From Planctomycetaceae bacterium (GTDB taxonomy: Bacteria > Planctomycetota > Planctomycetia > Pirellulales > Pirellulaceae): DNA of 64,000 bases. Every line of letters starts with the position of its first letter. Position 1 is the first letter of the stretch. The notes beneath the pieces were generated by a model, which had not been told where the DNA came from, did not search any database, and worked only from the letters and a program-made list of their open reading frames with translations. Location of the stretch: assembly GCA_021298315.1 (NCBI GenBank), contig JAJTFC010000012.1, forward strand, positions 1 to 64,000, in the 5' to 3' direction. Below, in pieces: positions 1 to 64,000 of this stretch. The translations under genes and the position numbers were made by a program.

Positions 1-141
1 CGTCGGGTTACTGGGCCTGCGGCCCATTGGCTAGTAGCCCGAACCGTGAGGGAGGGAGCGACAGTACACAGCCAATGGCTTCGCAGGACGCTTACTCGAG
101 TGCTTCCTCGCTTACGCGTCGGGTTACTGGGCCTGCGGCCA
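1..141. repeat. Planctomycete-type intergenic repeat (direct and inverted copies)
   Basis: The string CGTCGGGTTACTGGGCCTGC is present at 1-20 and again at about 118-137, both times followed by GGCC. Between them, around 30-56, TAGTAGCCCGAACCGTGAGG resembles the reverse complement of the second copy (cctcgcttacgcgtcgggttactg), so the block can fold on itself. No convincing gene covers it. The 101-residue ORF of the track is low-complexity translation through the repeat and is not accepted. The upstream part lies outside the window. Confidence 0.6.
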
Positions 142-172
142 CTGATGAAATTACGTTTGCTCTGATTCCAAG

Positions 173-195
173 CGATGATTTCGGAGAAATCATCG
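173..195. repeat. 23-bp palindromic repeat, copy 1
   Basis: CGATGATTT-CGGAG-AAATCATCG has perfect 9-bp arms and a 5-nt loop. Identical copies lie at 51996-52018, 52263-52285, 52340-52362 and 53969-53991, and an inverted, slightly shorter copy lies at 38444-38463. All are intergenic. A REP-like element or bidirectional terminator is possible. Confidence 0.75.
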
Positions 196-242
196 ACAAT
201 GCGTCCGCAAAAGTAGCAGGCTCTTGGTTAATCACGGTCGAC

Positions 243-259
243 GGCACATGGAATGTGCC
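243..259. repeat. Short perfect hairpin GGCACAT-GGA-ATGTGCC, copy 1
   Basis: Arms are 7 bp with a 3-nt loop. The same 17-mer recurs at 54185-54201, and flanking bases (GACGG before, GTCCGCC shortly after) are partly shared, so this is a dispersed repeat and not a chance palindrome. It lies upstream of pgi. Its function is unknown. Confidence 0.6.
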
Positions 260-417
260 TACGGCGAGGTCCGCCAAATCTTTGTTAAAGCTCGCTAAAA
301 TCGCGAGCAAGTGGCTGATTTTGCTATCCTGAGCCATTATATTCTGCATGAGATTTATGAACCGCTCTTGGTTGTATTGTTGGTACTTACGTTAGTCGAA
401 AGCAAAGGGCCTCTGCA

Positions 418-2058
418 ATGAACTCTCCTACATCATTGACCAAACGAGCCAGTTGGGTGTCACTTGAAGATCACTTTGAAAAAATCCAGGGGCTCCATCT
501 GCGAGATCTCTTTGCTCAAGATCCAGCGCGTGGGAAAACTTATAGCGTCGAGTCGGTAGGCATCTACTTGGACTATTCCAAAAACAGAATCACCAAAGAA
601 ACGCTCGATGCACTTTTCTCACTGGCCGACGAGTCGGGACTAAGGGCGTCCATCGAAGCGATGTTCCGAGGTGATGCGATCAATATCACCGAAAACCGTT
701 CGGTGTTGCACACCGCGCTGCGCGCACCACGAGATGCAAGCATCGAGGTTGATGGCCGAAACGTCGTGCCGGATGTTCACGAGGTCCTCGATCGCATGTC
801 GGACTTTTGCAACCGAGTTCGATCGGGTGCATGGAAGGGCCATACCGGCAAACCGATCCTCAATATCGTCAATATAGGAATCGGGGGTTCGGATCTAGGA
901 CCTGTGATGGCTTACGAAGCCCTCAAAAGCTACAGCGATCGGACTCGGCGATTCATCTTTGTCTCGAACGTCGATGGTACCGACTTTGCAGAAGCTGTCC
1001 AAGGACTAGATCCTTCAGAGACACTCTTCATTGTTGCATCCAAGACCTTTACGACCCAAGAGACAATGACCAATGCGCAAACGGCGCGAGATTGGTTGCT
1101 CAAGGGGCTTGGGGCTGGCCATGAGGCGGTTGCAAAACACTTTGTCGCCGTTTCCACCAACGGGGCAAAAGTTTCCGAATTCGGAATCGATACGGCCAAT
1201 ATGTTTGGTTTTTGGGATTGGGTCGGAGGTCGTTATTCGATGGACTCGGCCATCGGACTTTCGACGATGATCGCTATCGGCCCAGCGAATTTTCTCAAGA
1301 TGCTATCGGGCTTCCGGGATATGGACCAGCACTTTCGCACTGCACCTTGGAAAGAAAACATCCCGGTGATCATGGCCCTACTTGGGATTTGGTACAACAA
1401 CTTCTTTGGATCGTCTTCGATCGCCGTGTTGCCTTATGACCAGTACCTCAAGCGTTTTCCGGCGTATTTGCAGCAATTGACCATGGAGAGCAATGGCAAG
1501 CGAGTCACGCTGGCCGGGAACCTTGTCGATTACGATACCGGAGCGATTTACTGGGGGGAGCCGGGCACCAACGGTCAGCATTCCTTCTATCAATTGATCC
1601 ATCAAGGAACGCGTTTGATCCCTTGCGACTTTATCGCGTTTTGCAACTCGCTCAATCCGCTCGGTCGCCATCACGATCTGCTCATGGCCAACGTCTTTGC
1701 CCAAGCCGAAGCGTTGGCCTTTGGCAAGACCATCCAAGAGGTGCGGGCCGAGGGTACTGCCGATTGGTTAGCCCCCCACCGAGAGTTCGATGGCAATCGA
1801 CCCAGCAATGTGCTACTGCTGGATAGCTTGACCCCAGAGGCCCTTGGGAAGATGGTTGCCCTCTATGAGCACATCGTCTTTACCCAAGGGGTGATATGGA
1901 ATCTCGACTCGTTTGATCAATGGGGAGTCGAGCTCGGTAAAGTTCTCGCGCAGAGAATCGTTCCGGAATTGGAGTCCAAGTCTTCACCTGATCTCAAGCA
2001 CGATAGCTCAACCAATACACTCATCGAGCGATACCGAGCAGCGAAGGCTGCCCGGTGA
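418..2058 (+). CDS. pgi: Glucose-6-phosphate isomerase
   Basis: Interconverts glucose 6-phosphate and fructose 6-phosphate in the cytoplasm, linking glycolysis, gluconeogenesis and glycogen synthesis (glgC is further on in the window). The 546-residue length fits the long bacterial and eukaryotic PGI class. The sugar-phosphate-binding segment [17 protein letters not shown] is near residue 150, the [12 protein letters not shown] segment near residue 275, and the PGI signature [20 protein letters not shown] near residue 390. The C-terminal helix carrying the conserved Gln/Lys region is complete. The ATG at 418 follows AAAGGG with about 8 nt spacing. Transcription is convergent with the BON gene. 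Repeat DNA upstream makes the promoter hard to place. The identification is secure. Confidence 0.97.
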
Positions 2059-2109
2059 ACCGTCACCGGTCGATTTGACGGTATTGGGCTAACGCCTTAT
2101 CCCGCTTGG

Positions 2110-2159
2110 CCCCCCTTCTCCACCGGGGCTTTGGCCGGGGGAGTAAGTGGCGGGGGGGA
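2110..2159. terminator. GC-rich dyad between convergent pgi and BON genes
   Basis: The segment around CTCC-a-CCGG-ggctttgg-CCGG-ggg-GGAG is flanked by C6 on the left and G7 on the right, so nested stems can form. It sits in the 140-nt gap between two convergent stop codons, where a bidirectional terminator would be expected. No T-run follows. It may equally be one of the GC-rich intergenic repeats of planctomycetes. Confidence 0.35.
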
Positions 2160-2198
2160 TGAGGGGGCTGACCGCGCGTAGGGCTGTTTTCATCAAAC

Positions 2199-2852
2199 CT
2201 AAGGCACTACGACGATATCGTTTTCGACAGCGGTGACACCTGGTGCTGCCCAAGCTGCGCTTTGAGCTTGTTCCCGCTCGGACCAAGAGCGTACATTTCC
2301 ATGCAGCACGACCTTGCCCTCTTGTGTCTGAACCTCGATCCGACGTGCATCGATGTCCGCGTTGCGGTGAAACGCTGCGATGATCTTGTTCTTGACATCC
2401 TTGGGCAACGTCCTTGCTTTGATCGATATCCTAGTGGTTACCGAGACGACACCGATTAAATCCCTGACGGCATTGAGGGCCGCGTCCCTTTGATATTGCC
2501 AATCGACTTCCCCTTCCAAGCTGACGATCCCATCCGAGACGACCACTTTGAGCTTCTCGTAAGGAACCAAAGAATGGTTCTTGAGCGCACTTAAGCAGGC
2601 TTGGGCAATCTGCTCGTCGGATCGCATCGCTCCGTTGTGCAGGCGAATATCGAGCTCATTGGCTACGGCTTTGACCCCGTAAACCCTTTTGGCTGATTTC
2701 TCGGCTGCGTATTTCTCAGCAAACGATAATACATGGCCAGCCAAGCTCACGACACCGCCGTTGGCCGTCACTCCGATATGGGCCTCATTGACCATCGGCT
2801 CCCACTTGAGTTCGTTCTCGACATCTTGCTTGAGTTCGCTGTCGGTCTTCAT
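2199..2852 (-). CDS. Triple BON-domain protein (OsmY-like)
   Basis: The protein has three consecutive BON modules of about 65-70 residues, each with the alternating beta pattern and the central glycine: GVTANGGVVSLAGHV, VVVSDGIVSLEGEV and VQTQEGKVVLHGNV. BON domains are thought to bind phospholipid or membrane surfaces, and family members such as E. coli OsmY are stress-induced. The start is set at MKTDSELKQDVENEL (217 aa) because GGAAAGG lies about 8 nt upstream. The longer ORF adds 33 residues without family character. No signal peptide is seen with this start, so location is uncertain (OsmY is periplasmic). It is monocistronic and convergent with pgi. Confidence 0.85.
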   Translation of the reverse strand: MKTDSELKQDVENELKWEPMVNEAHIGVTANGGVVSLAGHVLSFAEKYAAEKSAKRVYGVKAVANELDIRLHNGAMRSDEQIAQACLSALKNHSLVPYEKLKVVVSDGIVSLEGEVDWQYQRDAALNAVRDLIGVVSVTTRISIKARTLPKDVKNKIIAAFHRNADIDARRIEVQTQEGKVVLHGNVRSWSEREQAQSAAWAAPGVTAVENDIVVVP

Positions 2853-3097
2853 CTGAATTGCCTTTCCATAAAATGAATAGTGACTCGATGTTTCCTCGAT
2901 CGCCATCTGCTGAATCCTCTTCGAGGTACACGTGCAGATTCTTGCCAACAAAGAAAGGCTGGGATATCAGAGCTCGTAGGATTGTTCGATGGTGGGAATC
3001 ACTAGAGACTCGACGTATACTAGTGCCCTGAAAACTGAGTTCTATTCGTAGAGTACTCGAAGGGACGTGTTGCGGATGTCGTCGATATACGGGCGTT

Positions 3098-3131
3098 TCG
3101 AGTACGAGTACGAGCACGAGTACGAGCACGG
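3098..3131. repeat. (GAGTAC/GAGCAC)n hexamer repeat
   Basis: TCGAGTACGAGTACGAGCAC... is a run of about five hexamers between the BON and SDR genes. The same hexamer family reappears near 54282-54378, 61900 and 63052-63227. Track ORFs reading LVLVLV or RARTRT across it are translations of the repeat and are not genes. Confidence 0.8.
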
Positions 3132-3166
3132 AAAATCAAAATTATCCTATGTAGGTTAGGGCGGGC

Positions 3167-4009
3167 ATGATTCCATCGATGTTCAATCTCAAAGACCGCG
3201 TTGCGGTTGTATCTGGAGCCGCTCAAGGTCTGGGCCAAGCCACCGCGCTGGCTTTAGCTCAGGCAGGCTGCCATTTGGTCTTGGTCGATCGCAATCTTGC
3301 GGGCACGCAGCGCACGGCAGCCCAAGCCATCGATTTTGGTGTGCGTTCGATCTGCCGTGACACGAATGTCTCGGATCCAGAGGCGATCAAGGAGCTATTT
3401 GAGCATGTCGATCGCGATTTTGGCCGCGTCGATTTTCTTGGAAACATCGCGGGCGATGGGATCCTAGCCAAACCTGAAGAACTTCAAGTCCAAGACTTGC
3501 AACAAGTCCTTAACAACCTGGTGATCGGGCGGTTTTGCATGTGCCAAGAGGCTGGCAAGCGGATGCTCCGTGCGGGTCGCGGGTCGATTATGAACATCGG
3601 TTCGCTTGCGAGTACCACCGCCTTAGGCAGAGGGCATATCGCTTATTCGATGGCCATGGGTGCGGTGGTTCAAATGACTCGTGAACTGAGCACCGAGTGG
3701 AGCCATCGGGGCGTGCGGGTCAACGCCGTGTTGCCGGCACAAGTCGTCAATCCAGGTCTTGAGGCTCGCATGGCCGACGACCCAACCCTCGAAGAGCGTT
3801 TCTTAAAGGGCATTCCCCTAGGGCGATTGGGTCAGCCGCGCGATATCATGGGGATCGCTCTACTACTTGCATCCGACGCTTCCGAGTGGATCACTGGAGC
3901 CATCATCCCGATGGATGGTGGAAACCTAGCGATGAATGCCGGTGGTACTCCGGGCCATCAAGGCACGAAAGTGCAAAGCTTCCACGCCGAACCGAAAAAC
4001 AAATCTTAG
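3167..4009 (+). CDS. SDR-family protein with altered catalytic motif
   Basis: A 280-residue short-chain dehydrogenase/reductase fold of the FabG type. The nucleotide-binding GAAQGLGQATAL motif is near residue 20, the N-[IV]-AG region appears as NIAGDG, and MDGGNL closes the domain. The active-site region reads NIGSLASTTALGRGHIAYSMAMGAVVQ. The Ser and Tyr are present, but the lysine of YxxxK is Met (DNA tat tcg atg gcc atg), so ordinary SDR chemistry is doubtful. The gene is ten nucleotides upstream of the fused E1 gene and probably in its operon, suggesting a role with the same 2-oxoacid or acyloin substrate. ATG at 3167 is used; ATG at 3179 (MFNLKDRV) is an alternative start. The fold is certain, the substrate unknown. 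Confidence 0.85.
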   Translation: MIPSMFNLKDRVAVVSGAAQGLGQATALALAQAGCHLVLVDRNLAGTQRTAAQAIDFGVRSICRDTNVSDPEAIKELFEHVDRDFGRVDFLGNIAGDGILAKPEELQVQDLQQVLNNLVIGRFCMCQEAGKRMLRAGRGSIMNIGSLASTTALGRGHIAYSMAMGAVVQMTRELSTEWSHRGVRVNAVLPAQVVNPGLEARMADDPTLEERFLKGIPLGRLGQPRDIMGIALLLASDASEWITGAIIPMDGGNLAMNAGGTPGHQGTKVQSFHAEPKNKS

Positions 4010-4019
4010 AATCCCTACG

Positions 4020-6011
4020 ATGACCGAAATCAATATTCAACGCATTCTCGATCTGTATCGTACGATGCAGATCATCCGGCAAACCGAAGAGGAGCTTGCC
4101 CGATGCCATCAGATGGGTTTGATCCACGGGGCATGCCACACCTATGTAGGCCAAGAGGCGATCGCCACGGGTGTGTGTGCTCATCTGACAGCCAACGATG
4201 CGGTCTTTAGCACCCACCGAGGACATGGCCATGCGCTTGCCAAGGGTCTCGCACCAGTATCGTTGATCGCCGAACTCTTCGGACGAGAGCTCGGGTGTTC
4301 CCGAGGCCGTGGTGGAAGCATGCACTTGTTTGCTCCCGAGATCGGACTCATGGGTACCAGTGGCATCGTAGGGCCGTGCATTTTGCAAGCATGCGGTGGG
4401 GGATACAGTTCCAAGATTCTGCAGAACGGTTCGGTAGCGGTCGCTTTTTTCGGAGATGGGGCCGTTAACAATGGAGCCTTTCATGAGGGCCTCAACATGG
4501 CAGCCATTTGGAAACTGCCTGTTCTATTCGTCTGCGAAAACAATCAGTTTGCGACCGAAGTTCCCTTCTCGTATGCCAGCAGCAACGACAGCGTCGCTTC
4601 GCGTGCAGCGAATTATTCCATGAGCGGATACCAACTTGACGGCAACGATGTGATCGAGGTTTATCGGGCCGCAAGCGAAGCTGTTGCGAGAGCTCGCAAA
4701 GGGGGAGGCCCGAGCTTGCTCGAATGCAAGACCTATCGCACGCGGGCTCATGCCGAAGGCATGGGGGACTTTACCTATCGGACGAAAGAAGAAGTCCAAG
4801 AATGGAAACAGCGATGTCCAATTGCAAGACTTCGAAGCCATCCACAAAGCGCTGATTTACTTCCTCCGGACGCTGCGGCGTTCGATCAGATCGACCAAGA
4901 GGTTAAAGAGGTTGTCAAGCAAGCCAGGGCTCAAGCCGAGGCGAGTCCGGAGCCCAGTGGAGAATCGGCCACACTGAACATTTACGCTCCGCCTCGCGTG
5001 ATTCCTGCACAGCAGGGTGCTAAGGCCGATGCGAAGCGTGTGATCACCTTTGCGCAAGGGACCCTCGAAGCGTTGTCCGAGGAGATGGCTTGTAATCCCA
5101 AGATCTTCGTCATGGGAGAAGGGATCGGCATTCGGGGTGGAAACTTTGTGACCACCAAAGGGCTTTACGATCTGTATGGACCGGAGCGATTATGCGATAC
5201 ACCGATTTGCGAGCGAGGCTTTGTGGGACTTGCCTGCGGTGCGGCGATGACCGGCACTCGACCGGTAATCGATTTTATGTTCGCCGATTTTGTCCTCGAT
5301 GGTTTTGGTGAAATCATCAATCAGATCGCCAAGATGCAGTACATGTCCAGTGGTAGGCTGCGTATGCCTGTGCTGCTGCGAGGGTGCATAGGGATCGGTC
5401 ACTCGGCAGCCACCCATCATTCTGGTAGCTACTATGGGATGCTCGCACAAGTCCCGGGCTTGAGGGTCGTGGTGCCTTCGATGGCAGCTGATGCCAAGGG
5501 GCTCTTTAAGCATGCGCTTCGTTGCGATGATCCAGTCCTATTTCTCGAACATCGCGAGCTATTGCAGACCAAGGAACCGGTGCCCGATGGGGATTTTGAG
5601 ATCGAATTTGGCAAAGCTCGTATCGTTCGCGAAGGCAAATCGGTAACGGTGGTGGCTATCGCTCGCATGGTGCATTTGACGATGAGCATTTGCGAGTCGC
5701 TAGAGGCTCAAGGCATCTCGGTAGAGCTCATCGATCCTCGAACCGTAAACCCGCTCGATACTGAAACCATCTTAGGATCGTTGGCAAAAACAGGTCGGTT
5801 GCTGGTAGTTGACGAAGCACCGGCGCATTGCGGTTTTTCTGCCGAGATCGCTGCTCGGATGGCCGATATCGGGTTCGATGAACTCGATGCACCGATCAAA
5901 CGCCATACGGGCCTAGCCTGTCCGACACCCTATAGCCCATCGCTTGAAAAAGTCGTTGTCCCCTCGGCAGATTCGATCGCTCGTGCGATCCGAGAACTGG
6001 TGGAGGAATAG
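4020..6011 (+). CDS. Fused E1 alpha-beta subunit of a 2-oxoacid dehydrogenase
   Basis: Thiamine-diphosphate enzyme that decarboxylates a 2-oxoacid (or cleaves an acyloin) and passes the acyl group to lipoyl-E2. Residues 1 to about 325 are the alpha part: HRGHGH near 67, and the TPP motif [31 protein letters not shown] from 145. Residues from about 338 are the beta part: [31 protein letters not shown], and [20 protein letters not shown]. Alpha and beta are separate genes in most bacteria, so this is a natural fusion. The start is at [10 protein letters not shown] (663 aa); the track ORF begins 28 codons earlier inside the SDR gene. The E2 gene starts 2 nt after the stop. The SDR-E1-E2 layout resembles acetoin or branched-chain oxoacid dehydrogenase clusters, but the substrate cannot be read from sequence. 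No E3 is adjacent. Confidence 0.9.
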
Positions 6012-6013
6012 CC

Positions 6014-7303
6014 ATGGCTCAGGAAATTCGATTCCCTCGGTTGGGTTGGTCCATGGAGGATGGACGATTTGTAGGATGGCTCAAAGAGGATGGACAGAGC
6101 GTCAGCGAAGGCGATCCCCTTTTTGAGATGGAAGGAGAGAAAGCCGTCCAGGAGATCGAATCGATCGGTTCAGGGATTCTTTACCGAGCACCCCAGGGTC
6201 CCGAGCCCGATACGGTCGTCCAAGTCGGTCAATTGCTTGGCTATTTGCTCGCTCCGGGGGAAGTGCCTCCTACCCAAACCGATAAGCCCCTTGAATCATC
6301 GACTGGCCAGGCGCCTGACGCTGGTGCTCAGCAAGAGGCTCACTCAGCCGGCGGTGCTGCTTCACCATCGGTTCGAAGATTTGCGCGCGAGCTCGGGGTC
6401 GATGTGCATAAGGTGCAAGGTACAGGGCGCTCTGGCAGGGTAACTAAGCTGGATATTGCGCGGGTTGAGCAGCAGTCCAAACCACGCAAAGTCAGGGCTA
6501 CACCGCGAGCTCGCAGATTAGCCAAGCAGCTCGGTGTCGACTGGCATGCGTTGAGCGGTTCGGGCCGCTTGGGTCGGATTCGAGAGCGTGATATAAAGCT
6601 TGCTGCGGGCTCTGGTACAGGTGCTGGCAAGCTCTTTACGCAAAGGCGAAAAGCGATCGCCGAGAGGTTGCGTTTAAGCCGAGATCGAACCATTCCCGTC
6701 ACACTGCATACCCGTTGCGATGCGACTCTTTTAGTGAATTATCGCAAGACATTAAAACAGAGTGGTTCGGCGATTTGTCCTTCTTTTAACGACATCCTCG
6801 CCAAGCAAATTGTGGGAGTCTTGGAAGGACATCCAGCGATGCGTGTTCGTTGGAACGCCGACCATAGCGATCTATTGGCACTCGACCCAGAGGATTGTCA
6901 TGTTGGTTTAGCCGTCGATACTCCCGACGGGCTGCTGGTTCCTGTGATTCAGGGGGTCGGTGGTTTGGATTTGGATCAAGTTGCCTCTGAGTCCCAGCGA
7001 CTCATTGGACTAGCGCGATTGGGGCGGCTTACTCGCGGTCAAATGGAGGGTGGGGTCATCACCATCACGAACTTGGGGGCCTATGGGATCGATGCATTCA
7101 CGCCGATCATCAACTACCCGGAGATTGCTATTTTGGGGGTTGGAGCGATTCGACTCGAACCGGTTTTCGTAGACGGGCATGAGGTTGTGGCTCGACATAT
7201 CATGACTCTAAGCTTGACGTTTGATCATGCGGCCATCGATGGAGCACCGGCTTCGGCGTTCTTAAAAAGTCTTGTCGACAACTTAGAAAGCTACGGCAAG
7301 TGA
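6014..7303 (+). CDS. Dihydrolipoyl acyltransferase E2 with two E3-binding domains
   Basis: The E2 core of the complex made with the upstream E1, 429 aa. Residues 1-80 are a lipoyl domain with the lipoylated lysine at about K43 ([13 protein letters not shown], where most members have TDK). Two peripheral-subunit-binding domains follow: [27 protein letters not shown] (about 117-152) and [27 protein letters not shown] (about 162-197). Most E2 proteins have one. The catalytic acyltransferase domain follows, with [12 protein letters not shown] at its start and the HxxxDG motif (DHAAIDGAP) near the C-terminus. The stop codon abuts the stop of convergent aroDE within the palindrome TGATCA. The acyl group transferred is unknown. 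Confidence 0.92.
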
Positions 7304-8842
7304 TCAATCTTCCTCATCGGGCGAATGAGTGTCTTCCTCTTCTTCGTCGATGTTGCTGTAGTTCAATGGCGAAATGGCCCTGCGAAGGGCTTTGGTCATC
7401 GCCTCGATAGGTGGTTCCAGACCGGTAAATAGGCGGTACTGATATGCTGCTTGGCGAACGAACATGCTCAGTCCGGTGATGACAGGGCAGCCTGCGGCTT
7501 TGGCTTGCCGAATCAGGAGCGTTTGCTCTGGGTTATAAACCGTATCGAAGACGAGTGTACGTTGATCGAGGTTGTCTTTGCGAAACGGAGTCTCGTCCAT
7601 CTCTGGGAACATACCGATCGGAGTCCCGTTGATGAGAATATTCGGCTGGACGCTATGTCGTTCGTCCCAGGCAACGGCGCGACCGCCGAGTTCCTTTGCG
7701 AGCCGATCGGCTGATTCAAAATTACGGCTTGAGACGGCCACACGTACACGGCGTTGTGCCAATCCCCAGCCGATGGCCCTGGCTACACCGCCTGAGCCTA
7801 GAAGCAGAGCCGAGCGACCTTCGAAGGGATTTGGCTCTTCGAACATCTTGGCCAGCCCATAACCGATACACTCCATAGCGGCGCGATAGTCGGTGTTGTA
7901 TCCGATCCGATCTTCGCCGTTAAAGACGATGGTGTTGCAAGCACCGATACCTTGCGCGGCCGCTTCGCCTTGGGTCAGCAGAGGCAGCACCGATTGCTTG
8001 TGGGGGATCGTGACGCTCAGCCCTCCGATACCTTCGCGCTGAGCCCACCGCACAAACACTTCGATGTCTTGGGCTGCCACACGGAAAGGCAAATACCGAT
8101 AGTCCAAATCGTTCGCTTGGAAGGCGCTGTTATGGAGCATAGGACTGTAGGAATGAGCCACTGGGTCAGCGACCACACCGAAGATCTTCGTTTTGGCCGT
8201 GATGGTGTCGACACGGTAGATGTTCTTCATGTCGTTGTAAGACAACTGTCCGGGTGCGACACGTCGATCGAGGTTAAAGACGCAGTAGGTAAATGGGGCG
8301 CCATAACGGGTGGCCAAGATTCTGGTCATTGAACCATAATCACCCATAGCGATTCCGATGGTCGGAACCTTGGCTTTGCGCATCAATTCGATGACGCGAA
8401 GCGTATCTGCAAACGATTGAGCTTGTACGGCGACTTTGACGATATCTGCATCGAGTTTGGCCAGCCTAGCATGGATCTCTTCGAGGTTCTCTGGGACACC
8501 CTCAAAGTTATGGTAGCTGATGATCCGCTTGGTCTTGCCATAACGTGGAATTTTGGCGGCAGTATCCTCTTCCAAGTCAACGTACTCGACCCCGGTAGCG
8601 ATCGATTGGCGAAGCAGCAGCAATCGATCTTCTTCGGATTTTTCCCAGCGGCCACCATCCTCCTTTCGACGGCAGGTGACGACTACCGGTGTAGGACGGT
8701 TCTTTAAGATTCGAGCGAGTTCAACACTGCGGGCAATATAGTCCATTCGCAGTTCGACCAGCTTGGCACCTTGGGCCGCTACATCGAGATGTTCTTGGAT
8801 CGTGTGCTTGTGGCGAGTTCGAGCGATAGTAACGCAAAGCAT
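7304..8842 (-). CDS. aroDE: Bifunctional 3-dehydroquinate dehydratase / shikimate dehydrogenase
   Basis: Catalyses two successive shikimate-pathway steps, dehydroquinate to dehydroshikimate to shikimate. The N-terminal half (about 1-215) is a type I dehydroquinase: ELRMDY, SYHNFEG with the catalytic His, and DIVKVA with the Schiff-base Lys. The C-terminal half (about 220-490) is shikimate dehydrogenase: HSYSPMLHN, the substrate-binding Lys in TIPHK, GYNTD, the nucleotide-binding GSGGVARAI and INGTPIGM. The fusion order matches the plant DHQ-SDH enzyme. A 20-residue acidic tail (DEEEEDTHSPDEED) ends the protein. Probably cotranscribed with the amidotransferase gene 28 nt upstream; aroC lies elsewhere, at 34.1 kb. 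Confidence 0.95.
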   Translation of the reverse strand: MLCVTIARTRHKHTIQEHLDVAAQGAKLVELRMDYIARSVELARILKNRPTPVVVTCRRKEDGGRWEKSEEDRLLLLRQSIATGVEYVDLEEDTAAKIPRYGKTKRIISYHNFEGVPENLEEIHARLAKLDADIVKVAVQAQSFADTLRVIELMRKAKVPTIGIAMGDYGSMTRILATRYGAPFTYCVFNLDRRVAPGQLSYNDMKNIYRVDTITAKTKIFGVVADPVAHSYSPMLHNSAFQANDLDYRYLPFRVAAQDIEVFVRWAQREGIGGLSVTIPHKQSVLPLLTQGEAAAQGIGACNTIVFNGEDRIGYNTDYRAAMECIGYGLAKMFEEPNPFEGRSALLLGSGGVARAIGWGLAQRRVRVAVSSRNFESADRLAKELGGRAVAWDERHSVQPNILINGTPIGMFPEMDETPFRKDNLDQRTLVFDTVYNPEQTLLIRQAKAAGCPVITGLSMFVRQAAYQYRLFTGLEPPIEAMTKALRRAISPLNYSNIDEEEEDTHSPDEED

Positions 8843-8870
8843 GCTGGAAGAAACAGAAGCGAGATAGGTT

Positions 8871-9470
<600 letters not shown>

Positions 9471-9938
9471 TGATCTGGTAATTTCCTGACGAAACAGTTA
9501 CTCTACTCGACCCGGAAACAGGACGAATAATCCAAGTTGGGCCACATTCGGCCTCAATAGGGTAACGACAACCGGGAAAAAAAGGTACTGCTTTGGCCGA
9601 AAACGTGCTGAAGTTGCACCAAGGAATCGACGATAACGACAGTGCCGACTTTTCATTAAGCTCAAGCAATCCCGGACAGCTTTTATGGTACGCACCCCGT
9701 CTGTTGGATCCCACTCAGGGACTTTCCTAGGATCCGGTCTTTTTGACGCTTTCGGGAACTCTTCGATCCTCAGCACCCAAACGAGCCAATCGGGCATCGT
9801 CAGTAAGCTGGATCAGTCGGAGCCGAAGACCTCTACGTCGCGCTCAGGTCTGTGGGGTTCGAGCTCGAACCAATCCACGAGCGGAGCTCAGTGGCCTATG
9901 GGTTCCGGAGCGAGCGATTCGACCAGCAAGTCCAGTCG
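9471..9938. other. Intergenic stretch without a recognisable gene
   Basis: These 468 nt lie between the efflux lipoprotein stop and the trpG start. Several overlapping ORFs of 85-115 codons cross on both strands, but all are Ser/Arg/Pro-rich, mutually overlapping, and match no family I know. No repeat or clear promoter was seen. It may hold the trpG promoter. Confidence 0.5.
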
Positions 9939-11489
9939 TTAGTGGACGTTCGAGTACGCCCAACCTCGAGCCCAGAGCAATTGCATCTGAGCTCGGTTGT
10001 AGTCTGAAATCGCCTTGAGATAAGCCCTTTCACAAGCTTCGAGAGCTTGTGCGGATTGAAGGCATTCGATCGGCAAACCTTGCCCTTGGCGGATCCTTTC
10101 GAGGTTCTTTTCGTAGGAATCGTTTGCAGACTCAACCGCTTGTTCGCACGTGTCGATCTGCTCGCGACGAACCGACACCTGCGCTCTAGCCTCGGTGACT
10201 TGCTGGACGATTTGGTCGTATAAAACTTGCATCGACAACATCGCTTGCCTGACTTGCGATTTTCGTTCATCACGCGCGGCTTGTTCCCCAACCCCTAGGT
10301 TTCGAAGTTCCCAGGTCATCAGGGCATCGATATCGTAGCGACCTCCCCAATTTCCAAAGCTTGATCCTAAACCACCTCCGAAACGACCTGTACTGTAACC
10401 GACTTGAAGGTTCGGGACATAGGGAGCCGATTTCTCCCGTTCAAGTAGCGCTTCAACGCTGGCTAGCTGCTCCTTGGCTTCGCCATACTCAGGTCTTTGG
10501 CAAAGAGCCAGTTGAATGTCCTCTTGTTCGGTCATGGACATATCGACCAGATCCAAAGGAAGCGCCCGTTCATCCTCTGGAACAAGAACCTGCACGCTCG
10601 AGAGGCTCATGAACCTAGCGAGCCTTGCGGATGCAGACAGCTTTTTCTCTTTGATGCCTAAAGCTCGAGTCTCAGCAAGGGACATTTCGGTGCTCATACG
10701 CTGAGCGTCCGATACAAGCCCTTTACCTACCTGCGCATAGTCCTGTGTGATTTTGGAGAGCTCTTGAAGCCTATCGACAGAGGCGAGTATTAAGCTCTCG
10801 TCTTGGTAGGCATCTAGCAGGTCGAGATAAGCGATCGCGACGTTCAAGAGAGCTTGGTTCTTGACGATCCACTCTCCGTGCTGTCGGGCAGCAACCATTC
10901 GATCGGCTGCCTTTGGCAGAAAGATTGCATCGGCCAAATGGAATTGGGCAACTAGTCCTGGACGGGTTGTCGTGCCGGCTGCAATTGCCCCAGCACCTAA
11001 ACCCGCTTGCAATGAATTGTTGCTGATATCAACAATCGATCCATCGATCGCTTGATAGTTTCCGTCGTGCCGGTGGTAGTTCATACCCGCTTGGATCGAA
11101 GGCAACCACATGGCGGCAGCCCGCTGCTGTTTGGCTTGCGCTTCGTAAACACGCCACATGGCGTGCTGGACCATCGGGTGAGCGGTGTCGACTTTCGAGA
11201 GGGCTGTCGGCAAATCGATTCCGATCGTGTCCGATCCGTCCGATCCGTCTGATCCGTCCGATCCGTCCGATCCGTCTGATCCGTCTGATCCGTCTGATCT
11301 GTCCGATCTGTCTGATCTGTCTGATCCGTCTGATCTGTCTGATCCGTCTGATCTGTCTGATCCGTCTGATCCGTCTGATCTGTCTGATCTGTCTGATCCG
11401 ACGGATCTCGATTGGATGAGGGTTGTGCAACCGCTGAGGATCGGGATGGTAATCCACAGAAGGATCGCAGCACATTTGACGTATCGCAT
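9939..11489 (-). CDS. TolC/OprM-like outer-membrane efflux lipoprotein with GSD/RSD repeat
   Basis: The outer-membrane channel of a tripartite RND pump, 516 aa. It starts with a lipoprotein signal ending in ILSGC (Cys about 21). Next come 19 consecutive three-residue units GSD or RSD (about residues 31-87), then two outer-membrane-efflux domains rich in long amphipathic helices (for example SLAETRALGIKEKKLSASARLARFM and EACERAYLKAISDYNRAQMQLLWARG at the end). The divergent permease and adaptor genes at 11.7-16.3 kb are the obvious partners. The repeat is unusual for this family and looks like a flexible periplasmic spacer between lipid anchor and barrel/helix body. Substrate unknown. Confidence 0.88.
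   Translation of the reverse strand: MRYVKCAAILLWITIPILSGCTTLIQSRSVGSDRSDRSDGSDGSDRSDGSDRSDGSDRSDRSDRSDGSDGSDGSDGSDGSDGSDGSDTIGIDLPTALSKVDTAHPMVQHAMWRVYEAQAKQQRAAAMWLPSIQAGMNYHRHDGNYQAIDGSIVDISNNSLQAGLGAGAIAAGTTTRPGLVAQFHLADAIFLPKAADRMVAARQHGEWIVKNQALLNVAIAYLDLLDAYQDESLILASVDRLQELSKITQDYAQVGKGLVSDAQRMSTEMSLAETRALGIKEKKLSASARLARFMSLSSVQVLVPEDERALPLDLVDMSMTEQEDIQLALCQRPEYGEAKEQLASVEALLEREKSAPYVPNLQVGYSTGRFGGGLGSSFGNWGGRYDIDALMTWELRNLGVGEQAARDERKSQVRQAMLSMQVLYDQIVQQVTEARAQVSVRREQIDTCEQAVESANDSYEKNLERIRQGQGLPIECLQSAQALEACERAYLKAISDYNRAQMQLLWARGWAYSNVH
11229..11399 (-). repeat. 9-bp coding tandem repeat, 19 units
   Basis: Units are variants of GACGGATCA / GACAGATCA on the coding strand, giving Ser-Asp with alternating Gly or Arg. 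The length is a multiple of 3, so unit gain or loss keeps the frame. All frames on both strands are open across it, which produces several spurious ORFs in the track. Confidence 0.9.
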
Positions 11490-11712
11490 GCAAAAATCGA
11501 TCCTGTGACCAATGGACTCTCTTAAACGCTTGGCAACTGCGGCCTTTGGGGTTTATAGGGAATATTCCGATAAGACTGCAATCCTGACTGGATCCTGAGA
11601 GCAAGAATAGGCTCTGATTTGGCTTGCTTCTGTTAAACTGGGAGTTCTCGGCGATCTACGCCAAGAAAACTTGGTCGAGTCTTCAAGCACACTTTGTAAA
11701 CACCTGGGCCTT

Positions 11713-14700
11713 ATGCAACTGATTCTTTCGGCGATGCGCCGACCTGCTACGGTCTTGGTTTTGGTCTTTAGCATCATATTGGCTTGCTTTCTAGCGATCG
11801 GGCCAGCGGTGTTCCAGCAGCTTAAGTGGGGCTATCCCGAAGGTCTTCCCAAGGGGATGGAGGTCGATGTTTTCCCTAAGCTTCATTTGCCTGTGATCTA
11901 TGTTTGTCAGCCTTACGGTGGTATGGATCCGGCGCAGATGGAAGGGTTCCTGACGAACTACTACGAGTACCATTTTCTTTACATCAGCGGTATCCATCAT
12001 GTGGAGTCTCGCAACGTCCAGGGCACGGCGCTGATGAAGTTGTTTTTCCATCCTGAGACGGACATGTCTCAAGCGATGGCCGAAACGATCAACTACGTGA
12101 ACCGTTCTCAAGCGTTTATGCCTCCCGGTACGGTTTCCCCTTTTGTGATGCGTTTTGATACCGGCAGTGTTCCGGTGGGTTACTTGGTTCTATCGAGCGA
12201 CACGCGTAACATCTCCGAAATTCAAGATCTGGCTCTGTTTCGAGTCCGACCGATGTTCTCGAATCTCCCTGGTGTGTCTGCTCCTCCGCCTTTCGGTGGT
12301 TCGGCCCGGTCGATCGTCATCTCGGTGGATCCGAAGAAGCTTCAATCCTACAGCATGTCACCTGATGAGATCATCACGGCGTTGACCAAAGGAAACACGC
12401 TGAGTCCTTCTGGTAATCTCCCTTTGGGTGAATCCTATCCGATTGTCCCTATCAACTCGGTGGTCAAGGATCCTCAGGAGCTCTCGACGATCCCGATCCG
12501 CACCGGAGAGCATCCGGTTTATATCCGAGATATTGGAACGATCAGCGATTCGGCCGATGCCCCTGCCGGTTATGCCTTGGTCAATGGTCGCAGGGCGGTA
12601 TACATTCTTGCGAATAAACGTGCGGACGCTTCTACCTTGAGTGTCATCGAGCAAATCAAAACGGCGATTCCTAAGATGAAAGAGGCATTAGGTACAGATG
12701 GTGAGGGGATTGATGTGCGGTTTGAGTTTGATCAATCGCGCTTTGTGACTAGGGCAGTTTGGAGCGTCGTCAGCGAGGGCATTCTTGGGGCAGTGCTAGT
12801 GGGTCTGATGATTGTGTTTTTTCTTCGCGACTGGCGAAGCGCTTTGGTTGTGGTTTTGAATATACCGCTTGCGATCGGTTGTTCGATTGTAGCTCTTTGG
12901 CTCACGGGGCAAACAATCAATCTGATGACCCTCGGTGGACTAGCTCTTGCCGTTGGGATCCTGGTCGATGAAGCTACCGTATCGATTGAGAATATTCATA
13001 CGCAGCTTCAAAAAGGTTTACCTTTAGCGCGAGCCGTACAGGTCGGATCCCTTGAAACAGTGGTTCCTCGGCTGCTAGCAATGCTATGCATCTTGGCCGT
13101 CTTTGTTTCGTCGTTCTTCATGCAGGGGGCGGCACGGGGGATGTTCGTTCCGTTGTCGCTGGCCGTCGGTTTTTCGATGATCGCTTCGTACATTCTTTCT
13201 AGCACGCTGGTTCCGGTCCTAGCTGTATTGCTTTTGCGACCGCTTGGCCATACAGCGCATCATGACGAACACGACTCGTTGGATTGGTTTGGTCGGATCC
13301 GGGCGACTTATGAATCCATTCTTTCGCGATTGATCCAATTCCGCTGGGTGCTCGCGGGAGTGTATTTAATCGGCTGTGTACTTGCTATTGCCGCGATTCC
13401 TCCAAGGCTTGGACAGAGCATTTTTCCGGTTGTCGATGCTGGCCAGTTCAGGCTACGCATGCGAGGCCCTGATGGCACACACATCGAAAAAACCGAATCG
13501 CTTGCGAAACAAGCTCTTGAGATCATCGACCAGGAAATTGGTAAGGAGAACGTCATTCTGACACTTGGCTATGTTGGGATGATCCATTCGAACTTTCCTG
13601 TCAATGCAGTTTATCAGTGGTCTCGTGGGCCAGAGGAAGCCATTTTGTACGTCGATCTTCGGGAAGGTTTTCCGCTCTCGGATCAACAGCTCCAAGAAAG
13701 GCTTCGCGAGCGGCTTGCACTGGCGATGCCAGAAGTTCGTTTTTCGTTTGAACCTTCGGATATCGTCAACGAGGTGATGAGTTTTGGCTCTCCTGCTCCA
13801 ATCGAAGTTGTCGTCAGTGGAACAGACTTTGGTAAGAACCGTGAGTATGCGGAGAAGCTCCGCCAAGTGCTCACTCAAGTTCCCTCGTTGCGTGATGTAC
13901 AGCTAGGCCAGTCGATGGACTATCCTACGGTACAGGTCAACGTCGATCGCCAGAAGGCTGGGCTGGCTGGGATTATGCCTTTGGATGTATCACGAGCTTT
14001 GGTCACTGCAACTTCTTCGAGCCGTTTTGTGGTACCTAACTACTGGGCTGATCCCAAAAGCGGGATCGCTTATCAAGTCCAAGTCGAGATTCCTCGGTCT
14101 GTGGTACGCTCTGTCTATGGTGTTGAAAGCGTCGCGTCAACGGAGCAACTCGGTCGCATACCGCTTAAGAAAACACAAGAGGGACAAGTTTTGATCCGTG
14201 ACGTAGCGAGCATCGAAGCTGGCACGATGCCTGGACAATTCGATCGCTACAACATGAAGCGACAAGTGACTCTGACAGCCAACATGGTCGGTAAAGACTT
14301 GGGTGGCGTGGCTCGTGATGTGCGCTCAGCGCTTAAGCTTGCTGGTCAAGTACCTGCGGGTAGTGCAATCGAGGTTCGAGGTCAGATTCCACCAATGCAG
14401 CAGATGCAATCGGGACTTGCTATCGGGCTTGTTCTTGCCATCGCCGCAATCCTTTTGCTTCTGACGGCTAGCTTTCAATCCTTGCGTCTAGCTTTGGTTG
14501 CTGTTTCGACGATTCCGGCCGTTTTGGTCGGGATCTTATTGACGCTCTATTGGACAAATACGACTATCAACATACAGTCGTTCATCGGCGCGATTATGGC
14601 TATTGGTGTTGCGATGGCGAACGCGATCTTGCTTGTGGATTTTTCCGAGAAGAGACGTCGAGAGTTCGGTGAGGTCAAACAAGGTGCTGTACTAGGGTCA

Positions 14701-14955
14701 TCGAGTCGGCTAAGAGCTGTTTTGATGACTAGCTTGGCGATGATCGCCGGGATGATCCCGATGGCTTTAGGCTTTGGGGAATCAGGTCAGCAGAATGCTC
14801 CTTTGGGATTGGCCGTTCTTGGTGGTTTGATCGCTGCGACGATGTCGACTCTTCTGATTTTACCGTTGTTTTTTGTAATTGCGCAGAGCAAGGCAACTGG
14901 GGCGTCTGCTTCCATGGATCCTGATGACCCGCAAAGCCGTTACTATGGAACTTGA
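11713..14955 (+). CDS. RND efflux permease, system 1 (non-canonical proton-relay residues)
   Basis: Inner-membrane proton-driven pump subunit, 1080 aa from the ATG that starts MQLILSAMRRPATVLVLVF. The track ORF begins 14 codons earlier from a non-ATG-like context. It has the standard architecture: TM1, a large periplasmic loop, TM2-6, TM7, a second loop, TM8-12. In TM4 the usual VDDA...EN reads LVDEATVSIEN, and in TM10 the usual GLxAKNAILIVEF reads GVAMANAILLVDF, so the second Asp is Glu and the Lys is Ala. This points to a subgroup distinct from AcrB/MexB. The adaptor gene overlaps its 3' end, and the outer-membrane partner is divergent upstream. Substrate unknown. The gene is notably T-rich on the coding strand. 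Confidence 0.92.
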   Translation: MQLILSAMRRPATVLVLVFSIILACFLAIGPAVFQQLKWGYPEGLPKGMEVDVFPKLHLPVIYVCQPYGGMDPAQMEGFLTNYYEYHFLYISGIHHVESRNVQGTALMKLFFHPETDMSQAMAETINYVNRSQAFMPPGTVSPFVMRFDTGSVPVGYLVLSSDTRNISEIQDLALFRVRPMFSNLPGVSAPPPFGGSARSIVISVDPKKLQSYSMSPDEIITALTKGNTLSPSGNLPLGESYPIVPINSVVKDPQELSTIPIRTGEHPVYIRDIGTISDSADAPAGYALVNGRRAVYILANKRADASTLSVIEQIKTAIPKMKEALGTDGEGIDVRFEFDQSRFVTRAVWSVVSEGILGAVLVGLMIVFFLRDWRSALVVVLNIPLAIGCSIVALWLTGQTINLMTLGGLALAVGILVDEATVSIENIHTQLQKGLPLARAVQVGSLETVVPRLLAMLCILAVFVSSFFMQGAARGMFVPLSLAVGFSMIASYILSSTLVPVLAVLLLRPLGHTAHHDEHDSLDWFGRIRATYESILSRLIQFRWVLAGVYLIGCVLAIAAIPPRLGQSIFPVVDAGQFRLRMRGPDGTHIEKTESLAKQALEIIDQEIGKENVILTLGYVGMIHSNFPVNAVYQWSRGPEEAILYVDLREGFPLSDQQLQERLRERLALAMPEVRFSFEPSDIVNEVMSFGSPAPIEVVVSGTDFGKNREYAEKLRQVLTQVPSLRDVQLGQSMDYPTVQVNVDRQKAGLAGIMPLDVSRALVTATSSSRFVVPNYWADPKSGIAYQVQVEIPRSVVRSVYGVESVASTEQLGRIPLKKTQEGQVLIRDVASIEAGTMPGQFDRYNMKRQVTLTANMVGKDLGGVARDVRSALKLAGQVPAGSAIEVRGQIPPMQQMQSGLAIGLVLAIAAILLLLTASFQSLRLALVAVSTIPAVLVGILLTLYWTNTTINIQSFIGAIMAIGVAMANAILLVDFSEKRRREFGEVKQGAVLGSSSRLRAVLMTSLAMIAGMIPMALGFGESGQQNAPLGLAVLGGLIAATMSTLLILPLFFVIAQSKATGASASMDPDDPQSRYYGT

Positions 14956-16342
14956 AGGCATGTCCAAATCGAGCTTCTTTTTGAACATCAATGTTAAGCC
15001 ACAGAAGCTCAAAGCTGCTGGATGCTTAACGATCATGGCTGCGATAGGCATTGGGAGTCTGGGTTGTAAACCTTGGGTTTCTCCCATGGAAGTCGAATCT
15101 CCGAGCAAGGCTTCCTCGTCGCTCGTCGAGCGAGTTACGGCAGGTCCTGTTGCTAAGAAAACGCTGCTACTCTATTCGTTGCAACCGGCTCGCGTCGAGC
15201 CTTATGAGCAAGCGCCGATTTTGTCTAAGGTTTCCGGTTATGTCGATTCGGTTGCCGTCGATGTTGGAGATAAGGTTCACAAGGGTGATCTGCTGATCGC
15301 TTTGAGTGCGCCCGAGTATGAAGACTCGGTGGTAACCAAATTGGGTTTGATCGATCAGGCAACTTCGCAAGTTAAGCAAGCCGAGGCTGCTTTGGTGGCT
15401 AGTCAAGCGTCCGTCGATTCGGCTCAGGCTTTGGTAAAGCAAGCACTAGCGGGCATCGATAGGGCTGAGGCACAGGTTCAACGTTGGACATCAGAAAATG
15501 CACGAATCTCCAAGCTTGCTGATCAAGGGACCGTGACGAAGCAGCTTGCCGACGAAACCTTGAGCCAATTTCAAGCTGCTCTTGCCAGTAAAAAAGAGAG
15601 CGAAGCAATGGTGGGTTCCGAGCAAGCTCGGTTGCTTGAGGCCCAGGCTCAAGTAGGAAAAGCTCGTGCGGATCTGGAGGCTGCCACGGCTAAATGTTCG
15701 GTTGCCAAGAGTGAACATGCTCAAGCGGTTTCGATGACCAAGTACTTACGAATTTTGGCCCCTTTCGATGGGGTGATCAGCGAAAGAAATATTGACACAG
15801 GCCATTACGTCCAACCTGCCGGCTCTAACCCTGATAGACCACTGCTTACGATCACCAATTCCGACCGGGTTCGAGTCTATGTCGATATTCCAGAGTCCGA
15901 AGCTTCTTACGTCGATGCTGGACTTCAGGGAGATTCTGTCGAGATATTGGTGCCGGCCAAGCCTGGTTTACGATTCCCTGGAAAGGTGACCAGAAGTTCT
16001 TCGAGTCTGGATCCTCAGAGCCGTTGTTTACCGATCCAGATCGAGCTAGAGAATAGCGACCATCAGCTCCTTTCGGGAGCTTTTGTTCAAGCGAAAGTTC
16101 TGCTCGAAGAGAAAACCGATGTTTTATCATTACCCATCGGAGCGATCGTCCGCAAAGGGGACGAGTCCCACTGTTGCGTGGTGGTAGGTGGAAAAATAGA
16201 GTTTCGTTCGATCCAGTTGGGAATAAGGGTAGGCGATGAGGTTGAAGTCCTTTCTGGATTGGATGGCAGTGAAACGGTGGTCTTAGCCCGATCCGGTGCG
16301 CTCAAGGCTGGACAAAGCATCGAGGTTATCTTGAAAAAATAG
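14945..16342 (+). CDS. RND periplasmic adaptor lipoprotein, system 1
   Basis: Membrane-fusion protein joining the upstream permease to the TolC-like channel, about 465 aa. It has a lipoprotein signal with lipobox GSLGC, then a biotinyl/lipoyl-like half (VSGYVDSVAVDVGDKVHKGDLLIAL), a long coiled-coil hairpin rich in Ala/Gln/Lys (about residues 130-235), the second lipoyl half (LRILAPFDGVISERNIDTGHYVQP), and beta-barrel and C-terminal domains. The ATG at 14945 overlaps the permease by 11 nt, and ATG 14960 is an alternative. Both are nearer the family start than the track's TTG at 14879. Translational coupling with the permease is likely. It ends 1 nt before the convergent hpf gene. Confidence 0.9.
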   Translation: MELEGMSKSSFFLNINVKPQKLKAAGCLTIMAAIGIGSLGCKPWVSPMEVESPSKASSSLVERVTAGPVAKKTLLLYSLQPARVEPYEQAPILSKVSGYVDSVAVDVGDKVHKGDLLIALSAPEYEDSVVTKLGLIDQATSQVKQAEAALVASQASVDSAQALVKQALAGIDRAEAQVQRWTSENARISKLADQGTVTKQLADETLSQFQAALASKKESEAMVGSEQARLLEAQAQVGKARADLEAATAKCSVAKSEHAQAVSMTKYLRILAPFDGVISERNIDTGHYVQPAGSNPDRPLLTITNSDRVRVYVDIPESEASYVDAGLQGDSVEILVPAKPGLRFPGKVTRSSSSLDPQSRCLPIQIELENSDHQLLSGAFVQAKVLLEEKTDVLSLPIGAIVRKGDESHCCVVVGGKIEFRSIQLGIRVGDEVEVLSGLDGSETVVLARSGALKAGQSIEVILKK

Positions 16343-16343
16343 A

Positions 16344-16700
16344 CTACTTGTTCGGTACGTACGAAAACGCTTTCCTAACGATTTTCGAGAGAAGTCCATC
16401 CTGCTGATTCCTCTTTTTTACTTCGGTGTCCAATTGACTCGTGATGCGACTCAGGAGTTCATCGACTTGATAGTCTCTATCTTCGATGACCAAGCTTTGT
16501 TTATTACGCCATCTGACCACCAATTTGGCTTGTTTATCGAGTCCTTTTCGATCGGGTCCGTTGATATCCTCGATCTTTAGATTGACATTATTGACTTTAT
16601 CCTTGAGTCTCGCGATCGCTTGATCGACTCTTTGCTCGATGTAGGTGCGAAGCTGAGTACCCAAAGCGACTTTGTCGCAACACAAATTCAAATGATTCAT
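16344..16700 (-). CDS. hpf: Short ribosome hibernation-promoting factor (S30EA/RaiA family)
   Basis: Binds the 30S decoding centre and stabilises inactive ribosomes in stationary phase or starvation. It is 118 aa, the short class lacking the C-terminal dimerisation domain. The family segments are an N-terminal beta strand, a helix LRTYIEQRVDQAIARLKDKV, the conserved strand NVNLKIEDINGPDRKGLDKQAKLVVRW, and a second helix DELLSRITSQLDTEVKKR. Start: the ATG at 16700 is preceded by AAGGAG with about 9 nt spacing, an unusually clear ribosome-binding site for this window, so the 12 extra residues of the track ORF are rejected. It follows the ABC-2 permease gene by about 130 nt on the same strand. 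Confidence 0.88.
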   Translation of the reverse strand: MNHLNLCCDKVALGTQLRTYIEQRVDQAIARLKDKVNNVNLKIEDINGPDRKGLDKQAKLVVRWRNKQSLVIEDRDYQVDELLSRITSQLDTEVKKRNQQDGLLSKIVRKAFSYVPNK

Positions 16701-16833
16701 TATGCGGGTCTCCTTTTGAGTGAGGTGATCGGACAATCAACTCTAGGAGGAAGATCGCTTTTGAAAATCGAATTTAGGCAACTATTTAGTTTGAATAATT
16801 TTAAGTGTTCTTTGGCTTACGGTGGCACGCTAA

Positions 16834-17802
16834 TCAGTTAGGCGCCGGTAGATCTCGTTTGGTAAAACGCCAGAAGGCTACGCTGTAGGCAGCCAGCCCC
16901 AGGAGCATCAAGATCGATACATATCCCATAGGGCCAATGGTTTCTTGCCAGCTTTTGGCATGCTGAGCATTACTCAGATACCATTGTCGCTCTGGATGGT
17001 TGTGGATCTGCTGGATCATCCAAGCGGGTTGATAGGCTGACAGAAAAGTCAGTGGTTTGAAGATCCCCATCGATGGCGTGGATTTGGACAAGATAAACAG
17101 CAATAGGCTCAGCACGTAGATACTGATGACTATTCCTATCGAACGCCAACGATACTGATCGAAGCTGCTGGCCATGACGCCCAGACCCAGTACCGCAAAC
17201 CCTAGGGAAAAGAGATTCATCGTCGCTGCGATAAACTCCTGCGGCTTAACGAGTTGATTCAAAGGTACGTTCTGCATTTGCTTTGGGGTAAACGGATTGT
17301 TGATCGTCCATTCCAACCAGGGCAGGGTCAGCTTGGAAGCTGAGGCTACGGGCGTTGAGTTGGTGTGGATACCCAGGTAGAGACCAGCATAAATCAGCAG
17401 GCACAGCAAACCCAAGCCTGCGATGGTCACTAGAGCGTGGCTGGCTAGTACCATCGAGCGTTGCACGGGTTGGGCCAAAAGCATTTCCATCGTGCCGCGG
17501 TTCAGTTCGCCACTTACCACATCGGTTCCCCTAGCGATGCACCAAGTCAGCACGCATAGCAGCACGACCGGTTCATCGTAGGTGATGCCAATGATTCCGT
17601 GATACGTCAAAAACTGTTCGAGGGGTACCGGTGCAAATTTCTCGAATGCTTTGAATTGCTCGATAAGCGGCGCAAAACCTGTCAGCTCAAATTGGCTTAC
17701 CGTCCAGATTCTTACCCATGGAAAAAAGAAGAGTACTAAGGCCAGGGCGCACCATAGCAGTATGGATTCGTGGAGGTATTTCTTTATCAGAATGCGAAAC
17801 AT
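16834..17802 (-). CDS. ABC-2 type transporter permease
   Basis: A 322-residue inner-membrane protein with about six hydrophobic segments: SILLWCALALVLFFF near the N-terminus, VLASHALVTIAGLGLLCLLIYAGLYLGI, FSLGFAVLGLGVMA, SIGIVISIYVLSLLLFIL and YVSILMLLGLAAYSVAFW. The cytoplasmic stretch GELNRGTMEMLLAQPVQRSMVLASH is the conserved ABC-2 loop that contacts the ATPase. No ATP-binding subunit is encoded beside it, so its partner must lie elsewhere. It starts 3 nt after the M20 deacylase stop, so the two are probably cotranscribed. Cargo unknown. Confidence 0.85.
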   Translation of the reverse strand: MFRILIKKYLHESILLWCALALVLFFFPWVRIWTVSQFELTGFAPLIEQFKAFEKFAPVPLEQFLTYHGIIGITYDEPVVLLCVLTWCIARGTDVVSGELNRGTMEMLLAQPVQRSMVLASHALVTIAGLGLLCLLIYAGLYLGIHTNSTPVASASKLTLPWLEWTINNPFTPKQMQNVPLNQLVKPQEFIAATMNLFSLGFAVLGLGVMASSFDQYRWRSIGIVISIYVLSLLLFILSKSTPSMGIFKPLTFLSAYQPAWMIQQIHNHPERQWYLSNAQHAKSWQETIGPMGYVSILMLLGLAAYSVAFWRFTKRDLPAPN

Positions 17803-17805
17803 GTC

Positions 17806-18972
17806 CTAGTAGGCCCACTTTCTGAAGGCTTGTTCGTAGACCTCGACGGCTCTTTGCAATTGTTCGATAGCTACCCACTCGTCCTTGCGGTGGGCTTGTT
17901 CGATGCTACCTGGTCCGCACACTACGAGTTTCGATAGCCTTTGCAAAACCGCTCCATCGGTTCCGTAGCTTACGGTTTTGGATTTACCCTGACCTGTGAT
18001 GGCTAAGAGTTCTTGGATCCAAGGCGAAAGTGGATCGACGCTCCAATGAGCTTTTTCCCCTTTGTCGATCCATTCGAGGTTGTGCTCGCTTTGGATCTTT
18101 CGCAGTTGACTTTGGATCTCTTGACAATCCACTTGGGGCATCGTCCGGTAGAATATCAACGCCTCTGCGATGGCCGTTGTCACATTGATCGCTAAAGGTT
18201 CGTTTTTGATGACCATATTGAGCGTTACTGTCGGTGGGTCGAATTGCTCGTTTCTAAATGGTTTTTGGGTCTCCGTTTGTTCCTTGAGTTCCAGCAGTTT
18301 TTGTAGGGCGGGTATCAGTGCATAGTTGGCGTTGATACCTCTTCCTGTGCTTGTGTGTGCGCTTTGTCCGGTGGATCGAAGGATCACCCCATAGGTTCCC
18401 TTATGCGCATGAACCACTTGCATTTCTGTCGGTTCGCCTATGATTCCTATGACCTCTCTATGAATCATCTCATTCCAAAGTTTCGATCTTTTGTCGACTT
18501 GCTGGGCACCCTCCATCCCGATTTCTTCGTCGGCTGTGATAACAAAATAGATAGGCTTGGTCTGTTCGCTTGGGTCTATCCTAGAAGCTGCCTTGATCGC
18601 GCTGCATAAGGATCCCTTCATATCGCATGTTCCCCTACCGTAGAGCTTGCCTGCTCGCTCGACGACTTCGAAGGGCCCACTAAAGCCTGTATACCAATCA
18701 TCGACTGGTACGACATCGGTATGCGCTAAATAGGCTGCTCCACCTTTTTCTCGATATGTCCCTTTGGGGTTTCTTACTGCCACCAAGCTGGCTTTACTTA
18801 CCCCTGCTTGGTCTTTGTACTCGATCCATTCGATTTCAAAACTCAGTGTTTCTAGCCAGTTGGCTACCTTTTGGGTTATGGCAAGATTGCTCAGCGTGCT
18901 AACCGAATTTTCCGATACTAGTTCTGCTACGAGAGTTTCTAAATCGGCTTTCCCTATCCTTGCTGGATCCAT
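17806..18972 (-). CDS. M20-family deacylase (ArgE/DapE-like)
   Basis: Binuclear metal-dependent amidohydrolase, 388 aa, most like acetylornithine deacetylase or succinyl-diaminopimelate desuccinylase. Metal and catalytic motifs run in order: AYLAHTDVVPVDDW (His ligand and neighbouring Asp), GRGTCDMKGSLC (bridging Asp), TADEEIGMEG (general base and ligand Glu), GEPTEMQVVHAHKG, and GPGSIEQAHRKDEWV (final His). An inserted dimerisation domain lies around 190-300. The usual roles are ornithine or lysine/diaminopimelate synthesis, but M20 specificity cannot be assigned safely from motifs, and neighbours (ABC permease, hpf) do not help. It is divergent from glgC. Confidence 0.88.
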   Translation of the reverse strand: MDPARIGKADLETLVAELVSENSVSTLSNLAITQKVANWLETLSFEIEWIEYKDQAGVSKASLVAVRNPKGTYREKGGAAYLAHTDVVPVDDWYTGFSGPFEVVERAGKLYGRGTCDMKGSLCSAIKAASRIDPSEQTKPIYFVITADEEIGMEGAQQVDKRSKLWNEMIHREVIGIIGEPTEMQVVHAHKGTYGVILRSTGQSAHTSTGRGINANYALIPALQKLLELKEQTETQKPFRNEQFDPPTVTLNMVIKNEPLAINVTTAIAEALIFYRTMPQVDCQEIQSQLRKIQSEHNLEWIDKGEKAHWSVDPLSPWIQELLAITGQGKSKTVSYGTDGAVLQRLSKLVVCGPGSIEQAHRKDEWVAIEQLQRAVEVYEQAFRKWAY

Positions 18973-19004
18973 ACGTTCGGTGCGGTCCTATTTGGTTGCT
19001 TGTG

Positions 19005-19013
19005 TGCTAAAAT
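19005..19013 (+). promoter_or_regulatory. Possible extended -10 promoter of glgC
   Basis: TGCTAAAAT (TG-n-TAAAAT) lies 57 nt upstream of the glgC ATG in the divergent argE-like/glgC gap. No good -35 is visible at the normal spacing, as expected for extended -10 promoters. Weak evidence by itself. Confidence 0.3.
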
Positions 19014-19070
19014 AGTTTGCGTTCGTTGGGTTTTATTACCCTACTTGTTCATTTGACTTCGAGGTGCTTC

Positions 19071-20387
19071 ATGACGGTTATGGATCTCAAAAGTGTTACT
19101 TCCCTCATTCTAGGGGGTGGTCGAGGTACACGTCTTTACCCTTTGACGAAAATCCGGGCCAAACCTGCTGTTCCTTTGGCTTCCAAATATCGACTCATCG
19201 ATATTCCCATAAGCAATTGTCTTCATAGTGATATCAACAAAATTTATGTTGTTACTCAGTTTTTGAGTGTTTCACTGCATCAGCATATTCGTCAGACGTA
19301 CCGCTTTGACAATTTTTCCGGTGGTTTTGTCGAGTTGCTCGCTGCTCAGCAGACGATGGAAAGCGATGCGGCTTGGTTTGAGGGTACAGCGGATGCTGTC
19401 CGCAAAAATCTTGTCTATTTCGATGATCCGAGTTGCAAGTATGTTTTGATTTTGAGTGGTGACCAGCTCTATCGGATGGACTACCGCCAGATGCTGCGTA
19501 CTCACATCGACTCTCAGGCTGACGTAACGATCGCTGCGATACCGGTGGCTCGTTCTGCTGCGAGTGCTTTAGGGGTTATGCGTTGCGATGATTCTGGTCG
19601 CGTCGTTGGCTTTTTGGAAAAGCCTAGGACTTCGGATGAAATCGACATGGTCAGCATGTCTCCTGCTTGGATCGATGCTCGGGGTATCCCTTCGAAGGGC
19701 CGTGACTGTCTGGCTAGTATGGGCTTGTATATCTTCAACAAAGAACTTCTCTTTGACGTACTCAACAAAACCAATTACAGCGATTTTGGCAAAGAGGTTT
19801 TCCCTGCCGCTATCAGGTCTCGAAAGGTACAAGTGCATCTTTTTGACGATTACTGGGAGGACATCGGTACCATCAGGGCTTTCTACGAAGCCAATCTCTC
19901 TTTGGCCAAACCCTATCCTCCTTTTGATTTGTTTTCCGCCGAGAACCCCGTCTACACGCGACCTCGTTTTTTGCCACCTACTGTCGTCGAGGGAGCCTCG
20001 ATCACTTCGTCGCTTGTCGCCGACGGTTGCAGAATAGGCAAAGGCTCGGTTATCGAGAACAGTGTTATAGGGTTACGCTGCGTCATTGGTGACGGTGTTA
20101 CTATTCGCAACTCGATCATCATGGGGGCTGACTACATGGAAACCGAGGCCGACGTCGCTCGGTTGGCCAAAGAAGGAAAACCTAGGGTAGGAATTGGTTC
20201 AGGAAGCCTCATCGAAGGAGCTATCTTGGATAAAAACTCTCGAATAGGACGCCATGTGCAAGTAACAAACACGTTGGGCCTCAACGACTCCGATGAGTAC
20301 GATCCTTGTTGCATACGTGATGGAATATGCATCGTGACCAAAGATGGTGTGCTTGGCGATGGATGGTCGTTGGGCTCAAGGAAGTGA
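19071..20387 (+). CDS. glgC: Glucose-1-phosphate adenylyltransferase
   Basis: Makes ADP-glucose from glucose 1-phosphate and ATP, the committed step of bacterial glycogen synthesis. It is 438 aa. The N-terminal nucleotidyltransferase domain has LILGGGRGTRLYPLTKIRAKPAVPLASKYRLIDIPISNCLHS (ATP/activator region), then LILSGDQLYRMDYRQML and YWEDIGTIRAFYEANL. The C-terminal left-handed beta helix shows hexapeptide-like turns (CRIGKGSVIENSVIGLRCVIGDGVTIRNSIIMG). The start is the ATG at 19071 with GAGGTG just upstream; the track start at 19017 adds an unrelated hydrophobic stretch. glgC proteins are usually allosterically controlled by glycolytic intermediates. Together with pgi it marks glycogen metabolism. 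The coding strand is T-rich, and the composition flips just downstream. Confidence 0.95.
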   Translation: MTVMDLKSVTSLILGGGRGTRLYPLTKIRAKPAVPLASKYRLIDIPISNCLHSDINKIYVVTQFLSVSLHQHIRQTYRFDNFSGGFVELLAAQQTMESDAAWFEGTADAVRKNLVYFDDPSCKYVLILSGDQLYRMDYRQMLRTHIDSQADVTIAAIPVARSAASALGVMRCDDSGRVVGFLEKPRTSDEIDMVSMSPAWIDARGIPSKGRDCLASMGLYIFNKELLFDVLNKTNYSDFGKEVFPAAIRSRKVQVHLFDDYWEDIGTIRAFYEANLSLAKPYPPFDLFSAENPVYTRPRFLPPTVVEGASITSSLVADGCRIGKGSVIENSVIGLRCVIGDGVTIRNSIIMGADYMETEADVARLAKEGKPRVGIGSGSLIEGAILDKNSRIGRHVQVTNTLGLNDSDEYDPCCIRDGICIVTKDGVLGDGWSLGSRK

Positions 20388-20470
20388 CCCTTCTATCTAG
20401 AGAATAGAAATATAAATCTTGTTGTAGTAGAAGAGAGGTTCCCTAGAGTGTTCAAAACCAATAAAAACCT

Positions 20471-20602
20471 ATGGGAAACAAAGCGAAACAAAGCAAAAAG
20501 CTACGTGGAAAAGATGTCAAAGACGCGAAGGTTGCCGTAGGAAACAGGTTGGGAAAAGGGACATCCATCGACAGGAAAAAAGGCATGTTCAAAAGTCGAT
20601 AG
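20471..20602 (+). CDS. Candidate 43-residue lysine-rich small protein
   Basis: Not in the ORF track because it is below its length cutoff. ATG GGA AAC AAA GCG ... AGT CGA TAG encodes MGNKAKQSKKLRGKDVKDAK... ending GMFKSR, about one third Lys/Arg with no hydrophobic segment. It lies in the 260-nt gap between glgC and the HAD gene, on the same strand. No strong ribosome-binding site is visible (upstream ACCAATAAAAACCT). The purine-rich composition matches the downstream genes. I do not recognise a family. A nucleic-acid-binding or ribosome-associated peptide would fit the charge, but that is speculation; it may be non-coding. Confidence 0.35.
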   Translation: MGNKAKQSKKLRGKDVKDAKVAVGNRLGKGTSIDRKKGMFKSR

Positions 20603-20647
20603 GGAAAGCCAAAAAACCAACAAGCAAAGGAACAAGTTATCAAGGTT

Positions 20648-21316
20648 ATGGAAGAGTTGGCAGAAAAGAAGAAAATCCAAGCGGTAGCTTTTGACATGGA
20701 TGGTCTTTTGCTCAACACCGAAGACCTCTACGAGGAGGTGACCAAAGAATTGCTCACAAGAAGAGGTAGGACTTTCAAAGATCCAGTACGAAAAAGAATG
20801 ATAGGGTTGCCAGCCCCGAAAGCTTACCAAGTCCTCATCGAGAGCGAGCTGCTCGAGGAAACATGGCAAGAGTTGCACGAAGAGACGGAGAAGATCTTCG
20901 AAGGTATTTTGGAGACAAGGTTACGATGTTTGCAAGGAGTCGAGCAAACACTCTGTGCGATCCAAAGCAAGGGACTTCCAAGATGCGTAGCGACAAGCTC
21001 CACAAGGAACTTCGCCTTGAAAGCTCTGGACTTAGTAGGAGTACTCGATAAGTTGGATTTCGTAGTGACGGCAGAGGAAGTAGCCAGAGGTAAACCTCAT
21101 CCAGATATCTACCAAGAAGCTGCTAGGAGGATGGGAGTACAAACGGAAAAGATGCTAGTGCTCGAAGACAGCGAGAACGGAACTAAAGCTGGAGTCACAG
21201 CAGGTGCTTACGTCATCAGCGTGCCGAATCGCCATACCCAGGAAGGAAACTTCCATGGAGCCAAATGGATCGCCAAGAGCCTTCTGGATGACCAAATACA
21301 AAGTCTGCTCTTGTGA
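20648..21316 (+). CDS. HAD-superfamily phosphatase (beta-phosphoglucomutase-like)
   Basis: A 222-residue subfamily IA HAD hydrolase. Motif I is FDMDGLLLNTEDLY (nucleophile Asp and acid/base Asp), motif II CVATSSTRNF, motif III Lys near ARGKPHPDIY, and motif IV VLEDSENGTKAG, which gives the second acidic pair. A helical cap lies between motifs I and II (about residues 20-90). Enzymes with this layout include beta-phosphoglucomutase and small sugar- or nucleotide-phosphate phosphatases. Location downstream of glgC makes a sugar phosphate plausible but not proven. Its stop TGA overlaps the sixA start (TGATG), indicating coupled translation. Arg is often AGA/AGG here, unlike most genes of the window. 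Confidence 0.88.
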   Translation: MEELAEKKKIQAVAFDMDGLLLNTEDLYEEVTKELLTRRGRTFKDPVRKRMIGLPAPKAYQVLIESELLEETWQELHEETEKIFEGILETRLRCLQGVEQTLCAIQSKGLPRCVATSSTRNFALKALDLVGVLDKLDFVVTAEEVARGKPHPDIYQEAARRMGVQTEKMLVLEDSENGTKAGVTAGAYVISVPNRHTQEGNFHGAKWIAKSLLDDQIQSLLL

Positions 21317-21837
21317 TGGGAAAAGATAAGATGAACACAAAGTGGATCCTTGTCCGGCATGCTAAAAGCGATTGGGAAGATACCAAGCTAGATGACAAGC
21401 AAAGACCACTCAGTGCAAGAGGTCAAAGAGCGGCCGTGCTCTTAGGAAATAAAATCCAGCAGTTAGGATATGTGCCTGAAAGAATCCTCTGTTCGACAGC
21501 GCTGAGAACAACGCAGACGCTTCAAGGTATCCTTCAGGTTCTGAGCCAATATAGCCAAGAGGCCGTCCCCGAGATCCTCTACTTCGATGAGTTGTATCTG
21601 GCTACCCCGGACAGCATCAAAAGAGTCGTGGCGATCCATCATGGAGGCAAAAAGCAAATCATGTGCATAGGACACAATCCAGGGATGGAGATCCTAGCCA
21701 GAGAGTTGGCTCAGCAGGATATCCAGATGAAAACCGCACACATGATCGTATTCGGCAAAGACACAGCTTGGGGAAATGCTAGCGAAATGGAAAAAGGATG
21801 GGAATTGCTGGAAAATATCAGGGGAGAAGAAGCTTGA
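21316..21837 (+). CDS. sixA: SixA-like histidine phosphatase
   Basis: A 173-residue phosphoglycerate-mutase-fold phosphatase of the short SixA class. The catalytic RHG motif appears as LVRHAKSDWED (His near residue 16), followed by RPLSARGQRAA, the ERILCSTALRTTQTLQ segment with the conserved Arg, and the second active-site His in CIGHNPGMEILA. E. coli SixA dephosphorylates a phosphohistidine on phosphotransfer proteins; the substrate here is unknown. The ATG at 21316 overlaps the HAD stop. MNTKWILVRHAKSDW at 21331 is an alternative start nearer the family N-terminus. Confidence 0.9.
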   Translation: MGKDKMNTKWILVRHAKSDWEDTKLDDKQRPLSARGQRAAVLLGNKIQQLGYVPERILCSTALRTTQTLQGILQVLSQYSQEAVPEILYFDELYLATPDSIKRVVAIHHGGKKQIMCIGHNPGMEILARELAQQDIQMKTAHMIVFGKDTAWGNASEMEKGWELLENIRGEEA

Positions 21838-21917
21838 AAAAGCTATGGCAGGCGAAAGGGTTTTTCGGCTAGACTCCGACCCAGACGTACCGCAAACCCT
21901 CATTGGAGAAAGCAAGG

Positions 21918-23900
21918 ATGCTGGCCAACCGGAATAAAAGTGCAAAACGACAAAGATTTCTAGCTGTCTTAGCCATGATGGTAACAGGGCAAACCTTAGC
22001 GACAGCCAGAGCTCAGGATACGGAGTCCTTGGTGGCCACTGGGTTAGGATACACGCCTCAACAACAGAGCGTGGTATACGATAAGGTAGATCCCAACGAG
22101 GCGTCTAAGTGCACAGGCAAGTATGAAACGATCGGTGGTATCGATGGCCTAATGATTTACGGCCCAGATGGGCGGTTGCTAAGACGATTTGCAGATACCA
22201 ACGGAGATCGAAACGTCGATCTTTGGAGTTATTACAAAGACGGGATCGAGGTATATCGCGACATCGACGCGAACTTCAATGGAACAGCCGACCAGTACCG
22301 TTGGCTGGGAACCCAAGGGACTCGCTGGGGCTTGGACAAAGACGAAGACGGCAAGATCGATGCTTGGAAAAACATCTCCGCCGAAGAGATAACCTACGAG
22401 GTAATTGAAGCGATCAAGAACAAGGATACCAATCGCTATACGAAATTGCTTTTGACACCTACCGAGCTCGAGAGCTTGAAACTGGGTGAGAAAACCAAAA
22501 ATAGGCTGCAAGAGAAACTAGAGAGATCCAAACTAGCTTTTAGTGAGTTTTTGGAAAGTCAGCGACTGATCGATGCCCAAGCGACTTGGGCACAGTTTGC
22601 GGCTGATAAGCCTGGTGTGGTTCCAGAAGGAACCGAAGGTTCGGCTCAAGACTTGGTGGCTTATGAGAATGTGATAGCGATCGTCGAGAGCAAGGGAGCC
22701 AACCAGCAGTTGCTCGTTGGAACAATCGTTCAGGTCGCAAACAGTTGGAGACTGATCGATGCGCCAAGGATGGTCGATGGCACGAGCGTTGGCGATTCGG
22801 GCTTCTTCTTTCCTTCGATGGCTGTCAATCGAGATATAGCGGCCGTACCAGCAGAGTCGGGCATGACACAAGCCATGCAAGGATTGCTGAGCGATCTGGA
22901 CAAAGTCGATAGCGCGATGCGAGATGGCAACGCCACACCGCAGCAATACAAGGAACGTGGCGTGATCCTGCGTAAACTCATTTCAGCGAGCCAAAACTCA
23001 GAAGATATGGGATCATGGATCCATCAGTATGCTGACTCGGTTAGTTCGGCGGTTCAGACAGGTGTCTACCCAGAAGGACTCGAAGAGCTCAAGGCCCTCG
23101 ATGCCAGCTTGGACAAAATTCCTGGTGGCAAGGAGCACAAGCCTTATGTCGCTTTCCGAGTGATCTCTTCTGACTTTATGGCGCAGATGAGTGATCCCAA
23201 GGCAAACCATGCTTCGGTGCAAGAGAACTACATCGAGCAGTTAGAGTCGTTTGCCGAGGCTTATCCAAAGTCCCCTGATGCAGCCGAAGCGATGATCCAA
23301 ATCGGATTGAACGACGAACTCGGTGGCCAGGAGAAAGAAGCTCAGGAGTGGTATCGCAAAGTCGCAGCGAATTTCCCCGATACGGACTTCGGAAAGAAAG
23401 CTTCTGGGGCGATCGTCAGATTGAACTTAGAAGGGAAAACCTTAAATCTGCGCGGTAAGACATTAGAAGGCAAAGAGGTGCAAACCACCGGACCTACGAT
23501 CGTGCACTATTGGGCGACTTGGTGCGATCCATGCAAAGCGGATATGGCTGAGTTGCGTAAGCTGCAAGCCAAGTATGCCAAGCAAAACCTGCAAATCGTC
23601 GGCGTTAATTTGGACAACGAAGCTGCTACGGCTGCGAAGTTCCTCAAAGAAAACGCGGGCAAATATCCATGGGCACATATCCATGAACAAGGTGGATTTC
23701 AAAGCGACTTGGCGACCAAGCTAGGGGTGCTCAGCGTGCCGGTGACGATCCTCATCGATGCCAAGGGAGTGGTCGTGAAACGAACAGCGGGTTTCAGCAC
23801 AAATCCCGAGATGATCCAAGCGGTCGAAAAGCTCATGGAGCAAGGGCCGGTGGCTAAACCAAAGCAAGCGACATCTAAGCCCAACCCCAATAAGAAATAG
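21918..23900 (+). CDS. Secreted TlpA-like thioredoxin-domain protein with Asp-rich repeats
   Basis: 660 aa. A signal peptide (about 1-34, ending TARAQ) is followed by an Asp-rich region with three calcium-loop-like segments: FADTNGDRNVDLW, DIDANFNGTADQ and DKDEDGKIDAW (about 85-150). A long helical middle of unknown function follows, containing a TPR-like stretch (ENYIEQLESFAEAYPKSPDAAEAMIQIGL ... EAQEWYRKVAANFPDTDFGKKA). The last 140 residues are a TlpA/ResA-type thioredoxin fold with the redox motif WCDPCK and the cis-Pro segment GVLSVPVTILID. It probably acts in envelope thiol-disulfide exchange. The ATG at 21918 has GGAG about 9 nt upstream. It ends 11 nt from the convergent DUF1501 gene. 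Confidence 0.85.
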   Translation: MLANRNKSAKRQRFLAVLAMMVTGQTLATARAQDTESLVATGLGYTPQQQSVVYDKVDPNEASKCTGKYETIGGIDGLMIYGPDGRLLRRFADTNGDRNVDLWSYYKDGIEVYRDIDANFNGTADQYRWLGTQGTRWGLDKDEDGKIDAWKNISAEEITYEVIEAIKNKDTNRYTKLLLTPTELESLKLGEKTKNRLQEKLERSKLAFSEFLESQRLIDAQATWAQFAADKPGVVPEGTEGSAQDLVAYENVIAIVESKGANQQLLVGTIVQVANSWRLIDAPRMVDGTSVGDSGFFFPSMAVNRDIAAVPAESGMTQAMQGLLSDLDKVDSAMRDGNATPQQYKERGVILRKLISASQNSEDMGSWIHQYADSVSSAVQTGVYPEGLEELKALDASLDKIPGGKEHKPYVAFRVISSDFMAQMSDPKANHASVQENYIEQLESFAEAYPKSPDAAEAMIQIGLNDELGGQEKEAQEWYRKVAANFPDTDFGKKASGAIVRLNLEGKTLNLRGKTLEGKEVQTTGPTIVHYWATWCDPCKADMAELRKLQAKYAKQNLQIVGVNLDNEAATAAKFLKENAGKYPWAHIHEQGGFQSDLATKLGVLSVPVTILIDAKGVVVKRTAGFSTNPEMIQAVEKLMEQGPVAKPKQATSKPNPNKK

Positions 23901-23911
23901 GGGCACCTCGA

Positions 23912-25255
23912 TTACGTATCGAGAAGCTCTCGGATAATCGACCCTTGACTTACGGCCAAGGGTCTTCCGATAGGAGTGATCGATTCGACCGCAGGATCGA
24001 TACCGAAGGCATGAAGAATCGTCGCGTGGAGATCTTCGATACGCACGGGATCTTTGACACCGGCAAGAGGATCCGATTTGTTTTCTATCAGTTCGTGGGA
24101 CGTTTGTCCGTGCACGTAACCGCGACGCAGCGGGCCACCGAAGATCGCTGTGCTAAATCCGTTGGGCCAATGATCGCGTCCGTCAGCGATGTTGATTTTG
24201 GGGGTGCGACCGAATTCCCCCCCGCAAACGACGATCGTCGAGTCTAAGAGACTTCTTTGATCCAATAATCGGATTAAGGAAGCAAGGGCCGGATCGAGGA
24301 TGCTACATCGGCCCGATTGGAGCGTATGGTTTTCAACGTGAGAATCCCAACCGCTTAGTTCGATTTCCACGCATGTAACACCTTGTTCGATCAGCCTGAC
24401 GGCAGCCAAGCAACCGCGACCAAAGGGCGAGTCGCCGAAGGGTTCGCGGACGCTCGCAGATTCGCGATCGATTTCGAACGCTTGAATTTGCGAGCTGGAC
24501 ATCATCTTGACAGCCCGTTCGGTGGAAATCGAGTGAAGCGTTTTGTCCGATTCGATGTTCTTGATACGGCCTTTACGAAAACGCTGTTCGAGAATCTCTA
24601 GATCGCCGATGCGCTTCTCGAATTGCTTGTTGTCTACGGGGCTACGGAGATTCGGAAGAGGATTTTTGGGGTCGCCGAGTTGAAAGGCATCGAATTGGCT
24701 TCCGAGGTATCCGCCACGCGAGGGCCATTGGCCTGCGAGGATCGACACATGTCGAGGGATCTCGAGATTCTCTTTGGTTTGGTGGCAAAGCACTGAGCCG
24801 ATCGAAGGATGAAGCAGGGTCGGGTCGGGCCGCCAGCCTGTCTTCATATTGTAAATGGCCCGTTCATGATCCCCTTCCTTAGAAACCATCGAACGGATCA
24901 AGGTCGCATGGTGCATGACCTCTGCGGTCTGCTCGAGCGTGTTAGCGATCAGCGTATCACGCAGCGACGTCTTGATCGCTTGGGTCGATCCGCCGATAGC
25001 GGTATTCGGGTGTGGATCGAAGGTTTCAAGTTGGCTGGGGCCACCTTGGAGCCATAGGAGAATGAGGGCTTTTGGGGTTTTCCGACCAGCAGGGGATATG
25101 GCTATCGACTCGGCCAGTGTAGTCCAAAAAGAAGTCGCACAGACTGCTGCCACCGGGGCTCTTTTCAGCAAGTCCCTTCGGAGAGGCTTCGAACCTGCGA
25201 AAAGCAAGTTTCGGTACGATTCACAGGTGGCTTGAAGCTGCGTTGAATTGGACAT
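23912..25255 (-). CDS. DUF1501 family protein, probable Tat substrate
   Basis: A 447-residue member of the DUF1501 family (alkaline-phosphatase/sulfatase-like fold), which is greatly expanded in planctomycetes. The N-terminus holds a twin-arginine-like signal, PLRRDLLKRAPVAAVCA, and the mature part begins KALILLWLQGGPSQLETFDPHP. Family blocks follow: MVSKEGDHERAIYNMKTGW, HPSIGSVL, GVTCVEIELSGWDSHVENH, TIVVCGGEFGRTPKIN, GRDHWPNGFSTAIFGG and DLHATILHAFGID. DUF1501 genes usually pair with a DUF1549/DUF1553 cytochrome gene, which is absent here. It is the last of four minus-strand genes after ubiD, with a 145-nt gap. The biochemical role is not established. Confidence 0.9.
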   Translation of the reverse strand: MSNSTQLQATCESYRNLLFAGSKPLRRDLLKRAPVAAVCATSFWTTLAESIAISPAGRKTPKALILLWLQGGPSQLETFDPHPNTAIGGSTQAIKTSLRDTLIANTLEQTAEVMHHATLIRSMVSKEGDHERAIYNMKTGWRPDPTLLHPSIGSVLCHQTKENLEIPRHVSILAGQWPSRGGYLGSQFDAFQLGDPKNPLPNLRSPVDNKQFEKRIGDLEILEQRFRKGRIKNIESDKTLHSISTERAVKMMSSSQIQAFEIDRESASVREPFGDSPFGRGCLAAVRLIEQGVTCVEIELSGWDSHVENHTLQSGRCSILDPALASLIRLLDQRSLLDSTIVVCGGEFGRTPKINIADGRDHWPNGFSTAIFGGPLRRGYVHGQTSHELIENKSDPLAGVKDPVRIEDLHATILHAFGIDPAVESITPIGRPLAVSQGSIIRELLDT

Positions 25256-25400
25256 GGCTGATCACCTTTGGAAAACCGCTGTTTTCATTTTGTCGATTCT
25301 AATAGCATCTTGGGGATCAAGTCGCAAAAAATCGGGGTTTGATCAACCAATTTAGGTTGAATGGTTCACCATGAGCTACCAGGTAGAGGTTTTCTGCGGA

Positions 25401-27263
25401 CTAGAGATATTTTGCCAGCGGTCCCCCTTGGGCCGCAAGAGCGTCAATTTTCTTGGTGACCTCGGGGGATTCGACCAACGGTGGAGCATGATGGGGCTTG
25501 ATCCGAGCGTCGATGACCAGAGGGCCTGAGCATGACCAATGTTTATATTCGGTTTTTTCACCGATACCACGAAGATCGATCGCAGGGTTCGAGCGAGTGA
25601 AGGTGACCCACGCCCAGTTTGCAAAGGAGCGACTTGCAAAATCAGAGTCATCGACCAAGGTGATCAAAGCGATGCCATTGGCAAGGTTAGGCAGATCTCG
25701 CATCGGCGCAGAGAGTTGTTCAACGGCAGCATCCAAAGGCAATTTCGTTTCGATCGCGATCGATCCCAGAGAGCAAAGCTTAGGATTCGAAAAGTTCGAA
25801 TTGAATCTCAAATCGCTGGGGATCGTTGAAGAAAGTTCACGCCGCTGGGGGCCGGTTATTGGGACAATCAGTTTGGAGCCTTGGTTCCAGCCTTCGCCAG
25901 AGTAGTCCAAAGTGTCGATGGTCGTCTTGGTCAGGAAGTGAAGATCGCGAGAAAAATCGATCCGTTCCCAGACCCATCGAAAGAAGGCTTCGAGATCGTA
26001 AAGGCTAGGAGCATTTGGATCGTTGCCATCGATGATGAAGAGATACTTGGCCAGCGACATTTGACCTTGGCCCAGAATCGCGTTGGCTTGGGTCAAGAGT
26101 TCTTGAGGGCGGTTTGGTTTGAGATAAGGTGTGTAGCGTTCCGAGCCGATCGCAAGTAGCAGAGGGTGAACACCGGCGACATCGACCGCATGAACTCCAC
26201 GAACGCCCGGAAGTACCGTCGGTATGATTGGGCCCGTTATTTCGTGGATCAGTTCGCCAAAAGTTGTATCTTCTTGTGGAGGGCGGCCTACGACAGTAAA
26301 AGGCCAGATAGCATCAGGTCGATGGTAAACGCCGGTGACTTGCATCCACGGGAACGGATGGGTTAGGGCATAGTAGCCGAGGTGGTCGCCGAATGGACCT
26401 TCGGGTTTGAGCGAGTTAGGATCGACTATGCCGGTGATTGCAAAATCCGCGTCTGCGTAGATAGGGGCGGTGGGAAGTGTCGACCCAGAAGAGTTTTTCT
26501 TAACGATCATCGGGATTCGGTGACCGGCAAGGGCACCGGCGAAAGTCAATTCGCCGACGTCTTCAGGCAGAGGCATCACTGCTGCAAGCGTCATCGCTGG
26601 AGTACCACCGACGGTGATCGTCACAGGGAAAGGTTGGTTCGCCTTGAGAGCTTGTTGATGGTGGATACCGATGCCGCGATGAAGTTGATAATGGAGACCG
26701 ATTTCCTTGTTCGCGATGTATTGGTTTCCCGATAGCTGGATACGGTACATCCCCAGGTTGCAAGCGTTGAGATTTGGCGAAATATTATTTCCATCGGCAG
26801 GAGGAGCACTGAGGACTTGGGGTAGTGTGATGAAAGAGCCACCGTCATCGGGCCAGGAAATCAGTTGGGGTAGATCGTAAATTTCGCAAGACTTGGAAAG
26901 AACAGATCCAGAGCTTGTTTTTTTCGGGAGCATCGACCAAGCGGTCGAGGGGGCCGATAGGTAACGCAGTGGGTTGCGTAGCAGAGCGTTAGGATCGATC
27001 TTCAACTCGATCGCTCGACGCACGCGTTCGAGAGTATGGCGGAATAGAAATCGAGCTTGGTCGAGTGAACCAAAGAGGTTGCTGACCATCGGAAAACGGG
27101 AGTTGACCGGATTGGTAAAGAGAACCGCAGGACCTTGACGAGCGTACACGCGCCGTTGGATTTCAGCGATTTCAAGACTTGGGGACAAAGGCGTATCGAT
27201 TTCGATGAGCCTGCCGTTTTTTTTCAGGTCGACAACGACATCGCGAGTGGAGCGGTGGCTCAT
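25401..27263 (-). CDS. UbiD-family decarboxylase
   Basis: A 620-residue prenylated-FMN-dependent decarboxylase family protein related to 3-polyprenyl-4-hydroxybenzoate decarboxylase. Diagnostic blocks are RFPMVSNLFGS, AITIGGTPAMTLAAVMPLPEDVGELTFAGALAG (as PVTITVGGTPAM...), LKPEGPFGDHLGYYAL and WPFTVVGRPPQEDTTFGELIHEIT. The start is MSHRSTRDVVVDLKKNGRL, since the 34 residues before it in the track ORF are unlike the family. The cofactor is made by UbiX, which is not in this window. Planctomycetes usually make menaquinone, so a role in quinone synthesis or in aromatic-acid decarboxylation is possible but not shown. It lies 114 nt downstream of the SpoU gene on the same strand. Confidence 0.88.
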   Translation of the reverse strand: MSHRSTRDVVVDLKKNGRLIEIDTPLSPSLEIAEIQRRVYARQGPAVLFTNPVNSRFPMVSNLFGSLDQARFLFRHTLERVRRAIELKIDPNALLRNPLRYLSAPSTAWSMLPKKTSSGSVLSKSCEIYDLPQLISWPDDGGSFITLPQVLSAPPADGNNISPNLNACNLGMYRIQLSGNQYIANKEIGLHYQLHRGIGIHHQQALKANQPFPVTITVGGTPAMTLAAVMPLPEDVGELTFAGALAGHRIPMIVKKNSSGSTLPTAPIYADADFAITGIVDPNSLKPEGPFGDHLGYYALTHPFPWMQVTGVYHRPDAIWPFTVVGRPPQEDTTFGELIHEITGPIIPTVLPGVRGVHAVDVAGVHPLLLAIGSERYTPYLKPNRPQELLTQANAILGQGQMSLAKYLFIIDGNDPNAPSLYDLEAFFRWVWERIDFSRDLHFLTKTTIDTLDYSGEGWNQGSKLIVPITGPQRRELSSTIPSDLRFNSNFSNPKLCSLGSIAIETKLPLDAAVEQLSAPMRDLPNLANGIALITLVDDSDFASRSFANWAWVTFTRSNPAIDLRGIGEKTEYKHWSCSGPLVIDARIKPHHAPPLVESPEVTKKIDALAAQGGPLAKYL

Positions 27264-27377
27264 GGTAAGGTCATATCGAAAGTAGTGTTTTTGCTGTTTT
27301 TTCTTTGTCCGACCTCTAGCAGGATAACCTACTGTCAACCGTATAAGCAGGAGTGGCTGTAACAACCAGGTTGCTAA

Positions 27378-28181
27378 CTACATATCGCCCCGCTGGCGGC
27401 GAGCTTCATACAAGAGAATTGTCCCAACAATGGCAACGTTTAAAGACTCAACCCCAGCAGCCATCGGTATCGAACAAACATGATCTGCCATGTCCTTGAT
27501 TTTGGGATTCACGCCCCGGCCTTCGGCACCAAGCACCAGCAAGGTCGGTTGCTTCAAATCCAAGTCACCTATCGATTGCCCATGCATATCCGCAACGATC
27601 ACCTTTGCCCCCATGCTCCTGGCGTGGACCGACAACTCCTTGATTCCCGCGACCGCTGGTGGGCACCGAAACCATTGGCCAGCGGTACTTCGCAAAAACT
27701 TCGGATGCACCGGAGAAACCGAATCGGGGCTTAAATACAACCGGTTGCCACCCAAGCCGACCAAGGATCGAAGCAGAGTTCCAGCATTACCGGGATCCTG
27801 AATCCCGTCGGTCGCTAAAGCCAGACTCCAATGGCTCCGATCACTTGATAGTTCATCCAAGGCGCGTGAGTGATCCTTGGGCTCCAACTTTCCGATCGCT
27901 ACGACTCCATCGGGATTTTGGGTCGTTACGGCTTGTTTGAGCCAATGGGGTTCAACCAAGTAGTTTTCAACAGTGTCTTGTACGCGTTTTGCGAACTCAC
28001 GATTCTCGCTTGCCCATTTCTCAGTGTAGTAGAGACTGCTTAGCGGCCAATGAACCGTTAGAGCTTCGGTCAGCAGATGGGTTCCCTCGATCAAAAACTC
28101 ACGTTGACCACTTTCAACTCGGTGAAGTCGCTTGAGCCTGCGTAGTTGAGGACTGCTCAAACTCTGTATGCGTTGCACCAC
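27378..28181 (-). CDS. SpoU/TrmH-family rRNA or tRNA 2'-O-methyltransferase
   Basis: A 267-residue SPOUT methyltransferase. The N-terminal substrate-binding part (RLKRLHRVESGQREFLIEGTHLLTEAL) resembles the RlmB/TsnR small domain. The C-terminal knot has the three SpoU motifs: DGIQDPGNAGTLLRS (motif 1), LVLGAEGRGVN (motif 2) and IPMAAGVESLNVAIVGTILLYEARRQR (motif 3). It transfers methyl from S-adenosylmethionine to a ribose 2'-OH. Whether the target is 23S rRNA or tRNA cannot be decided. It starts 24 nt after the rho stop, so cotranscription with rho is likely. Confidence 0.9.
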   Translation of the reverse strand: MVQRIQSLSSPQLRRLKRLHRVESGQREFLIEGTHLLTEALTVHWPLSSLYYTEKWASENREFAKRVQDTVENYLVEPHWLKQAVTTQNPDGVVAIGKLEPKDHSRALDELSSDRSHWSLALATDGIQDPGNAGTLLRSLVGLGGNRLYLSPDSVSPVHPKFLRSTAGQWFRCPPAVAGIKELSVHARSMGAKVIVADMHGQSIGDLDLKQPTLLVLGAEGRGVNPKIKDMADHVCSIPMAAGVESLNVAIVGTILLYEARRQRGDM

Positions 28182-28205
28182 AATCCCATCTTTTAATTTG
28201 CTTGA

Positions 28206-29588
28206 TCAGGCCTTTAGCCCAAGTAAGAATTCCGCATTGTTACGAGTCTTTTGGAGCCGATGGACTAACTGCTCCATGGCGTCGCTTGAACTAAGGCCCG
28301 CGAGGGCTTTGCGCATGATGGTGATCTTCTGATATTCAGCCGGATCGAGCAATGCTTCTTCGCGTCGTGTTCCACTTTGGTAGATATCAATTGCGGGCCA
28401 GATACGGCGATCGACCAGCGCTCGATCCAGCACGATCTCCATGTTTCCAGTGCCTTTGAACTCCTCGAAGATAACTTCATCCATGCGGCTGCCAGTTCCG
28501 ACCAAAGCCGTCGCGATGATCGTCAGCGATCCACCTTCTTCGACTTTGCGAGCAGCTCCGAAAAACGCTTTTGGTTTTTGCATCGCATTGGCATCAAGAC
28601 CACCTGTGAGGGTCTTCCCAGACTGGATGCACTCGCCGTTCCATGCTCGAGCTAGACGAGTAATCGAGTCGAGAAAAACGACCACGTCGATGCCGTCTTC
28701 GACCATCCGCTTGGCTTTTTCGAGCACCATTTGGCTGACTTGAATATGCCTGGATGCTGGTTCGTCGAAGGTGCTGCTGATGACTTCGCATTTGGGCCCG
28801 CGAACTTCCCGCTGCATGTCGGTGACTTCCTCTGGCCGTTCGTCGATGAGCAGCATCATGACATAAGCGTTCGGATAATTCGCCAAAACAGCCCGAGCCA
28901 TCTTCTGCATTAGGATGGTTTTTCCGGCTCTCGGAGGAGAGACGATCAAGCCTCGCTGGCCGAACCCTAGAGGGGTTACCAGATCGACAACCCTTGTGGC
29001 CAATTCCGGTGCTTGGGTCTCCATGATGATCCGCTCCTTGGGATGCAAAGGAGTGAGCAGATCAAAGGACTTGCGAGAACGAACCTCATTGGGGTTTCGA
29101 TGGTTGATGGCTTCGACCCGTAGCAGAGCAAAGTAGCGCTCGTTTTCTTTTGGGGGTCGGATCTGTCCCGAGACGGTCATGCCTGTAGTGAGTCCAAATC
29201 GGCGAATTTGAGAAGGCGATACGTAGATATCGTCTGGGCAAGCGACATAGTGATGGGTTGCGGACCTTAGGAAACCGAAACCATCGGCAAGGATCTCCAA
29301 CGTACCCTCACCGATCATGATCCCCGAGGATTGCATCCGCGCGCGGAGCACTTGGAAGATCAATTCCGGACGTGGGAGTTGCTCCCAATTCACAATTCCT
29401 TCAATCTTGGCAATCTGGCCAAGCTCTTCTTGAGGCATCCTCTGGAGGGTCGCAAAATCCAAAACGGGTCTAGGCTCTGGGGAGGTATTTTTGATCCCCG
29501 AGCGTTCGCGCAGGATCTCTTCGGCAATCGATAGAACTTCGTTGCTGTTGCGGCTCGGTCGTGATCGGCCAGTGTCTTCGTCGGTCAT
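28206..29588 (-). CDS. rho: Transcription termination factor Rho
   Basis: Hexameric RNA helicase that terminates transcription, 460 aa. The N-terminal Rho/SAP-like helices ([18 protein letters not shown]) are followed by the cold-shock-like RNA-binding domain ([15 protein letters not shown]...[19 protein letters not shown]). The ATPase core has Walker [13 protein letters not shown], Walker [18 protein letters not shown], the Q-loop/R-loop region [42 protein letters not shown] and the arginine finger segment ([15 protein letters not shown]). Length is close to that of E. coli Rho plus a short N-terminal Ser/Arg tail. First gene of a minus-strand group with the methyltransferase. Rho commonly autoregulates through its leader, but no leader structure is assigned here. 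Confidence 0.97.
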
Positions 29589-29922
29589 TTTGGGATTGGA
29601 ACCCGCTGTCGCACCTTCGGCGATGAAATTCCGAAGCGCAAAGCGTCCCTAAATGACGCTCGGAACACGAAATCGGATTCGGGGTGTTGGTGGGGAAATC
29701 TGAGGAGAAACCGCAGAGAAATCTGCGACATTTGCATTATAGACAAGAGCTTCGATCGAGTACAATGAATTTTTGCAACACCATTGCCACGGAAGACTTC
29801 GCTGCGGACAGGCCAGACCCACTAAAGCACGCCCAAAGGGAACCGAGGGCACCTTGCCGAGTCCCAAAAAATTTCAAAAACCTCACGTTTCTCTGATCAC
29901 ATCGTTGGATCCCCAAAACTGC
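29589..29922. promoter_or_regulatory. Divergent rho / RND-2 intergenic region with GNRA hairpin
   Basis: 334 nt without a convincing gene. At 29712-29727 the plus strand reads CGCAGA-GAAA-TCTGCG, a 6-bp stem closed by a GNRA tetraloop. It lies about 125 nt upstream of the rho ATG and 195 nt before the adaptor ATG. Promoters for both directions must be here, but I could not place a convincing -35/-10 pair. Confidence 0.35.
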
Positions 29923-31008
29923 ATGAAAACCCTCCTTGGATCCCTTGGCGTACTCCTGAGTGTTGTTGCTCTGGCTTATGGCATCTATCTGCTGAAATTC
30001 AAAGTGCTCGCAACGGCTGCTCCGCCCCAAGAAGCCCGTCCAACGCCTGTCGTTTTCTCCAATCCGCAAACCATCGAACTTCGCGCAGCTTCGACCGTCA
30101 TCGGAACGGTCGTCGCTCCGCGCTCGATCCAACTCAAAACCGAAACCGTAGGTACCGTCCAAGCGATCCATTTCCAATCAGGGGACATCGTAAGCCCCGG
30201 ACAGGTCTTGGTCGAACTCGACACGAGCGTCGAACAAGCAACCCTGGCGAGTGCCAAAGCAGCCGAACGTATTGCCGAGTCGACTTATCGCAGGATCAAA
30301 AAGGCGATGGAGGTCCAAGCCTTGAGCGAATTGGATCTGGATCAAACCGAAGCCCAGTTAGCACAAGCCAAAGCCGAAGTCGCACGAATCGAAGCAGTCA
30401 TCCGTCGCAAGATTCTCGTGGCTCCCTTTCGTGCCCGAGCAGGCGTCTTTGATATCCAGCCCGGACAATACCTTTCCGAAGGTTCGCAGATTACCATGCT
30501 CCAGGGAATCGACGAATTTGTTTTCGTCGATTTTATGATGCCTCAGCAGGTGGCCGATTACCTCCAAGTCGGCCAGAAGGTCTCTCTGGAACACCTCGGA
30601 CAGATCATCGAGGCCCAAGTCGTGGCACTGGACTCTCAAGCCGATCGGGTCACTCGATCCTTGGCGGCTCGCGCCAAAGTCCTCAACCCACCGGCAACGC
30701 TTCAAGTCAACGACTCGGTCAAGTTGCTTGCCGAGTACGGTGACCCGCAACCTACGGTTCTTATCCCCTCATCCGCTCTCCGAACGAATCCAACGGGTGC
30801 TTACTGTTTCGTCGCTCAAATCGACCCCAAGGATACTGCTAAGTGGGTCGCAAAGCGACGCGAGGTCATCGTCGGAGCCACCGTTGGTAACAACGTATCG
30901 ATCCGCCAAGGCATCGATCCCAAAGAACAAATCATCGCCGACGGTTCCTTCAAGATCTACGATGGAACCTGGATCGTTCCCTCGGAACTTACCAAAGCAG
31001 CACCCTAA
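29923..31008 (+). CDS. RND periplasmic adaptor, system 2
   Basis: A 361-residue membrane-fusion protein. It starts MKTLLGSLGVLLSVVALAYGIYLL, an uncleaved N-terminal anchor rather than a lipobox, so the track's 50 extra residues are rejected. The lipoyl halves are VGTVQAIHFQSGDIVSPGQVLVELDT and ILVAPFRARAGVFDIQPGQYLSEGSQI. The coiled-coil hairpin between them is short (about residues 105-155), as in the MdtA/MexH-like class. Beta-barrel and C-terminal domains follow. The permease starts 25 nt downstream. No outer-membrane channel gene is adjacent, so it may share that of system 1 or another. Confidence 0.9.
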   Translation: MKTLLGSLGVLLSVVALAYGIYLLKFKVLATAAPPQEARPTPVVFSNPQTIELRAASTVIGTVVAPRSIQLKTETVGTVQAIHFQSGDIVSPGQVLVELDTSVEQATLASAKAAERIAESTYRRIKKAMEVQALSELDLDQTEAQLAQAKAEVARIEAVIRRKILVAPFRARAGVFDIQPGQYLSEGSQITMLQGIDEFVFVDFMMPQQVADYLQVGQKVSLEHLGQIIEAQVVALDSQADRVTRSLAARAKVLNPPATLQVNDSVKLLAEYGDPQPTVLIPSSALRTNPTGAYCFVAQIDPKDTAKWVAKRREVIVGATVGNNVSIRQGIDPKEQIIADGSFKIYDGTWIVPSELTKAAP

Positions 31009-31033
31009 TCTCTCACAAGCAACCGGCTCAGCG

Positions 31034-34000
31034 ATGAAATCGATTACCGATATTTTTATTCGGCACCCGGTCCTTGCGATCGTCGTCAATCTGATGATCG
31101 TGCTCTTGGGAATCCGATCGGCGCAGTCGCTGCCCGTTCAGCAATTCCCGAAACTCGAAAGCACTTCGATCGTTATTACGACGGTTTATATCGGAGCAAG
31201 TGCCGAGACGATCCGCGGGTTTCTGACCACCCCGATCGAAAAGGCGGTCTCCTCGATCGGTGGAGTCGATTATGTCGAATCCAAAAGCGTAGCTGGATCT
31301 AGCCAAATCACGATCCGCTTGAAGCTCAATCACAACGCGACCCAAGCCTTGGCGGAGGTCAATACGCGACTCCAACAAGTAAGACGAGAGCTTCCGGCCG
31401 AAGCCGAACCGAGCATCGTGGAAATCCAACGCGCCGATCGCCCTTATGCTTCCTTCTATCTGAGCTTCACTTCCACCCAATGGGATGTCCCCCAACTGAC
31501 CGACTACCTGACTAGAACCATACAGCCTCAGCTAACGACCATCTCAGGTGTCCAGCGAGTGGGAGTCGAAGGGGGCCGCACGCCAGCGATGCGGATCTGG
31601 ATTTCCCCCAACAAGCTCTCCGAGCTGAATTTGACTCCGGGCGATGTCTATGGTGCGCTTCGGCGAAACAATTATTTGGCAGCGATCGGGCGGGTTAAGA
31701 ACGATTCGGTGCAAGTTGACCTGCTTACCGATACGGATTTGAAAACCGCCGACGAATTCCGAGATCTGATCGTCTCGCAAAAGGACGGGGCGGTAATCCG
31801 ACTGGGCGATATCGCTTCGGTGGAGTTCGGCTCAGAAGAAGCTGGCATGGTGGCGATGTATCGCGGGAAAGAAGCCGTCTATGTTTCGGTATGGCCGCTA
31901 CCTGGTACCAATGAGATCGAAGTGGCCAACAGGCTCAATGATGCCATGGCCAAGCTCAAACCGACCTTGCCTGATCACATGGAAATGAATCTGGCTTATG
32001 ATGCCACTCGTTTCATGCGAGATGCGCTTTCGGAAATCTCGAAAACTTTGATCGAAACCATCGCGATTGTCGGTTTGGTGGTCTTCCTTTTCATGGGTTC
32101 GCTTCGGACTGCGATCGTGCCTTTGATCGCTATGCCCGTATCGCTCATCGGAGCGACGATCCTGATGTATTTGCTTGGATTCTCTCTAAATCTCTTGACG
32201 CTCCTGGCCATCGTATTGTCGGTGGGTTTGGTGGTCGATGACGCGATCGTTGTGGTGGAAAATGTGCAGCGGCACATCCGCGAAGGGATGACCAAGATCG
32301 ATGCGGCCTTGCTTGGAGCCCGAGAGCTTTTTGGGCCTATTGTCGCCATGACGATCACACTCGCAGTGGTCTACGCACCGATCGGTTTTCAAGGTGGGCT
32401 AACGGGGATGCTGTTCAAGGAATTCGCTTTTACCCTGGCAGCAGCAGTCTTGCTCTCAGGTGTAGTGGCAGTGACTCTTTCGCCAATCATGAGCGCTCAG
32501 ATGCTCTCGGCGAGTGGAAAAGAGGGGTTTCTCACACGTCTGGTCAATCGTGTATTCGATGCGTTTCAACAGGCTTACGGACAACTTCTCCAATGGGCTT
32601 TGCAAGTTCGCTGGGCGATAGCCTTTGCGACACTGCTAGTGGCTTTTGCTGCCGCTCCTTTTTACATCATGAGCTCGAAGGAACTGGCACCTGTAGAGGA
32701 TCAAGGAGCTATTGCTGTGATGCTCAAAGCGTCTCCTGACGCATCCTTAAAGAGTTCCGTCGGTTGGGCCAAAGTGCTCGCAGAAAAATTCGCTAAGATG
32801 GAGGAGACCGACTACATGTGGGCCTTGGTCGGTTCGAACTCAGGCTTTGGAGGAATCATCACCAAAAGCTGGCACGATCGAGAAAAGGAACATCTGCGCA
32901 GCACCGCAGCGATGGTTCCCGAAGCCTTTGGCATCGCATCGCAAATCCCAGGCCTGCAACCATTCCCGGTCTTGGTTCCACCCCTGCCGGGTGCTGGTAG
33001 TTTTGATGTCGAGTTGATTTTAAAGAGCGATCTACCAGTCGAGCAACTGACGGAGCTATCAGAACAGATTTTGGCGGAGGCCAACAAGAGCGGCCTGTTT
33101 ATGTTCGTCGACACGGATCTGAAAGTCGATTTACCTCAGGCGCAAGTGGTGGTCGATCGTGAAAAGGTCGCTGATTTGAAACTCGACTTGGCTTCGATCG
33201 CCGGGGAGCTTGGTGTCCTTTTGGGCGGGGGGTATGTCAATCGATTCAACTACTTCAATCGATCGTACCAAGTTATCCCTCAGTTGGCCGAAGAAGATCG
33301 TCAATCGGCTTCCTCCCTGATGGATCTTAAGATTCGAACACCCAGTGGACAATTGATTCCGGTCTCGACATTCGCGTCGGTCGTGCCGAAAACCGCACCC
33401 AGGGTGCTGAGTCGTTTTCAACAGCAAAGCTCGATACAGATCCAAGCTGCGGTGATTCCAGGTATCCCAGGATTGACCAAAGAATCAGGACTCAGTCGCA
33501 TCGAAGAGATTGTTCAGAAAGTGGTGGGGCCAAATGCATCGATGGACTACGCAGGAGAGTCCAGGCAGATCCGCAAAGAAGGATCATCGCTGACAGTCAC
33601 CCTCGGGATCGCTTTGGCGCTGATCTATTTGGTGCTCGCAGCCCAGTTCCAATCGTTTCGAGATCCGCTGATCGTCCTCTTTGGCTCAGTACCTCTGGCC
33701 ATCTCCGGTGCATTGCTGCTTACATTTCTAGGACTCACTACGGTCAATATCTATTCCCAAGTCGGATTGATCACTCTGGTGGGGCTGGTCGCTAAAAATG
33801 GGATTTTGATCGTCGAGTTTGCCAACCATTTGCAGCAAGAGGGATTGAGCAAGTGGAAAGCAGTGATCGAAGCTTCCAAAACACGTTTGCGACCGGTTTT
33901 GATGACCAGTGCAGCGACTGTATTTGGACATTTGCCCCTGGTTTTCGTAACCGGCCCGGGTGCCGAAGCTCGAAATAGCATCGGGATCGTATTGGTCGCC

Positions 34001-34093
34001 GGCATGGCAATTGGTACGCTCTTTACATTGTTTGTTGTCCCTTGTTTGTATGTCCTGATCGCCGGATCGAAACAAGCCACTAGCCCCGCATGA
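31034..34093 (+). CDS. RND efflux permease, system 2 (HAE1 type)
   Basis: Proton-driven inner-membrane pump, 1019 aa, beginning MKSITDIFIRHPVLAIVVNLMIVLLG. The track ORF is extended upstream by 102 codons across the adaptor 3' end, which is an artefact. The canonical proton-relay residues are present: VGLVVDDAIVVVENV in TM4 and GLVAKNGILIVEF in TM10. The pore-domain repeats and APVEDQGAIAVML at the second periplasmic loop match HAE1 pumps for hydrophobic and amphiphilic compounds. It forms an operon with the preceding adaptor; aroC follows 28 nt later and may be cotranscribed, though it is functionally unrelated. Confidence 0.95.
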   Translation: MKSITDIFIRHPVLAIVVNLMIVLLGIRSAQSLPVQQFPKLESTSIVITTVYIGASAETIRGFLTTPIEKAVSSIGGVDYVESKSVAGSSQITIRLKLNHNATQALAEVNTRLQQVRRELPAEAEPSIVEIQRADRPYASFYLSFTSTQWDVPQLTDYLTRTIQPQLTTISGVQRVGVEGGRTPAMRIWISPNKLSELNLTPGDVYGALRRNNYLAAIGRVKNDSVQVDLLTDTDLKTADEFRDLIVSQKDGAVIRLGDIASVEFGSEEAGMVAMYRGKEAVYVSVWPLPGTNEIEVANRLNDAMAKLKPTLPDHMEMNLAYDATRFMRDALSEISKTLIETIAIVGLVVFLFMGSLRTAIVPLIAMPVSLIGATILMYLLGFSLNLLTLLAIVLSVGLVVDDAIVVVENVQRHIREGMTKIDAALLGARELFGPIVAMTITLAVVYAPIGFQGGLTGMLFKEFAFTLAAAVLLSGVVAVTLSPIMSAQMLSASGKEGFLTRLVNRVFDAFQQAYGQLLQWALQVRWAIAFATLLVAFAAAPFYIMSSKELAPVEDQGAIAVMLKASPDASLKSSVGWAKVLAEKFAKMEETDYMWALVGSNSGFGGIITKSWHDREKEHLRSTAAMVPEAFGIASQIPGLQPFPVLVPPLPGAGSFDVELILKSDLPVEQLTELSEQILAEANKSGLFMFVDTDLKVDLPQAQVVVDREKVADLKLDLASIAGELGVLLGGGYVNRFNYFNRSYQVIPQLAEEDRQSASSLMDLKIRTPSGQLIPVSTFASVVPKTAPRVLSRFQQQSSIQIQAAVIPGIPGLTKESGLSRIEEIVQKVVGPNASMDYAGESRQIRKEGSSLTVTLGIALALIYLVLAAQFQSFRDPLIVLFGSVPLAISGALLLTFLGLTTVNIYSQVGLITLVGLVAKNGILIVEFANHLQQEGLSKWKAVIEASKTRLRPVLMTSAATVFGHLPLVFVTGPGAEARNSIGIVLVAGMAIGTLFTLFVVPCLYVLIAGSKQATSPA

Positions 34094-34121
34094 CCCGCGC
34101 GACGCAATCTAAAAAACGCTG

Positions 34122-35270
34122 ATGCTCCATTACTCAACTGCCGGCGAATCGCATGGCAAATCACTGTTGGCTTTGATCGACGGTTTCCCCGCAGGGCTTA
34201 CCGTTGAAGAGGAATTCATCAATCATGAGTTGCACCTGCGCCAAGGCGGCTACGGACGAGGTGGCAGGCAGAAGCTTGAGCAAGATACGGTCAACATCCT
34301 TTCGGGTACTTGGCAATCGGTCACCTTAGGCTCACCGATTGCAATGCAGATCGTCAACAACGATTACAAGCTAGAGAGGCTTAAAGAACTCGAGCGACCC
34401 AGGCCTGGCCATGCCGACTTAACGGGTGCGATCAAGTATTTAGGGTCGATCCGAGGGGTGCTTGAACGATCCAGTGCTCGTGAGACGGCCGCGCGAGTTG
34501 CCGCCGGTGCGCTGGCTCGACTCTTGTTGCGAGAGTTTGGGATCGAAACAGTCGGTTACGTTGTCCAGCTCGGTGAAATGAAGTTCGGTTCCCAAGGGAC
34601 GCAGGATCTAACGATCAGTCAAGTTCGTACTCTTAGGGATTCCAGCAGCCTCTATTCGGTTCAACCTCATACGGATCCTGATGCCCAAGCCTACATCGAC
34701 CGGATGGCCGACGAAGGAGACACCCTTGGAGGTATCGTCGAGGTTCGGGTCGATGGATTGCCTTTTGGGCTCGGTACGCATGCCCAGTGGCATCGCAAAC
34801 TCGACGGCAAGTTAGCCCAAGCGGTCATGGCAGTGCAGGCCATCAAAGGGGTCGAGATCGGCATGGGATTTGAGGCCGCTGGCAAGCGAGGTTCCCAAGT
34901 CCACGATCCGATACAGCACGATCCGAGTTTATCGCATCTACCCCATCTGGGTTATGTGCGTCCCTCGAACAACGCCGGTGGGCTCGAAGGTGGAATGACC
35001 AACGGTCAGCCACTGATTCTCAGGGCTGCAAAGAAGCCCATCAGCACGTTGCGCAAGCCTCTGGATTCGATCCGGATGGAGGACAAGCAGCCTCATCGAG
35101 CCAATTACGAACGGAGCGATGTGTGTGCGATATCTGCTGCGGCGATCATCGTCGAGCATGTCGTCGCGTTTGAAATCGCCACCGCATTGGTCGATAAATT
35201 CGGCGGCGACAGCCTCGTCGAGATGAAAGCTAGATACGATCTTTTTATGCAGATGGCGAGGGCTCACTGA
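34122..35270 (+). CDS. aroC: Chorismate synthase
   Basis: Converts 5-enolpyruvylshikimate 3-phosphate to chorismate using reduced FMN, the last step of the shikimate pathway whose middle steps are made by the aroDE fusion at 7.3 kb. It is 382 aa. The signatures are GESHGKSLLALIDGFPAGL, RQGGYGRGGRQKLEQDTVNILSG, RPGHADLTGAIKY, the RSSARETAARVAAGA motif and NNAGGLEGGMTNGQPLILRAAKKPI. It starts 28 nt after the RND-2 permease. An imperfect CGCCC...GGGCG hairpin at about 35333-35349 follows the stop and could end the transcript. Confidence 0.97.
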   Translation: MLHYSTAGESHGKSLLALIDGFPAGLTVEEEFINHELHLRQGGYGRGGRQKLEQDTVNILSGTWQSVTLGSPIAMQIVNNDYKLERLKELERPRPGHADLTGAIKYLGSIRGVLERSSARETAARVAAGALARLLLREFGIETVGYVVQLGEMKFGSQGTQDLTISQVRTLRDSSSLYSVQPHTDPDAQAYIDRMADEGDTLGGIVEVRVDGLPFGLGTHAQWHRKLDGKLAQAVMAVQAIKGVEIGMGFEAAGKRGSQVHDPIQHDPSLSHLPHLGYVRPSNNAGGLEGGMTNGQPLILRAAKKPISTLRKPLDSIRMEDKQPHRANYERSDVCAISAAAIIVEHVVAFEIATALVDKFGGDSLVEMKARYDLFMQMARAH

Positions 35271-35422
35271 GGCTAGAATGTGAATTTCGCGGGTGCTTGA
35301 TCGATTTGTGATATACTATTTTCTCAAATCAGCGCCCAAATTGGGGGCGTTAGTAGCCTCTGGATGCTAGAGCCTTTCCTCACCAAACTTCGGAGCTTGG
35401 CTCCTTATAGGTTCGACGAAAA

Positions 35423-36010
35423 ATGAGTGATAAAAAGCAAGATCAGCCCAACGAGCAAACTGCTCCCCAGTCGGAGTTTCAGCCTCGCATGCCATTGCCC
35501 CAAGAGCCCGAGCACAAACTTTGGGAGGGTGGATATTCCCCAAAGGCGATGTATGGCACATGGTTGGCCTTGGCAGTCATCAGTCTTGCGGTCATCGCAG
35601 CGATGATCGCATTGCCAGCCATGAAGATCATCGGCCCGATCGACAAGAGCATCTGGTGGATCGCCCTGGGCATCCTGGCTTGCTGCTGGATCTTTGGCAT
35701 CTCCAGTTTCTTGTATAAACGGCTAAGCACCTATTATGAATTGACCACTCAGCGATTCATCCACTCGCGAGGCATTCTGATACGAACCGTCGATCGAATC
35801 GATGTGATCGACATCGACGATGTGACTTATGTTCAAGGTGTCATCCAAAGGATGCTTGGTGTCGGTAAAGTTCAATTGCGAAGCAAAGACAGATCTCACC
35901 CACAATTGATCCTAGCAGGGATCGACCAAGTACAGCGCGTTAGCGGCATGATCGACGATGTTCGTCGTAAGGAACGTCGCAAGCGCAGTCTGCATATCGA
36001 TGCAAGCTAA
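35423..36010 (+). CDS. Membrane protein with bacterial PH domain (YdbS/DUF304-like)
   Basis: 195 aa. A polar N-terminal stretch of about 45 residues rich in Gln/Pro/Glu is followed by two transmembrane helices (GTWLALAVISLAVIAAMIALPAM and SIWWIALGILACCWIFGISSFLY). A cytoplasmic bPH2 domain follows, beginning YYELTTQRFIHSRGILIRTVDRIDVIDIDDVTYVQGVIQRMLGVGKVQLRS, which is characteristic of this family. The C-terminus is strongly basic. The function of these PH proteins is poorly known. The next gene overlaps it by 11 nt, suggesting the two act together. Confidence 0.85.
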   Translation: MSDKKQDQPNEQTAPQSEFQPRMPLPQEPEHKLWEGGYSPKAMYGTWLALAVISLAVIAAMIALPAMKIIGPIDKSIWWIALGILACCWIFGISSFLYKRLSTYYELTTQRFIHSRGILIRTVDRIDVIDIDDVTYVQGVIQRMLGVGKVQLRSKDRSHPQLILAGIDQVQRVSGMIDDVRRKERRKRSLHIDAS

Positions 36011-37172
36011 AGAAGAGTCGTTCATCCCAGTTCATCCAAACGAGTTCCAAGCAGCCTTGGAACGCTCTGCACAGACCGACCAGAATGCTCTTGAATTCGT
36101 ACGTTCGATTAAAGCCCATCTAGCGAGCAAGATTCATCATCGGATCCACGAACGCTTCAAACGCTTAATCGAAGGCTACACGTTTGTCGATCCAGATCGT
36201 GAGTCAGCCGATGCCGAGCTTGCAGCAACCATCGCATCGGAAGTCTCGAACAACGAACTTATCGAGGCGACTGAAGATCTGCTGTTGCTGGCTAACTATC
36301 ATCGCTTGACCCCAAGCCAGATTTATCAAGCCCTTCGAACAGCTACCTCTTGGGGGGTGAGTCTCAAAATCCGTTTCTCGGACTATAAGCGGCTTCGGGT
36401 CTATGCACGTGGCGATGCTCTTGGGCATCGAGTGGCTCGTCGTTGGTACAGACTCTTTCGCAAGAGCGAGTTTTCGGTTCCTATCTACCGTCAATTGGTT
36501 GTCGCATTTGAGCGTTCCTCGCCAAGTGGGCAATTGCATTTGAGGATGCTCAAAAATATTCCTCACGCCGATGTCGATATGCTCTTGCCTGGTTCGATCA
36601 AGATCACTTGGCTCGATCAAGGCAAGATTGGGATACCGACCTTGTGGGGGTTTTCGATGACGGTGACCCGATTAATCCGTAGCATGTGGATATTGGCTTT
36701 GCTCGGAGCCGTCGAGATCTTCCGCGCCGTTTGGATGTACATCGCCGTTGGGATCGCGGCTGTGCTTTATTCGATCAAAGTTTTTTTCTCCTACCGCCAT
36801 GCCAGGAATCGCCAACTGCTCAACGTAGCACAGAGCCTCTATTTCCAAACGTTGTCCAACAACAAAGGGGTACTGCTGAGGCTCCAGGACGAAGCCGAGC
36901 AGCAGAGCCTAAGCCAAGCGATGCTGCTAGTGTATGTGCTTAAAAATTGGGAAAACCAAGGAGCCCGGCTTCGTCCGCTCGACTCGATCGAATCGCTCGA
37001 TCTGGCTTGTGAGGAACTGCTCGATAAGCTCGGATTCGGGAAAATCGATTTCGACATCCAAGCATCGATACGGTTTTTGCTAGAGGCTCGAGTGCTCCAG
37101 CCGATCCAAGAGCAGGAAGAACTGCAAGGTCGCGGCAAGGAAAATGGGATTTGGGAATTTGCAAAAGGCTGA
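36000..37172 (+). CDS. DUF3754 (TMEM143-like) membrane protein
   Basis: 390 aa from MQAKEESFIPVHPNEFQ; the track start lies inside the PH gene. The N-terminal half is soluble and mixed alpha/beta, with ERFKRLIEGYTFVDPD and a region reading LRMLKNIPHADVDMLLPGSIKITWLDQGKIGIPTLWGF, the conserved core of DUF3754. Two adjacent hydrophobic segments (SMWILALLGAVEIFRAVWMYIAVGIAAVLYSI) form a hairpin in the membrane near residue 235, and the C-terminal third is helical. Related eukaryotic TMEM143 proteins are mitochondrial with unknown role. The assignment rests on the motif pattern, and no activity can be stated. The 11-nt overlap with the PH-domain gene implies coupling. Confidence 0.75.
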   Translation: MQAKEESFIPVHPNEFQAALERSAQTDQNALEFVRSIKAHLASKIHHRIHERFKRLIEGYTFVDPDRESADAELAATIASEVSNNELIEATEDLLLLANYHRLTPSQIYQALRTATSWGVSLKIRFSDYKRLRVYARGDALGHRVARRWYRLFRKSEFSVPIYRQLVVAFERSSPSGQLHLRMLKNIPHADVDMLLPGSIKITWLDQGKIGIPTLWGFSMTVTRLIRSMWILALLGAVEIFRAVWMYIAVGIAAVLYSIKVFFSYRHARNRQLLNVAQSLYFQTLSNNKGVLLRLQDEAEQQSLSQAMLLVYVLKNWENQGARLRPLDSIESLDLACEELLDKLGFGKIDFDIQASIRFLLEARVLQPIQEQEELQGRGKENGIWEFAKG

Positions 37173-37257
37173 TTCAGACCTCCCGAGAAAACGGTTTTTA
37201 AGTTAATTTCTAGGTGTTGTCCGAGCTTCATGACTTTTTTTGGCCTGGGTAAGTTTG

Positions 37258-38442
37258 ATGTTTGAGCACTTCTCGTTGGCACCCCCTGATTCGATCCTCG
37301 GTTTGAATGCCGCGTTTGAGAAAGATCCCCGTGCCCAGAAGCTCAACTTGACTGTGGGGGTTTTCAAAGACGACGCAGGCCAAACTCCCATCCTCGAGAG
37401 CGTTCAACTAGCCCAAGCAAAGATTTTCCAACAACAAAAGACCAAGGGCTATCTGCCCATCGAAGGTGGCAAGGATTTCATCGACCAAATCAACCGCTTG
37501 GTTCTTGGCTCAGAATTTGATTATGGGCGAGTCGCCACGGCACACACCCCTGGTGGAACCGGAGCGCTGCGCGTAGGCGCAGACACTCTCGCGAAAGTCC
37601 TTCCCGCCGGGCGGTTTTGGGTCAGCAATCCGACTTGGGCCAACCACAACGCGGTCTTCCAAGCAGCCGGCTTTGAAGTGCTAAGCTATCGGTATTTGAA
37701 TGCCGCCAAGACCGGTTTGGATTTCGCGGGCATGTTAGAGCAGCTTAGCCAGCAGGGGCGCCCAGGAGATGTCGTCTGCTTGCATGCTTGTTGCCATAAT
37801 CCGACTGGGATTGATCCGACGCTTGAGCAATGGCGAGAGATTTCTGACCTTTTGGCCAAAAAGAAAATGCTCCCGTTTGTCGATTTTGCTTATCAAGGTT
37901 TTGGCGATGGTCTCCAAGAAGATGCAAAACCCATATCGATCCTGATGCGTGACCATTCGGAATTGGTCATTTGCGGGTCGCTGTCGAAGAATTTTGGGCT
38001 CTACTCCGAGCGGGTCGGTGCGCTGATGATGATCTCCGAGTCACCCCGATCGACCGATGCAGTCTTGAGTCAAATTCGAAGTTCGATTCGTTGCAATTAC
38101 AGCAATCCGCCAAGGCATGGGGAAGCGATCGTCGCAACGATTCTTTCGGATGCGGAGTTGGCCCCCAAATGGCGAAGTGAGGTCGATCAGATGCGAAGCC
38201 GGATCCACAGCATGCGAAACGCACTGATCCAAGGCATGGAGGCCCGAGGAAAGAATTTCGGATTCTTGGCCGATCAAAAGGGGATGTTTTCCTACACAGG
38301 ACTCAATCCCATGCAAGCCGATTGGTTGATGAATCAAAAGGGGATCTACATTGTCGGGACCGGACGGATCAATGTCGCCGGTCTGACGACCTCGTCGATG
38401 GACCGGGTTTGCGATGCGATCGCAGAGGCTTGTGCAGTGTAG
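37258..38442 (+). CDS. Aspartate/aromatic amino acid aminotransferase (class Ib-alpha type)
   Basis: PLP enzyme of the AspC/TyrB subgroup, 394 aa. It opens with PPDSILGLNAAFEKDPRAQKLNLTVGVFKDDAGQTPIL, a hallmark of this subgroup. Cofactor contacts are the GGTGALR segment, NPTWANH, CCHNPTGID, the DFAYQGFGDG loop with the pyridine-binding Asp, and the Schiff-base Lys in GSLSKNFGLYSERVG. RSSIRCNYSNPPRHG and an Arg in the C-terminal GTGRINVAGL region bind substrate carboxylates. Catalyses transamination between aspartate (or Tyr/Phe) and 2-oxoglutarate; exact preference is undecided. ATG 37258 is used because the six preceding residues of the track ORF are not family-like. A palindromic repeat follows the stop directly. 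Confidence 0.93.
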   Translation: MFEHFSLAPPDSILGLNAAFEKDPRAQKLNLTVGVFKDDAGQTPILESVQLAQAKIFQQQKTKGYLPIEGGKDFIDQINRLVLGSEFDYGRVATAHTPGGTGALRVGADTLAKVLPAGRFWVSNPTWANHNAVFQAAGFEVLSYRYLNAAKTGLDFAGMLEQLSQQGRPGDVVCLHACCHNPTGIDPTLEQWREISDLLAKKKMLPFVDFAYQGFGDGLQEDAKPISILMRDHSELVICGSLSKNFGLYSERVGALMMISESPRSTDAVLSQIRSSIRCNYSNPPRHGEAIVATILSDAELAPKWRSEVDQMRSRIHSMRNALIQGMEARGKNFGFLADQKGMFSYTGLNPMQADWLMNQKGIYIVGTGRINVAGLTTSSMDRVCDAIAEACAV

Positions 38443-38443
38443 G

Positions 38444-38463
38444 TGATTTCTCCGAAATCATCT
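38444..38463. repeat. Inverted copy of the 23-bp palindromic repeat
   Basis: GTGATTTCTCCGAAATCATC carries the reverse-complement loop (CTCCG) of the CGATGATTTCGGAGAAATCATCG family with one arm slightly degenerate. It begins 2 nt after the aminotransferase stop codon, a position suited to a 3'-end hairpin. Confidence 0.65.
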
Positions 38464-38703
38464 TAGCCTTGAATCGATTCGGGCATTTCGAGTAGGAGTA
38501 GAAGATTGCTCTAAATCGTTTGGCCCGCAATTTGCAATACACGCCCAGATGTAGTAAAAATACGCAAGCACTTCAGACGCACGCCAGCCCGTTGGTAGCT
38601 TGTAAAACGAAGGTCCAGAAGGCTTGAGCCCTTTCGAACCGACTTTTCCGAACCCATGCACACACACGTGTCGCGTTAGAAAATGAGATAGGAGTTTCTG
38701 AAA

Positions 38704-40887
38704 ATGAGACGAACCAAGCGAGTGGTAAGTTCCTTGCGAAAGCTGATTTTGGAGAATCTGGAAGTCCGGAATTTACTGGCTGCGGATTTCATGCCCGGCG
38801 AATTGGTCATTCAGTACGACCCTCAAATGGCTCCGGCGCTCATGGCGATGAATCAAAACCATCGGGCGGAGATTCTTCAGGAGATCGATCCGGTAGGCCA
38901 TGACGCAGCACACATAGCCCGTATTCGAATACCGGCAGGATTGGACGTGATGTCCATGGCTCAGGAATACCAAAAGCTTCCTGGGGTACTCACTGCCGAG
39001 CCGAATTACATCCTCAAGAAGGCGGCTGTCAGCAATGACACCAGCTATGTCAACGGCCAGCTTTGGGGCATGTACAGCGACGACTCACCAACAGGCTATG
39101 GTGGCGGAGGAACCACCAATACTTTCGGAAGTGGTGCTGAGGAGGCTTGGGGTAACAACTACACTGGATCGAGCACAGTCGTTATAGGGATCATCGATGA
39201 GGGCATTGATCTAAACCATCCTGACTTGCAACAGAACATGTGGGTTAACCCAGGTGAAGTTGCCAACGACGGTATCGACAACGACGGCAACGGACGTATC
39301 GATGACGTCAACGGCTGGGATTTTTTCAACAACGATAAAACGATTTACGATGGTGGAAGTGGTGATACCCACGGCACTCACGTTGCCGGCACGATTGGTG
39401 CCGTAGGTGGCAACGGAATCGGCGTGGCCGGTGTGGCTTGGAACGTCAAAATGATCTCGGCCAAATTCCTGGGTCCCACTGGCGGTAGCATCACCGCAGC
39501 CATCCAAGCGGTAGACTATTTGACCGATTTGAAGGTCAATCGCGGGGTGAACATCGTCGCTACCAATAATTCCTGGGGCGGTGGCGGACACTCCTCGGCA
39601 TTGCACGCCGCGATCATTCGCGCAGCCAACGCGGGTATTTTGTTTGTAGCGGCAGCCGGTAATTCCGCATTAAACAATGATGCGACAGCGAACTATCCTT
39701 CGAACTACTCCACCTTGGTCGGTGTGAGCGGTACTCCTGCGGCCGATTACGAAGCCGTTATTGCAGTCGCTGCGACGACCTCCACTGGCGGGCTTGCGAG
39801 CTTTTCAAACTACGGAGCCACCCAGGTCGATATCGGTGCCCCGGGCAGTTCGATCCTTTCGACTCTGCCTGGCAACACCTATGGAGTTTACAGCGGAACG
39901 TCGATGGCTGCCCCGCACGTAACAGGTGCGATCGCCTCTTATGCAGCAGCCAAGCCTAATTCAACTGCGGCGAGCATTCGCGAAGCGATTCTCAATTCGG
40001 CTATTCCGACGGCAAGTCTGGCTGGTAAGACAGTCACCGGCGGTCGCTTGAGCGTCCTGGATGCCATCAACTATGTCACCGTACCGACGATTTCGATAGC
40101 CGGTGCAAGTTCCCCCGAATCGGTCAATGGTGCAGCAGGCGCGATTGATTTCAAGGTCACTCTCAGTGCACCGGTGACTGAGCAGTTCACCGTCAACTAT
40201 GGAACCTCCAACGGCACTGCCGCTGCGGGATTAGACTACACCCAAAACTCAGGGACTCTGACATTTGCCCCTGGGGACAGGGAGAAAACCGTCCGAGTCA
40301 ATCTTGTAGATGACAATACGGTCGAGCCGAATGAAACTTTCTTTGTCGATCTGTCTGGCGTGAGCTCCACGGCCGTCGCGTTGAGAACCGGCCGAGCCAC
40401 TGGAACGATCGTCAATGAAGAATCTACACAGATCTCGATTAGCGACATGCGTGCCCTCGAAAACGCCGGAACTTTCCGCTTCACCGTCAGTCTTAGCCGT
40501 CCCAGCGCTTCGACCGTTTCGGTTCGAGTAGCGACGGCTAACGGCACGGCAAAGTCTGGTAAGACCGGAGACTACACGGCCATTAGTGGCACTCTATCCT
40601 TCGCTCCAGGGGTCGTTAGCCAGACCGTATCGGTTACCGTACGTAACGACACGACCGTGGAACCCGACGAGACCTTCTTCGTGAATCTTTCGAGCGCTAC
40701 TGGGGCGACGATCGCCGATGCCCAAGGTCTTGGAACGATCCTCAACGACGATGGAGGTGCAGGTGGTGCAGGTGGTGCAGGTGGCCCAAGTCGCTTCCTT
40801 GCGGGTGGCTCTCCAGATAGCCTCAGTGCAAATGACTGGCAGGATCTGATCGAGGGATTTGGTCGACGACGCGGTCAACGCCGCTAG
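38704..40887 (+). CDS. Secreted subtilisin-like (S8) protease with two Calx-beta domains
   Basis: 727 aa. The N-terminus RKLILENLEVRNLLAAD is the atypical planctomycete surface-protein leader. An inhibitor-like propeptide (about 28-105) is followed by the peptidase domain with triad Asp165 (IGIIDEGIDLNHPDL), His223 (DTHGTHVAG), oxyanion Asn320 (AAAGNS) and Ser400 (SGTSMAAPHVTGA). An Asp-rich NDGIDNDGNGRID loop next to Asp165 may bind calcium. Two Calx-beta domains follow (about 460-575 and 576-685), each with DDNTVEPNETFFVDL- or DTTVEPDETFFVNL-type cores. The tail is Gly/Ala-rich then Arg-rich (RRRGQRR). GGAG is 9 nt before the ATG. The stop overlaps the convergent kinase stop by 3 nt within CTAG. 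Confidence 0.93.
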   Translation: MRRTKRVVSSLRKLILENLEVRNLLAADFMPGELVIQYDPQMAPALMAMNQNHRAEILQEIDPVGHDAAHIARIRIPAGLDVMSMAQEYQKLPGVLTAEPNYILKKAAVSNDTSYVNGQLWGMYSDDSPTGYGGGGTTNTFGSGAEEAWGNNYTGSSTVVIGIIDEGIDLNHPDLQQNMWVNPGEVANDGIDNDGNGRIDDVNGWDFFNNDKTIYDGGSGDTHGTHVAGTIGAVGGNGIGVAGVAWNVKMISAKFLGPTGGSITAAIQAVDYLTDLKVNRGVNIVATNNSWGGGGHSSALHAAIIRAANAGILFVAAAGNSALNNDATANYPSNYSTLVGVSGTPAADYEAVIAVAATTSTGGLASFSNYGATQVDIGAPGSSILSTLPGNTYGVYSGTSMAAPHVTGAIASYAAAKPNSTAASIREAILNSAIPTASLAGKTVTGGRLSVLDAINYVTVPTISIAGASSPESVNGAAGAIDFKVTLSAPVTEQFTVNYGTSNGTAAAGLDYTQNSGTLTFAPGDREKTVRVNLVDDNTVEPNETFFVDLSGVSSTAVALRTGRATGTIVNEESTQISISDMRALENAGTFRFTVSLSRPSASTVSVRVATANGTAKSGKTGDYTAISGTLSFAPGVVSQTVSVTVRNDTTVEPDETFFVNLSSATGATIADAQGLGTILNDDGGAGGAGGAGGPSRFLAGGSPDSLSANDWQDLIEGFGRRRGQRR

Positions 40888-42725
40888 TTTGCGCTACGCA
40901 GATTTTGCGTGTTAGATTTTGGATCATCATCGATTGGGCGTTGGAGTGAGAGCCGAAAGGTACTCCCAACGCCCAATTGGCTTTCTACGCTGATGCTTCC
41001 ACCGATGGCGATCGTCAAGTGCTTGACAATTGCAAGTCCCAATCCGGTGCCACCGGAATCTCGGGATCTGGCCTTATCGACCGTGTAGAATCTCTCGAAG
41101 ATTCGATCGACATCCGACGCAGGAATACCGATCCCTCGGTCGATGACCAAAAGATCGATTCGATCCTTGTTTGGCTCGCATCGAAGGGTGACTGTGCCTC
41201 CTTGCTTGGAGTACCGGATCGCATTGCTCAGCAGATTACCTAAAATCGTTCTGAGTGCATCGAATTCCGCCAAGACCATGGGATCTGTCGCTTCGGAAGA
41301 ATGCTCGATTTGATTGTCGATCACGATTTGATTCGAGTCTGCAACGGTACGATGTTCTTTGACGACTGAGCTTATCACATCGGCCAATCGCAGAGGACTC
41401 AGGGAGAGTTTCTCTGGCATGGCCTGGATACGATTCAGTTGCATTAGCCCCCGGATCAACTGCTCGAGCTTATTGGACTGCTCGCTGATACTCGTTACAA
41501 AGCGATAACGAGCATCGGGGTCGTCCAGTGCACCCATGAGCAACGTCTCTGAGTAGGCTTTGATAGCCGAAAGCGGAGTTTTTAGTTCGTGAGAAACATT
41601 GGCTGTAAAATCCTTGCGGTAATTCTCAAGTTGTTTCATGCGAGTCTCATCGCTGATGACAAGCAAGACGGATGCAGCAGGACCGCTGGGGAGCTCTGGG
41701 GTATAAGCTCTTGCTCTTATAGGATTTTTCAGAGTCGTTACAGGTTTGGAATCCGAGCTGATGCAGTAGCCTCGAATGCGAAGCGATACGGTCTGATCGG
41801 TCGCGTCGGTCGTATCGAACTCGCAGTCCAAAGGTTGCTGCCGTGATTGAACATCTTGAACCAATTGCAATAGCTTGGGTTGCCTAATCAACTCGATCAG
41901 AGGGATGTTCTCTTGGATGCGAGTTCCAAGGTTCAGCAGTTTGACCGCTGCACGGTTTGCAAACAACAGTCGCAATTCAGAGGAGAAGGCCAGAATGCCT
42001 TCGGGCATCGCCGAGAGAATCGCGTCGGATGTCTCTGATCCGCTGAGATTGGTATAAGCATTCTGATGCAATTGATCGCAAAGTGCGATCAGTTCCCGAC
42101 CCACCGGGTCTACATTGAGTGCCTGAGGGAACATCCCTAAGAACTCGGTTCGCGGGATCGGTCGTTTGACTCGGGCTCGGATCCACTGCAAAGTATCTCG
42201 AAGCTTGGTCGTAGCCCTCGTTGTTTGCCACAGAATCGCTGCCAAGGCCGCTCCACCAGCAAAACCCAAAGCCCCAAAAATCATCGCCCTGAGCACCCAA
42301 GGTAAATCAGCTTTATGTACCCGACGCGAATAAAGCATCCACTCGCTGGGGGCGCTGGCTGTCGGATCTTTGATCGGTTGGCGTACACAAATACGATAGA
42401 AGCCGTCGGGCTCTGGAATCCACTGCGTGGGGCTAACGACCAACGACCGCCGAGCTCGGTCGCTGAGTGTCGAGTCGGCAAGGATATCGACCTCACCCCA
42501 ATTCATCTTGCGTAACCCTTGAACCAACTGCAACCACTGCTGGCGATCCGAGCTACTGGCCAGGGTTCTAGAAAGCAGATTCGCTTCTTGGGTCATCTCG
42601 GAATCCTGCTGAGAGAACCAACGAAGGTTTTCGGTCTGACGCATTCGACCAGCAACCAGCAGGCCGATGATGCTACCGATCAAGGGCAAGAGCAACAATC
42701 GCCATGGAACTCGCTGAAAACTCAT
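40884..42725 (-). CDS. PhoR-like sensor histidine kinase
   Basis: 613 aa. TM1 (LLLLPLIGSIIGLLVAG) and TM2 (VLRAMIFGALGFAGGAALAAILW, about 145-168) enclose a periplasmic sensor of about 115 residues. A HAMP-like linker and PAS region follow (SDAILSAMPEGILAFSSELRLLFANRAAVKLLNL). The HisKA domain has the phosphoacceptor His in FTANVSHELKTPLSAIKAYSE. The HATPase has its N box NLLSNAIRYSK, G1 DRGIGIPASDVDRIFERFY and G2 GTGLGLAIVKH. The arrangement resembles phosphate-sensing PhoR, but no response regulator or pst/pho gene is next to it, so the signal is unknown. Confidence 0.92.
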   Translation of the reverse strand: MSFQRVPWRLLLLPLIGSIIGLLVAGRMRQTENLRWFSQQDSEMTQEANLLSRTLASSSDRQQWLQLVQGLRKMNWGEVDILADSTLSDRARRSLVVSPTQWIPEPDGFYRICVRQPIKDPTASAPSEWMLYSRRVHKADLPWVLRAMIFGALGFAGGAALAAILWQTTRATTKLRDTLQWIRARVKRPIPRTEFLGMFPQALNVDPVGRELIALCDQLHQNAYTNLSGSETSDAILSAMPEGILAFSSELRLLFANRAAVKLLNLGTRIQENIPLIELIRQPKLLQLVQDVQSRQQPLDCEFDTTDATDQTVSLRIRGYCISSDSKPVTTLKNPIRARAYTPELPSGPAASVLLVISDETRMKQLENYRKDFTANVSHELKTPLSAIKAYSETLLMGALDDPDARYRFVTSISEQSNKLEQLIRGLMQLNRIQAMPEKLSLSPLRLADVISSVVKEHRTVADSNQIVIDNQIEHSSEATDPMVLAEFDALRTILGNLLSNAIRYSKQGGTVTLRCEPNKDRIDLLVIDRGIGIPASDVDRIFERFYTVDKARSRDSGGTGLGLAIVKHLTIAIGGSISVESQLGVGSTFRLSLQRPIDDDPKSNTQNLRSAN

Positions 42726-42793
42726 CCTTCAACTAATGTGTCCTGCCTCTACGAAATAATCGCCGTCTGAAGCACAGCCTATCAAGCGTACCC

Positions 42794-42822
42794 TTGGGAT
42801 TCCGACAAAGCTTGAGTATACT
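42794..42822 (+). promoter_or_regulatory. Predicted sigma-70 promoter of RND system 3
   Basis: TTGGGA, 17 nt, TATACT: four of six and five of six consensus matches at optimal spacing, ending 42 nt before the adaptor ATG at 42865. A short dyad AAGCGG...CCGCCTT lies between promoter and start. It would drive the adaptor, the permease and probably the glycoside hydrolase. Confidence 0.5.
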
Positions 42823-42864
42823 CATAAGCGGCCTTAAAAACCGCCTTATCCCCCTGAGAAACCG

Positions 42865-44076
42865 ATGATGCTTTGCAAAATCTGCCGGTCGTACGTCGTT
42901 TTGGGCTCTTTGCTTGGAATGGTAATACTCGGTTGCGAAAAACCAACCATCAAACCTGTCGCGACGCCTCTAAAAATAGCCACCGTTCAAGCCACCTCCA
43001 AGCAGATCACCGACTATGACGAGTTTGTCGGTCGAACCGGGGCCATTGAAACAGTCGAAGTCCGAGCTAGGGTAACCGGCTATGTCAAGCAAATCCATTT
43101 TAGCGACGGCCAAATGGTTCAAGAAGACGATCTGCTCTTTTCGATCGAACCGGATGTATACCAAGCCGCACACCAGCAAGCTCTTGCCAAAATCGAACTG
43201 ATGAAGGCACGAGTGGGACTCGCCAAAAGCAAACTCGCTCGCGCCAAGAGCTTGATCGATGTCAAAGCCATCTCGCAAGAGGAATACGAAGAGAATGTTG
43301 CCGCCCTGACCGAAGCTCAAGCCCAAGAGACCTCTGCTCAAGCCGACTCCCAAATCTCAGCGTTGGATCTGAAGTACACCGAAGTCCGTAGTCCCATCAG
43401 TGGGCGAATCGACCGAGCTTTGATCACTCCAGGCAATATCGTCACCGGTGGGCTCGGTACTGGAACCCTGCTGACGACCATCGTCAAAAACGATCCGATG
43501 TTCGTTTACTTTGATGTTGATGAACAATCCGTCCTGCGATACCAAAGGCTCGAAAGACAAAAACAACCCGAGGATCCTTCGAAAACTCAAAGTTCCAATC
43601 CCTTGAAATCCCAAGAAATCCCATGCTTCGTTCAGTTAGGAGACGAGAAGGATTTCCCCCATCGAGGAAAACTCGACTTCCTCCAAAACCGTATCGATGA
43701 TCGGACCGGTTCGATCAAGCTTCGTGCCCTTTTGGACAACAAGGACAATTTATTGAAGTCCGGAATGTTTGTGAGGATCCGTGTGCCTGTATCACAACCC
43801 TATGATGCAGTGCTAGTGCCCGAGGCTTCCATCGGAGTTGATCAAGATACCCGATACGTCATCGCCATAGGATCGGACAAAAAACCCGTTCGCCGTACCG
43901 TCGAGCTCGGTCGATCCATAGGAACTTGGAGGGTCATTACCAAAGGACTCGATGCCGGCACCGAAATCGTCTACCGAGGGCTACAAAGAGTCCGACCAGG
44001 TGCGGAGATTTCGATCGAGCAAGCCAGTGTCCCACTAGATCTGGATCTGGATCCGTCCACCGAAGGAGTCCAGTAA
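42865..44076 (+). CDS. RND periplasmic adaptor lipoprotein, system 3 (AcrA-like)
   Basis: A 403-residue AcrA/MexA-type membrane-fusion protein. The lipoprotein signal ends in VILGC (Cys about 24). The first lipoyl half is VRARVTGYVKQIHFSDGQMVQEDDLLFSIEP, the hairpin covers about 100-150 (ALAKIELMKARVGLAKSKLARAKSLIDVKAISQEEYEENVAALTEAQ), and the second lipoyl half is YTEVRSPISGRIDRALITPGNIV. Beta-barrel domain: DPMFVYFDVDEQSVLRYQRL. ATG 42865 or 42868 are both possible. The stop overlaps the permease start (TAATG), which has its own AAGGAG, so translation is coupled. Confidence 0.92.
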   Translation: MMLCKICRSYVVLGSLLGMVILGCEKPTIKPVATPLKIATVQATSKQITDYDEFVGRTGAIETVEVRARVTGYVKQIHFSDGQMVQEDDLLFSIEPDVYQAAHQQALAKIELMKARVGLAKSKLARAKSLIDVKAISQEEYEENVAALTEAQAQETSAQADSQISALDLKYTEVRSPISGRIDRALITPGNIVTGGLGTGTLLTTIVKNDPMFVYFDVDEQSVLRYQRLERQKQPEDPSKTQSSNPLKSQEIPCFVQLGDEKDFPHRGKLDFLQNRIDDRTGSIKLRALLDNKDNLLKSGMFVRIRVPVSQPYDAVLVPEASIGVDQDTRYVIAIGSDKKPVRRTVELGRSIGTWRVITKGLDAGTEIVYRGLQRVRPGAEISIEQASVPLDLDLDPSTEGVQ

Positions 44077-47000
44077 TGCTCTCGCGGTTCTTCATCGATC
44101 GACCCATATTCGCAGCCGTCATCTCGATTCTGATCACGCTCGCGGGACTTGTATTTGTCTGGCAGCTACCCATCGCACAGTACCCCGAGATCACACCACC
44201 GACGGTCCAGGTCTCGTGCGTGTATCCAGGCGCAAGCGCCTCGGTCGTTTCTGAAACGGTCGCTGCTCCGATCGAACAGCAGATTTTGGGGGTCGAAAAC
44301 ATGCTTTACATGTCGACCCAATGCACCAACGATGGTGGATGCTCGATCAGCGTGACGTTCGAAGTGGGAACAGATCTGGACATGGCCCAGGTTTTGGTCC
44401 AAAACCGAGTCAATTTGGCCACACCAAGCCTTCCGAGCGAAGTCAAACAAACAGGTGTTTCGGTCAAGAAACGCTCGCCGAGCATCCTGCTGGTGGTGAA
44501 TTTGATTTCTCCTGATGATTCGAGAAGCCAGTTGTATTTGAGCAACTATGCTTCGATCCAACTGCGAAATGAACTCGTCCGAGTCCCGGGTGTGGGTGAT
44601 ATCGGATTCCTCGGTCAACTGGATTACTCGATGCGAGTTTGGCTTGATCCGACTCGGATGGCAACGCTGGGAATCACAGCAAGCGATGTCATGCAATCGC
44701 TTCGCGAACAGAATATCCAGGTTGCAGCGGGCTCGTTAGGCCGAGAACCTATGCTCCCGGGGCAGTCCTTTCAATATACGCTATCGACGAAAGGTCGCTT
44801 GATCGAACCCGAAGAATTCCGAGGCATCGTTGTCGGGACGAGCCTCTCGGGAACTACGGTTTACCTTCGAGATGTCGTGTCCGATCAGCGGCAAGGTTCC
44901 GATGGAAGATCCTATGGCGGAATCGAACTTGGAGCGAAAAACCAAGATACATCTTGTACTCTCGATGGGAAACCCTCGATCGGGATGGCGATCTATCAGC
45001 AGCCCGGTAGCAATGCGATCGATACCGCGAGGATGATCCAAGAAAAGATGGACAGCCTCAAAGCGAACTTCCCCCCCGGCGTGGATTACAAGATTGTCTA
45101 TGACACCACGCCGTTTATATCCGAGTCGATCATGGAGGTTTTTAAAGCCCTCCGCGATGCGATCATCCTCGTGGCAATCGTCGTGCTGGCGTTTCTCCAA
45201 TCGTGGCGAGCTAGCGTCATACCCTTGATCGCCGTACCTGTCGCGATCATCGGAACCTTTGCTGTGATGCACGGTATCGGATATAGCCTGAACAATCTCT
45301 CGTTATTCGGATTGGTGCTTGCCATCGGTATCGTTGTCGATGATGCGATCGTGGTCGTCGAAGCCGTCGAGCATAACCTCCAGCACGGACTCACCCCCCG
45401 CGATGCGGCGATCAAGGCGATGGAAGAAGTCTCTGGGCCGATCATTGCCATCTCTTTGGTGCTCATGTGCGTCTTTATCCCCTGCATTTTCATCGCGGGG
45501 ATCACAGGTCAGTTCTTTAGGCAGTTTGCCGTTACCATCGCCGTGTCGACGTTCTTCTCGGCAATCAACTCGCTGACATTAAGCCCGGCTCTTTGCGCGG
45601 TGCTCCTGAAGCCTAAAGACAAACAGACCGACGTGCTCTCGAAGATTCTCAATGCAACGCTCGGTTGGTTTTTCAATCTCTTCAATCGATTCTTTACTTG
45701 GAGCTCGAATCTTTACGCAGGTACGGTCGGACGATTGATTACAGGCCGAGCCGTGGTCATGGCACTCTATGCTGGATTGCTCTACTGGACTTATTACGGC
45801 ATGACCCATACTCCCACTGGCTTTATCCCTGCCCAGGACAAAGGTTATCTACTGGTCGATTTGAGACTCCCCGATTCGGCATCCGTCGAAAGAACTGCTC
45901 GAACTCTCAAGGAATTTGAAAAGATTGTCAAAGACATTCATGGAGTCGATCATACCATCGGCGTAACAGGACAGTCTTTCGTTCAAAACGCTGTGGGTTC
46001 GAACTTCGGGAGTATGTTCATCATCCTCGAACCTTTTCATGATCGCAAATCGATCGAAACCAAAGCCCAGGTCATCGGAGCCAAAATTCGCCAACTAAGC
46101 TCCAAGGAAGTTGACGAAGGGATCTTCAGCGTCTTTGGACCTCCTCCGGTCGATGGTATCGGAAGCGCCGGCGGCTTTAAACTCATGCTTCGCGATTCAG
46201 GCAACCTCGGTTACGAAGCCCTCCAATCGATTGCCGATGATGTCAGTAGCCAATCGAGCCAAACGCCAGGAATTCTCGGTATGTTCAACGGATTCCGCAG
46301 CAATACGCCTCAAATGTTTGTCGATATCGATCGCCAGAAAGTCAAAACCCTAGGTATCCCGCTGCAGGACGTTTTCACCACTCTCCAAGTCCAACTCGGT
46401 GGAGCCTATGCCAACGACTTCAATCAATTCGGACGGACTTGGCAAGTCAATGTGCAAGCCGACCCTCAGTACCGTCGCACGCCCGAACAAGTCGGACAGT
46501 TGCGAGTCCGAACACCCCTTCGGGAGATGGTTCCATTAGCGACCCTTGCAACTGTACGCGAGTCACTCGGACCCTCGATGATCACTCGCTACAACGGCGA
46601 TGTCGCCGCAACCATCAACGGGATTACCGCACCGGGACTTAGCTCCGGCGATATGGTCAAGGGGATCGAAGGTGTTTTGGATCAAAGCTTACCCGACGGG
46701 ATCAAACCTGAATGGACAGAACTGACGTACCTGCAACTGAAGGCGGGGAATACGGCTCTGCTAGTTTTTGCGATGGCCGTTGTCTTAGTCTATCTGGTGC
46801 TTGCAGCGCAGTACGAAAGCCTTATTCTCCCCCTCGCGGTGATCTTGGTCGTTCCGATGTGCTTGCTCTGTTCGGTCCTAGGGGTCGCCTGGGTGGGACT
46901 CGATATCAACATCTTCGTACAGATCGGCTTTGTGGTACTCGTTGGTTTGGCTAGCAAGAACGCGATCTTGATTGTCGAGTTTGCCAAGCTACTTCAGGAG

Positions 47001-47258
47001 TCCGGCAAATCCGCTCGCGAGGCAACCATCGAAGCTTGTCGAATGCGACTACGACCGATCTTGATGACATCCTTCGCGTTCATCCTGGGTGTCGTGCCAC
47101 TGGTCCTGGCCCAAGGTGCAGGAGCCGAGATGCGAAAGACATTGGGGATCGCTGTTTTTGCTGGGATGCTCGGTGTTACATTCTTCGGTATATTCCTGAC
47201 CCCAGTCTTCTATTTCCTTGTGGCTGGGGTCATCAAACCCAAACCAAAAACCACTTGA
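44076..47258 (+). CDS. RND efflux permease, system 3 (AcrB-like HAE1)
   Basis: 1060 aa, starting MLSRFFIDRPIFAAVISILITLAGLVFVWQLPIAQYPEITPPTVQVSCVYPGASA, the typical AcrB/MexB N-terminus. The track ORF adds 50 codons from the adaptor gene. The start has AAGGAG 7 nt upstream. The proton-relay residues are canonical: IVVDDAIVVVEAVE in TM4 and GLASKNAILIVEF in TM10. The second loop starts FIPAQDKGYLLVDLRLPDSAS. Among the three permeases in this window it is the closest to multidrug AcrB. No outer-membrane channel gene adjoins it; a glycoside hydrolase gene follows after 3 nt. Confidence 0.96.
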   Translation: MLSRFFIDRPIFAAVISILITLAGLVFVWQLPIAQYPEITPPTVQVSCVYPGASASVVSETVAAPIEQQILGVENMLYMSTQCTNDGGCSISVTFEVGTDLDMAQVLVQNRVNLATPSLPSEVKQTGVSVKKRSPSILLVVNLISPDDSRSQLYLSNYASIQLRNELVRVPGVGDIGFLGQLDYSMRVWLDPTRMATLGITASDVMQSLREQNIQVAAGSLGREPMLPGQSFQYTLSTKGRLIEPEEFRGIVVGTSLSGTTVYLRDVVSDQRQGSDGRSYGGIELGAKNQDTSCTLDGKPSIGMAIYQQPGSNAIDTARMIQEKMDSLKANFPPGVDYKIVYDTTPFISESIMEVFKALRDAIILVAIVVLAFLQSWRASVIPLIAVPVAIIGTFAVMHGIGYSLNNLSLFGLVLAIGIVVDDAIVVVEAVEHNLQHGLTPRDAAIKAMEEVSGPIIAISLVLMCVFIPCIFIAGITGQFFRQFAVTIAVSTFFSAINSLTLSPALCAVLLKPKDKQTDVLSKILNATLGWFFNLFNRFFTWSSNLYAGTVGRLITGRAVVMALYAGLLYWTYYGMTHTPTGFIPAQDKGYLLVDLRLPDSASVERTARTLKEFEKIVKDIHGVDHTIGVTGQSFVQNAVGSNFGSMFIILEPFHDRKSIETKAQVIGAKIRQLSSKEVDEGIFSVFGPPPVDGIGSAGGFKLMLRDSGNLGYEALQSIADDVSSQSSQTPGILGMFNGFRSNTPQMFVDIDRQKVKTLGIPLQDVFTTLQVQLGGAYANDFNQFGRTWQVNVQADPQYRRTPEQVGQLRVRTPLREMVPLATLATVRESLGPSMITRYNGDVAATINGITAPGLSSGDMVKGIEGVLDQSLPDGIKPEWTELTYLQLKAGNTALLVFAMAVVLVYLVLAAQYESLILPLAVILVVPMCLLCSVLGVAWVGLDINIFVQIGFVVLVGLASKNAILIVEFAKLLQESGKSAREATIEACRMRLRPILMTSFAFILGVVPLVLAQGAGAEMRKTLGIAVFAGMLGVTFFGIFLTPVFYFLVAGVIKPKPKTT

Positions 47259-47261
47259 TCG

Positions 47262-49862
47262 ATGCGAATCACTTCAGTTCTCTGCACGGTATTTGCGCTG
47301 TCTTTGTGCGCCCAGTCGTCGAGTCTTATTGGACAAGACTCCGTCAAGAATCCGAGCGTTCTCGATCGTGCAGCGATCATTCGCTCACAGCGATATTTCG
47401 ACAACCAGGATTGGGATTGGTTCGTCGAGAACATCCCTTTTCTAGATTGTCCTAATGAGGACATCCAAACTACGTATTACTACCGTTGGGAACTGATCAC
47501 CAAGCATTTAACCTATGGGAATCCTGACACCGGCTATCTATTTACCGAGTTCATCGACCGTCCGTTTTGGTCCGGGGCTTATGGAGCAATCAGTTGTCCT
47601 GCGGGTCATCAACTCTATGAAGCCCGTTGGTTGCGAAGTGGAACGATCGCCAAAGACTACTCGCGTTACTGGGTAAGCACTCCTGGAGCGCAGCCACGGA
47701 ACTACTCGACTTGGTTGGCCGATGCTGTTGTAGCTGTCGATGCAATTCATCCAGACCCAGAGCATCTTAGCCGGCTACTCGATGGGCTGATCGCAAACTA
47801 TGAAGGCTGGAAAAAGCGTCATTTCGATCCTGCGGTCGGACTGTTTTGGCAGACGGGTCATGACGATGGGATGGAGTTCAACATCGCCAGTCGACAGACC
47901 CAAGATATCCTGCGGGGTGCACCGAGTTATCGTCCTTCGTTCAATGCCTACATGTGGGCTGACGCGAAGGCGATCGCCAAGATTGCTTCGAAGCAAGGCA
48001 AGGTAGAAATCGAAAAGCAGTTCAACGACTTTGCAGACAAACTGCAAACGACGATGCTCGCGAAACTTTGGGATCCGAAACGCAAATTCTTCTTCCCAAT
48101 GTTCAAGAATAACGAGAATCGAGACGGATACCAGATCGCCGCAGGGTCGCTTGTGTACCAAGAAGGACGCTTTGCCGGAGATAGCCATGGGCGAGAACTC
48201 ATCGGCTATGTTCCTTGGCAATTTCCTATGTTGGAACCCAACAGTCCCTATGAAGAGGCTTGGGCCAAACTCATGGACACCGATGGGTTTTTCGCTGCGT
48301 ATGGACCGACGACGGTCGAGCGCAACGACCCGATGTTCCTGCTTCAAAAAAGCTGTTGCTGGTGGAGCGGTCAGTCTTGGCCCTATGCAACCACACAAAC
48401 GCTCAAGGCTCTTGCGAACGTCTTGCAACGTAGCGATACCAAGATTGTTCGGCCCGAAGAATATGTGCGCCTTTTGGATATCTATGCCAAGTCGCATCGC
48501 AAGGAAGGGAAACCTTACCTGGCCGAAGCTCTTCATCCCGATACTGGATCCTTTGAGGGTCATGATGGATACAACCACAGCGAACACTACTTCCATTCGG
48601 GCTTCTGCGATCTAGTGATCACCGGGCTCGTCGGTTTGCAGCCTACGGATTCCGATGAAATCGTGCTCCATCCATTGGCACCCGCAAGCTGGGATTACCT
48701 TGCCCTCGATGGTCTGAACCTAAGAGGTCGCCAAGTTTCGATTCTTTGGGATCGGACCGGCGATCGCTATAAGCGAGGAAAAGGGTTCATGGTATTCGCT
48801 GATGGCCAGCAGATCGCCCAGCAAAGCGAACTCACACCGCTCAGAGTGAAGTTGCCAGAGACGAATACTCTATCGACCAATCCCAAGGATCGATTGGTCA
48901 ATCATTTGGTCAACAACGATGGTAACTATTATCCAAGAATTCAAAGCAGTAGCACCCGACCCGGTACATCGATTGCCAAGTTGCAGGATGGAAACTACTG
49001 GTACATGCAAAATCCACCAAATCGTTGGGAGAGCGCTGCGAGTGAAACCGTCACGCTCGAAGCTGACTTTGGCTCGAGCCGAGAGATTCAATCGATCGAT
49101 ATGCTTTTCTTGGACGATTCGATCGAATGCTTGGGACATGGCCAATTTCCGGATATTTCGAAAGCCCAAGTCGTTGTTCCCGCAAGCGTGAAGCTAGAGG
49201 GTTATCGCGATGGAAAATGGGTTCTTATCGAGCAGCGTGCCAAGGATCGATTGCGAGGCAAGCATCCGACGAAGTTCAGCACCTCATCGGCTCGTTTCGA
49301 TAAAATTCGTATCGAGCTGCAACCGCAAGAAGGTAAACGTGTAGGTTTGACGGAGATCCAAGCATGGGGCTTTGATGAAAGTCCCTATCGGATAGCTCCA
49401 ATGCCAAAGGGTAATTTGGCTTATCGTGGACCCGGCGCAGAGTATCCAAAGGCAAGTGCGTCGCATAGCGATCGTTTTGGTGGTACGCCCGAGAAGTCCA
49501 ACGACGGGAAAACGGTATTCGATCCGAATCCCTTGAATCGTTGGACCAGTTACGAGTCGACTCAAAGCGAAGATTGGCTGGAATTGGATCTTGGTCAACC
49601 CCGAACTTTCGGGCGCATTGAGTTAGCGATCTATGACGATCGCGGGGGGGTGCAAGCTCCGGAGGCTTACCGGATCGAGGTTTGGCAGGAGGGCAAGTGG
49701 GTGGGTGTCGAAAAAGAAGTTCATCGGCCCGAGAAACCCGCTGGGAGTCAGTGGAATCAGGCAACCTTCAGCAGTGTGACTAGTTCCAAGTTGCGAGTCG
49801 TGTTTCGCCACAAGTTGCCTGCTAAAAGCGGGGTGACCGAAGTCATGCTCTGGGAGCAGTAA
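47262..49862 (+). CDS. Secreted MGH1-like glycoside hydrolase with C-terminal discoidin-like domains
   Basis: 866 aa with a Sec signal peptide (MRITSVLCTVFALSLCAQSSS). Residues of about 60-480 form an (alpha/alpha)6-type glycosidase like the mannosylglycerate hydrolase MGH1/GH63 group: YYYRWELITKHL, the acidic stretches WQTGHDDGMEFNIASRQT and RPSFNAYMWADAKAIAKIA, CCWWSGQSWPYATTQTLKAL and GHDGYNHSEHYFHSGFCDLVITGLVGLQ. Two beta-rich segments of F5/8-type-C (discoidin) character follow (about 540-700 and 715-866), each with a W-x-S/SA...L-D-F/LG pattern, for example NRWTSYESTQSEDWLELDLGQPRTFGRIELAIYDD. It is expected in the periplasm or outside. Substrate unknown. It starts 3 nt after the permease stop and overlaps convergent arsC by 20 nt. 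Confidence 0.8.
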   Translation: MRITSVLCTVFALSLCAQSSSLIGQDSVKNPSVLDRAAIIRSQRYFDNQDWDWFVENIPFLDCPNEDIQTTYYYRWELITKHLTYGNPDTGYLFTEFIDRPFWSGAYGAISCPAGHQLYEARWLRSGTIAKDYSRYWVSTPGAQPRNYSTWLADAVVAVDAIHPDPEHLSRLLDGLIANYEGWKKRHFDPAVGLFWQTGHDDGMEFNIASRQTQDILRGAPSYRPSFNAYMWADAKAIAKIASKQGKVEIEKQFNDFADKLQTTMLAKLWDPKRKFFFPMFKNNENRDGYQIAAGSLVYQEGRFAGDSHGRELIGYVPWQFPMLEPNSPYEEAWAKLMDTDGFFAAYGPTTVERNDPMFLLQKSCCWWSGQSWPYATTQTLKALANVLQRSDTKIVRPEEYVRLLDIYAKSHRKEGKPYLAEALHPDTGSFEGHDGYNHSEHYFHSGFCDLVITGLVGLQPTDSDEIVLHPLAPASWDYLALDGLNLRGRQVSILWDRTGDRYKRGKGFMVFADGQQIAQQSELTPLRVKLPETNTLSTNPKDRLVNHLVNNDGNYYPRIQSSSTRPGTSIAKLQDGNYWYMQNPPNRWESAASETVTLEADFGSSREIQSIDMLFLDDSIECLGHGQFPDISKAQVVVPASVKLEGYRDGKWVLIEQRAKDRLRGKHPTKFSTSSARFDKIRIELQPQEGKRVGLTEIQAWGFDESPYRIAPMPKGNLAYRGPGAEYPKASASHSDRFGGTPEKSNDGKTVFDPNPLNRWTSYESTQSEDWLELDLGQPRTFGRIELAIYDDRGGVQAPEAYRIEVWQEGKWVGVEKEVHRPEKPAGSQWNQATFSSVTSSKLRVVFRHKLPAKSGVTEVMLWEQ

Positions 49863-50253
49863 GCTTACCAACGAGTTGCTTGACTTTGGATTCGATCAAA
49901 TCGCGAACACCGCGAAACTCCTCGGGTGTCATGTCTCTAGGGTCGGGGATCTGCCAATCGATCCGCTCATTGGCTAGCACCAATGGGCACTCGTCTCCGC
50001 ATCCCATCGTCACGGCAACATCGACCTGGGTACCGTTGAAACCTTCAAGCCCCTTGGAGGTGTGCTGCGTTAGATCGTAACCGAGCTCTCGCATTGCTTC
50101 GATCGCCTTGGGATTCACCCTACCGCTGGGTCTGGATCCGGCGCTATCGGCTAGGACTTGGTCTTTGCCATGGATCCTTGCAAACGCTTCGGCCATCTGG
50201 GATCGATTGGAATTCTCAACGCACACAAATAAAATTCGCTTGGGATTGGTCAT
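49843..50253 (-). CDS. arsC: Arsenate reductase (thioredoxin-coupled, LMW phosphatase fold)
   Basis: Reduces arsenate to arsenite in the cytoplasm, 136 aa. The P-loop CxxxxxR motif is FVCVENSNRSQMAEAF (Cys11, Arg17). The redox cysteines expected of the thioredoxin-linked class are in VTMGCGDECPLV (Cys85, Cys89), and the general-acid Asp is in WQIPDPRDMTPEEFR. It is the last gene of the minus-strand arsenic operon. Its 3' end overlaps the convergent glycoside hydrolase by 20 nt. The product arsenite would leave by the aquaporin encoded two genes upstream. Confidence 0.93.
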   Translation of the reverse strand: MTNPKRILFVCVENSNRSQMAEAFARIHGKDQVLADSAGSRPSGRVNPKAIEAMRELGYDLTQHTSKGLEGFNGTQVDVAVTMGCGDECPLVLANERIDWQIPDPRDMTPEEFRGVRDLIESKVKQLVGKLTAPRA

Positions 50254-50305
50254 CGGTTTGTCTTTAAATTAATGGAGAGCTATCGGATGGAACTTTGGAC
50301 AAATT

Positions 50306-50761
50306 TCAGCAGCATCCTGGACCGCTGCATGCAGACATCACATTGAGTTCGATTCGGCATTTGTCCGGTGCTAAACAAGCGGTGTGCTTGTTGGCAACCT
50401 GAAATACCAATCCTTGATCGTTGAACTCGATCGATTGCAAGGGATACTGCGAGAGGATTTCTTGCTCGTATTCGATCTCGATAGGGATATGCTGGTTATC
50501 GAAAAGCCCCAGTCCTTTCTCGATGATCTTGTTTAATTTGGTTGTGTCGAGGCGATGCTCTAGATCGTTTGCCACCCAGATTTGGAGAAGGCAGCTTGCG
50601 GTACTGCGGAGTGTGCCACCGCAATCGACGAAGCGTTTTTGGACATGACCGACCTCCGTGACGTGGAAGTGAGCTGGGATCGATCCACCGGAGGGCAAAG
50701 CGATTTGGATCGAGCGGTCTGGATGGTTCTTCAAAATGTCCAGTAGTTCTATGAGTTCCAC
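50306..50761 (-). CDS. DUF6428-like protein with Cys-rich C-terminus
   Basis: A 151-residue soluble protein beginning MELIELLDILKNHPDRSIQIALPSGGSIPAHFHVTEVGHVQKRFVDCGGTLR, which matches the pattern I know as DUF6428, a family seen in arsenic clusters. The C-terminus reads CRIELNVMSACSGPGCC, giving four Cys in the last 18 residues, plus Cys near positions 47, 57 and 129. Thiol clusters of this sort could bind arsenite or another soft metal. That is an inference. It lies between the aquaporin (43 nt) and arsC (52 nt) genes. No catalytic motif is visible. Confidence 0.7.
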   Translation of the reverse strand: MELIELLDILKNHPDRSIQIALPSGGSIPAHFHVTEVGHVQKRFVDCGGTLRSTASCLLQIWVANDLEHRLDTTKLNKIIEKGLGLFDNQHIPIEIEYEQEILSQYPLQSIEFNDQGLVFQVANKHTACLAPDKCRIELNVMSACSGPGCC

Positions 50762-50804
50762 AGCGAGTTTGCTCCTCTTCGTTGATATTCAATTGGGATT
50801 GTCT

Positions 50805-51485
50805 TCATTGGGACTGAGCCGTTGGATTCCTGATCATTGAAAAAGTACCAACTGCAAGAGCCGAGCCGATCATCGGCGCTAGCAGATAAGCCCATAAATG
50901 TTCAGGGTGCATTGAAATCAAGGCTGGGGCCAAGGATCGGGCTGGATTCATCGACGCTCCTGAGATAGGGCCGGCAAACATCGCTTCGAGGCCGATGACT
51001 GCTCCTATCGAAATCGCTGCGAAGGCAGCGTCTGGCTGAGGGCCACTGGAGACACACAAAATCACCAGCATCAGAATCCAGGTCAGCACGATCTCCAGGA
51101 CAAACGACTGCATCGCTCCGGATGCTGGAAGCGTTGCTCCAAGAGTTGGATGCTCAGGAAACATCGCTCGTATGATAAGGCTCGCGAGCAACGCTCCTGC
51201 GCATTGGCTTGCGATGTAAGATCCAAGTTCCTTTGTAGGAAATTTTCCTGCTAGCCATAAGCCCATGCTTACCGATGGATTCAGGTGGCATCCCGAGATC
51301 GGCCCTAAAGCGTGGATCAGTGCTAGTACGACTAGACCGAACGTAAGTGCGATTCCGACGTGGGTGATCGCACCCTGGCTGAGATCATTGACGACGATCG
51401 CCCCGGTTCCGCAGAAGATCAAGATGAAAGTCCCTAAAGCTTCGCAAAGCGATCGTCGAGTTAAACTTCCAGCGATTGGACTCAT
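50805..51485 (-). CDS. aqpS: MIP/aquaglyceroporin-family channel, probable arsenite exit channel
   Basis: A 226-residue six-helix aquaporin-fold protein. The two pore half-helices carry GCHLNPSVSMGLW (NPS in place of the first NPA) and SGASMNPARSLAPALI (second NPA). In Sinorhizobium meliloti an aquaglyceroporin (AqpS) in an ars operon replaces the ArsB/Acr3 pump and lets arsenite out down its gradient. This operon has the same content: arsR, channel, arsC, no pump. The ATG overlaps the arsR stop as ATGA, so the two are translationally coupled. Channel selectivity is inferred from context. Confidence 0.87.
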   Translation of the reverse strand: MSPIAGSLTRRSLCEALGTFILIFCGTGAIVVNDLSQGAITHVGIALTFGLVVLALIHALGPISGCHLNPSVSMGLWLAGKFPTKELGSYIASQCAGALLASLIIRAMFPEHPTLGATLPASGAMQSFVLEIVLTWILMLVILCVSSGPQPDAAFAAISIGAVIGLEAMFAGPISGASMNPARSLAPALISMHPEHLWAYLLAPMIGSALAVGTFSMIRNPTAQSQ

Positions 51486-51898
51486 CTTGGGAGCCTTGCC
51501 CTATCCCTTGAGGAGACTTCTTCCATCAAGCAAAGGCCTTGATCCAAAAGGGATCGCACGCACAGGTCGACCAGTTGGTAATGGATGTTGTTTCCCTCTC
51601 GGCGAGAGGTGAGGATCCCCAAGTCCGATAGTCGTTGGAGTTGGTTCGAGATCGCTTGGGGTTTCATGCCAAGCGACTTGGCGAGTTGGCTAACACACAA
51701 TTCCTCGTCACGAACCAGGGCGTGGAGGAGACGAAGACGCGTGTCGTTGGCAAGTACTTTAAAGACCGCCGCAAGCCCGCCTGCTTGGATCGGGGACAAT
51801 AGCGACCGATCTTTCAGCGCCACCACTTGGCAACAGGTCTTGTTTTGGGGCTTTTTGAGAGCCCCAAGTTTTTGCGAGGTGTTTTTTGCAGTTTTCAT
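51482..51898 (-). CDS. arsR: ArsR-family metalloregulator
   Basis: A 138-residue winged-helix repressor expected to control the ars operon. The HTH core is FKVLANDTRLRLLHALVRDEELCVSQLAKSLGMKPQAISNQLQRLSDLGILTSRREGNNIHYQL. The classic ELCVCDL arsenite site appears as ELCVSQL, keeping only one Cys (Cys68); a CC pair at 22-23 (KTCCQVV) could supply the other ligands, as the N-terminal cysteines do in CadC-type sensors. DNA binding would be released by arsenite. First gene of the operon; promoter and operator-like inverted repeat lie 30-60 nt upstream. Confidence 0.9.
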   Translation of the reverse strand: MKTAKNTSQKLGALKKPQNKTCCQVVALKDRSLLSPIQAGGLAAVFKVLANDTRLRLLHALVRDEELCVSQLAKSLGMKPQAISNQLQRLSDLGILTSRREGNNIHYQLVDLCVRSLLDQGLCLMEEVSSRDRARLPR

Positions 51899-51925
51899 CC
51901 CTACGGATCCTAGTTGAGCTTTCTG

Positions 51926-51959
51926 CTATTACACTATACCGTGTAACGGTGTATGTCAA
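51926..51959 (-). promoter_or_regulatory. ars promoter with overlapping ArsR operator
   Basis: Reading the minus strand: a perfect -35 TTGACA (plus-strand TGTCAA 51954-51959), then TACACCGTTACACGG and TATAGT (15-nt spacer) or TAGTGT (17-nt spacer). Lying between and over the -10 is the inverted repeat TTACAC-N6-GTGTAA (51929-51946), with a further partial ACACC/GGTGT dyad. The repeat sits where an ArsR dimer would block RNA polymerase, so autorepression relieved by arsenite is inferred. Confidence 0.7.
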
Positions 51960-51965
51960 TCGCAA

Positions 51966-52181
51966 GATTCGAAACGGGCGGTGCTCTGGCGCACACGATG
52001 ATTTCGGAGAAATCATCGACACTTGTTCGCTACAGCGAACATTCGTTTAACCCGCAGCCAACGGCGAGGAACTTAACCAAGCCCACTCGGATAGTGCGTT
52101 TGGTGTAAAACGGAGGAGTTCACACCCGGGGGGCGGCAATGTGTTCTATGTTGTGATATCGGTTTTGGATGGTCTTGACGG
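51966..52181 (+). repeat. Long intergenic repeat, copy A
   Basis: About 215 bp: GCTCTGGCGC-ACACGATG..., the 23-bp palindrome (51996-52018), a second hairpin TGTTCGC-TACA-GCGAACA (52024-52041), AACCCGCAGCCAACGGCGAG, AAGCCCACTCGG, AGGAGTTCACACCC and TTTTGGATGGTCT. Copies C (52310-52511) and D (53939-54113) share this order in the same orientation. Confidence 0.8.
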
Positions 52182-52211
52182 TATTGACCGATTCCAACAT
52201 GTGCTCTGCAA

Positions 52212-52365
52212 GGCGGCCTGGGTCAGGTTGTCGATTTGAATCGGGCAGTGCTCTGGCGCTCACGATGATTTCGGAGAAATCATCGACAGGCGGCCTGGGT
52301 CAGGTTGTCGATTTGAATCGGGCAGTGCTCTGGCGCTCACGATGATTTCGGAGAAATCATCGACA
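52212..52365 (+). repeat. Exact 77-bp tandem duplication
   Basis: GGCGGCCTGGGTCAGGTTGT...AAATCATCGACA occurs at 52212-52288 and again at 52289-52365 with no difference that I can see. Each unit ends in the 23-bp palindrome. The identity implies a recent duplication. The second unit runs on into copy C of the long repeat. Confidence 0.9.
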
Positions 52366-52511
52366 CTGTTCGTTTAACCCGCAGCCAAGGGCGAGGAATT
52401 TTACCAAGCCCACTAGGATCGTGCGTTTGGGGCAAAACGCAGGAGTTCATAGCCGGGGGGCTTGGCGATGTGTTTTGTTGTTTACCGTTGGGTTTTGGAT
52501 GGTCTCAACGG
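52310..52511 (+). repeat. Long intergenic repeat, copy C
   Basis: Same order of blocks as copy A, but the second hairpin is deleted (CACTGTTCGTTTAACCC). It contains the palindrome at 52340-52362 and ends GGTTTTGGATGGTCTCAACGG. Confidence 0.75.
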
Positions 52512-52870
52512 AGGATCCATCACCGTCTTCGCTCCAGCTTCGGAGAGATCCGCAATACCTCTCCAAAGATCTCGAAGGCTTCGTCGTTGCGCGCAGGGAT
52601 CCGCAATGCGAGCCTGATGTCGCTTGTTGCAATCGCGCTGATCAACGTTGCCTTCTCGAGCCCCAAGACTGCGACAAAAAGCTCAGAAATATCAGCGGAT
52701 TCAGGGCGCAGTTTGAACGATTTGCTGAAAACAAACACTATTTCCGCGATTCTTCCAAGAATCGAAAAAACCAGGGCGCAGTTGAGTCCGCAAAAAGTGC
52801 TCTATAAGGGTAGGAGAAGTAGTGTCAGGAGGGCGCTTTTGTTTTCTTTCAGTTTTGAAAGGGTTCAGGT
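52512..52870. other. Non-coding or decayed stretch before the SUMF1 gene
   Basis: Short overlapping ORFs of 61-128 codons run in several frames, and none resembles a known family. A minus ORF of 72 codons (52520-52738) is the most protein-like but cannot be supported. The leader just before the gene contains GGGTAGGAGAAG and a T-rich stretch. I see no clear promoter. Confidence 0.4.
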
Positions 52871-53866
52871 ATGCGTTCATTTTTTTGCAAGGCTCGTCTT
52901 GGAGCATTGCTTGCACTTATCGCCGCTGGGGCGTCACCAGGGGGCGTTGGAAAAGCCGATGCCGCCGTCGTGTCATTCGGCACTGGCGGCAATCAGTTCC
53001 AGATGGAGTTTGTCACGATCGGTAATCCAAATAATGCCGCCGATACCTCCGGTGTGCCAAATCCTGCGGGTGCGGTTGGATACACCTACGGGATCGGCAA
53101 GTTCGAAGTCAGCGAGGACATGATCGATAAGTTCAACGCCTCTCAGTCACTTCAGATCACCAAGGACACGCGTGGCACATTTAAGCCCGCGACAAGTGTT
53201 TCTTGGAACGAAGCGGCCCGGTTCGTCAACTGGCTCAATACGAGCACCGGCTATGCGGCCGCCTACAAGTTTGATCCCTCCGCCACCGGTGTCAACGATA
53301 ACATTTCTTTATGGCAAAGTGGTGACGCCGGATACGATGCATCCAATCCGTATCGTAATAGCTTGGCCAAATACGTTTTGCCCACCTACAACGAGTGGTA
53401 CAAGGCTGCCTATTACGACCCAAGCAATAGCACCTACTACGACTACACCAACGGAAGCGACACGGCTCCGACGGCGGTCGCAAGTGGCACGGGCGCAGGT
53501 ACGGCAGTTTACAACGGTCAAGCTAGCCCGGCGGATGTGGATCAAGCCGGTGGATTGAGTCCTTATGGCGTGATGGGCCTTGGGGGCAATGTCAGAGAAT
53601 GGGAAGAGAGTTCGTTCGATTTGCTTAATGATAACAGTTCTGATGTTCGGGGGCTCCGCGGCGGCGGCTGGAACGGCAACTTGAGCGCCCTGTCTTCGAC
53701 GTCTCGCAGCAACGACAGGCCTACCTTTGAGTGGAGCGGCTTAGGTTTTCGTGTCGCAAGTCTGTCATCATCCCCCCCGCCTGCAGTGCCTGAGCCTAGC
53801 ATGATGGTGATAGGGACGCTGTTTGGTTTAGGTGGGCTCGTGGCTAAGAGGCGGATGAAGAAGTAA
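52871..53866 (+). CDS. SUMF1/FGE-sulfatase-fold protein with PEP-CTERM sorting signal
   Basis: 331 aa. Signal peptide (MRSFFCKARLGALLALIAAGASPGG...ADA), then a formylglycine-generating-enzyme-like domain: FVTIGNPNNAADTSG...YGIGKFEVSEDMIDKFN, PATSVSWNEAARFVNWLNTSTG, YVLPTYNEWYKAAYYDPS, GLSPYGVMGLGGNVREWEE, LRGGGWNG and GLGFRVASL. The catalytic Cys pair of true FGE is not visible, so it is probably a binding or structural relative. The C-terminus VPEPSMMVIGTLFGLGGLVAKRRMKK is a complete PEP-CTERM tripartite signal (PEP motif, TM helix, basic tail), which directs exosortase processing at the cell surface. It stands alone between long direct repeats C and D. Confidence 0.9.
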   Translation: MRSFFCKARLGALLALIAAGASPGGVGKADAAVVSFGTGGNQFQMEFVTIGNPNNAADTSGVPNPAGAVGYTYGIGKFEVSEDMIDKFNASQSLQITKDTRGTFKPATSVSWNEAARFVNWLNTSTGYAAAYKFDPSATGVNDNISLWQSGDAGYDASNPYRNSLAKYVLPTYNEWYKAAYYDPSNSTYYDYTNGSDTAPTAVASGTGAGTAVYNGQASPADVDQAGGLSPYGVMGLGGNVREWEESSFDLLNDNSSDVRGLRGGGWNGNLSALSSTSRSNDRPTFEWSGLGFRVASLSSSPPPAVPEPSMMVIGTLFGLGGLVAKRRMKK

Positions 53867-53901
53867 CCCTTTTTTTGTCTCTTTTACCCTTTTTCTTTTC
53901 T

Positions 53902-53926
53902 GCGCGTCGCCGTCAAGGCGACGCGC
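53902..53926. terminator. Perfect 10-bp hairpin after the SUMF1/PEP-CTERM gene
   Basis: GCGCGTCGCC-GTCAA-GGCGACGCGC, 36 nt after the stop. There is no T-run on the 3' side on the plus strand, but the 5' flank is T-rich, so a terminator reading either way is possible. A smaller relative GTCGCC-GTCA-GGCGAC occurs near 54538. Confidence 0.5.
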
Positions 53927-53938
53927 GTGATTAATGGC

Positions 53939-54113
53939 GATTTGAATCGGGCTAAGCTCTGGCGCTCACGATGATTTCGGAGAAATCATCGACACCTGTT
54001 CTTTTCAGCGAACATTCGTTTAACCCGCAGCCAACGGCGAGGAACTTAACCAAGCCCACTCGGATTCCGCGTTTGGGGCAAAACGCAGGAGTTCACACCC
54101 GAGGGGCTTGGCG
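53939..54113 (+). repeat. Long intergenic repeat, copy D
   Basis: Shares GATTTGAATCGGGC, GCTCTGGCGCTCACG, the 23-bp palindrome (53969-53991), AGCGAACATTCGTTTAACCC and AGGAGTTCACACCCG with copies A and C, in the same orientation. With copy C it brackets the SUMF1/PEP-CTERM gene. Confidence 0.8.
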
Positions 54114-54184
54114 CTTAATACCGATATGTCTGCCCACTGGGCTGCTGGCAAAAGTTCGATGGGCACTTGGTTATGCTGGTAGAC

Positions 54185-54201
54185 GGCACATGGAATGTGC
54201 C
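54185..54201. repeat. Short perfect hairpin GGCACAT-GGA-ATGTGCC, copy 2
   Basis: Identical to 243-259, with GACGG before it in both places. It lies between the long repeat D and the hexamer block. Confidence 0.6.
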
Positions 54202-54281
54202 TTCGACTATGTCCGCCTGACGGCTTTGAAGTTGCGCTATTCGGGTGTTTCGTAGTGTCGATCGATGTTTTTCCTTGCTTT

Positions 54282-54378
54282 TCGTACTCGTACTCCGCGT
54301 TAGCAGTACTCGTACTCGTACTCGAAGAGAGGGCATCGAGTACGAGTACGAGTACCATTTCATTGAGTACGAGTACGA
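54282..54378. repeat. (GAGTAC)n hexamer block with 20-bp-arm hairpin
   Basis: 54306-54325 (GTACTCGTACTCGTACTCGA) and 54336-54355 (TCGAGTACGAGTACGAGTAC) are perfect reverse complements around a 10-nt loop. The block continues ...GAGTACCATTTCATTGAGTACGA, and almost the same linker (GAGTACCGTTTCACTGAGTACGA) is found near 63201-63223. Confidence 0.85.
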
Positions 54379-54423
54379 TAAAAGACAAAACGCGCAACTT
54401 CAAAGCCTGACGGCGGTGGCATT

Positions 54424-54471
54424 TTGGACGGTATTGACCCTATCGACGGCATTGACGGTATTGACTGCGGA
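54424..54471. repeat. GACGG(T/C)ATTGAC short-period repeat
   Basis: GACGGTATTGAC, then GACGGCATTGAC and GACGGTATTGAC in close succession. The same 12-mer is seen near 52177 and a related TTGACGGTATTG near 2074. It seems a low-complexity intergenic motif. Confidence 0.5.
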
Positions 54472-54690
54472 CCTTGTTGACGAGGTTGACCTTATTGGGT
54501 GCTTGATGTCAACACCGTCAATGCCGTCAAAAGCGAGGTCGCCGTCAGGCGACGTAATACCAAGGGTTCCTTTGCCAGATGCCAGAGATGTTTAGGAAGA
54601 ACGGGACTTTTGAGATTGCTCCAAGGTTAGGCGAAACGATAATGGACAGATTCCTCCTTCCTGTCCATCCCTCACAAGCAACCTATCGAT

Positions 54691-56004
54691 ATGCCTGTCA
54701 TCCAAGCCTTCCGAGGCCTGCGGTATAACCTCGCTCGAGTCGGCTCACTCTCCGAATGCATCGCACCCCCTTACGATGTGATCGATGCAAATCTCCAAGA
54801 TCAACTCTACAACGCATCGCCCCACAATTTCGTACGCTTGGAATACCCCAAGATCTTGCCAAACGATTCTCCCGGTGCAATCTATGACCGGGCTGGACGA
54901 ACCTTGCGCAGTTGGCAAAGCGAGAAAATCCTCCAACCCGAACCCGACCCAGCGATCTATGTCTATCACCAGCAATTCGAATGGCTTGGTCAACATCTAG
55001 TCCGTCGTGGTTTGATGGCCAACGTTCGGCTCGAACGCTTCGGCGAGGGTAAGATCTATCCGCATGAGCACACTCATGCGCAAGCCAAAGAAGATCGCTT
55101 GCAAATGCTCCGGGCCTGCCGCGCGAATCTCTCTCAAATCTTTGGCTTGTACCCCGACCCCACCAATAGGATCCAAGAGTTGCTCGAAGCCAAGATCATG
55201 GGTGTGCTTGGCACCGAAGCGGTCGATCATCTTGGAGTTCGACACACGATTTGGCCTATCAGCGATCTTGGGTTGATCCAAGAAGTCTCCGCACTCTTGG
55301 CCAATCTGCCTATGTTCGTCGCCGATGGGCATCATCGCTATGAAACGGCTTGCAACTATCGCGACGAACTTGCTGCAGCAGGAATTTTGACCAACGAACA
55401 TCCGGCCAACTATGTCCTTAGCGCACTGGTGAGCATGAGCGACCCGGGTTTGGTCGTTCTGCCGACGCATCGACTTGTCCATGGCATACCCAGGTTTACG
55501 ACCCAGCAGTTGCACGAGAAGCTTAGCAAGTACTTCGATTGCGAGCTGGTTGCCAAGGGCTCTGAAAGCGCCGGTGCCGTGTGGGCTGAACTCGATCGCT
55601 TGGACGAACAACTAATTTTGGTCATCTACAGTGCTGAGTCCAAAGAGTGGACGCGGATCAGTGCCAAAGAGGCCGCCATCGATCGGATGGCCGAGTTGGC
55701 CCCAGAGCATTCGTCGGCTTGGCGAGAGCTTGGAGTCGCCGTTTTGCACACACTGGTCTTCGAAGATGCACTTGGCCTCAAGGACATGCCCAAACCAACT
55801 TACGTGCACCAAGTCCAAGAAGTCATCGATGGACTCACAGGACGAGGTGTTTCCAAAAGCGATTATTCGCTAGCGGCGATGGTCATGCCTGCAAGCATCG
55901 ATCAAATTCAAAACCTATCGCTGGGCAACGAACGGATGCCAGCCAAGAGCACTTACTTTTTTCCTAAACTCGCCTCGGGTTTGGTAGTCCATTCGCTGGA
56001 ATAA
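54691..56004 (+). CDS. DUF1015 family protein
   Basis: A 437-residue cytoplasmic protein of the DUF1015 family, recognised by PVIQAFRGLRYNLARVGSLSECIAPPYDVIDANLQDQLYNASPHNFVRLEYPK at the start, VYHQQFEWLGQHLVRRGLMANVRLERFGEGKIYPHEHTHAQAKEDRLQMLRACRANLSQIFGLYPD, and FVADGHHRYETACNYRDE. The invariant His/Glu/Asp residues suggest an enzyme, but I know of no established reaction. A cytochrome/WD40 gene begins 8 nt after the stop. No signal peptide. Confidence 0.9.
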   Translation: MPVIQAFRGLRYNLARVGSLSECIAPPYDVIDANLQDQLYNASPHNFVRLEYPKILPNDSPGAIYDRAGRTLRSWQSEKILQPEPDPAIYVYHQQFEWLGQHLVRRGLMANVRLERFGEGKIYPHEHTHAQAKEDRLQMLRACRANLSQIFGLYPDPTNRIQELLEAKIMGVLGTEAVDHLGVRHTIWPISDLGLIQEVSALLANLPMFVADGHHRYETACNYRDELAAAGILTNEHPANYVLSALVSMSDPGLVVLPTHRLVHGIPRFTTQQLHEKLSKYFDCELVAKGSESAGAVWAELDRLDEQLILVIYSAESKEWTRISAKEAAIDRMAELAPEHSSAWRELGVAVLHTLVFEDALGLKDMPKPTYVHQVQEVIDGLTGRGVSKSDYSLAAMVMPASIDQIQNLSLGNERMPAKSTYFFPKLASGLVVHSLE

Positions 56005-56012
56005 TAGGACCT

Positions 56013-57566
56013 ATGGGAAGAAAAGGAGATGTAGGGTTCAAAGTGCTAGGGCTTGCGGCCTTGATTGTGGTCGCTTGCATGCAAATGCTGGTCTTGGCAC
56101 AAAGCGATGATGACTTAGCGCTTCTTGTCCAACCACCCGAGTCGCTCCAACCCCGACTTGGACGTATCGCAAATATTTTGGTCGACCGATGTGTCGGCTG
56201 CCACGATGCGCAGGATGCTCAAGGGGGTTATTCGATGGCAACCCCTGCGCTAATACTGACCCCAGGCGAGTCCAAACGAGTGATCTTGGGCGCGGCTACC
56301 ACCAACGAGTCAGGTCAAATCACCGCCTTTCCAAACGGCCTTGGTGAACTTTGGGAGCGTATCAGCACCAATGACCCTGCCTTGCGCATGCCAAAAGACT
56401 CCGACGCCTTAGATCCCGATCAGATCGAAGAGATCCGAATGTGGATCGTCACCGGAGCCAAGGTCGACGGCGGCATCGATGCGCCCATTGAATCCTTTAG
56501 GCCGCTACTGGTGCCTAGCGAACCGAAGATCAACTCTTACCCTCGTGCTCATACAGTCCAGTCGATCGCCTTGGATGCAGCCAATCGGATCCTGTTTACG
56601 AGCGGATATCACGAAGTGCTTCTATGGCGATGCTCAGACAAAATTGAGTTTGTAGGACGCATTGCAACACCCGGTCGATCGATTAGCGATCTTCATTGGG
56701 ATCCTGTGCAGTCGTGTCTGTGGATCGTATCGGGTGAGCCTGGGAAAATCGGCTATGTCGAGTCGATTCCTGTCCGAGATTCCCAGCCTGATACGAATCC
56801 AAAATCCAGACGCGTTGCGTGGATCAGCCGCGATATGCCCTTGGATATTTCCGTAAGCCCTAGCGGTGAACTGCTTGGCATCGGAAATGCCGACGGAACG
56901 ATCGTCGCGATCGATACTTATAGCAACGGTGTTCGTTGGAAGACGCCAGCCCATGCGGCAGCAGTCACCAGCGTCGATTGGTCACGCGATAGCAAGACCC
57001 TGCTATCGTCGTCTCGGGATCGAATGGCCAAATCGTTTCAGGCACAAGATGGAACGATGCTTTCCAGTTTCGTCGACAACGAGCGAACCGTCGCTTCCAT
57101 CGTGGCACTGACAAAGGGTGTGGTAGTCTTTGACGAAGCTGGAACGGTTCGGTTTTACCCTAATTCCACGACACCCAACGCCAGAACCAAGTGGGGAGGT
57201 TTCGCGCAGCAGACCCATAAGCTCATCGCCTACAACGATGATTTTTTTGTCATCGACGCGGATCGAATCAAGCATTTTCGCGTCAGGCGAGAAGAGATCG
57301 AGGTGCCTGAGGATCAAGACAAGGAAAAAAAGGATGACAAAAAGAAAAAGAAGAAGACCGAGTTTTATTTCGATGAAAAACAAGGGATCCGATTGACCGA
57401 CCCACGGGATCCTAAGCGTCGGCTTGCGCCACTTAGCATGCAAGCTTCCAGCTCAGAGATAAACGGCCAGCAGCAGCTCAGCATCGCCATCGGTTGCGCC
57501 GATGGAGAGATCTTTTTATGGACTCCAGATAGCGATTTGTTGATTTCCACAAGCAATCGCCCCTGA
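56013..57566 (+). CDS. Heme c domain-WD40 propeller protein
   Basis: 517 aa. An N-terminal hydrophobic signal (FKVLGLAALIVVACMQMLVLA) is followed by a planctomycete-type cytochrome c domain with one heme motif CVGCHD (about residues 60-64), LGAATTNESGQ, WERISTNDPALRMPKDSDALDPDQIEEIRMWI. Then a WD40-like beta propeller follows: IALDAANRILFTSGYHEVLLWRC, PSGELLGIGNADGTIVAIDTYSNGVRWKTPAHAAAVTSVDWSRDSKTLLSSSRDRMAKSF. A highly charged insert DQDKEKKDDKKKKKKTEF (about 436-453) interrupts the propeller. Probably periplasmic. Such fusions are typical of planctomycetes, and their electron partners are unknown. Confidence 0.85.
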   Translation: MGRKGDVGFKVLGLAALIVVACMQMLVLAQSDDDLALLVQPPESLQPRLGRIANILVDRCVGCHDAQDAQGGYSMATPALILTPGESKRVILGAATTNESGQITAFPNGLGELWERISTNDPALRMPKDSDALDPDQIEEIRMWIVTGAKVDGGIDAPIESFRPLLVPSEPKINSYPRAHTVQSIALDAANRILFTSGYHEVLLWRCSDKIEFVGRIATPGRSISDLHWDPVQSCLWIVSGEPGKIGYVESIPVRDSQPDTNPKSRRVAWISRDMPLDISVSPSGELLGIGNADGTIVAIDTYSNGVRWKTPAHAAAVTSVDWSRDSKTLLSSSRDRMAKSFQAQDGTMLSSFVDNERTVASIVALTKGVVVFDEAGTVRFYPNSTTPNARTKWGGFAQQTHKLIAYNDDFFVIDADRIKHFRVRREEIEVPEDQDKEKKDDKKKKKKTEFYFDEKQGIRLTDPRDPKRRLAPLSMQASSSEINGQQQLSIAIGCADGEIFLWTPDSDLLISTSNRP

Positions 57567-57636
57567 GCTTGGCATGTCGCATGTTTGAGGCGATAATGCA
57601 GATCGAGAGTAAAGCATTCATTTAGGAAAAACCAAG

Positions 57637-58506
57637 ATGGCATTGGCAAGAATACTGACGGCAAAAGGGATCCAAACCGCACGCGTCGATCTTCAAAAGG
57701 GCAACGCAGCGCTAGCAACCCCTATTGATCTCAAGCCCGCAGGGCTTACAAGTCTCTCGCAGCTACTTTCCCATCCTGACTTGGAGCAGCTCGCGGTAAA
57801 TCTTCCGTCCGACGGCCCGGGGATTCCACTCGATCAAGTCAATTGGTTACCACCGATCGACGATCAAGAGGTGTGGGCCGCTGGTGTTACATATAAGCGG
57901 TCGCAGACCGCACGGATGGAAGAGAGCGAAGCGGCAGCCAGTTGCTATGATCGCGTCTATACGGCTGCAAGGCCCGAGATCTTTTTCAAGGCGACTCCAG
58001 GTCGATGCAGCGGGCATTTGGGGATGCTGCGTATCCGCGAAGATGCGCACTGGAATGTCCCCGAACCTGAACTTGCTCTGGTGATCGCAAGCAGTGGCAA
58101 GATCGTCGGCTATACGATCGGAAACGACATGAGTAGCCGCGATATCGAAGGGGATAACCCGTTGTATCTGCCGCAGGCCAAGCTCTACAACCAATGCTGC
58201 GGACTAGGTCCCTGGATCAGTCTTGCAAGCCAGATGCCCGAGAGGCAAAGCATCGAAATCGCATTAGCCATCCATCGCGATGACCAGGTTGTCTTTGAGG
58301 GCAAGACATCCATTGCGCAAATGGCCCGGCAGTTCGAAGACCTCGTCAGTTGGCTTCTTCGAGACAACGACATGCATCAAGGTGCATTTCTGCTCACTGG
58401 AACCGGAGTAGTCCCCGATAGCGACTTTACACTCAAACGAGGGGATATCGTCGATATCACCATCAGTGGCATTGGAACTCTGACCAACACGATCGTCCAA
58501 GGATAA
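57637..58506 (+). CDS. FAH-fold 2-keto-3-deoxy-pentonate dehydratase (probable)
   Basis: A 289-residue fumarylacetoacetate-hydrolase-fold enzyme. Metal-ligand and core motifs are [81 protein letters not shown] and [29 protein letters not shown]. The [16 protein letters not shown] block is what I associate with 2-keto-3-deoxy-xylonate/arabinonate dehydratases (XylX/KdaD type) rather than FAH itself. The next gene, 7 nt downstream, is a 2-oxoglutarate-semialdehyde dehydrogenase, the following step in the Weimberg-type oxidative pentose pathway. This supports the assignment; the sugar is undecided. AGGA lies 9 nt before the ATG. Confidence 0.8.
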
Positions 58507-58513
58507 CGTCAGC

Positions 58514-60097
58514 ATGACAACGACTAGTAAGATTCAGCCCATTTTGGTCGATGGCCAGTGGGTCACGGAAAGTGCCGCTAATACTTTTAGCTCGAAGGAT
58601 CCAAGTACCTCCGAGTCTATTGACCGAGTTTATCCAGTGAGTTCCTGGGAAACGTGTGATCGAGTCTTGGAGGCAGCCCATCGGGCCTTTCAAACGAGTC
58701 GAAACCTAGCACCATCCAAAATAGCAGCCTTTCTCGACGACTATGCATCGAGGATCGAAGCGGATGCCAAGGAATTGGTCGAGATTGCAAATCGCGAAAC
58801 AGCGTTGCCTAAATCGCCAAGACTTGCCGATGTCGAGTTGCCCAGGACGGTCAATCAGTTAAGGCTTGCAGCGCAGGCAGCCCGCAATGAATCCTGGCGA
58901 ATGCCGATCATCGATCGCAAAGCAAACATTCGATCGTGCTACATGGCGCTAGGTCCTGTGGCCGTCTTCGGTCCCAACAATTTTCCATTCGCCTTCAACA
59001 GTATCTCCGGAGGCGACTTTGCAGCCGCGATCGCAGCAGGCAATCCTGTGATCGCCAAAGCCAATTCGTCCCATCCGGCCACGACCGAGCGGTTTGGTCA
59101 GTTGGTTGCCCAAGCGATGCAAGCTACCGGGATGCCAAGTGGACTGGTTCAGTTGATTTACCGAACATCGCACGAAGATGGCGAGCGGCTCGTGGCTGAC
59201 CTGCGACTCGGTGCTGTCGGATATACAGGGGCAAGGGGTGCTGGTTTGCGGCTCAAGGCTGTTGCCGATCGGGTCGGTAAACCGTTCTATGCCGAACTAT
59301 CGAGCGTCAATCCAGTCGTCTTTTTACCCGGAGCTCTCGAAGAGCGTTGCGATAAGCTCATCGAAGAGTATGTCACAAGCGGCCTGATGGGGGCCGGTCA
59401 ATTTTGTACCAATCCGGGTTTGCTATTGATGGTCAAAGGACCCAAGACCGATGCGTTCATCCAGGGCGTGGTCTCGAAGTACACGGCCGCTCCGGCTGGT
59501 ACGTTGCTGTCGGATTCGGTCGAGAAATCGCTCGTCAAGAGTTTAGGTATTTTGAACCAAGCTGGAGCCAAGTGCCTGACTGGTGGTAGTAAATTGCCCG
59601 GGGCTCGGTGCGCGGTCGCCAATACGGTGCTTCAGATCACCGGCGAGCAATTTCTCAGCGATCCGCACGTGTTCCAAACCGAAGCCTTTGGCAATGCCGT
59701 ATTGATCACGGTCTGTGAATCGCTAGACCAGATCATTCGCGTGATCGAATCGCTTGAAGGGAATCTTACAGGATGCATTTACAGTGATACCCAAGGCTCT
59801 GATGATCGTGTATATGGAAACCTAGCCGATGCTTTGCAGCAGAAGGTCGGTAGGTTGCTCAACGACAAGATGCCTACGGGGGTCGCCGTCTCTGCGGCGA
59901 TGAATCACGGAGGGCCTTATCCGGCCACGAGTCATCCTGGGTTTACGGCCGTGGGGATCCCCTCGAGCATGCTCAGGTTTGGCAAACTGACTTGCTACGA
60001 CGCCGTTCGCGAGAACCGTTTACCAAGTGTGCTCAGGGATGCAAATCCGACAGGCAATACGTATCGTTGTATCGATGGGGTATGGACTCTCGATTGA
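58514..60097 (+). CDS. 2-oxoglutarate semialdehyde (2,5-dioxovalerate) dehydrogenase
   Basis: NAD(P)-dependent aldehyde dehydrogenase, 527 aa, of the long KGSADH class. Visible blocks are GPVAVFGPNNFPFAFNSISGGDFAAAIAAGNPVIAKANSSHPATTERF (cofactor site), VGYTGARGAGLRL, the general-base Glu in PFYAELSSVNPVVFLPGAL, the nucleophile in GAGQFCTNPGLLL, and HVFQTEAFGNAVLI. Oxidises 2-oxoglutarate semialdehyde to 2-oxoglutarate, feeding the TCA cycle. It is tightly linked to the FAH-fold dehydratase. The upstream sugar dehydrogenase, lactonase and first dehydratase of the pathway are not in the window. Confidence 0.88.
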   Translation: MTTTSKIQPILVDGQWVTESAANTFSSKDPSTSESIDRVYPVSSWETCDRVLEAAHRAFQTSRNLAPSKIAAFLDDYASRIEADAKELVEIANRETALPKSPRLADVELPRTVNQLRLAAQAARNESWRMPIIDRKANIRSCYMALGPVAVFGPNNFPFAFNSISGGDFAAAIAAGNPVIAKANSSHPATTERFGQLVAQAMQATGMPSGLVQLIYRTSHEDGERLVADLRLGAVGYTGARGAGLRLKAVADRVGKPFYAELSSVNPVVFLPGALEERCDKLIEEYVTSGLMGAGQFCTNPGLLLMVKGPKTDAFIQGVVSKYTAAPAGTLLSDSVEKSLVKSLGILNQAGAKCLTGGSKLPGARCAVANTVLQITGEQFLSDPHVFQTEAFGNAVLITVCESLDQIIRVIESLEGNLTGCIYSDTQGSDDRVYGNLADALQQKVGRLLNDKMPTGVAVSAAMNHGGPYPATSHPGFTAVGIPSSMLRFGKLTCYDAVRENRLPSVLRDANPTGNTYRCIDGVWTLD

Positions 60098-60148
60098 GGA
60101 TGTCCCTTCGACGACATCCGAAAACCTCCCTTCGAGTAAACCAGCATC

Positions 60149-61267
60149 ATGAACCGACTTGTGACTCTCGTAAGCTTCGTAGCAGCGATCTTTTTCGTCG
60201 GCCGAATCGACGCACAAGAGACCTCGGTACGCAAACTCAAGTACAACGGCGGCGAGCTAGAGCTTCTGGTGAACTCCGCAACGCTTTCCCAAGTTGTCGC
60301 GATGAACAATCACGGCTCGATCATCGGAACGCGTGAGATTTCTGATAACAAGGCGGGGGTTCTAAGGTCGATCCCTTTCTACATCGGCAAGCACGGCAAG
60401 AAAGACATCCCGACTCCAGCGACGTTTTCGAATCTTGAACCTATCGCCATGAGTGATACCGAGATCGTCATCGGTTATGCCACAAGGCCACCTGGAAGCA
60501 AAGATGGCTCGTTAGGTGGAGTCGTTTGGAATGCCAAAGACGATGCTTTTGTCATCTTACCTAAAGCACCCGGCGATACGGTGAATCAGCCTCAAGCGAT
60601 CAGCGCTGATGGAAAACGGGTCACCGGTTATTCGACGGGCCCCGATCGGCTTAGGCCGGTCCTTTGGCAATGGAAAGACGATTCTCAAACTTGGTCAGTC
60701 ACTGTTCTTTCGACCGAGTTCGAGAACAACCCTTACTTGATGTCCGGAGCCTTGATGATCTCGCCCGATGGCAAATGGATCGCTGGTAGCTGCACCGAGG
60801 CGTTTTTGCCTGATGGCACGGTCGATAGCGCATTGTATTTGTGGACCGAATCCAAACCAGGTTCTTGGGATCGCAAAAAACTATCCCGAGAACAACTCTA
60901 TCTTCGAGGGATCAATGACCAAGGTGAAATGGCAGGATCGATCCGAGGCAAGACTGGCGAAAGGCAACCTTGTTATGTCTCCCCCCAAGGAGAATTCCAG
61001 ATTCTAAAGCTCCTACCTGGGGATGTATCCGGAGAAGCCAAAGGCATCAACAACTCCTCGATGATCGTCGGTTTTTCGGACGATCCACTCGGAGGAGATG
61101 GGGGCCCAGAACCGTGCTTTTGGAGCAAAGACAAAGCGGTTCACAAGTTGGCTCCGAGCGACTCTTGGTATGGGATGATTCAAGCCATCAATCAAGCTGG
61201 TCAAATGGCAGGTTTGCTCGAAGATGCCGAGACGGGCGGCTCGCTTGCGTTTAAGACCATCGAATAA
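60149..61267 (+). CDS. Secreted HAF-like repeat protein
   Basis: 372 aa with a signal peptide (MNRLVTLVSFVAAIFFVGRIDAQ). The body consists of repeats of about 45-60 residues with a GxxVxWxxxD...LPxxxGxxxxxxxAISADGxxVxGYS-like consensus: GGVVWNAKDDAFVILPKAPGDTVNQPQAISADGKRVTGYS, LMISPDGKWIAGSC, LRGINDQGEMAGSIRG, KGINNSSMIVGFSDD and QAINQAGQMAGL. This resembles HAF/extracellular propeller repeats. Function unknown. It follows the dehydrogenase by 51 nt and may be in the same transcript, but with no evident metabolic link. Confidence 0.7.
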   Translation: MNRLVTLVSFVAAIFFVGRIDAQETSVRKLKYNGGELELLVNSATLSQVVAMNNHGSIIGTREISDNKAGVLRSIPFYIGKHGKKDIPTPATFSNLEPIAMSDTEIVIGYATRPPGSKDGSLGGVVWNAKDDAFVILPKAPGDTVNQPQAISADGKRVTGYSTGPDRLRPVLWQWKDDSQTWSVTVLSTEFENNPYLMSGALMISPDGKWIAGSCTEAFLPDGTVDSALYLWTESKPGSWDRKKLSREQLYLRGINDQGEMAGSIRGKTGERQPCYVSPQGEFQILKLLPGDVSGEAKGINNSSMIVGFSDDPLGGDGGPEPCFWSKDKAVHKLAPSDSWYGMIQAINQAGQMAGLLEDAETGGSLAFKTIE

Positions 61268-61273
61268 ATAGGC

Positions 61274-61681
61274 TCATTGGGATCTGGCTCGGCTTTCGAT
61301 GGCAAGTAGCACAAGGACGCAGCTTCCATCATCGATCACATTCAGGCCAGATTCCCGCGCCTGTTTGCTTGCTTGCAGGTCTTCTGCCCCCGGTTGCATC
61401 CATAGGTTCTTCACCCCGGCCCGGATCGCTTGCTCAACGACTAATCGAGTTACATGCGGTGGTGTAACGATCGAAAGCGATTCGGGTACCTCGGGTAGTT
61501 TCCCGATCGAGTCGTAGGCTTGGATACCTTCGATCACGGTTGCGTTGGGATTCAAAGGAAAGACGTTTCGGCCCGAGGCGACCAACGCACGCAGAATACG
61601 ATTGCCGTATTTCTCGGGATCTCGCGACGCCCCGGCCAATGCAAAGGACTTGGCTGTTAAAAATGTTTCAATTGGATCCAT
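61274..61681 (-). CDS. CoA-binding (YccU-like) protein
   Basis: A 135-residue single Rossmann-like CoA_binding domain. Visible motifs are FLTAKSFALAGASRDPEKYGNRILRALVASGRNVFPLNPNATVIEG, IVTPPHVTRLVVEQAIRAGVKNLWMQPGAED and NVIDDGSCVLVLL. The fold is the CoA-binding half of succinyl-CoA synthetase alpha; stand-alone members have no agreed function. The start is placed at MDPIETFLTAK; the track ORF has 12 further residues. Converges on the HAF-like gene with a 6-nt gap. Confidence 0.85.
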   Translation of the reverse strand: MDPIETFLTAKSFALAGASRDPEKYGNRILRALVASGRNVFPLNPNATVIEGIQAYDSIGKLPEVPESLSIVTPPHVTRLVVEQAIRAGVKNLWMQPGAEDLQASKQARESGLNVIDDGSCVLVLLAIESRARSQ

Positions 61682-61726
61682 CGATTGATTTTGCTCCTGG
61701 ATGAAGATGGCTTTCAAAGCGGAGCG

Positions 61727-61773
61727 GCGCGAGCCGTCCGGTGAGCCTTAACCCTTCACCGGAGGGCTTGCGC
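61727..61773. repeat. Imperfect 18-bp hairpin repeat
   Basis: GCGCGAGCCGTCCGGTGA and TCACCGGAGGGCTTGCGC pair at 16 of 18 positions around an 11-nt loop. It is located in the divergent gap between the CoA-binding and LysR genes. Planctomycete intergenic repeats of this look are common; a regulatory role is not shown. The rest of the gap (61774-62102) is A/T-rich and holds one GAGTAC copy at about 61900. Confidence 0.6.
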
Positions 61774-62102
61774 CCAACCGCTTTCAAAACCCCTTCGGCA
61801 TGCGCCGAAAACCACTCAAATCCAATCTTTCCAAAAATGATCAAAATCTCGATTTGACGGCATTGTGATTGCGTGTGATTGCGATTGCTATGCTCCTTTC
61901 GAGTACGAGCCTATTTTTCTAAAGCTTTATTGAAACTTAGGTGTTTTCCAATAAACCGAAGCATCTAGCGAATAATTACACGAAGGTAAAGTCGCTGTGA
62001 ACCATTTGTTTTCTATGCCGTAACCAGTGGCTAGGTATGGTTTTAGATACTTAAAGAATCTAGCCGCAAAAGCTTAACAAAACTAAACGATAAGGTGTGA
62101 GG

Positions 62103-62990
62103 ATGGACTGGCTTAACTACCACCATTTGCTGAATTTTTGGATGGTAGCGCGGGAGGGGAGTGTCCAGCGGGCCAGCGAAATGCTGAGCGTCACGCCAGC
62201 GAGCGTCAGCGTTCAAGTGCGCCAATTGGAAAGATCCTTGGGCGTGCAACTCTTTGCCAAGCAGGGTCGCGGGCTGGTTTTGACCGAGATGGGAAAAGAA
62301 GTGCTCGAGTACGCTGAGGAAATCTTCAGCACGGGTCGAGAGTTGCTCGATATGGTCAAGGGTAAGCCGCTTGGCAGGCCGTTGGAATTGCGAGTTGGGA
62401 TTCGGGATGTGATGCCCAAATTGGTAGCTTACCAGTTGCTCCAACCAGCAATCGCCGGAGATGAATCGATGCGATTAATCTGCCACGAGGGAAAGATGGC
62501 TGATTTGGTGGCCGATCTGGCCATCCATAAACTCGACGTGGTTCTCTCAGATACCGCGCTGGATCCATTGTATCGGGTACAAGCCCACTCGTACAAACTT
62601 GGGAGTTCAGAGGTCAGTATCGTGGGTAATCCAGATTTAGCGAAAAAGTATCGCGGTGGATTCCCGAAATCGCTGCATGGTGCACCGTTTCTCCTTCCAA
62701 CCAAAGAGACGGTGCTTCGGCGTCAACTCGAACGCTGGTTTGCGGAGACCGAAATCGTTCCGATGATTCGGGGTGAGTTTGCCGATAGCGCGATGCTAAA
62801 GATTGCCGGTCGAAACGGACTTGGACTCTTCGCGGTACCCTCGATTGTCGAAGAGGAAATCCGGAAGCTCTACGGGCTTACATCCATCGGTCGCATCGAT
62901 GGAATCCAAGAACAGTTCTTTGCCGTTTCGATCGAGCGGAGGATCAAGCATCCCGGGGTGCTTGCGATTTGCAAGTCAAAAGACCATTAG
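62103..62990 (+). CDS. nhaR: LysR-type regulator, NhaR-like
   Basis: A 295-residue LysR-family activator. The N-terminal HTH reads MDWLNYHHLLNFWMVAREGSVQRASEMLSVTPASVSVQVRQLERSLGVQLFAKQGRGLVLTEMGKEVLEYA, closest in wording to NhaR, the sodium/proton antiporter regulator of enterobacteria. The effector domain is complete (LRVGIRDVMPKLVAYQLLQPAI ... KIAGRNGLGLFAVPSIVEEEI). The ATG at 62103 with TAAGGTG upstream is preferred to the GTG of the track. No antiporter gene is adjacent, so the target and signal cannot be stated. The gene is followed by hexamer repeats. Confidence 0.85.
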   Translation: MDWLNYHHLLNFWMVAREGSVQRASEMLSVTPASVSVQVRQLERSLGVQLFAKQGRGLVLTEMGKEVLEYAEEIFSTGRELLDMVKGKPLGRPLELRVGIRDVMPKLVAYQLLQPAIAGDESMRLICHEGKMADLVADLAIHKLDVVLSDTALDPLYRVQAHSYKLGSSEVSIVGNPDLAKKYRGGFPKSLHGAPFLLPTKETVLRRQLERWFAETEIVPMIRGEFADSAMLKIAGRNGLGLFAVPSIVEEEIRKLYGLTSIGRIDGIQEQFFAVSIERRIKHPGVLAICKSKDH

Positions 62991-63051
62991 ATTTTTCGCT
63001 AAACCAAATTCTTAACTCGCTCGTGTTTTATTGGATGAAAACGCATCTTTT

Positions 63052-63227
63052 TCGTACTCAGCTTCGCGGTACTCGTGCTCGTGCTCGTACTCGTGCTCGA
63101 AAACGCCTGAATCGATTCAGTTCAATTGCCTTTTTAGAAAGCTGGAATCCCGGTATTTGGTTCGTATGTCAACGACATCCCAATAAGTCCCTTCGAGTAC
63201 GAGTACCGTTTCACTGAGTACGAATAC
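63052..63227. repeat. (GAGTAC)n hexamer repeats between nhaR-like and CocE genes
   Basis: TCGTACTC...GGTACTCGTGCTCGTGCTCGTACTCGTGCTCGA (63052-63100) and, inverted, CGAGTACGAGTACCGTTTCACTGAGTACGAATAC (63194-63227). The second part matches the 54344-54377 segment, including the non-hexamer linker TTTCA-TGAGTACGA. Confidence 0.8.
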
Positions 63228-63246
63228 ATCGCTTTCTCGTTTAGTA

Positions 63247-64000
63247 TCAGCGCAGGATCGGTAGCGCGATACGGCTTGGGAAATCCGGACCTCGCAGCAA
63301 ACTGTGGATTGCACTTTGGAAGTCTTCGTCTTTGGCCAAGAAGATATTCTCAACATACTTCTGAGGATTGCGGTCGATGAAAGGAAACCAACTGCTCTGA
63401 ACCTGGATCATGATCCGATGGCCAGGTTGGAACGTGTGGAAAATATCACTTAGTTCAAAACGCACCCGGGTGGGCTCTCCAGGCACCATCGGCTTGGGAT
63501 CATCAAATCCGTCTCGAAACCGACCGCGGATCACGCCGGCTCGAACCAGCTCCTGCCTGCCGGAATTGATGTTCTCGCGGATGTCCCGATTTCGACCCGT
63601 TGAACCGAGAACACCTGGGTACTCATCGACAACCTTCACGACCCAATCGGCATCGCTTTGCGTCGAAGTTACCCAGAGTTCCACAGGGATCGGGCCTGCG
63701 AGAGTAACGGAATCCTTGAGCACCTCGCTGCGATAGACCAATACGTCTGGACGCCAACTGGCAAACCGCTGATCCTCGGTGACATAATCGCGCGCCCAAT
63801 TGTTGGTGATCTCCATCGTATAGGGGACCGGTTTTCGAGGGTCGCTCGGAAAACTATCTGCACCCTTGCCTACCTTCGTCGTATCGTTCGTCAGCAGGCC
63901 ATCTTGTCCAAAGTAGTAACTCGTCGATACGACCTCTGCCGGCGGCCATTTGGGGAACTGTCTCCATCGGTTGGCACCTGTTTCAAACGCGGTCATCTCA
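63247..64000 (-). CDS. CocE/NonD-family hydrolase, C-terminal part (runs off the window)
   Basis: About 250 residues of the beta-sandwich C-terminal domain of X-Pro dipeptidyl-peptidase S15/CocE-like hydrolases: FETGANRWRQFPKWPP, YYFGQDGLL, DVLVYRSEVLKDSVTLAGPIPVELWVTSTQSDADWVVKVVDEYPG, PMVPGEPTRVRFELSDIFHTFQPGHRIMIQVQSSWFPFIDRNPQ. The alpha/beta-hydrolase domain with the Ser-Asp-His triad would lie to the right, outside the window. The Met at 63996 is internal, so the true start is not visible. Family members cleave esters or proline-containing peptides and acyl-amino-acid bonds. Substrate unknown. Confidence 0.85.
   Translation of the reverse strand, partial: EMTAFETGANRWRQFPKWPPAEVVSTSYYFGQDGLLTNDTTKVGKGADSFPSDPRKPVPYTMEITNNWARDYVTEDQRFASWRPDVLVYRSEVLKDSVTLAGPIPVELWVTSTQSDADWVVKVVDEYPGVLGSTGRNRDIRENINSGRQELVRAGVIRGRFRDGFDDPKPMVPGEPTRVRFELSDIFHTFQPGHRIMIQVQSSWFPFIDRNPQKYVENIFLAKDEDFQSAIHSLLRGPDFPSRIALPILR

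Follow-up and report, generated by a model that had tools for sequence, protein, structure and literature searches.

DUF6428, a recurrent companion of ArsC in ars operons with a channel or a pump, as a candidate arsenic-handling protein

How does an arsenate-resistance operon that encodes a reductase but none of the usual pumps dispose of its arsenite, and what is the role of the small cysteine-tailed protein encoded between its channel and its reductase? The window (the whole stretch of 64,000 nucleotides analysed, from a Planctomycetaceae bacterium) contains a minus-strand operon in the order arsR, aquaporin (MIP), DUF6428 and arsC. A first-pass annotation had proposed this four-gene operon, and all four genes lie where it placed them, with profile matches that bear out each assignment. 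The first gene, arsR (51482..51898, minus strand), encodes an ArsR/SmtB repressor scoring 82.8 bits against the NF033788 cut-off of 55, whose best PDB match is 6uvu (E=9e-37), an entry on which our literature search found nothing. It carries Cys22-Cys23 and Cys68, the last kept in 138 of 148 ArsRs of the loci, and these residues likely form its As(III)/Sb(III) site. The arsR gene overlaps the MIP gene (50805..51485, minus strand; PF00230, 1e-47) by 4 bases, and intervals of 43 and 52 bases separate the genes that follow. The DUF6428 gene (50306..50761, minus strand) has a GTG start preceded by GAAGAGGAG and encodes 151 residues; its translation ends in CSGPGCC, as had been claimed, with the codons of Cys150-Cys151 at 50309..50314 on the minus strand. 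The operon closes with arsC (49843..50253, minus strand). As to conserved additional genes in ars loci, we saw scattered matches only, for example to HMA and MerT.

The promoter described upstream of arsR, a TTGACA element with an inverted repeat over the -10, is present on the minus strand. The -35 hexamer TTGACA (51954..51959) is followed by two -10 candidates, TATAGT (51933-51938) at a spacing of 15 nt and TAGTGT (51931-51936) at 17 nt, and the -10 region is overlapped by a candidate operator (51929..51946), a perfect inverted repeat, TTACACGGTATAGTGTAA, with arms TTACAC and GTGTAA around GGTATA. By itself a 6-bp palindrome is weak evidence, because shuffling the region yields one in 73 of 500 shuffles. 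The TTACAC-N6-GTGTAA repeat recurs, however, upstream of arsR at 7 other planctomycete loci, where 0.29 would be expected, and its exact form is present as a single copy in the 5.35-Mb genome. Loci L013 and L014 have TTGACG with TAGTGT at the identical 17-nt spacing. A generic promoter scan did not call the arsR promoter.

The MIP gene offers a possible answer to the first question. The channel has one NPS and one NPA motif, where most relatives have NPA/NPA, and a selectivity filter of F-A-A-R, which is found in 33 of the 46 MIPs examined; the filters of the genome's two other MIPs are FHLR and WGYR. Its best PDB match is rice NIP2-1 (E=2e-37). This nearest solved protein, together with a filter unlike those of the other MIPs in the genome, is indirect evidence from sequence that the channel may conduct arsenite. 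ArsB, Acr3 and ArsA are all absent from the operon, as the first-pass annotation had stated, and across the genome (89.6% complete) we found neither ArsB nor any Acr3 above the family cut-off; the sole Acr3-like match, at 29.9 against a cut-off of 282.8, is an SBF-family protein. A MIP gene in an operon with arsR and arsC, in a locus with neither ArsB nor Acr3, is the AqpS-type arrangement, and it supports the proposal of a channel used instead of a pump. More widely, MIP and Acr3 seldom share a locus, and of 23 genomes that carry a MIP-type locus, 20 lack an Acr3 above the cut-off. Operons with a channel in place of a pump are already known from AqpS of Sinorhizobium meliloti (PMC6205960, PMC4435449), and in one survey 18 of 18 MIPs of ars operons were found without another transporter (PMC4435449). 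Around an arsR-DUF6428-arsC core that stays constant, F-A-A-R aquaporins and Acr3 replace one another, and this speaks for genuine release of arsenite through a channel in Planctomycetota, Verrucomicrobiota and Bacteroidota.

The second question concerns DUF6428 itself. The protein matches PF20001 (7e-41; 140 bits against a curated cut-off of 28.7) over model positions 2-155 of 155. The suggestion that it was new proved too strong, given that the family is in Pfam and that its members in Bacteroidota ars loci already carry the NCBI name "DUF6428 family protein"; its role, though, is undescribed, and DUF6428, named in no paper that our literature search found, is the novel element here. The emphasis on the terminal cysteines was likewise only partly right. 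The terminal pair is common, at about 90% (126 of 141 cellular sequences, 28 of 32 from phages and 19 of 20 divergent relatives), and is retained in divergent members that lack His31, Lys42, His69 and mostly Cys135, but it is missing from about 10% of members, some of them within ars loci (L057, L070, L076). The truly invariant cysteines are Cys47 and Cys129, present in 197 of 197 sequences, a set for which H33, T35 and E36 served as the selection. Those three residues are also invariant in an unselected 92-row alignment, as are K42, D46, C47, Q60, D66, H69 and E97. An AlphaFold2 model of the protein has a pLDDT of 93 with a low-confidence tail, and the Cys-Cys terminus is predicted to be disordered. 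No PDB fold matched the model at E<=0.001 (best E=0.11), while in a viral structure library three small uncharacterised phage proteins matched at probability 1.00 (best E=1.2e-3). We rejected membership of ArsD, given that the protein matches only PF20001 and not PF06953, and we rejected an anti-phage defence protein, given that neither the window protein nor a phage protein has a PADLOC match.

Among the genomes sampled, DUF6428 is present in 26% of those from Bacteroidota, 11% of those from Verrucomicrobiota and 0.5% of those from Planctomycetota. At 64 of 82 cellular loci, arsR, arsC or acr3 lies within 4 kb, and in the phylum samples the same holds at 29/30 Verrucomicrobiota and 30/30 Bacteroidota loci. 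For cellular genes, then, the idea that a conserved protein with a Cys tail belongs to arsenic loci is supported: homologues are not mostly outside ars loci, nor do the terminal cysteines lack conservation. The gene adjoins arsR or arsC. The exporter at the 64 loci is MIP only at 28, Acr3 only at 16, both at 2 and neither at 18, and since MIP-only, Acr3-only and neither are all frequent, DUF6428 tracks ArsR/ArsC rather than one exporter. Among stand-alone cellular copies, 10 of 11 have an ArsC-like gene elsewhere in the genome (E<=1e-5; one weak); we found no functional theme around these copies, some of which lie among housekeeping genes.

These distributions bear directly on the proposal of the first-pass annotation that DUF6428 is an arsenite carrier specific to the aquaporin or to ArsR. 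The gene does lie between MIP and arsC here, and the exact order ArsR-MIP-DUF6428-ArsC is common to 12 loci, but the family is roughly as frequent together with Acr3 as together with MIP, and is found as well where no exporter lies nearby, from which it follows that it is not a channel feeder; we thus reject a channel-specific carrier. Furthermore, fusions of DUF6428 are to ArsC only, none being to MIP or ArsR, and near the phage copies we found no channel, ArsR or ArsC. The channel would pass only free As(OH)3, so that a tight thiol carrier would be expected to retain arsenite rather than feed it to the pore. We regard this proposal as very improbable. The ArsC fusions, single chains with both Pfam domains in three planctomycete genomes, are one point in favour of DUF6428 as a redox partner that stands in for thioredoxin or glutaredoxin, its tail reducing either the disulfide of ArsC or the thiol-arsenic intermediate, a role to which flexible vicinal cysteines at the terminus and a frequently adjacent arsC also point. 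The window ArsC is a low-molecular-weight-phosphatase-type arsenate reductase (PF01451, 4e-21), with nucleophile Cys11 in a CX5R loop (C11-VENSN-R) and a Cys85-x3-Cys89 pair; in the PDB it matches Synechocystis ArsC best (2l17, E=9e-24). The TIGR02689 profile is its best hit and of the right kind, but at 95.2 bits against the equivalog cut-off of 157.6 we consider the protein a divergent relative and do not claim it as that equivalog. Its cysteine pattern is seen in 10 of 114 aligned ArsCs, its own included. In nearly all of the 114 linked ArsCs the enzyme's own nucleophile and both resolving cysteines are still in place, and we therefore reject, as a general account, the supply of a resolving cysteine by DUF6428 to a defective ArsC. 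With a fold that matches neither thioredoxin nor any PDB entry, and with phages that keep DUF6428 without ArsC, a redox partner of ArsC seems to us unlikely.

The phage copies also bear on the broader possibility that the function of DUF6428 extends beyond arsenic, the protein being an enzyme or having a metal site, with thiol, metal or oxyanion chemistry, and having been recruited by ars operons and independently by phages. No ars genes lie beside DUF6428 on 43 of 44 viral contigs, several of which carry head, portal or terminase genes, and the theme around the phage copies is one of genes for heads and packaging, for DNA methyltransferases and for HNH endonucleases. ArsC is absent from 26 phage records with DUF6428, some of which are fragments, suggesting that DUF6428 can be retained independently of ArsC, and phages have probably acquired the gene more than once. 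The ten polar residues invariant in the unselected alignment and the cellular copies amid housekeeping genes are further points in favour of a broader function. Against it, nearly all copies in the cellular phylum samples are within ars loci, as are divergent copies with other polar residues, and we consider it somewhat unlikely.

We prefer, tentatively, the view that DUF6428 takes over As(III) as a thiol partner of ArsC, irrespective of the exporter, which we think quite possible. In its favour are the tie of cellular copies to ars loci with either exporter, the chains joined to ArsC, the two invariant cysteines, the survival of the terminal pair in divergent members, the model that is confident except at the tail, and the ArsC-like genes in most genomes with a stand-alone copy. 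The operon would then be an arsenate-resistance unit in which ArsR represses its own promoter through TTACAC-N6-GTGTAA until released by As(III), ArsC turns arsenate into arsenite, and As(OH)3 exits down its gradient through the F-A-A-R aquaporin. As the dedicated partner of the reduction step, DUF6428 would bind As(III) from ArsC at a thiol site formed by Cys47 and Cys129 together with the flexible Cys-Cys terminus, shielding the cell before giving it to the available exporter (MIP or Acr3) or to a sensor. Several considerations make us cautious: phages can keep DUF6428 without ArsC, some members lack the terminal pair even within ars loci, the invariant H33-x-T35-E36 and D46-C47-G48 are equally suggestive of an active site, and As(III) that is tightly bound would leave more slowly by passive flow through a channel. 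We hold somewhat more loosely, as a possibility, the wider statement that DUF6428 is an arsenic-handling protein not previously described, apparently with a new fold, which regularly accompanies ArsC in ars operons of Bacteroidota, Verrucomicrobiota and Planctomycetota whatever the exporter, and which large tailed phages have captured more than once as a stand-alone auxiliary gene. If it does handle arsenic, one component of a standard detoxification pathway would have gone unrecognised in a large share of Bacteroidota, and phages would have an additional auxiliary gene outside PHROGs; the invariant cysteines and the ArsC fusion offer direct tests of its role.

Among known systems, the window operon resembles the AqpS-type ars operon in that no exporter other than a MIP channel stands alongside arsR and arsC, and differs in having DUF6428 and in being without arsH, a gene of the S. 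meliloti operon. The window MIP is of an F-A-A-R type with plant NIP2-1 as its closest solved relative. PF20001 operons of Bacteroidota, for example on plasmids of Pontibacter, Hymenobacter and Pedobacter, place the family directly after arsR and use Acr3, often with a metallophosphoesterase or phosphatase-like gene, and the annotated plasmid loci examined contain no MIP. ArsD, a small ars-operon metallochaperone that delivers As(III) to ArsA, offers a works-like comparison through its vicinal cysteines, whereas DUF6428 belongs to another family and the window operon has no arsA; in some DUF6428 genomes ArsD is a separate gene, which at L033 and L038 even adjoins the operon with DUF6428. The C-terminal Cys-Cys tail of the mercuric reductase MerA, a flexible vicinal pair, takes up a thiophilic metal and passes it on; its likeness to the DUF6428 tail is an analogy, a sequence relation being neither found nor claimed. 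Finally, Salinispora tropica has an AqpS-ArsC fusion (PMC6205960), an example of ArsC joined to another member of its detoxification route; the partner there is AqpS, and in the three planctomycete genomes it is DUF6428.

The minus-strand operon arsR-MIP-DUF6428-arsC, observed in the first-pass annotation, is confirmed by its coordinates and by family searches, which back every gene name. It is compact, running from arsR (51482-51898) through MIP, an aquaporin-type channel gene (50805-51485), and DUF6428 (50306-50761) to arsC (49843-50253), all on the minus strand; arsR and MIP overlap by 4 bases, and GAAGAGGAG is a good Shine-Dalgarno-like sequence for the GTG start of DUF6428. The closest relatives of the DUF6428 protein are found in a Planctomycetota MAG (69% identity) and a Pirellula MAG (68%), which makes a planctomycete host very likely. 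The TTGACA element (51954-51959, minus strand) and the inverted repeat TTACACGGTATAGTGTAA (51929-51946, minus strand) are likewise present as originally noted. The palindrome by itself is unremarkable, given that a comparable one arose in 73 of 500 shuffles. The same repeat lies 5' of arsR at seven other loci (L013, L014, L018, L023, L024, L030 and L037), giving 7 hits among the 40 arsR genes that offered a usable anchor against 0.29 expected, and its spacing from a TTG-type -35 mostly matches among the seven. Taken with the single occurrence of the exact site in the window genome, this recurrence makes the palindrome very likely the ArsR operator, a prediction from sequence. A repeated intergenic element, with families of 77 and 169 bp and bearing the hairpin GATGATTTCGGAGAAATCATC, is found at 51944-52461 and 53917-54107, one copy terminating at the ars promoter. 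At 54306-54465, GTACTC-type units form an inverted repeat whose 20-nt arms are 100% complementary, followed by a short array of 9-base-spaced repeats.

The idea that this operon uses a channel in place of a pump is supported, and the system is of an already-known kind. A genome-wide search of the assembly, which is 89.6% complete, found no ArsB, and the sole match to the Acr3 model was an SBF-family protein far under the cut-off. Of the three MIPs in the genome, that of the operon aligns with the selectivity filter F-A-A-R, and the others with FHLR and WGYR, which we take to be water-type and glycerol-type filters, respectively. F-A-A-R recurs, from Planctomycetota through to Bacteroidota, in 33 of the 46 MIPs examined, and the nearest solved protein is rice NIP2-1, a channel for silicic acid and arsenite. 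Acr3 above cut-off is missing from 20, and any ArsB-model match from 21, of the 23 genomes with MIP-type loci. Exporters in 64 DUF6428 ars loci are MIP only (28), Acr3 only (16), both (2) or neither (18), a mutual avoidance of MIP and Acr3 within loci (p=0.0006, n=64, uncorrected for kinship). This agrees with a survey in which 18 of 18 ars-operon MIPs lacked another transporter (PMC4435449), and the channel-type operon agrees with AqpS of Sinorhizobium meliloti (PMC6205960).

At two loci, L033 and L038, arsD-arsA is divergent from arsR-DUF6428-MIP/arsC (full view, L236:3510-6083); their genomes contain no ArsB and no Acr3 above cut-off, leaving an ArsA ATPase and a channel without a known pump. 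Intact ArsD was found in 7 of 23 MIP-type genomes versus 0 of 16 other DUF6428 genomes. The window genome retains a remnant arsD (contig C196, L233:2795-3037) that has lost ∼50 residues internally and has no neighbouring arsA. Together with the two arsD-arsA pairs in the sister genome of L013 and the fragments in that of L014, the remnant suggests decay within this lineage.

Of the genomes sampled, 77 of the 297 from Bacteroidota carry DUF6428, as do 33 of the 289 from Verrucomicrobiota and 2 of the 392 from Planctomycetota. In these phylum samples, arsR, arsC or acr3 lies within ∼1.5 kb at 30/30 Bacteroidota and 29/30 Verrucomicrobiota loci examined; another 17 Bacteroidota copies, divergent or intermediate, are likewise near one of these genes, and three weak Verrucomicrobiota copies have none within ∼1.5 kb. 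A distinct set of 82 loci, picked largely by similarity to the query, places 64 in ars loci. DUF6428-ArsC fusions account for 3 of the 18 non-ars loci (L016, L025 and L036), and 10 of 11 genomes checked for the others encode an ArsC-like gene elsewhere (E<=1e-5; one weak). We found no mention of the family in the literature searched, and NCBI annotates it as 'DUF6428 family protein', nothing further. In several Bacteroidota ars operons, including L003, L005, L007 and L008, a gene for a metallophosphoesterase either separates DUF6428 from acr3 or comes right after acr3.

Residues D46, C47, G48 and C129 are identical in all 197 aligned DUF6428 sequences, and C150 is conserved in 188. H33, T35 and E36 are invariant there too, but that alignment was selected on them (one sequence, L165, lacking the motif, was excluded); they are also invariant in an unselected 92-row alignment. 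The terminal CC is kept in 126/141 cellular, 28/32 phage and 19/20 divergent members. AlphaFold2 models the protein as two halves, each a helix plus three strands (pLDDT 93), with a low-confidence C-terminal tail; we propose C47, C129 and the tail as a candidate site. A PDB fold search with the model returned nothing at E<=0.001. Small uncharacterised phage proteins in BFVD (A0A8E7L3F0, A0A8S5U5U3 and A0A2I7QT50) resemble the model (Foldseek probability 1.00, E 1e-3 to 2e-2, ∼10% identity), and possibly form a wider fold family with it.

Phages also carry DUF6428 itself. It is encoded on 44 IMG/VR contigs (L093-L136), 43 of which have no ars genes near it, and several are plainly phage, with genes for a T4-type major head protein, portal and terminase a few kb away. 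Examples are L109:4992-5450 and L118:4941-5381; HNH endonuclease or DNA methyltransferase genes adjoin several copies. INPHARED yielded a single match, in an uncultured phage of 595 kb, two copies scanned had no PHROG match, and ArsC was found in 0 of 26 phage records with DUF6428, some of them fragments. Phage and cellular sequences are intermixed in the tree: the label switches 9-10 times, and well-supported branches require at least 2 of these switches. Phages thus seem to have picked up the gene on more than one occasion.

The proposal that DUF6428 carries arsenite to the channel is unsupported, given that the exporter varies while ArsR and ArsC are the constant partners, and that fusion is only with ArsC. 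These same observations lead us to assign DUF6428 to the reduction step rather than the channel, in a scheme where regulation by ArsR, reduction of arsenate and efflux through the channel would proceed as their gene families predict. The invariant cysteines and flexible vicinal pair suggest a predicted As(III)-accepting thiol site. DUF6428 could instead be a redox partner of ArsC, but the linked ArsCs retain their own cysteines, which makes this less likely. Given the copies in phages and the conservation of polar residues, its function may also be a broader thiol or metal one.

The substantive result is an undescribed family with a proposed ArsC-linked role, independent of the exporter. As an As(III)-accepting site, DUF6428 would resemble ArsD in manner, without being a member of that family, and its flexible vicinal cysteines may likewise be compared in manner, not membership, with the tail of MerA.
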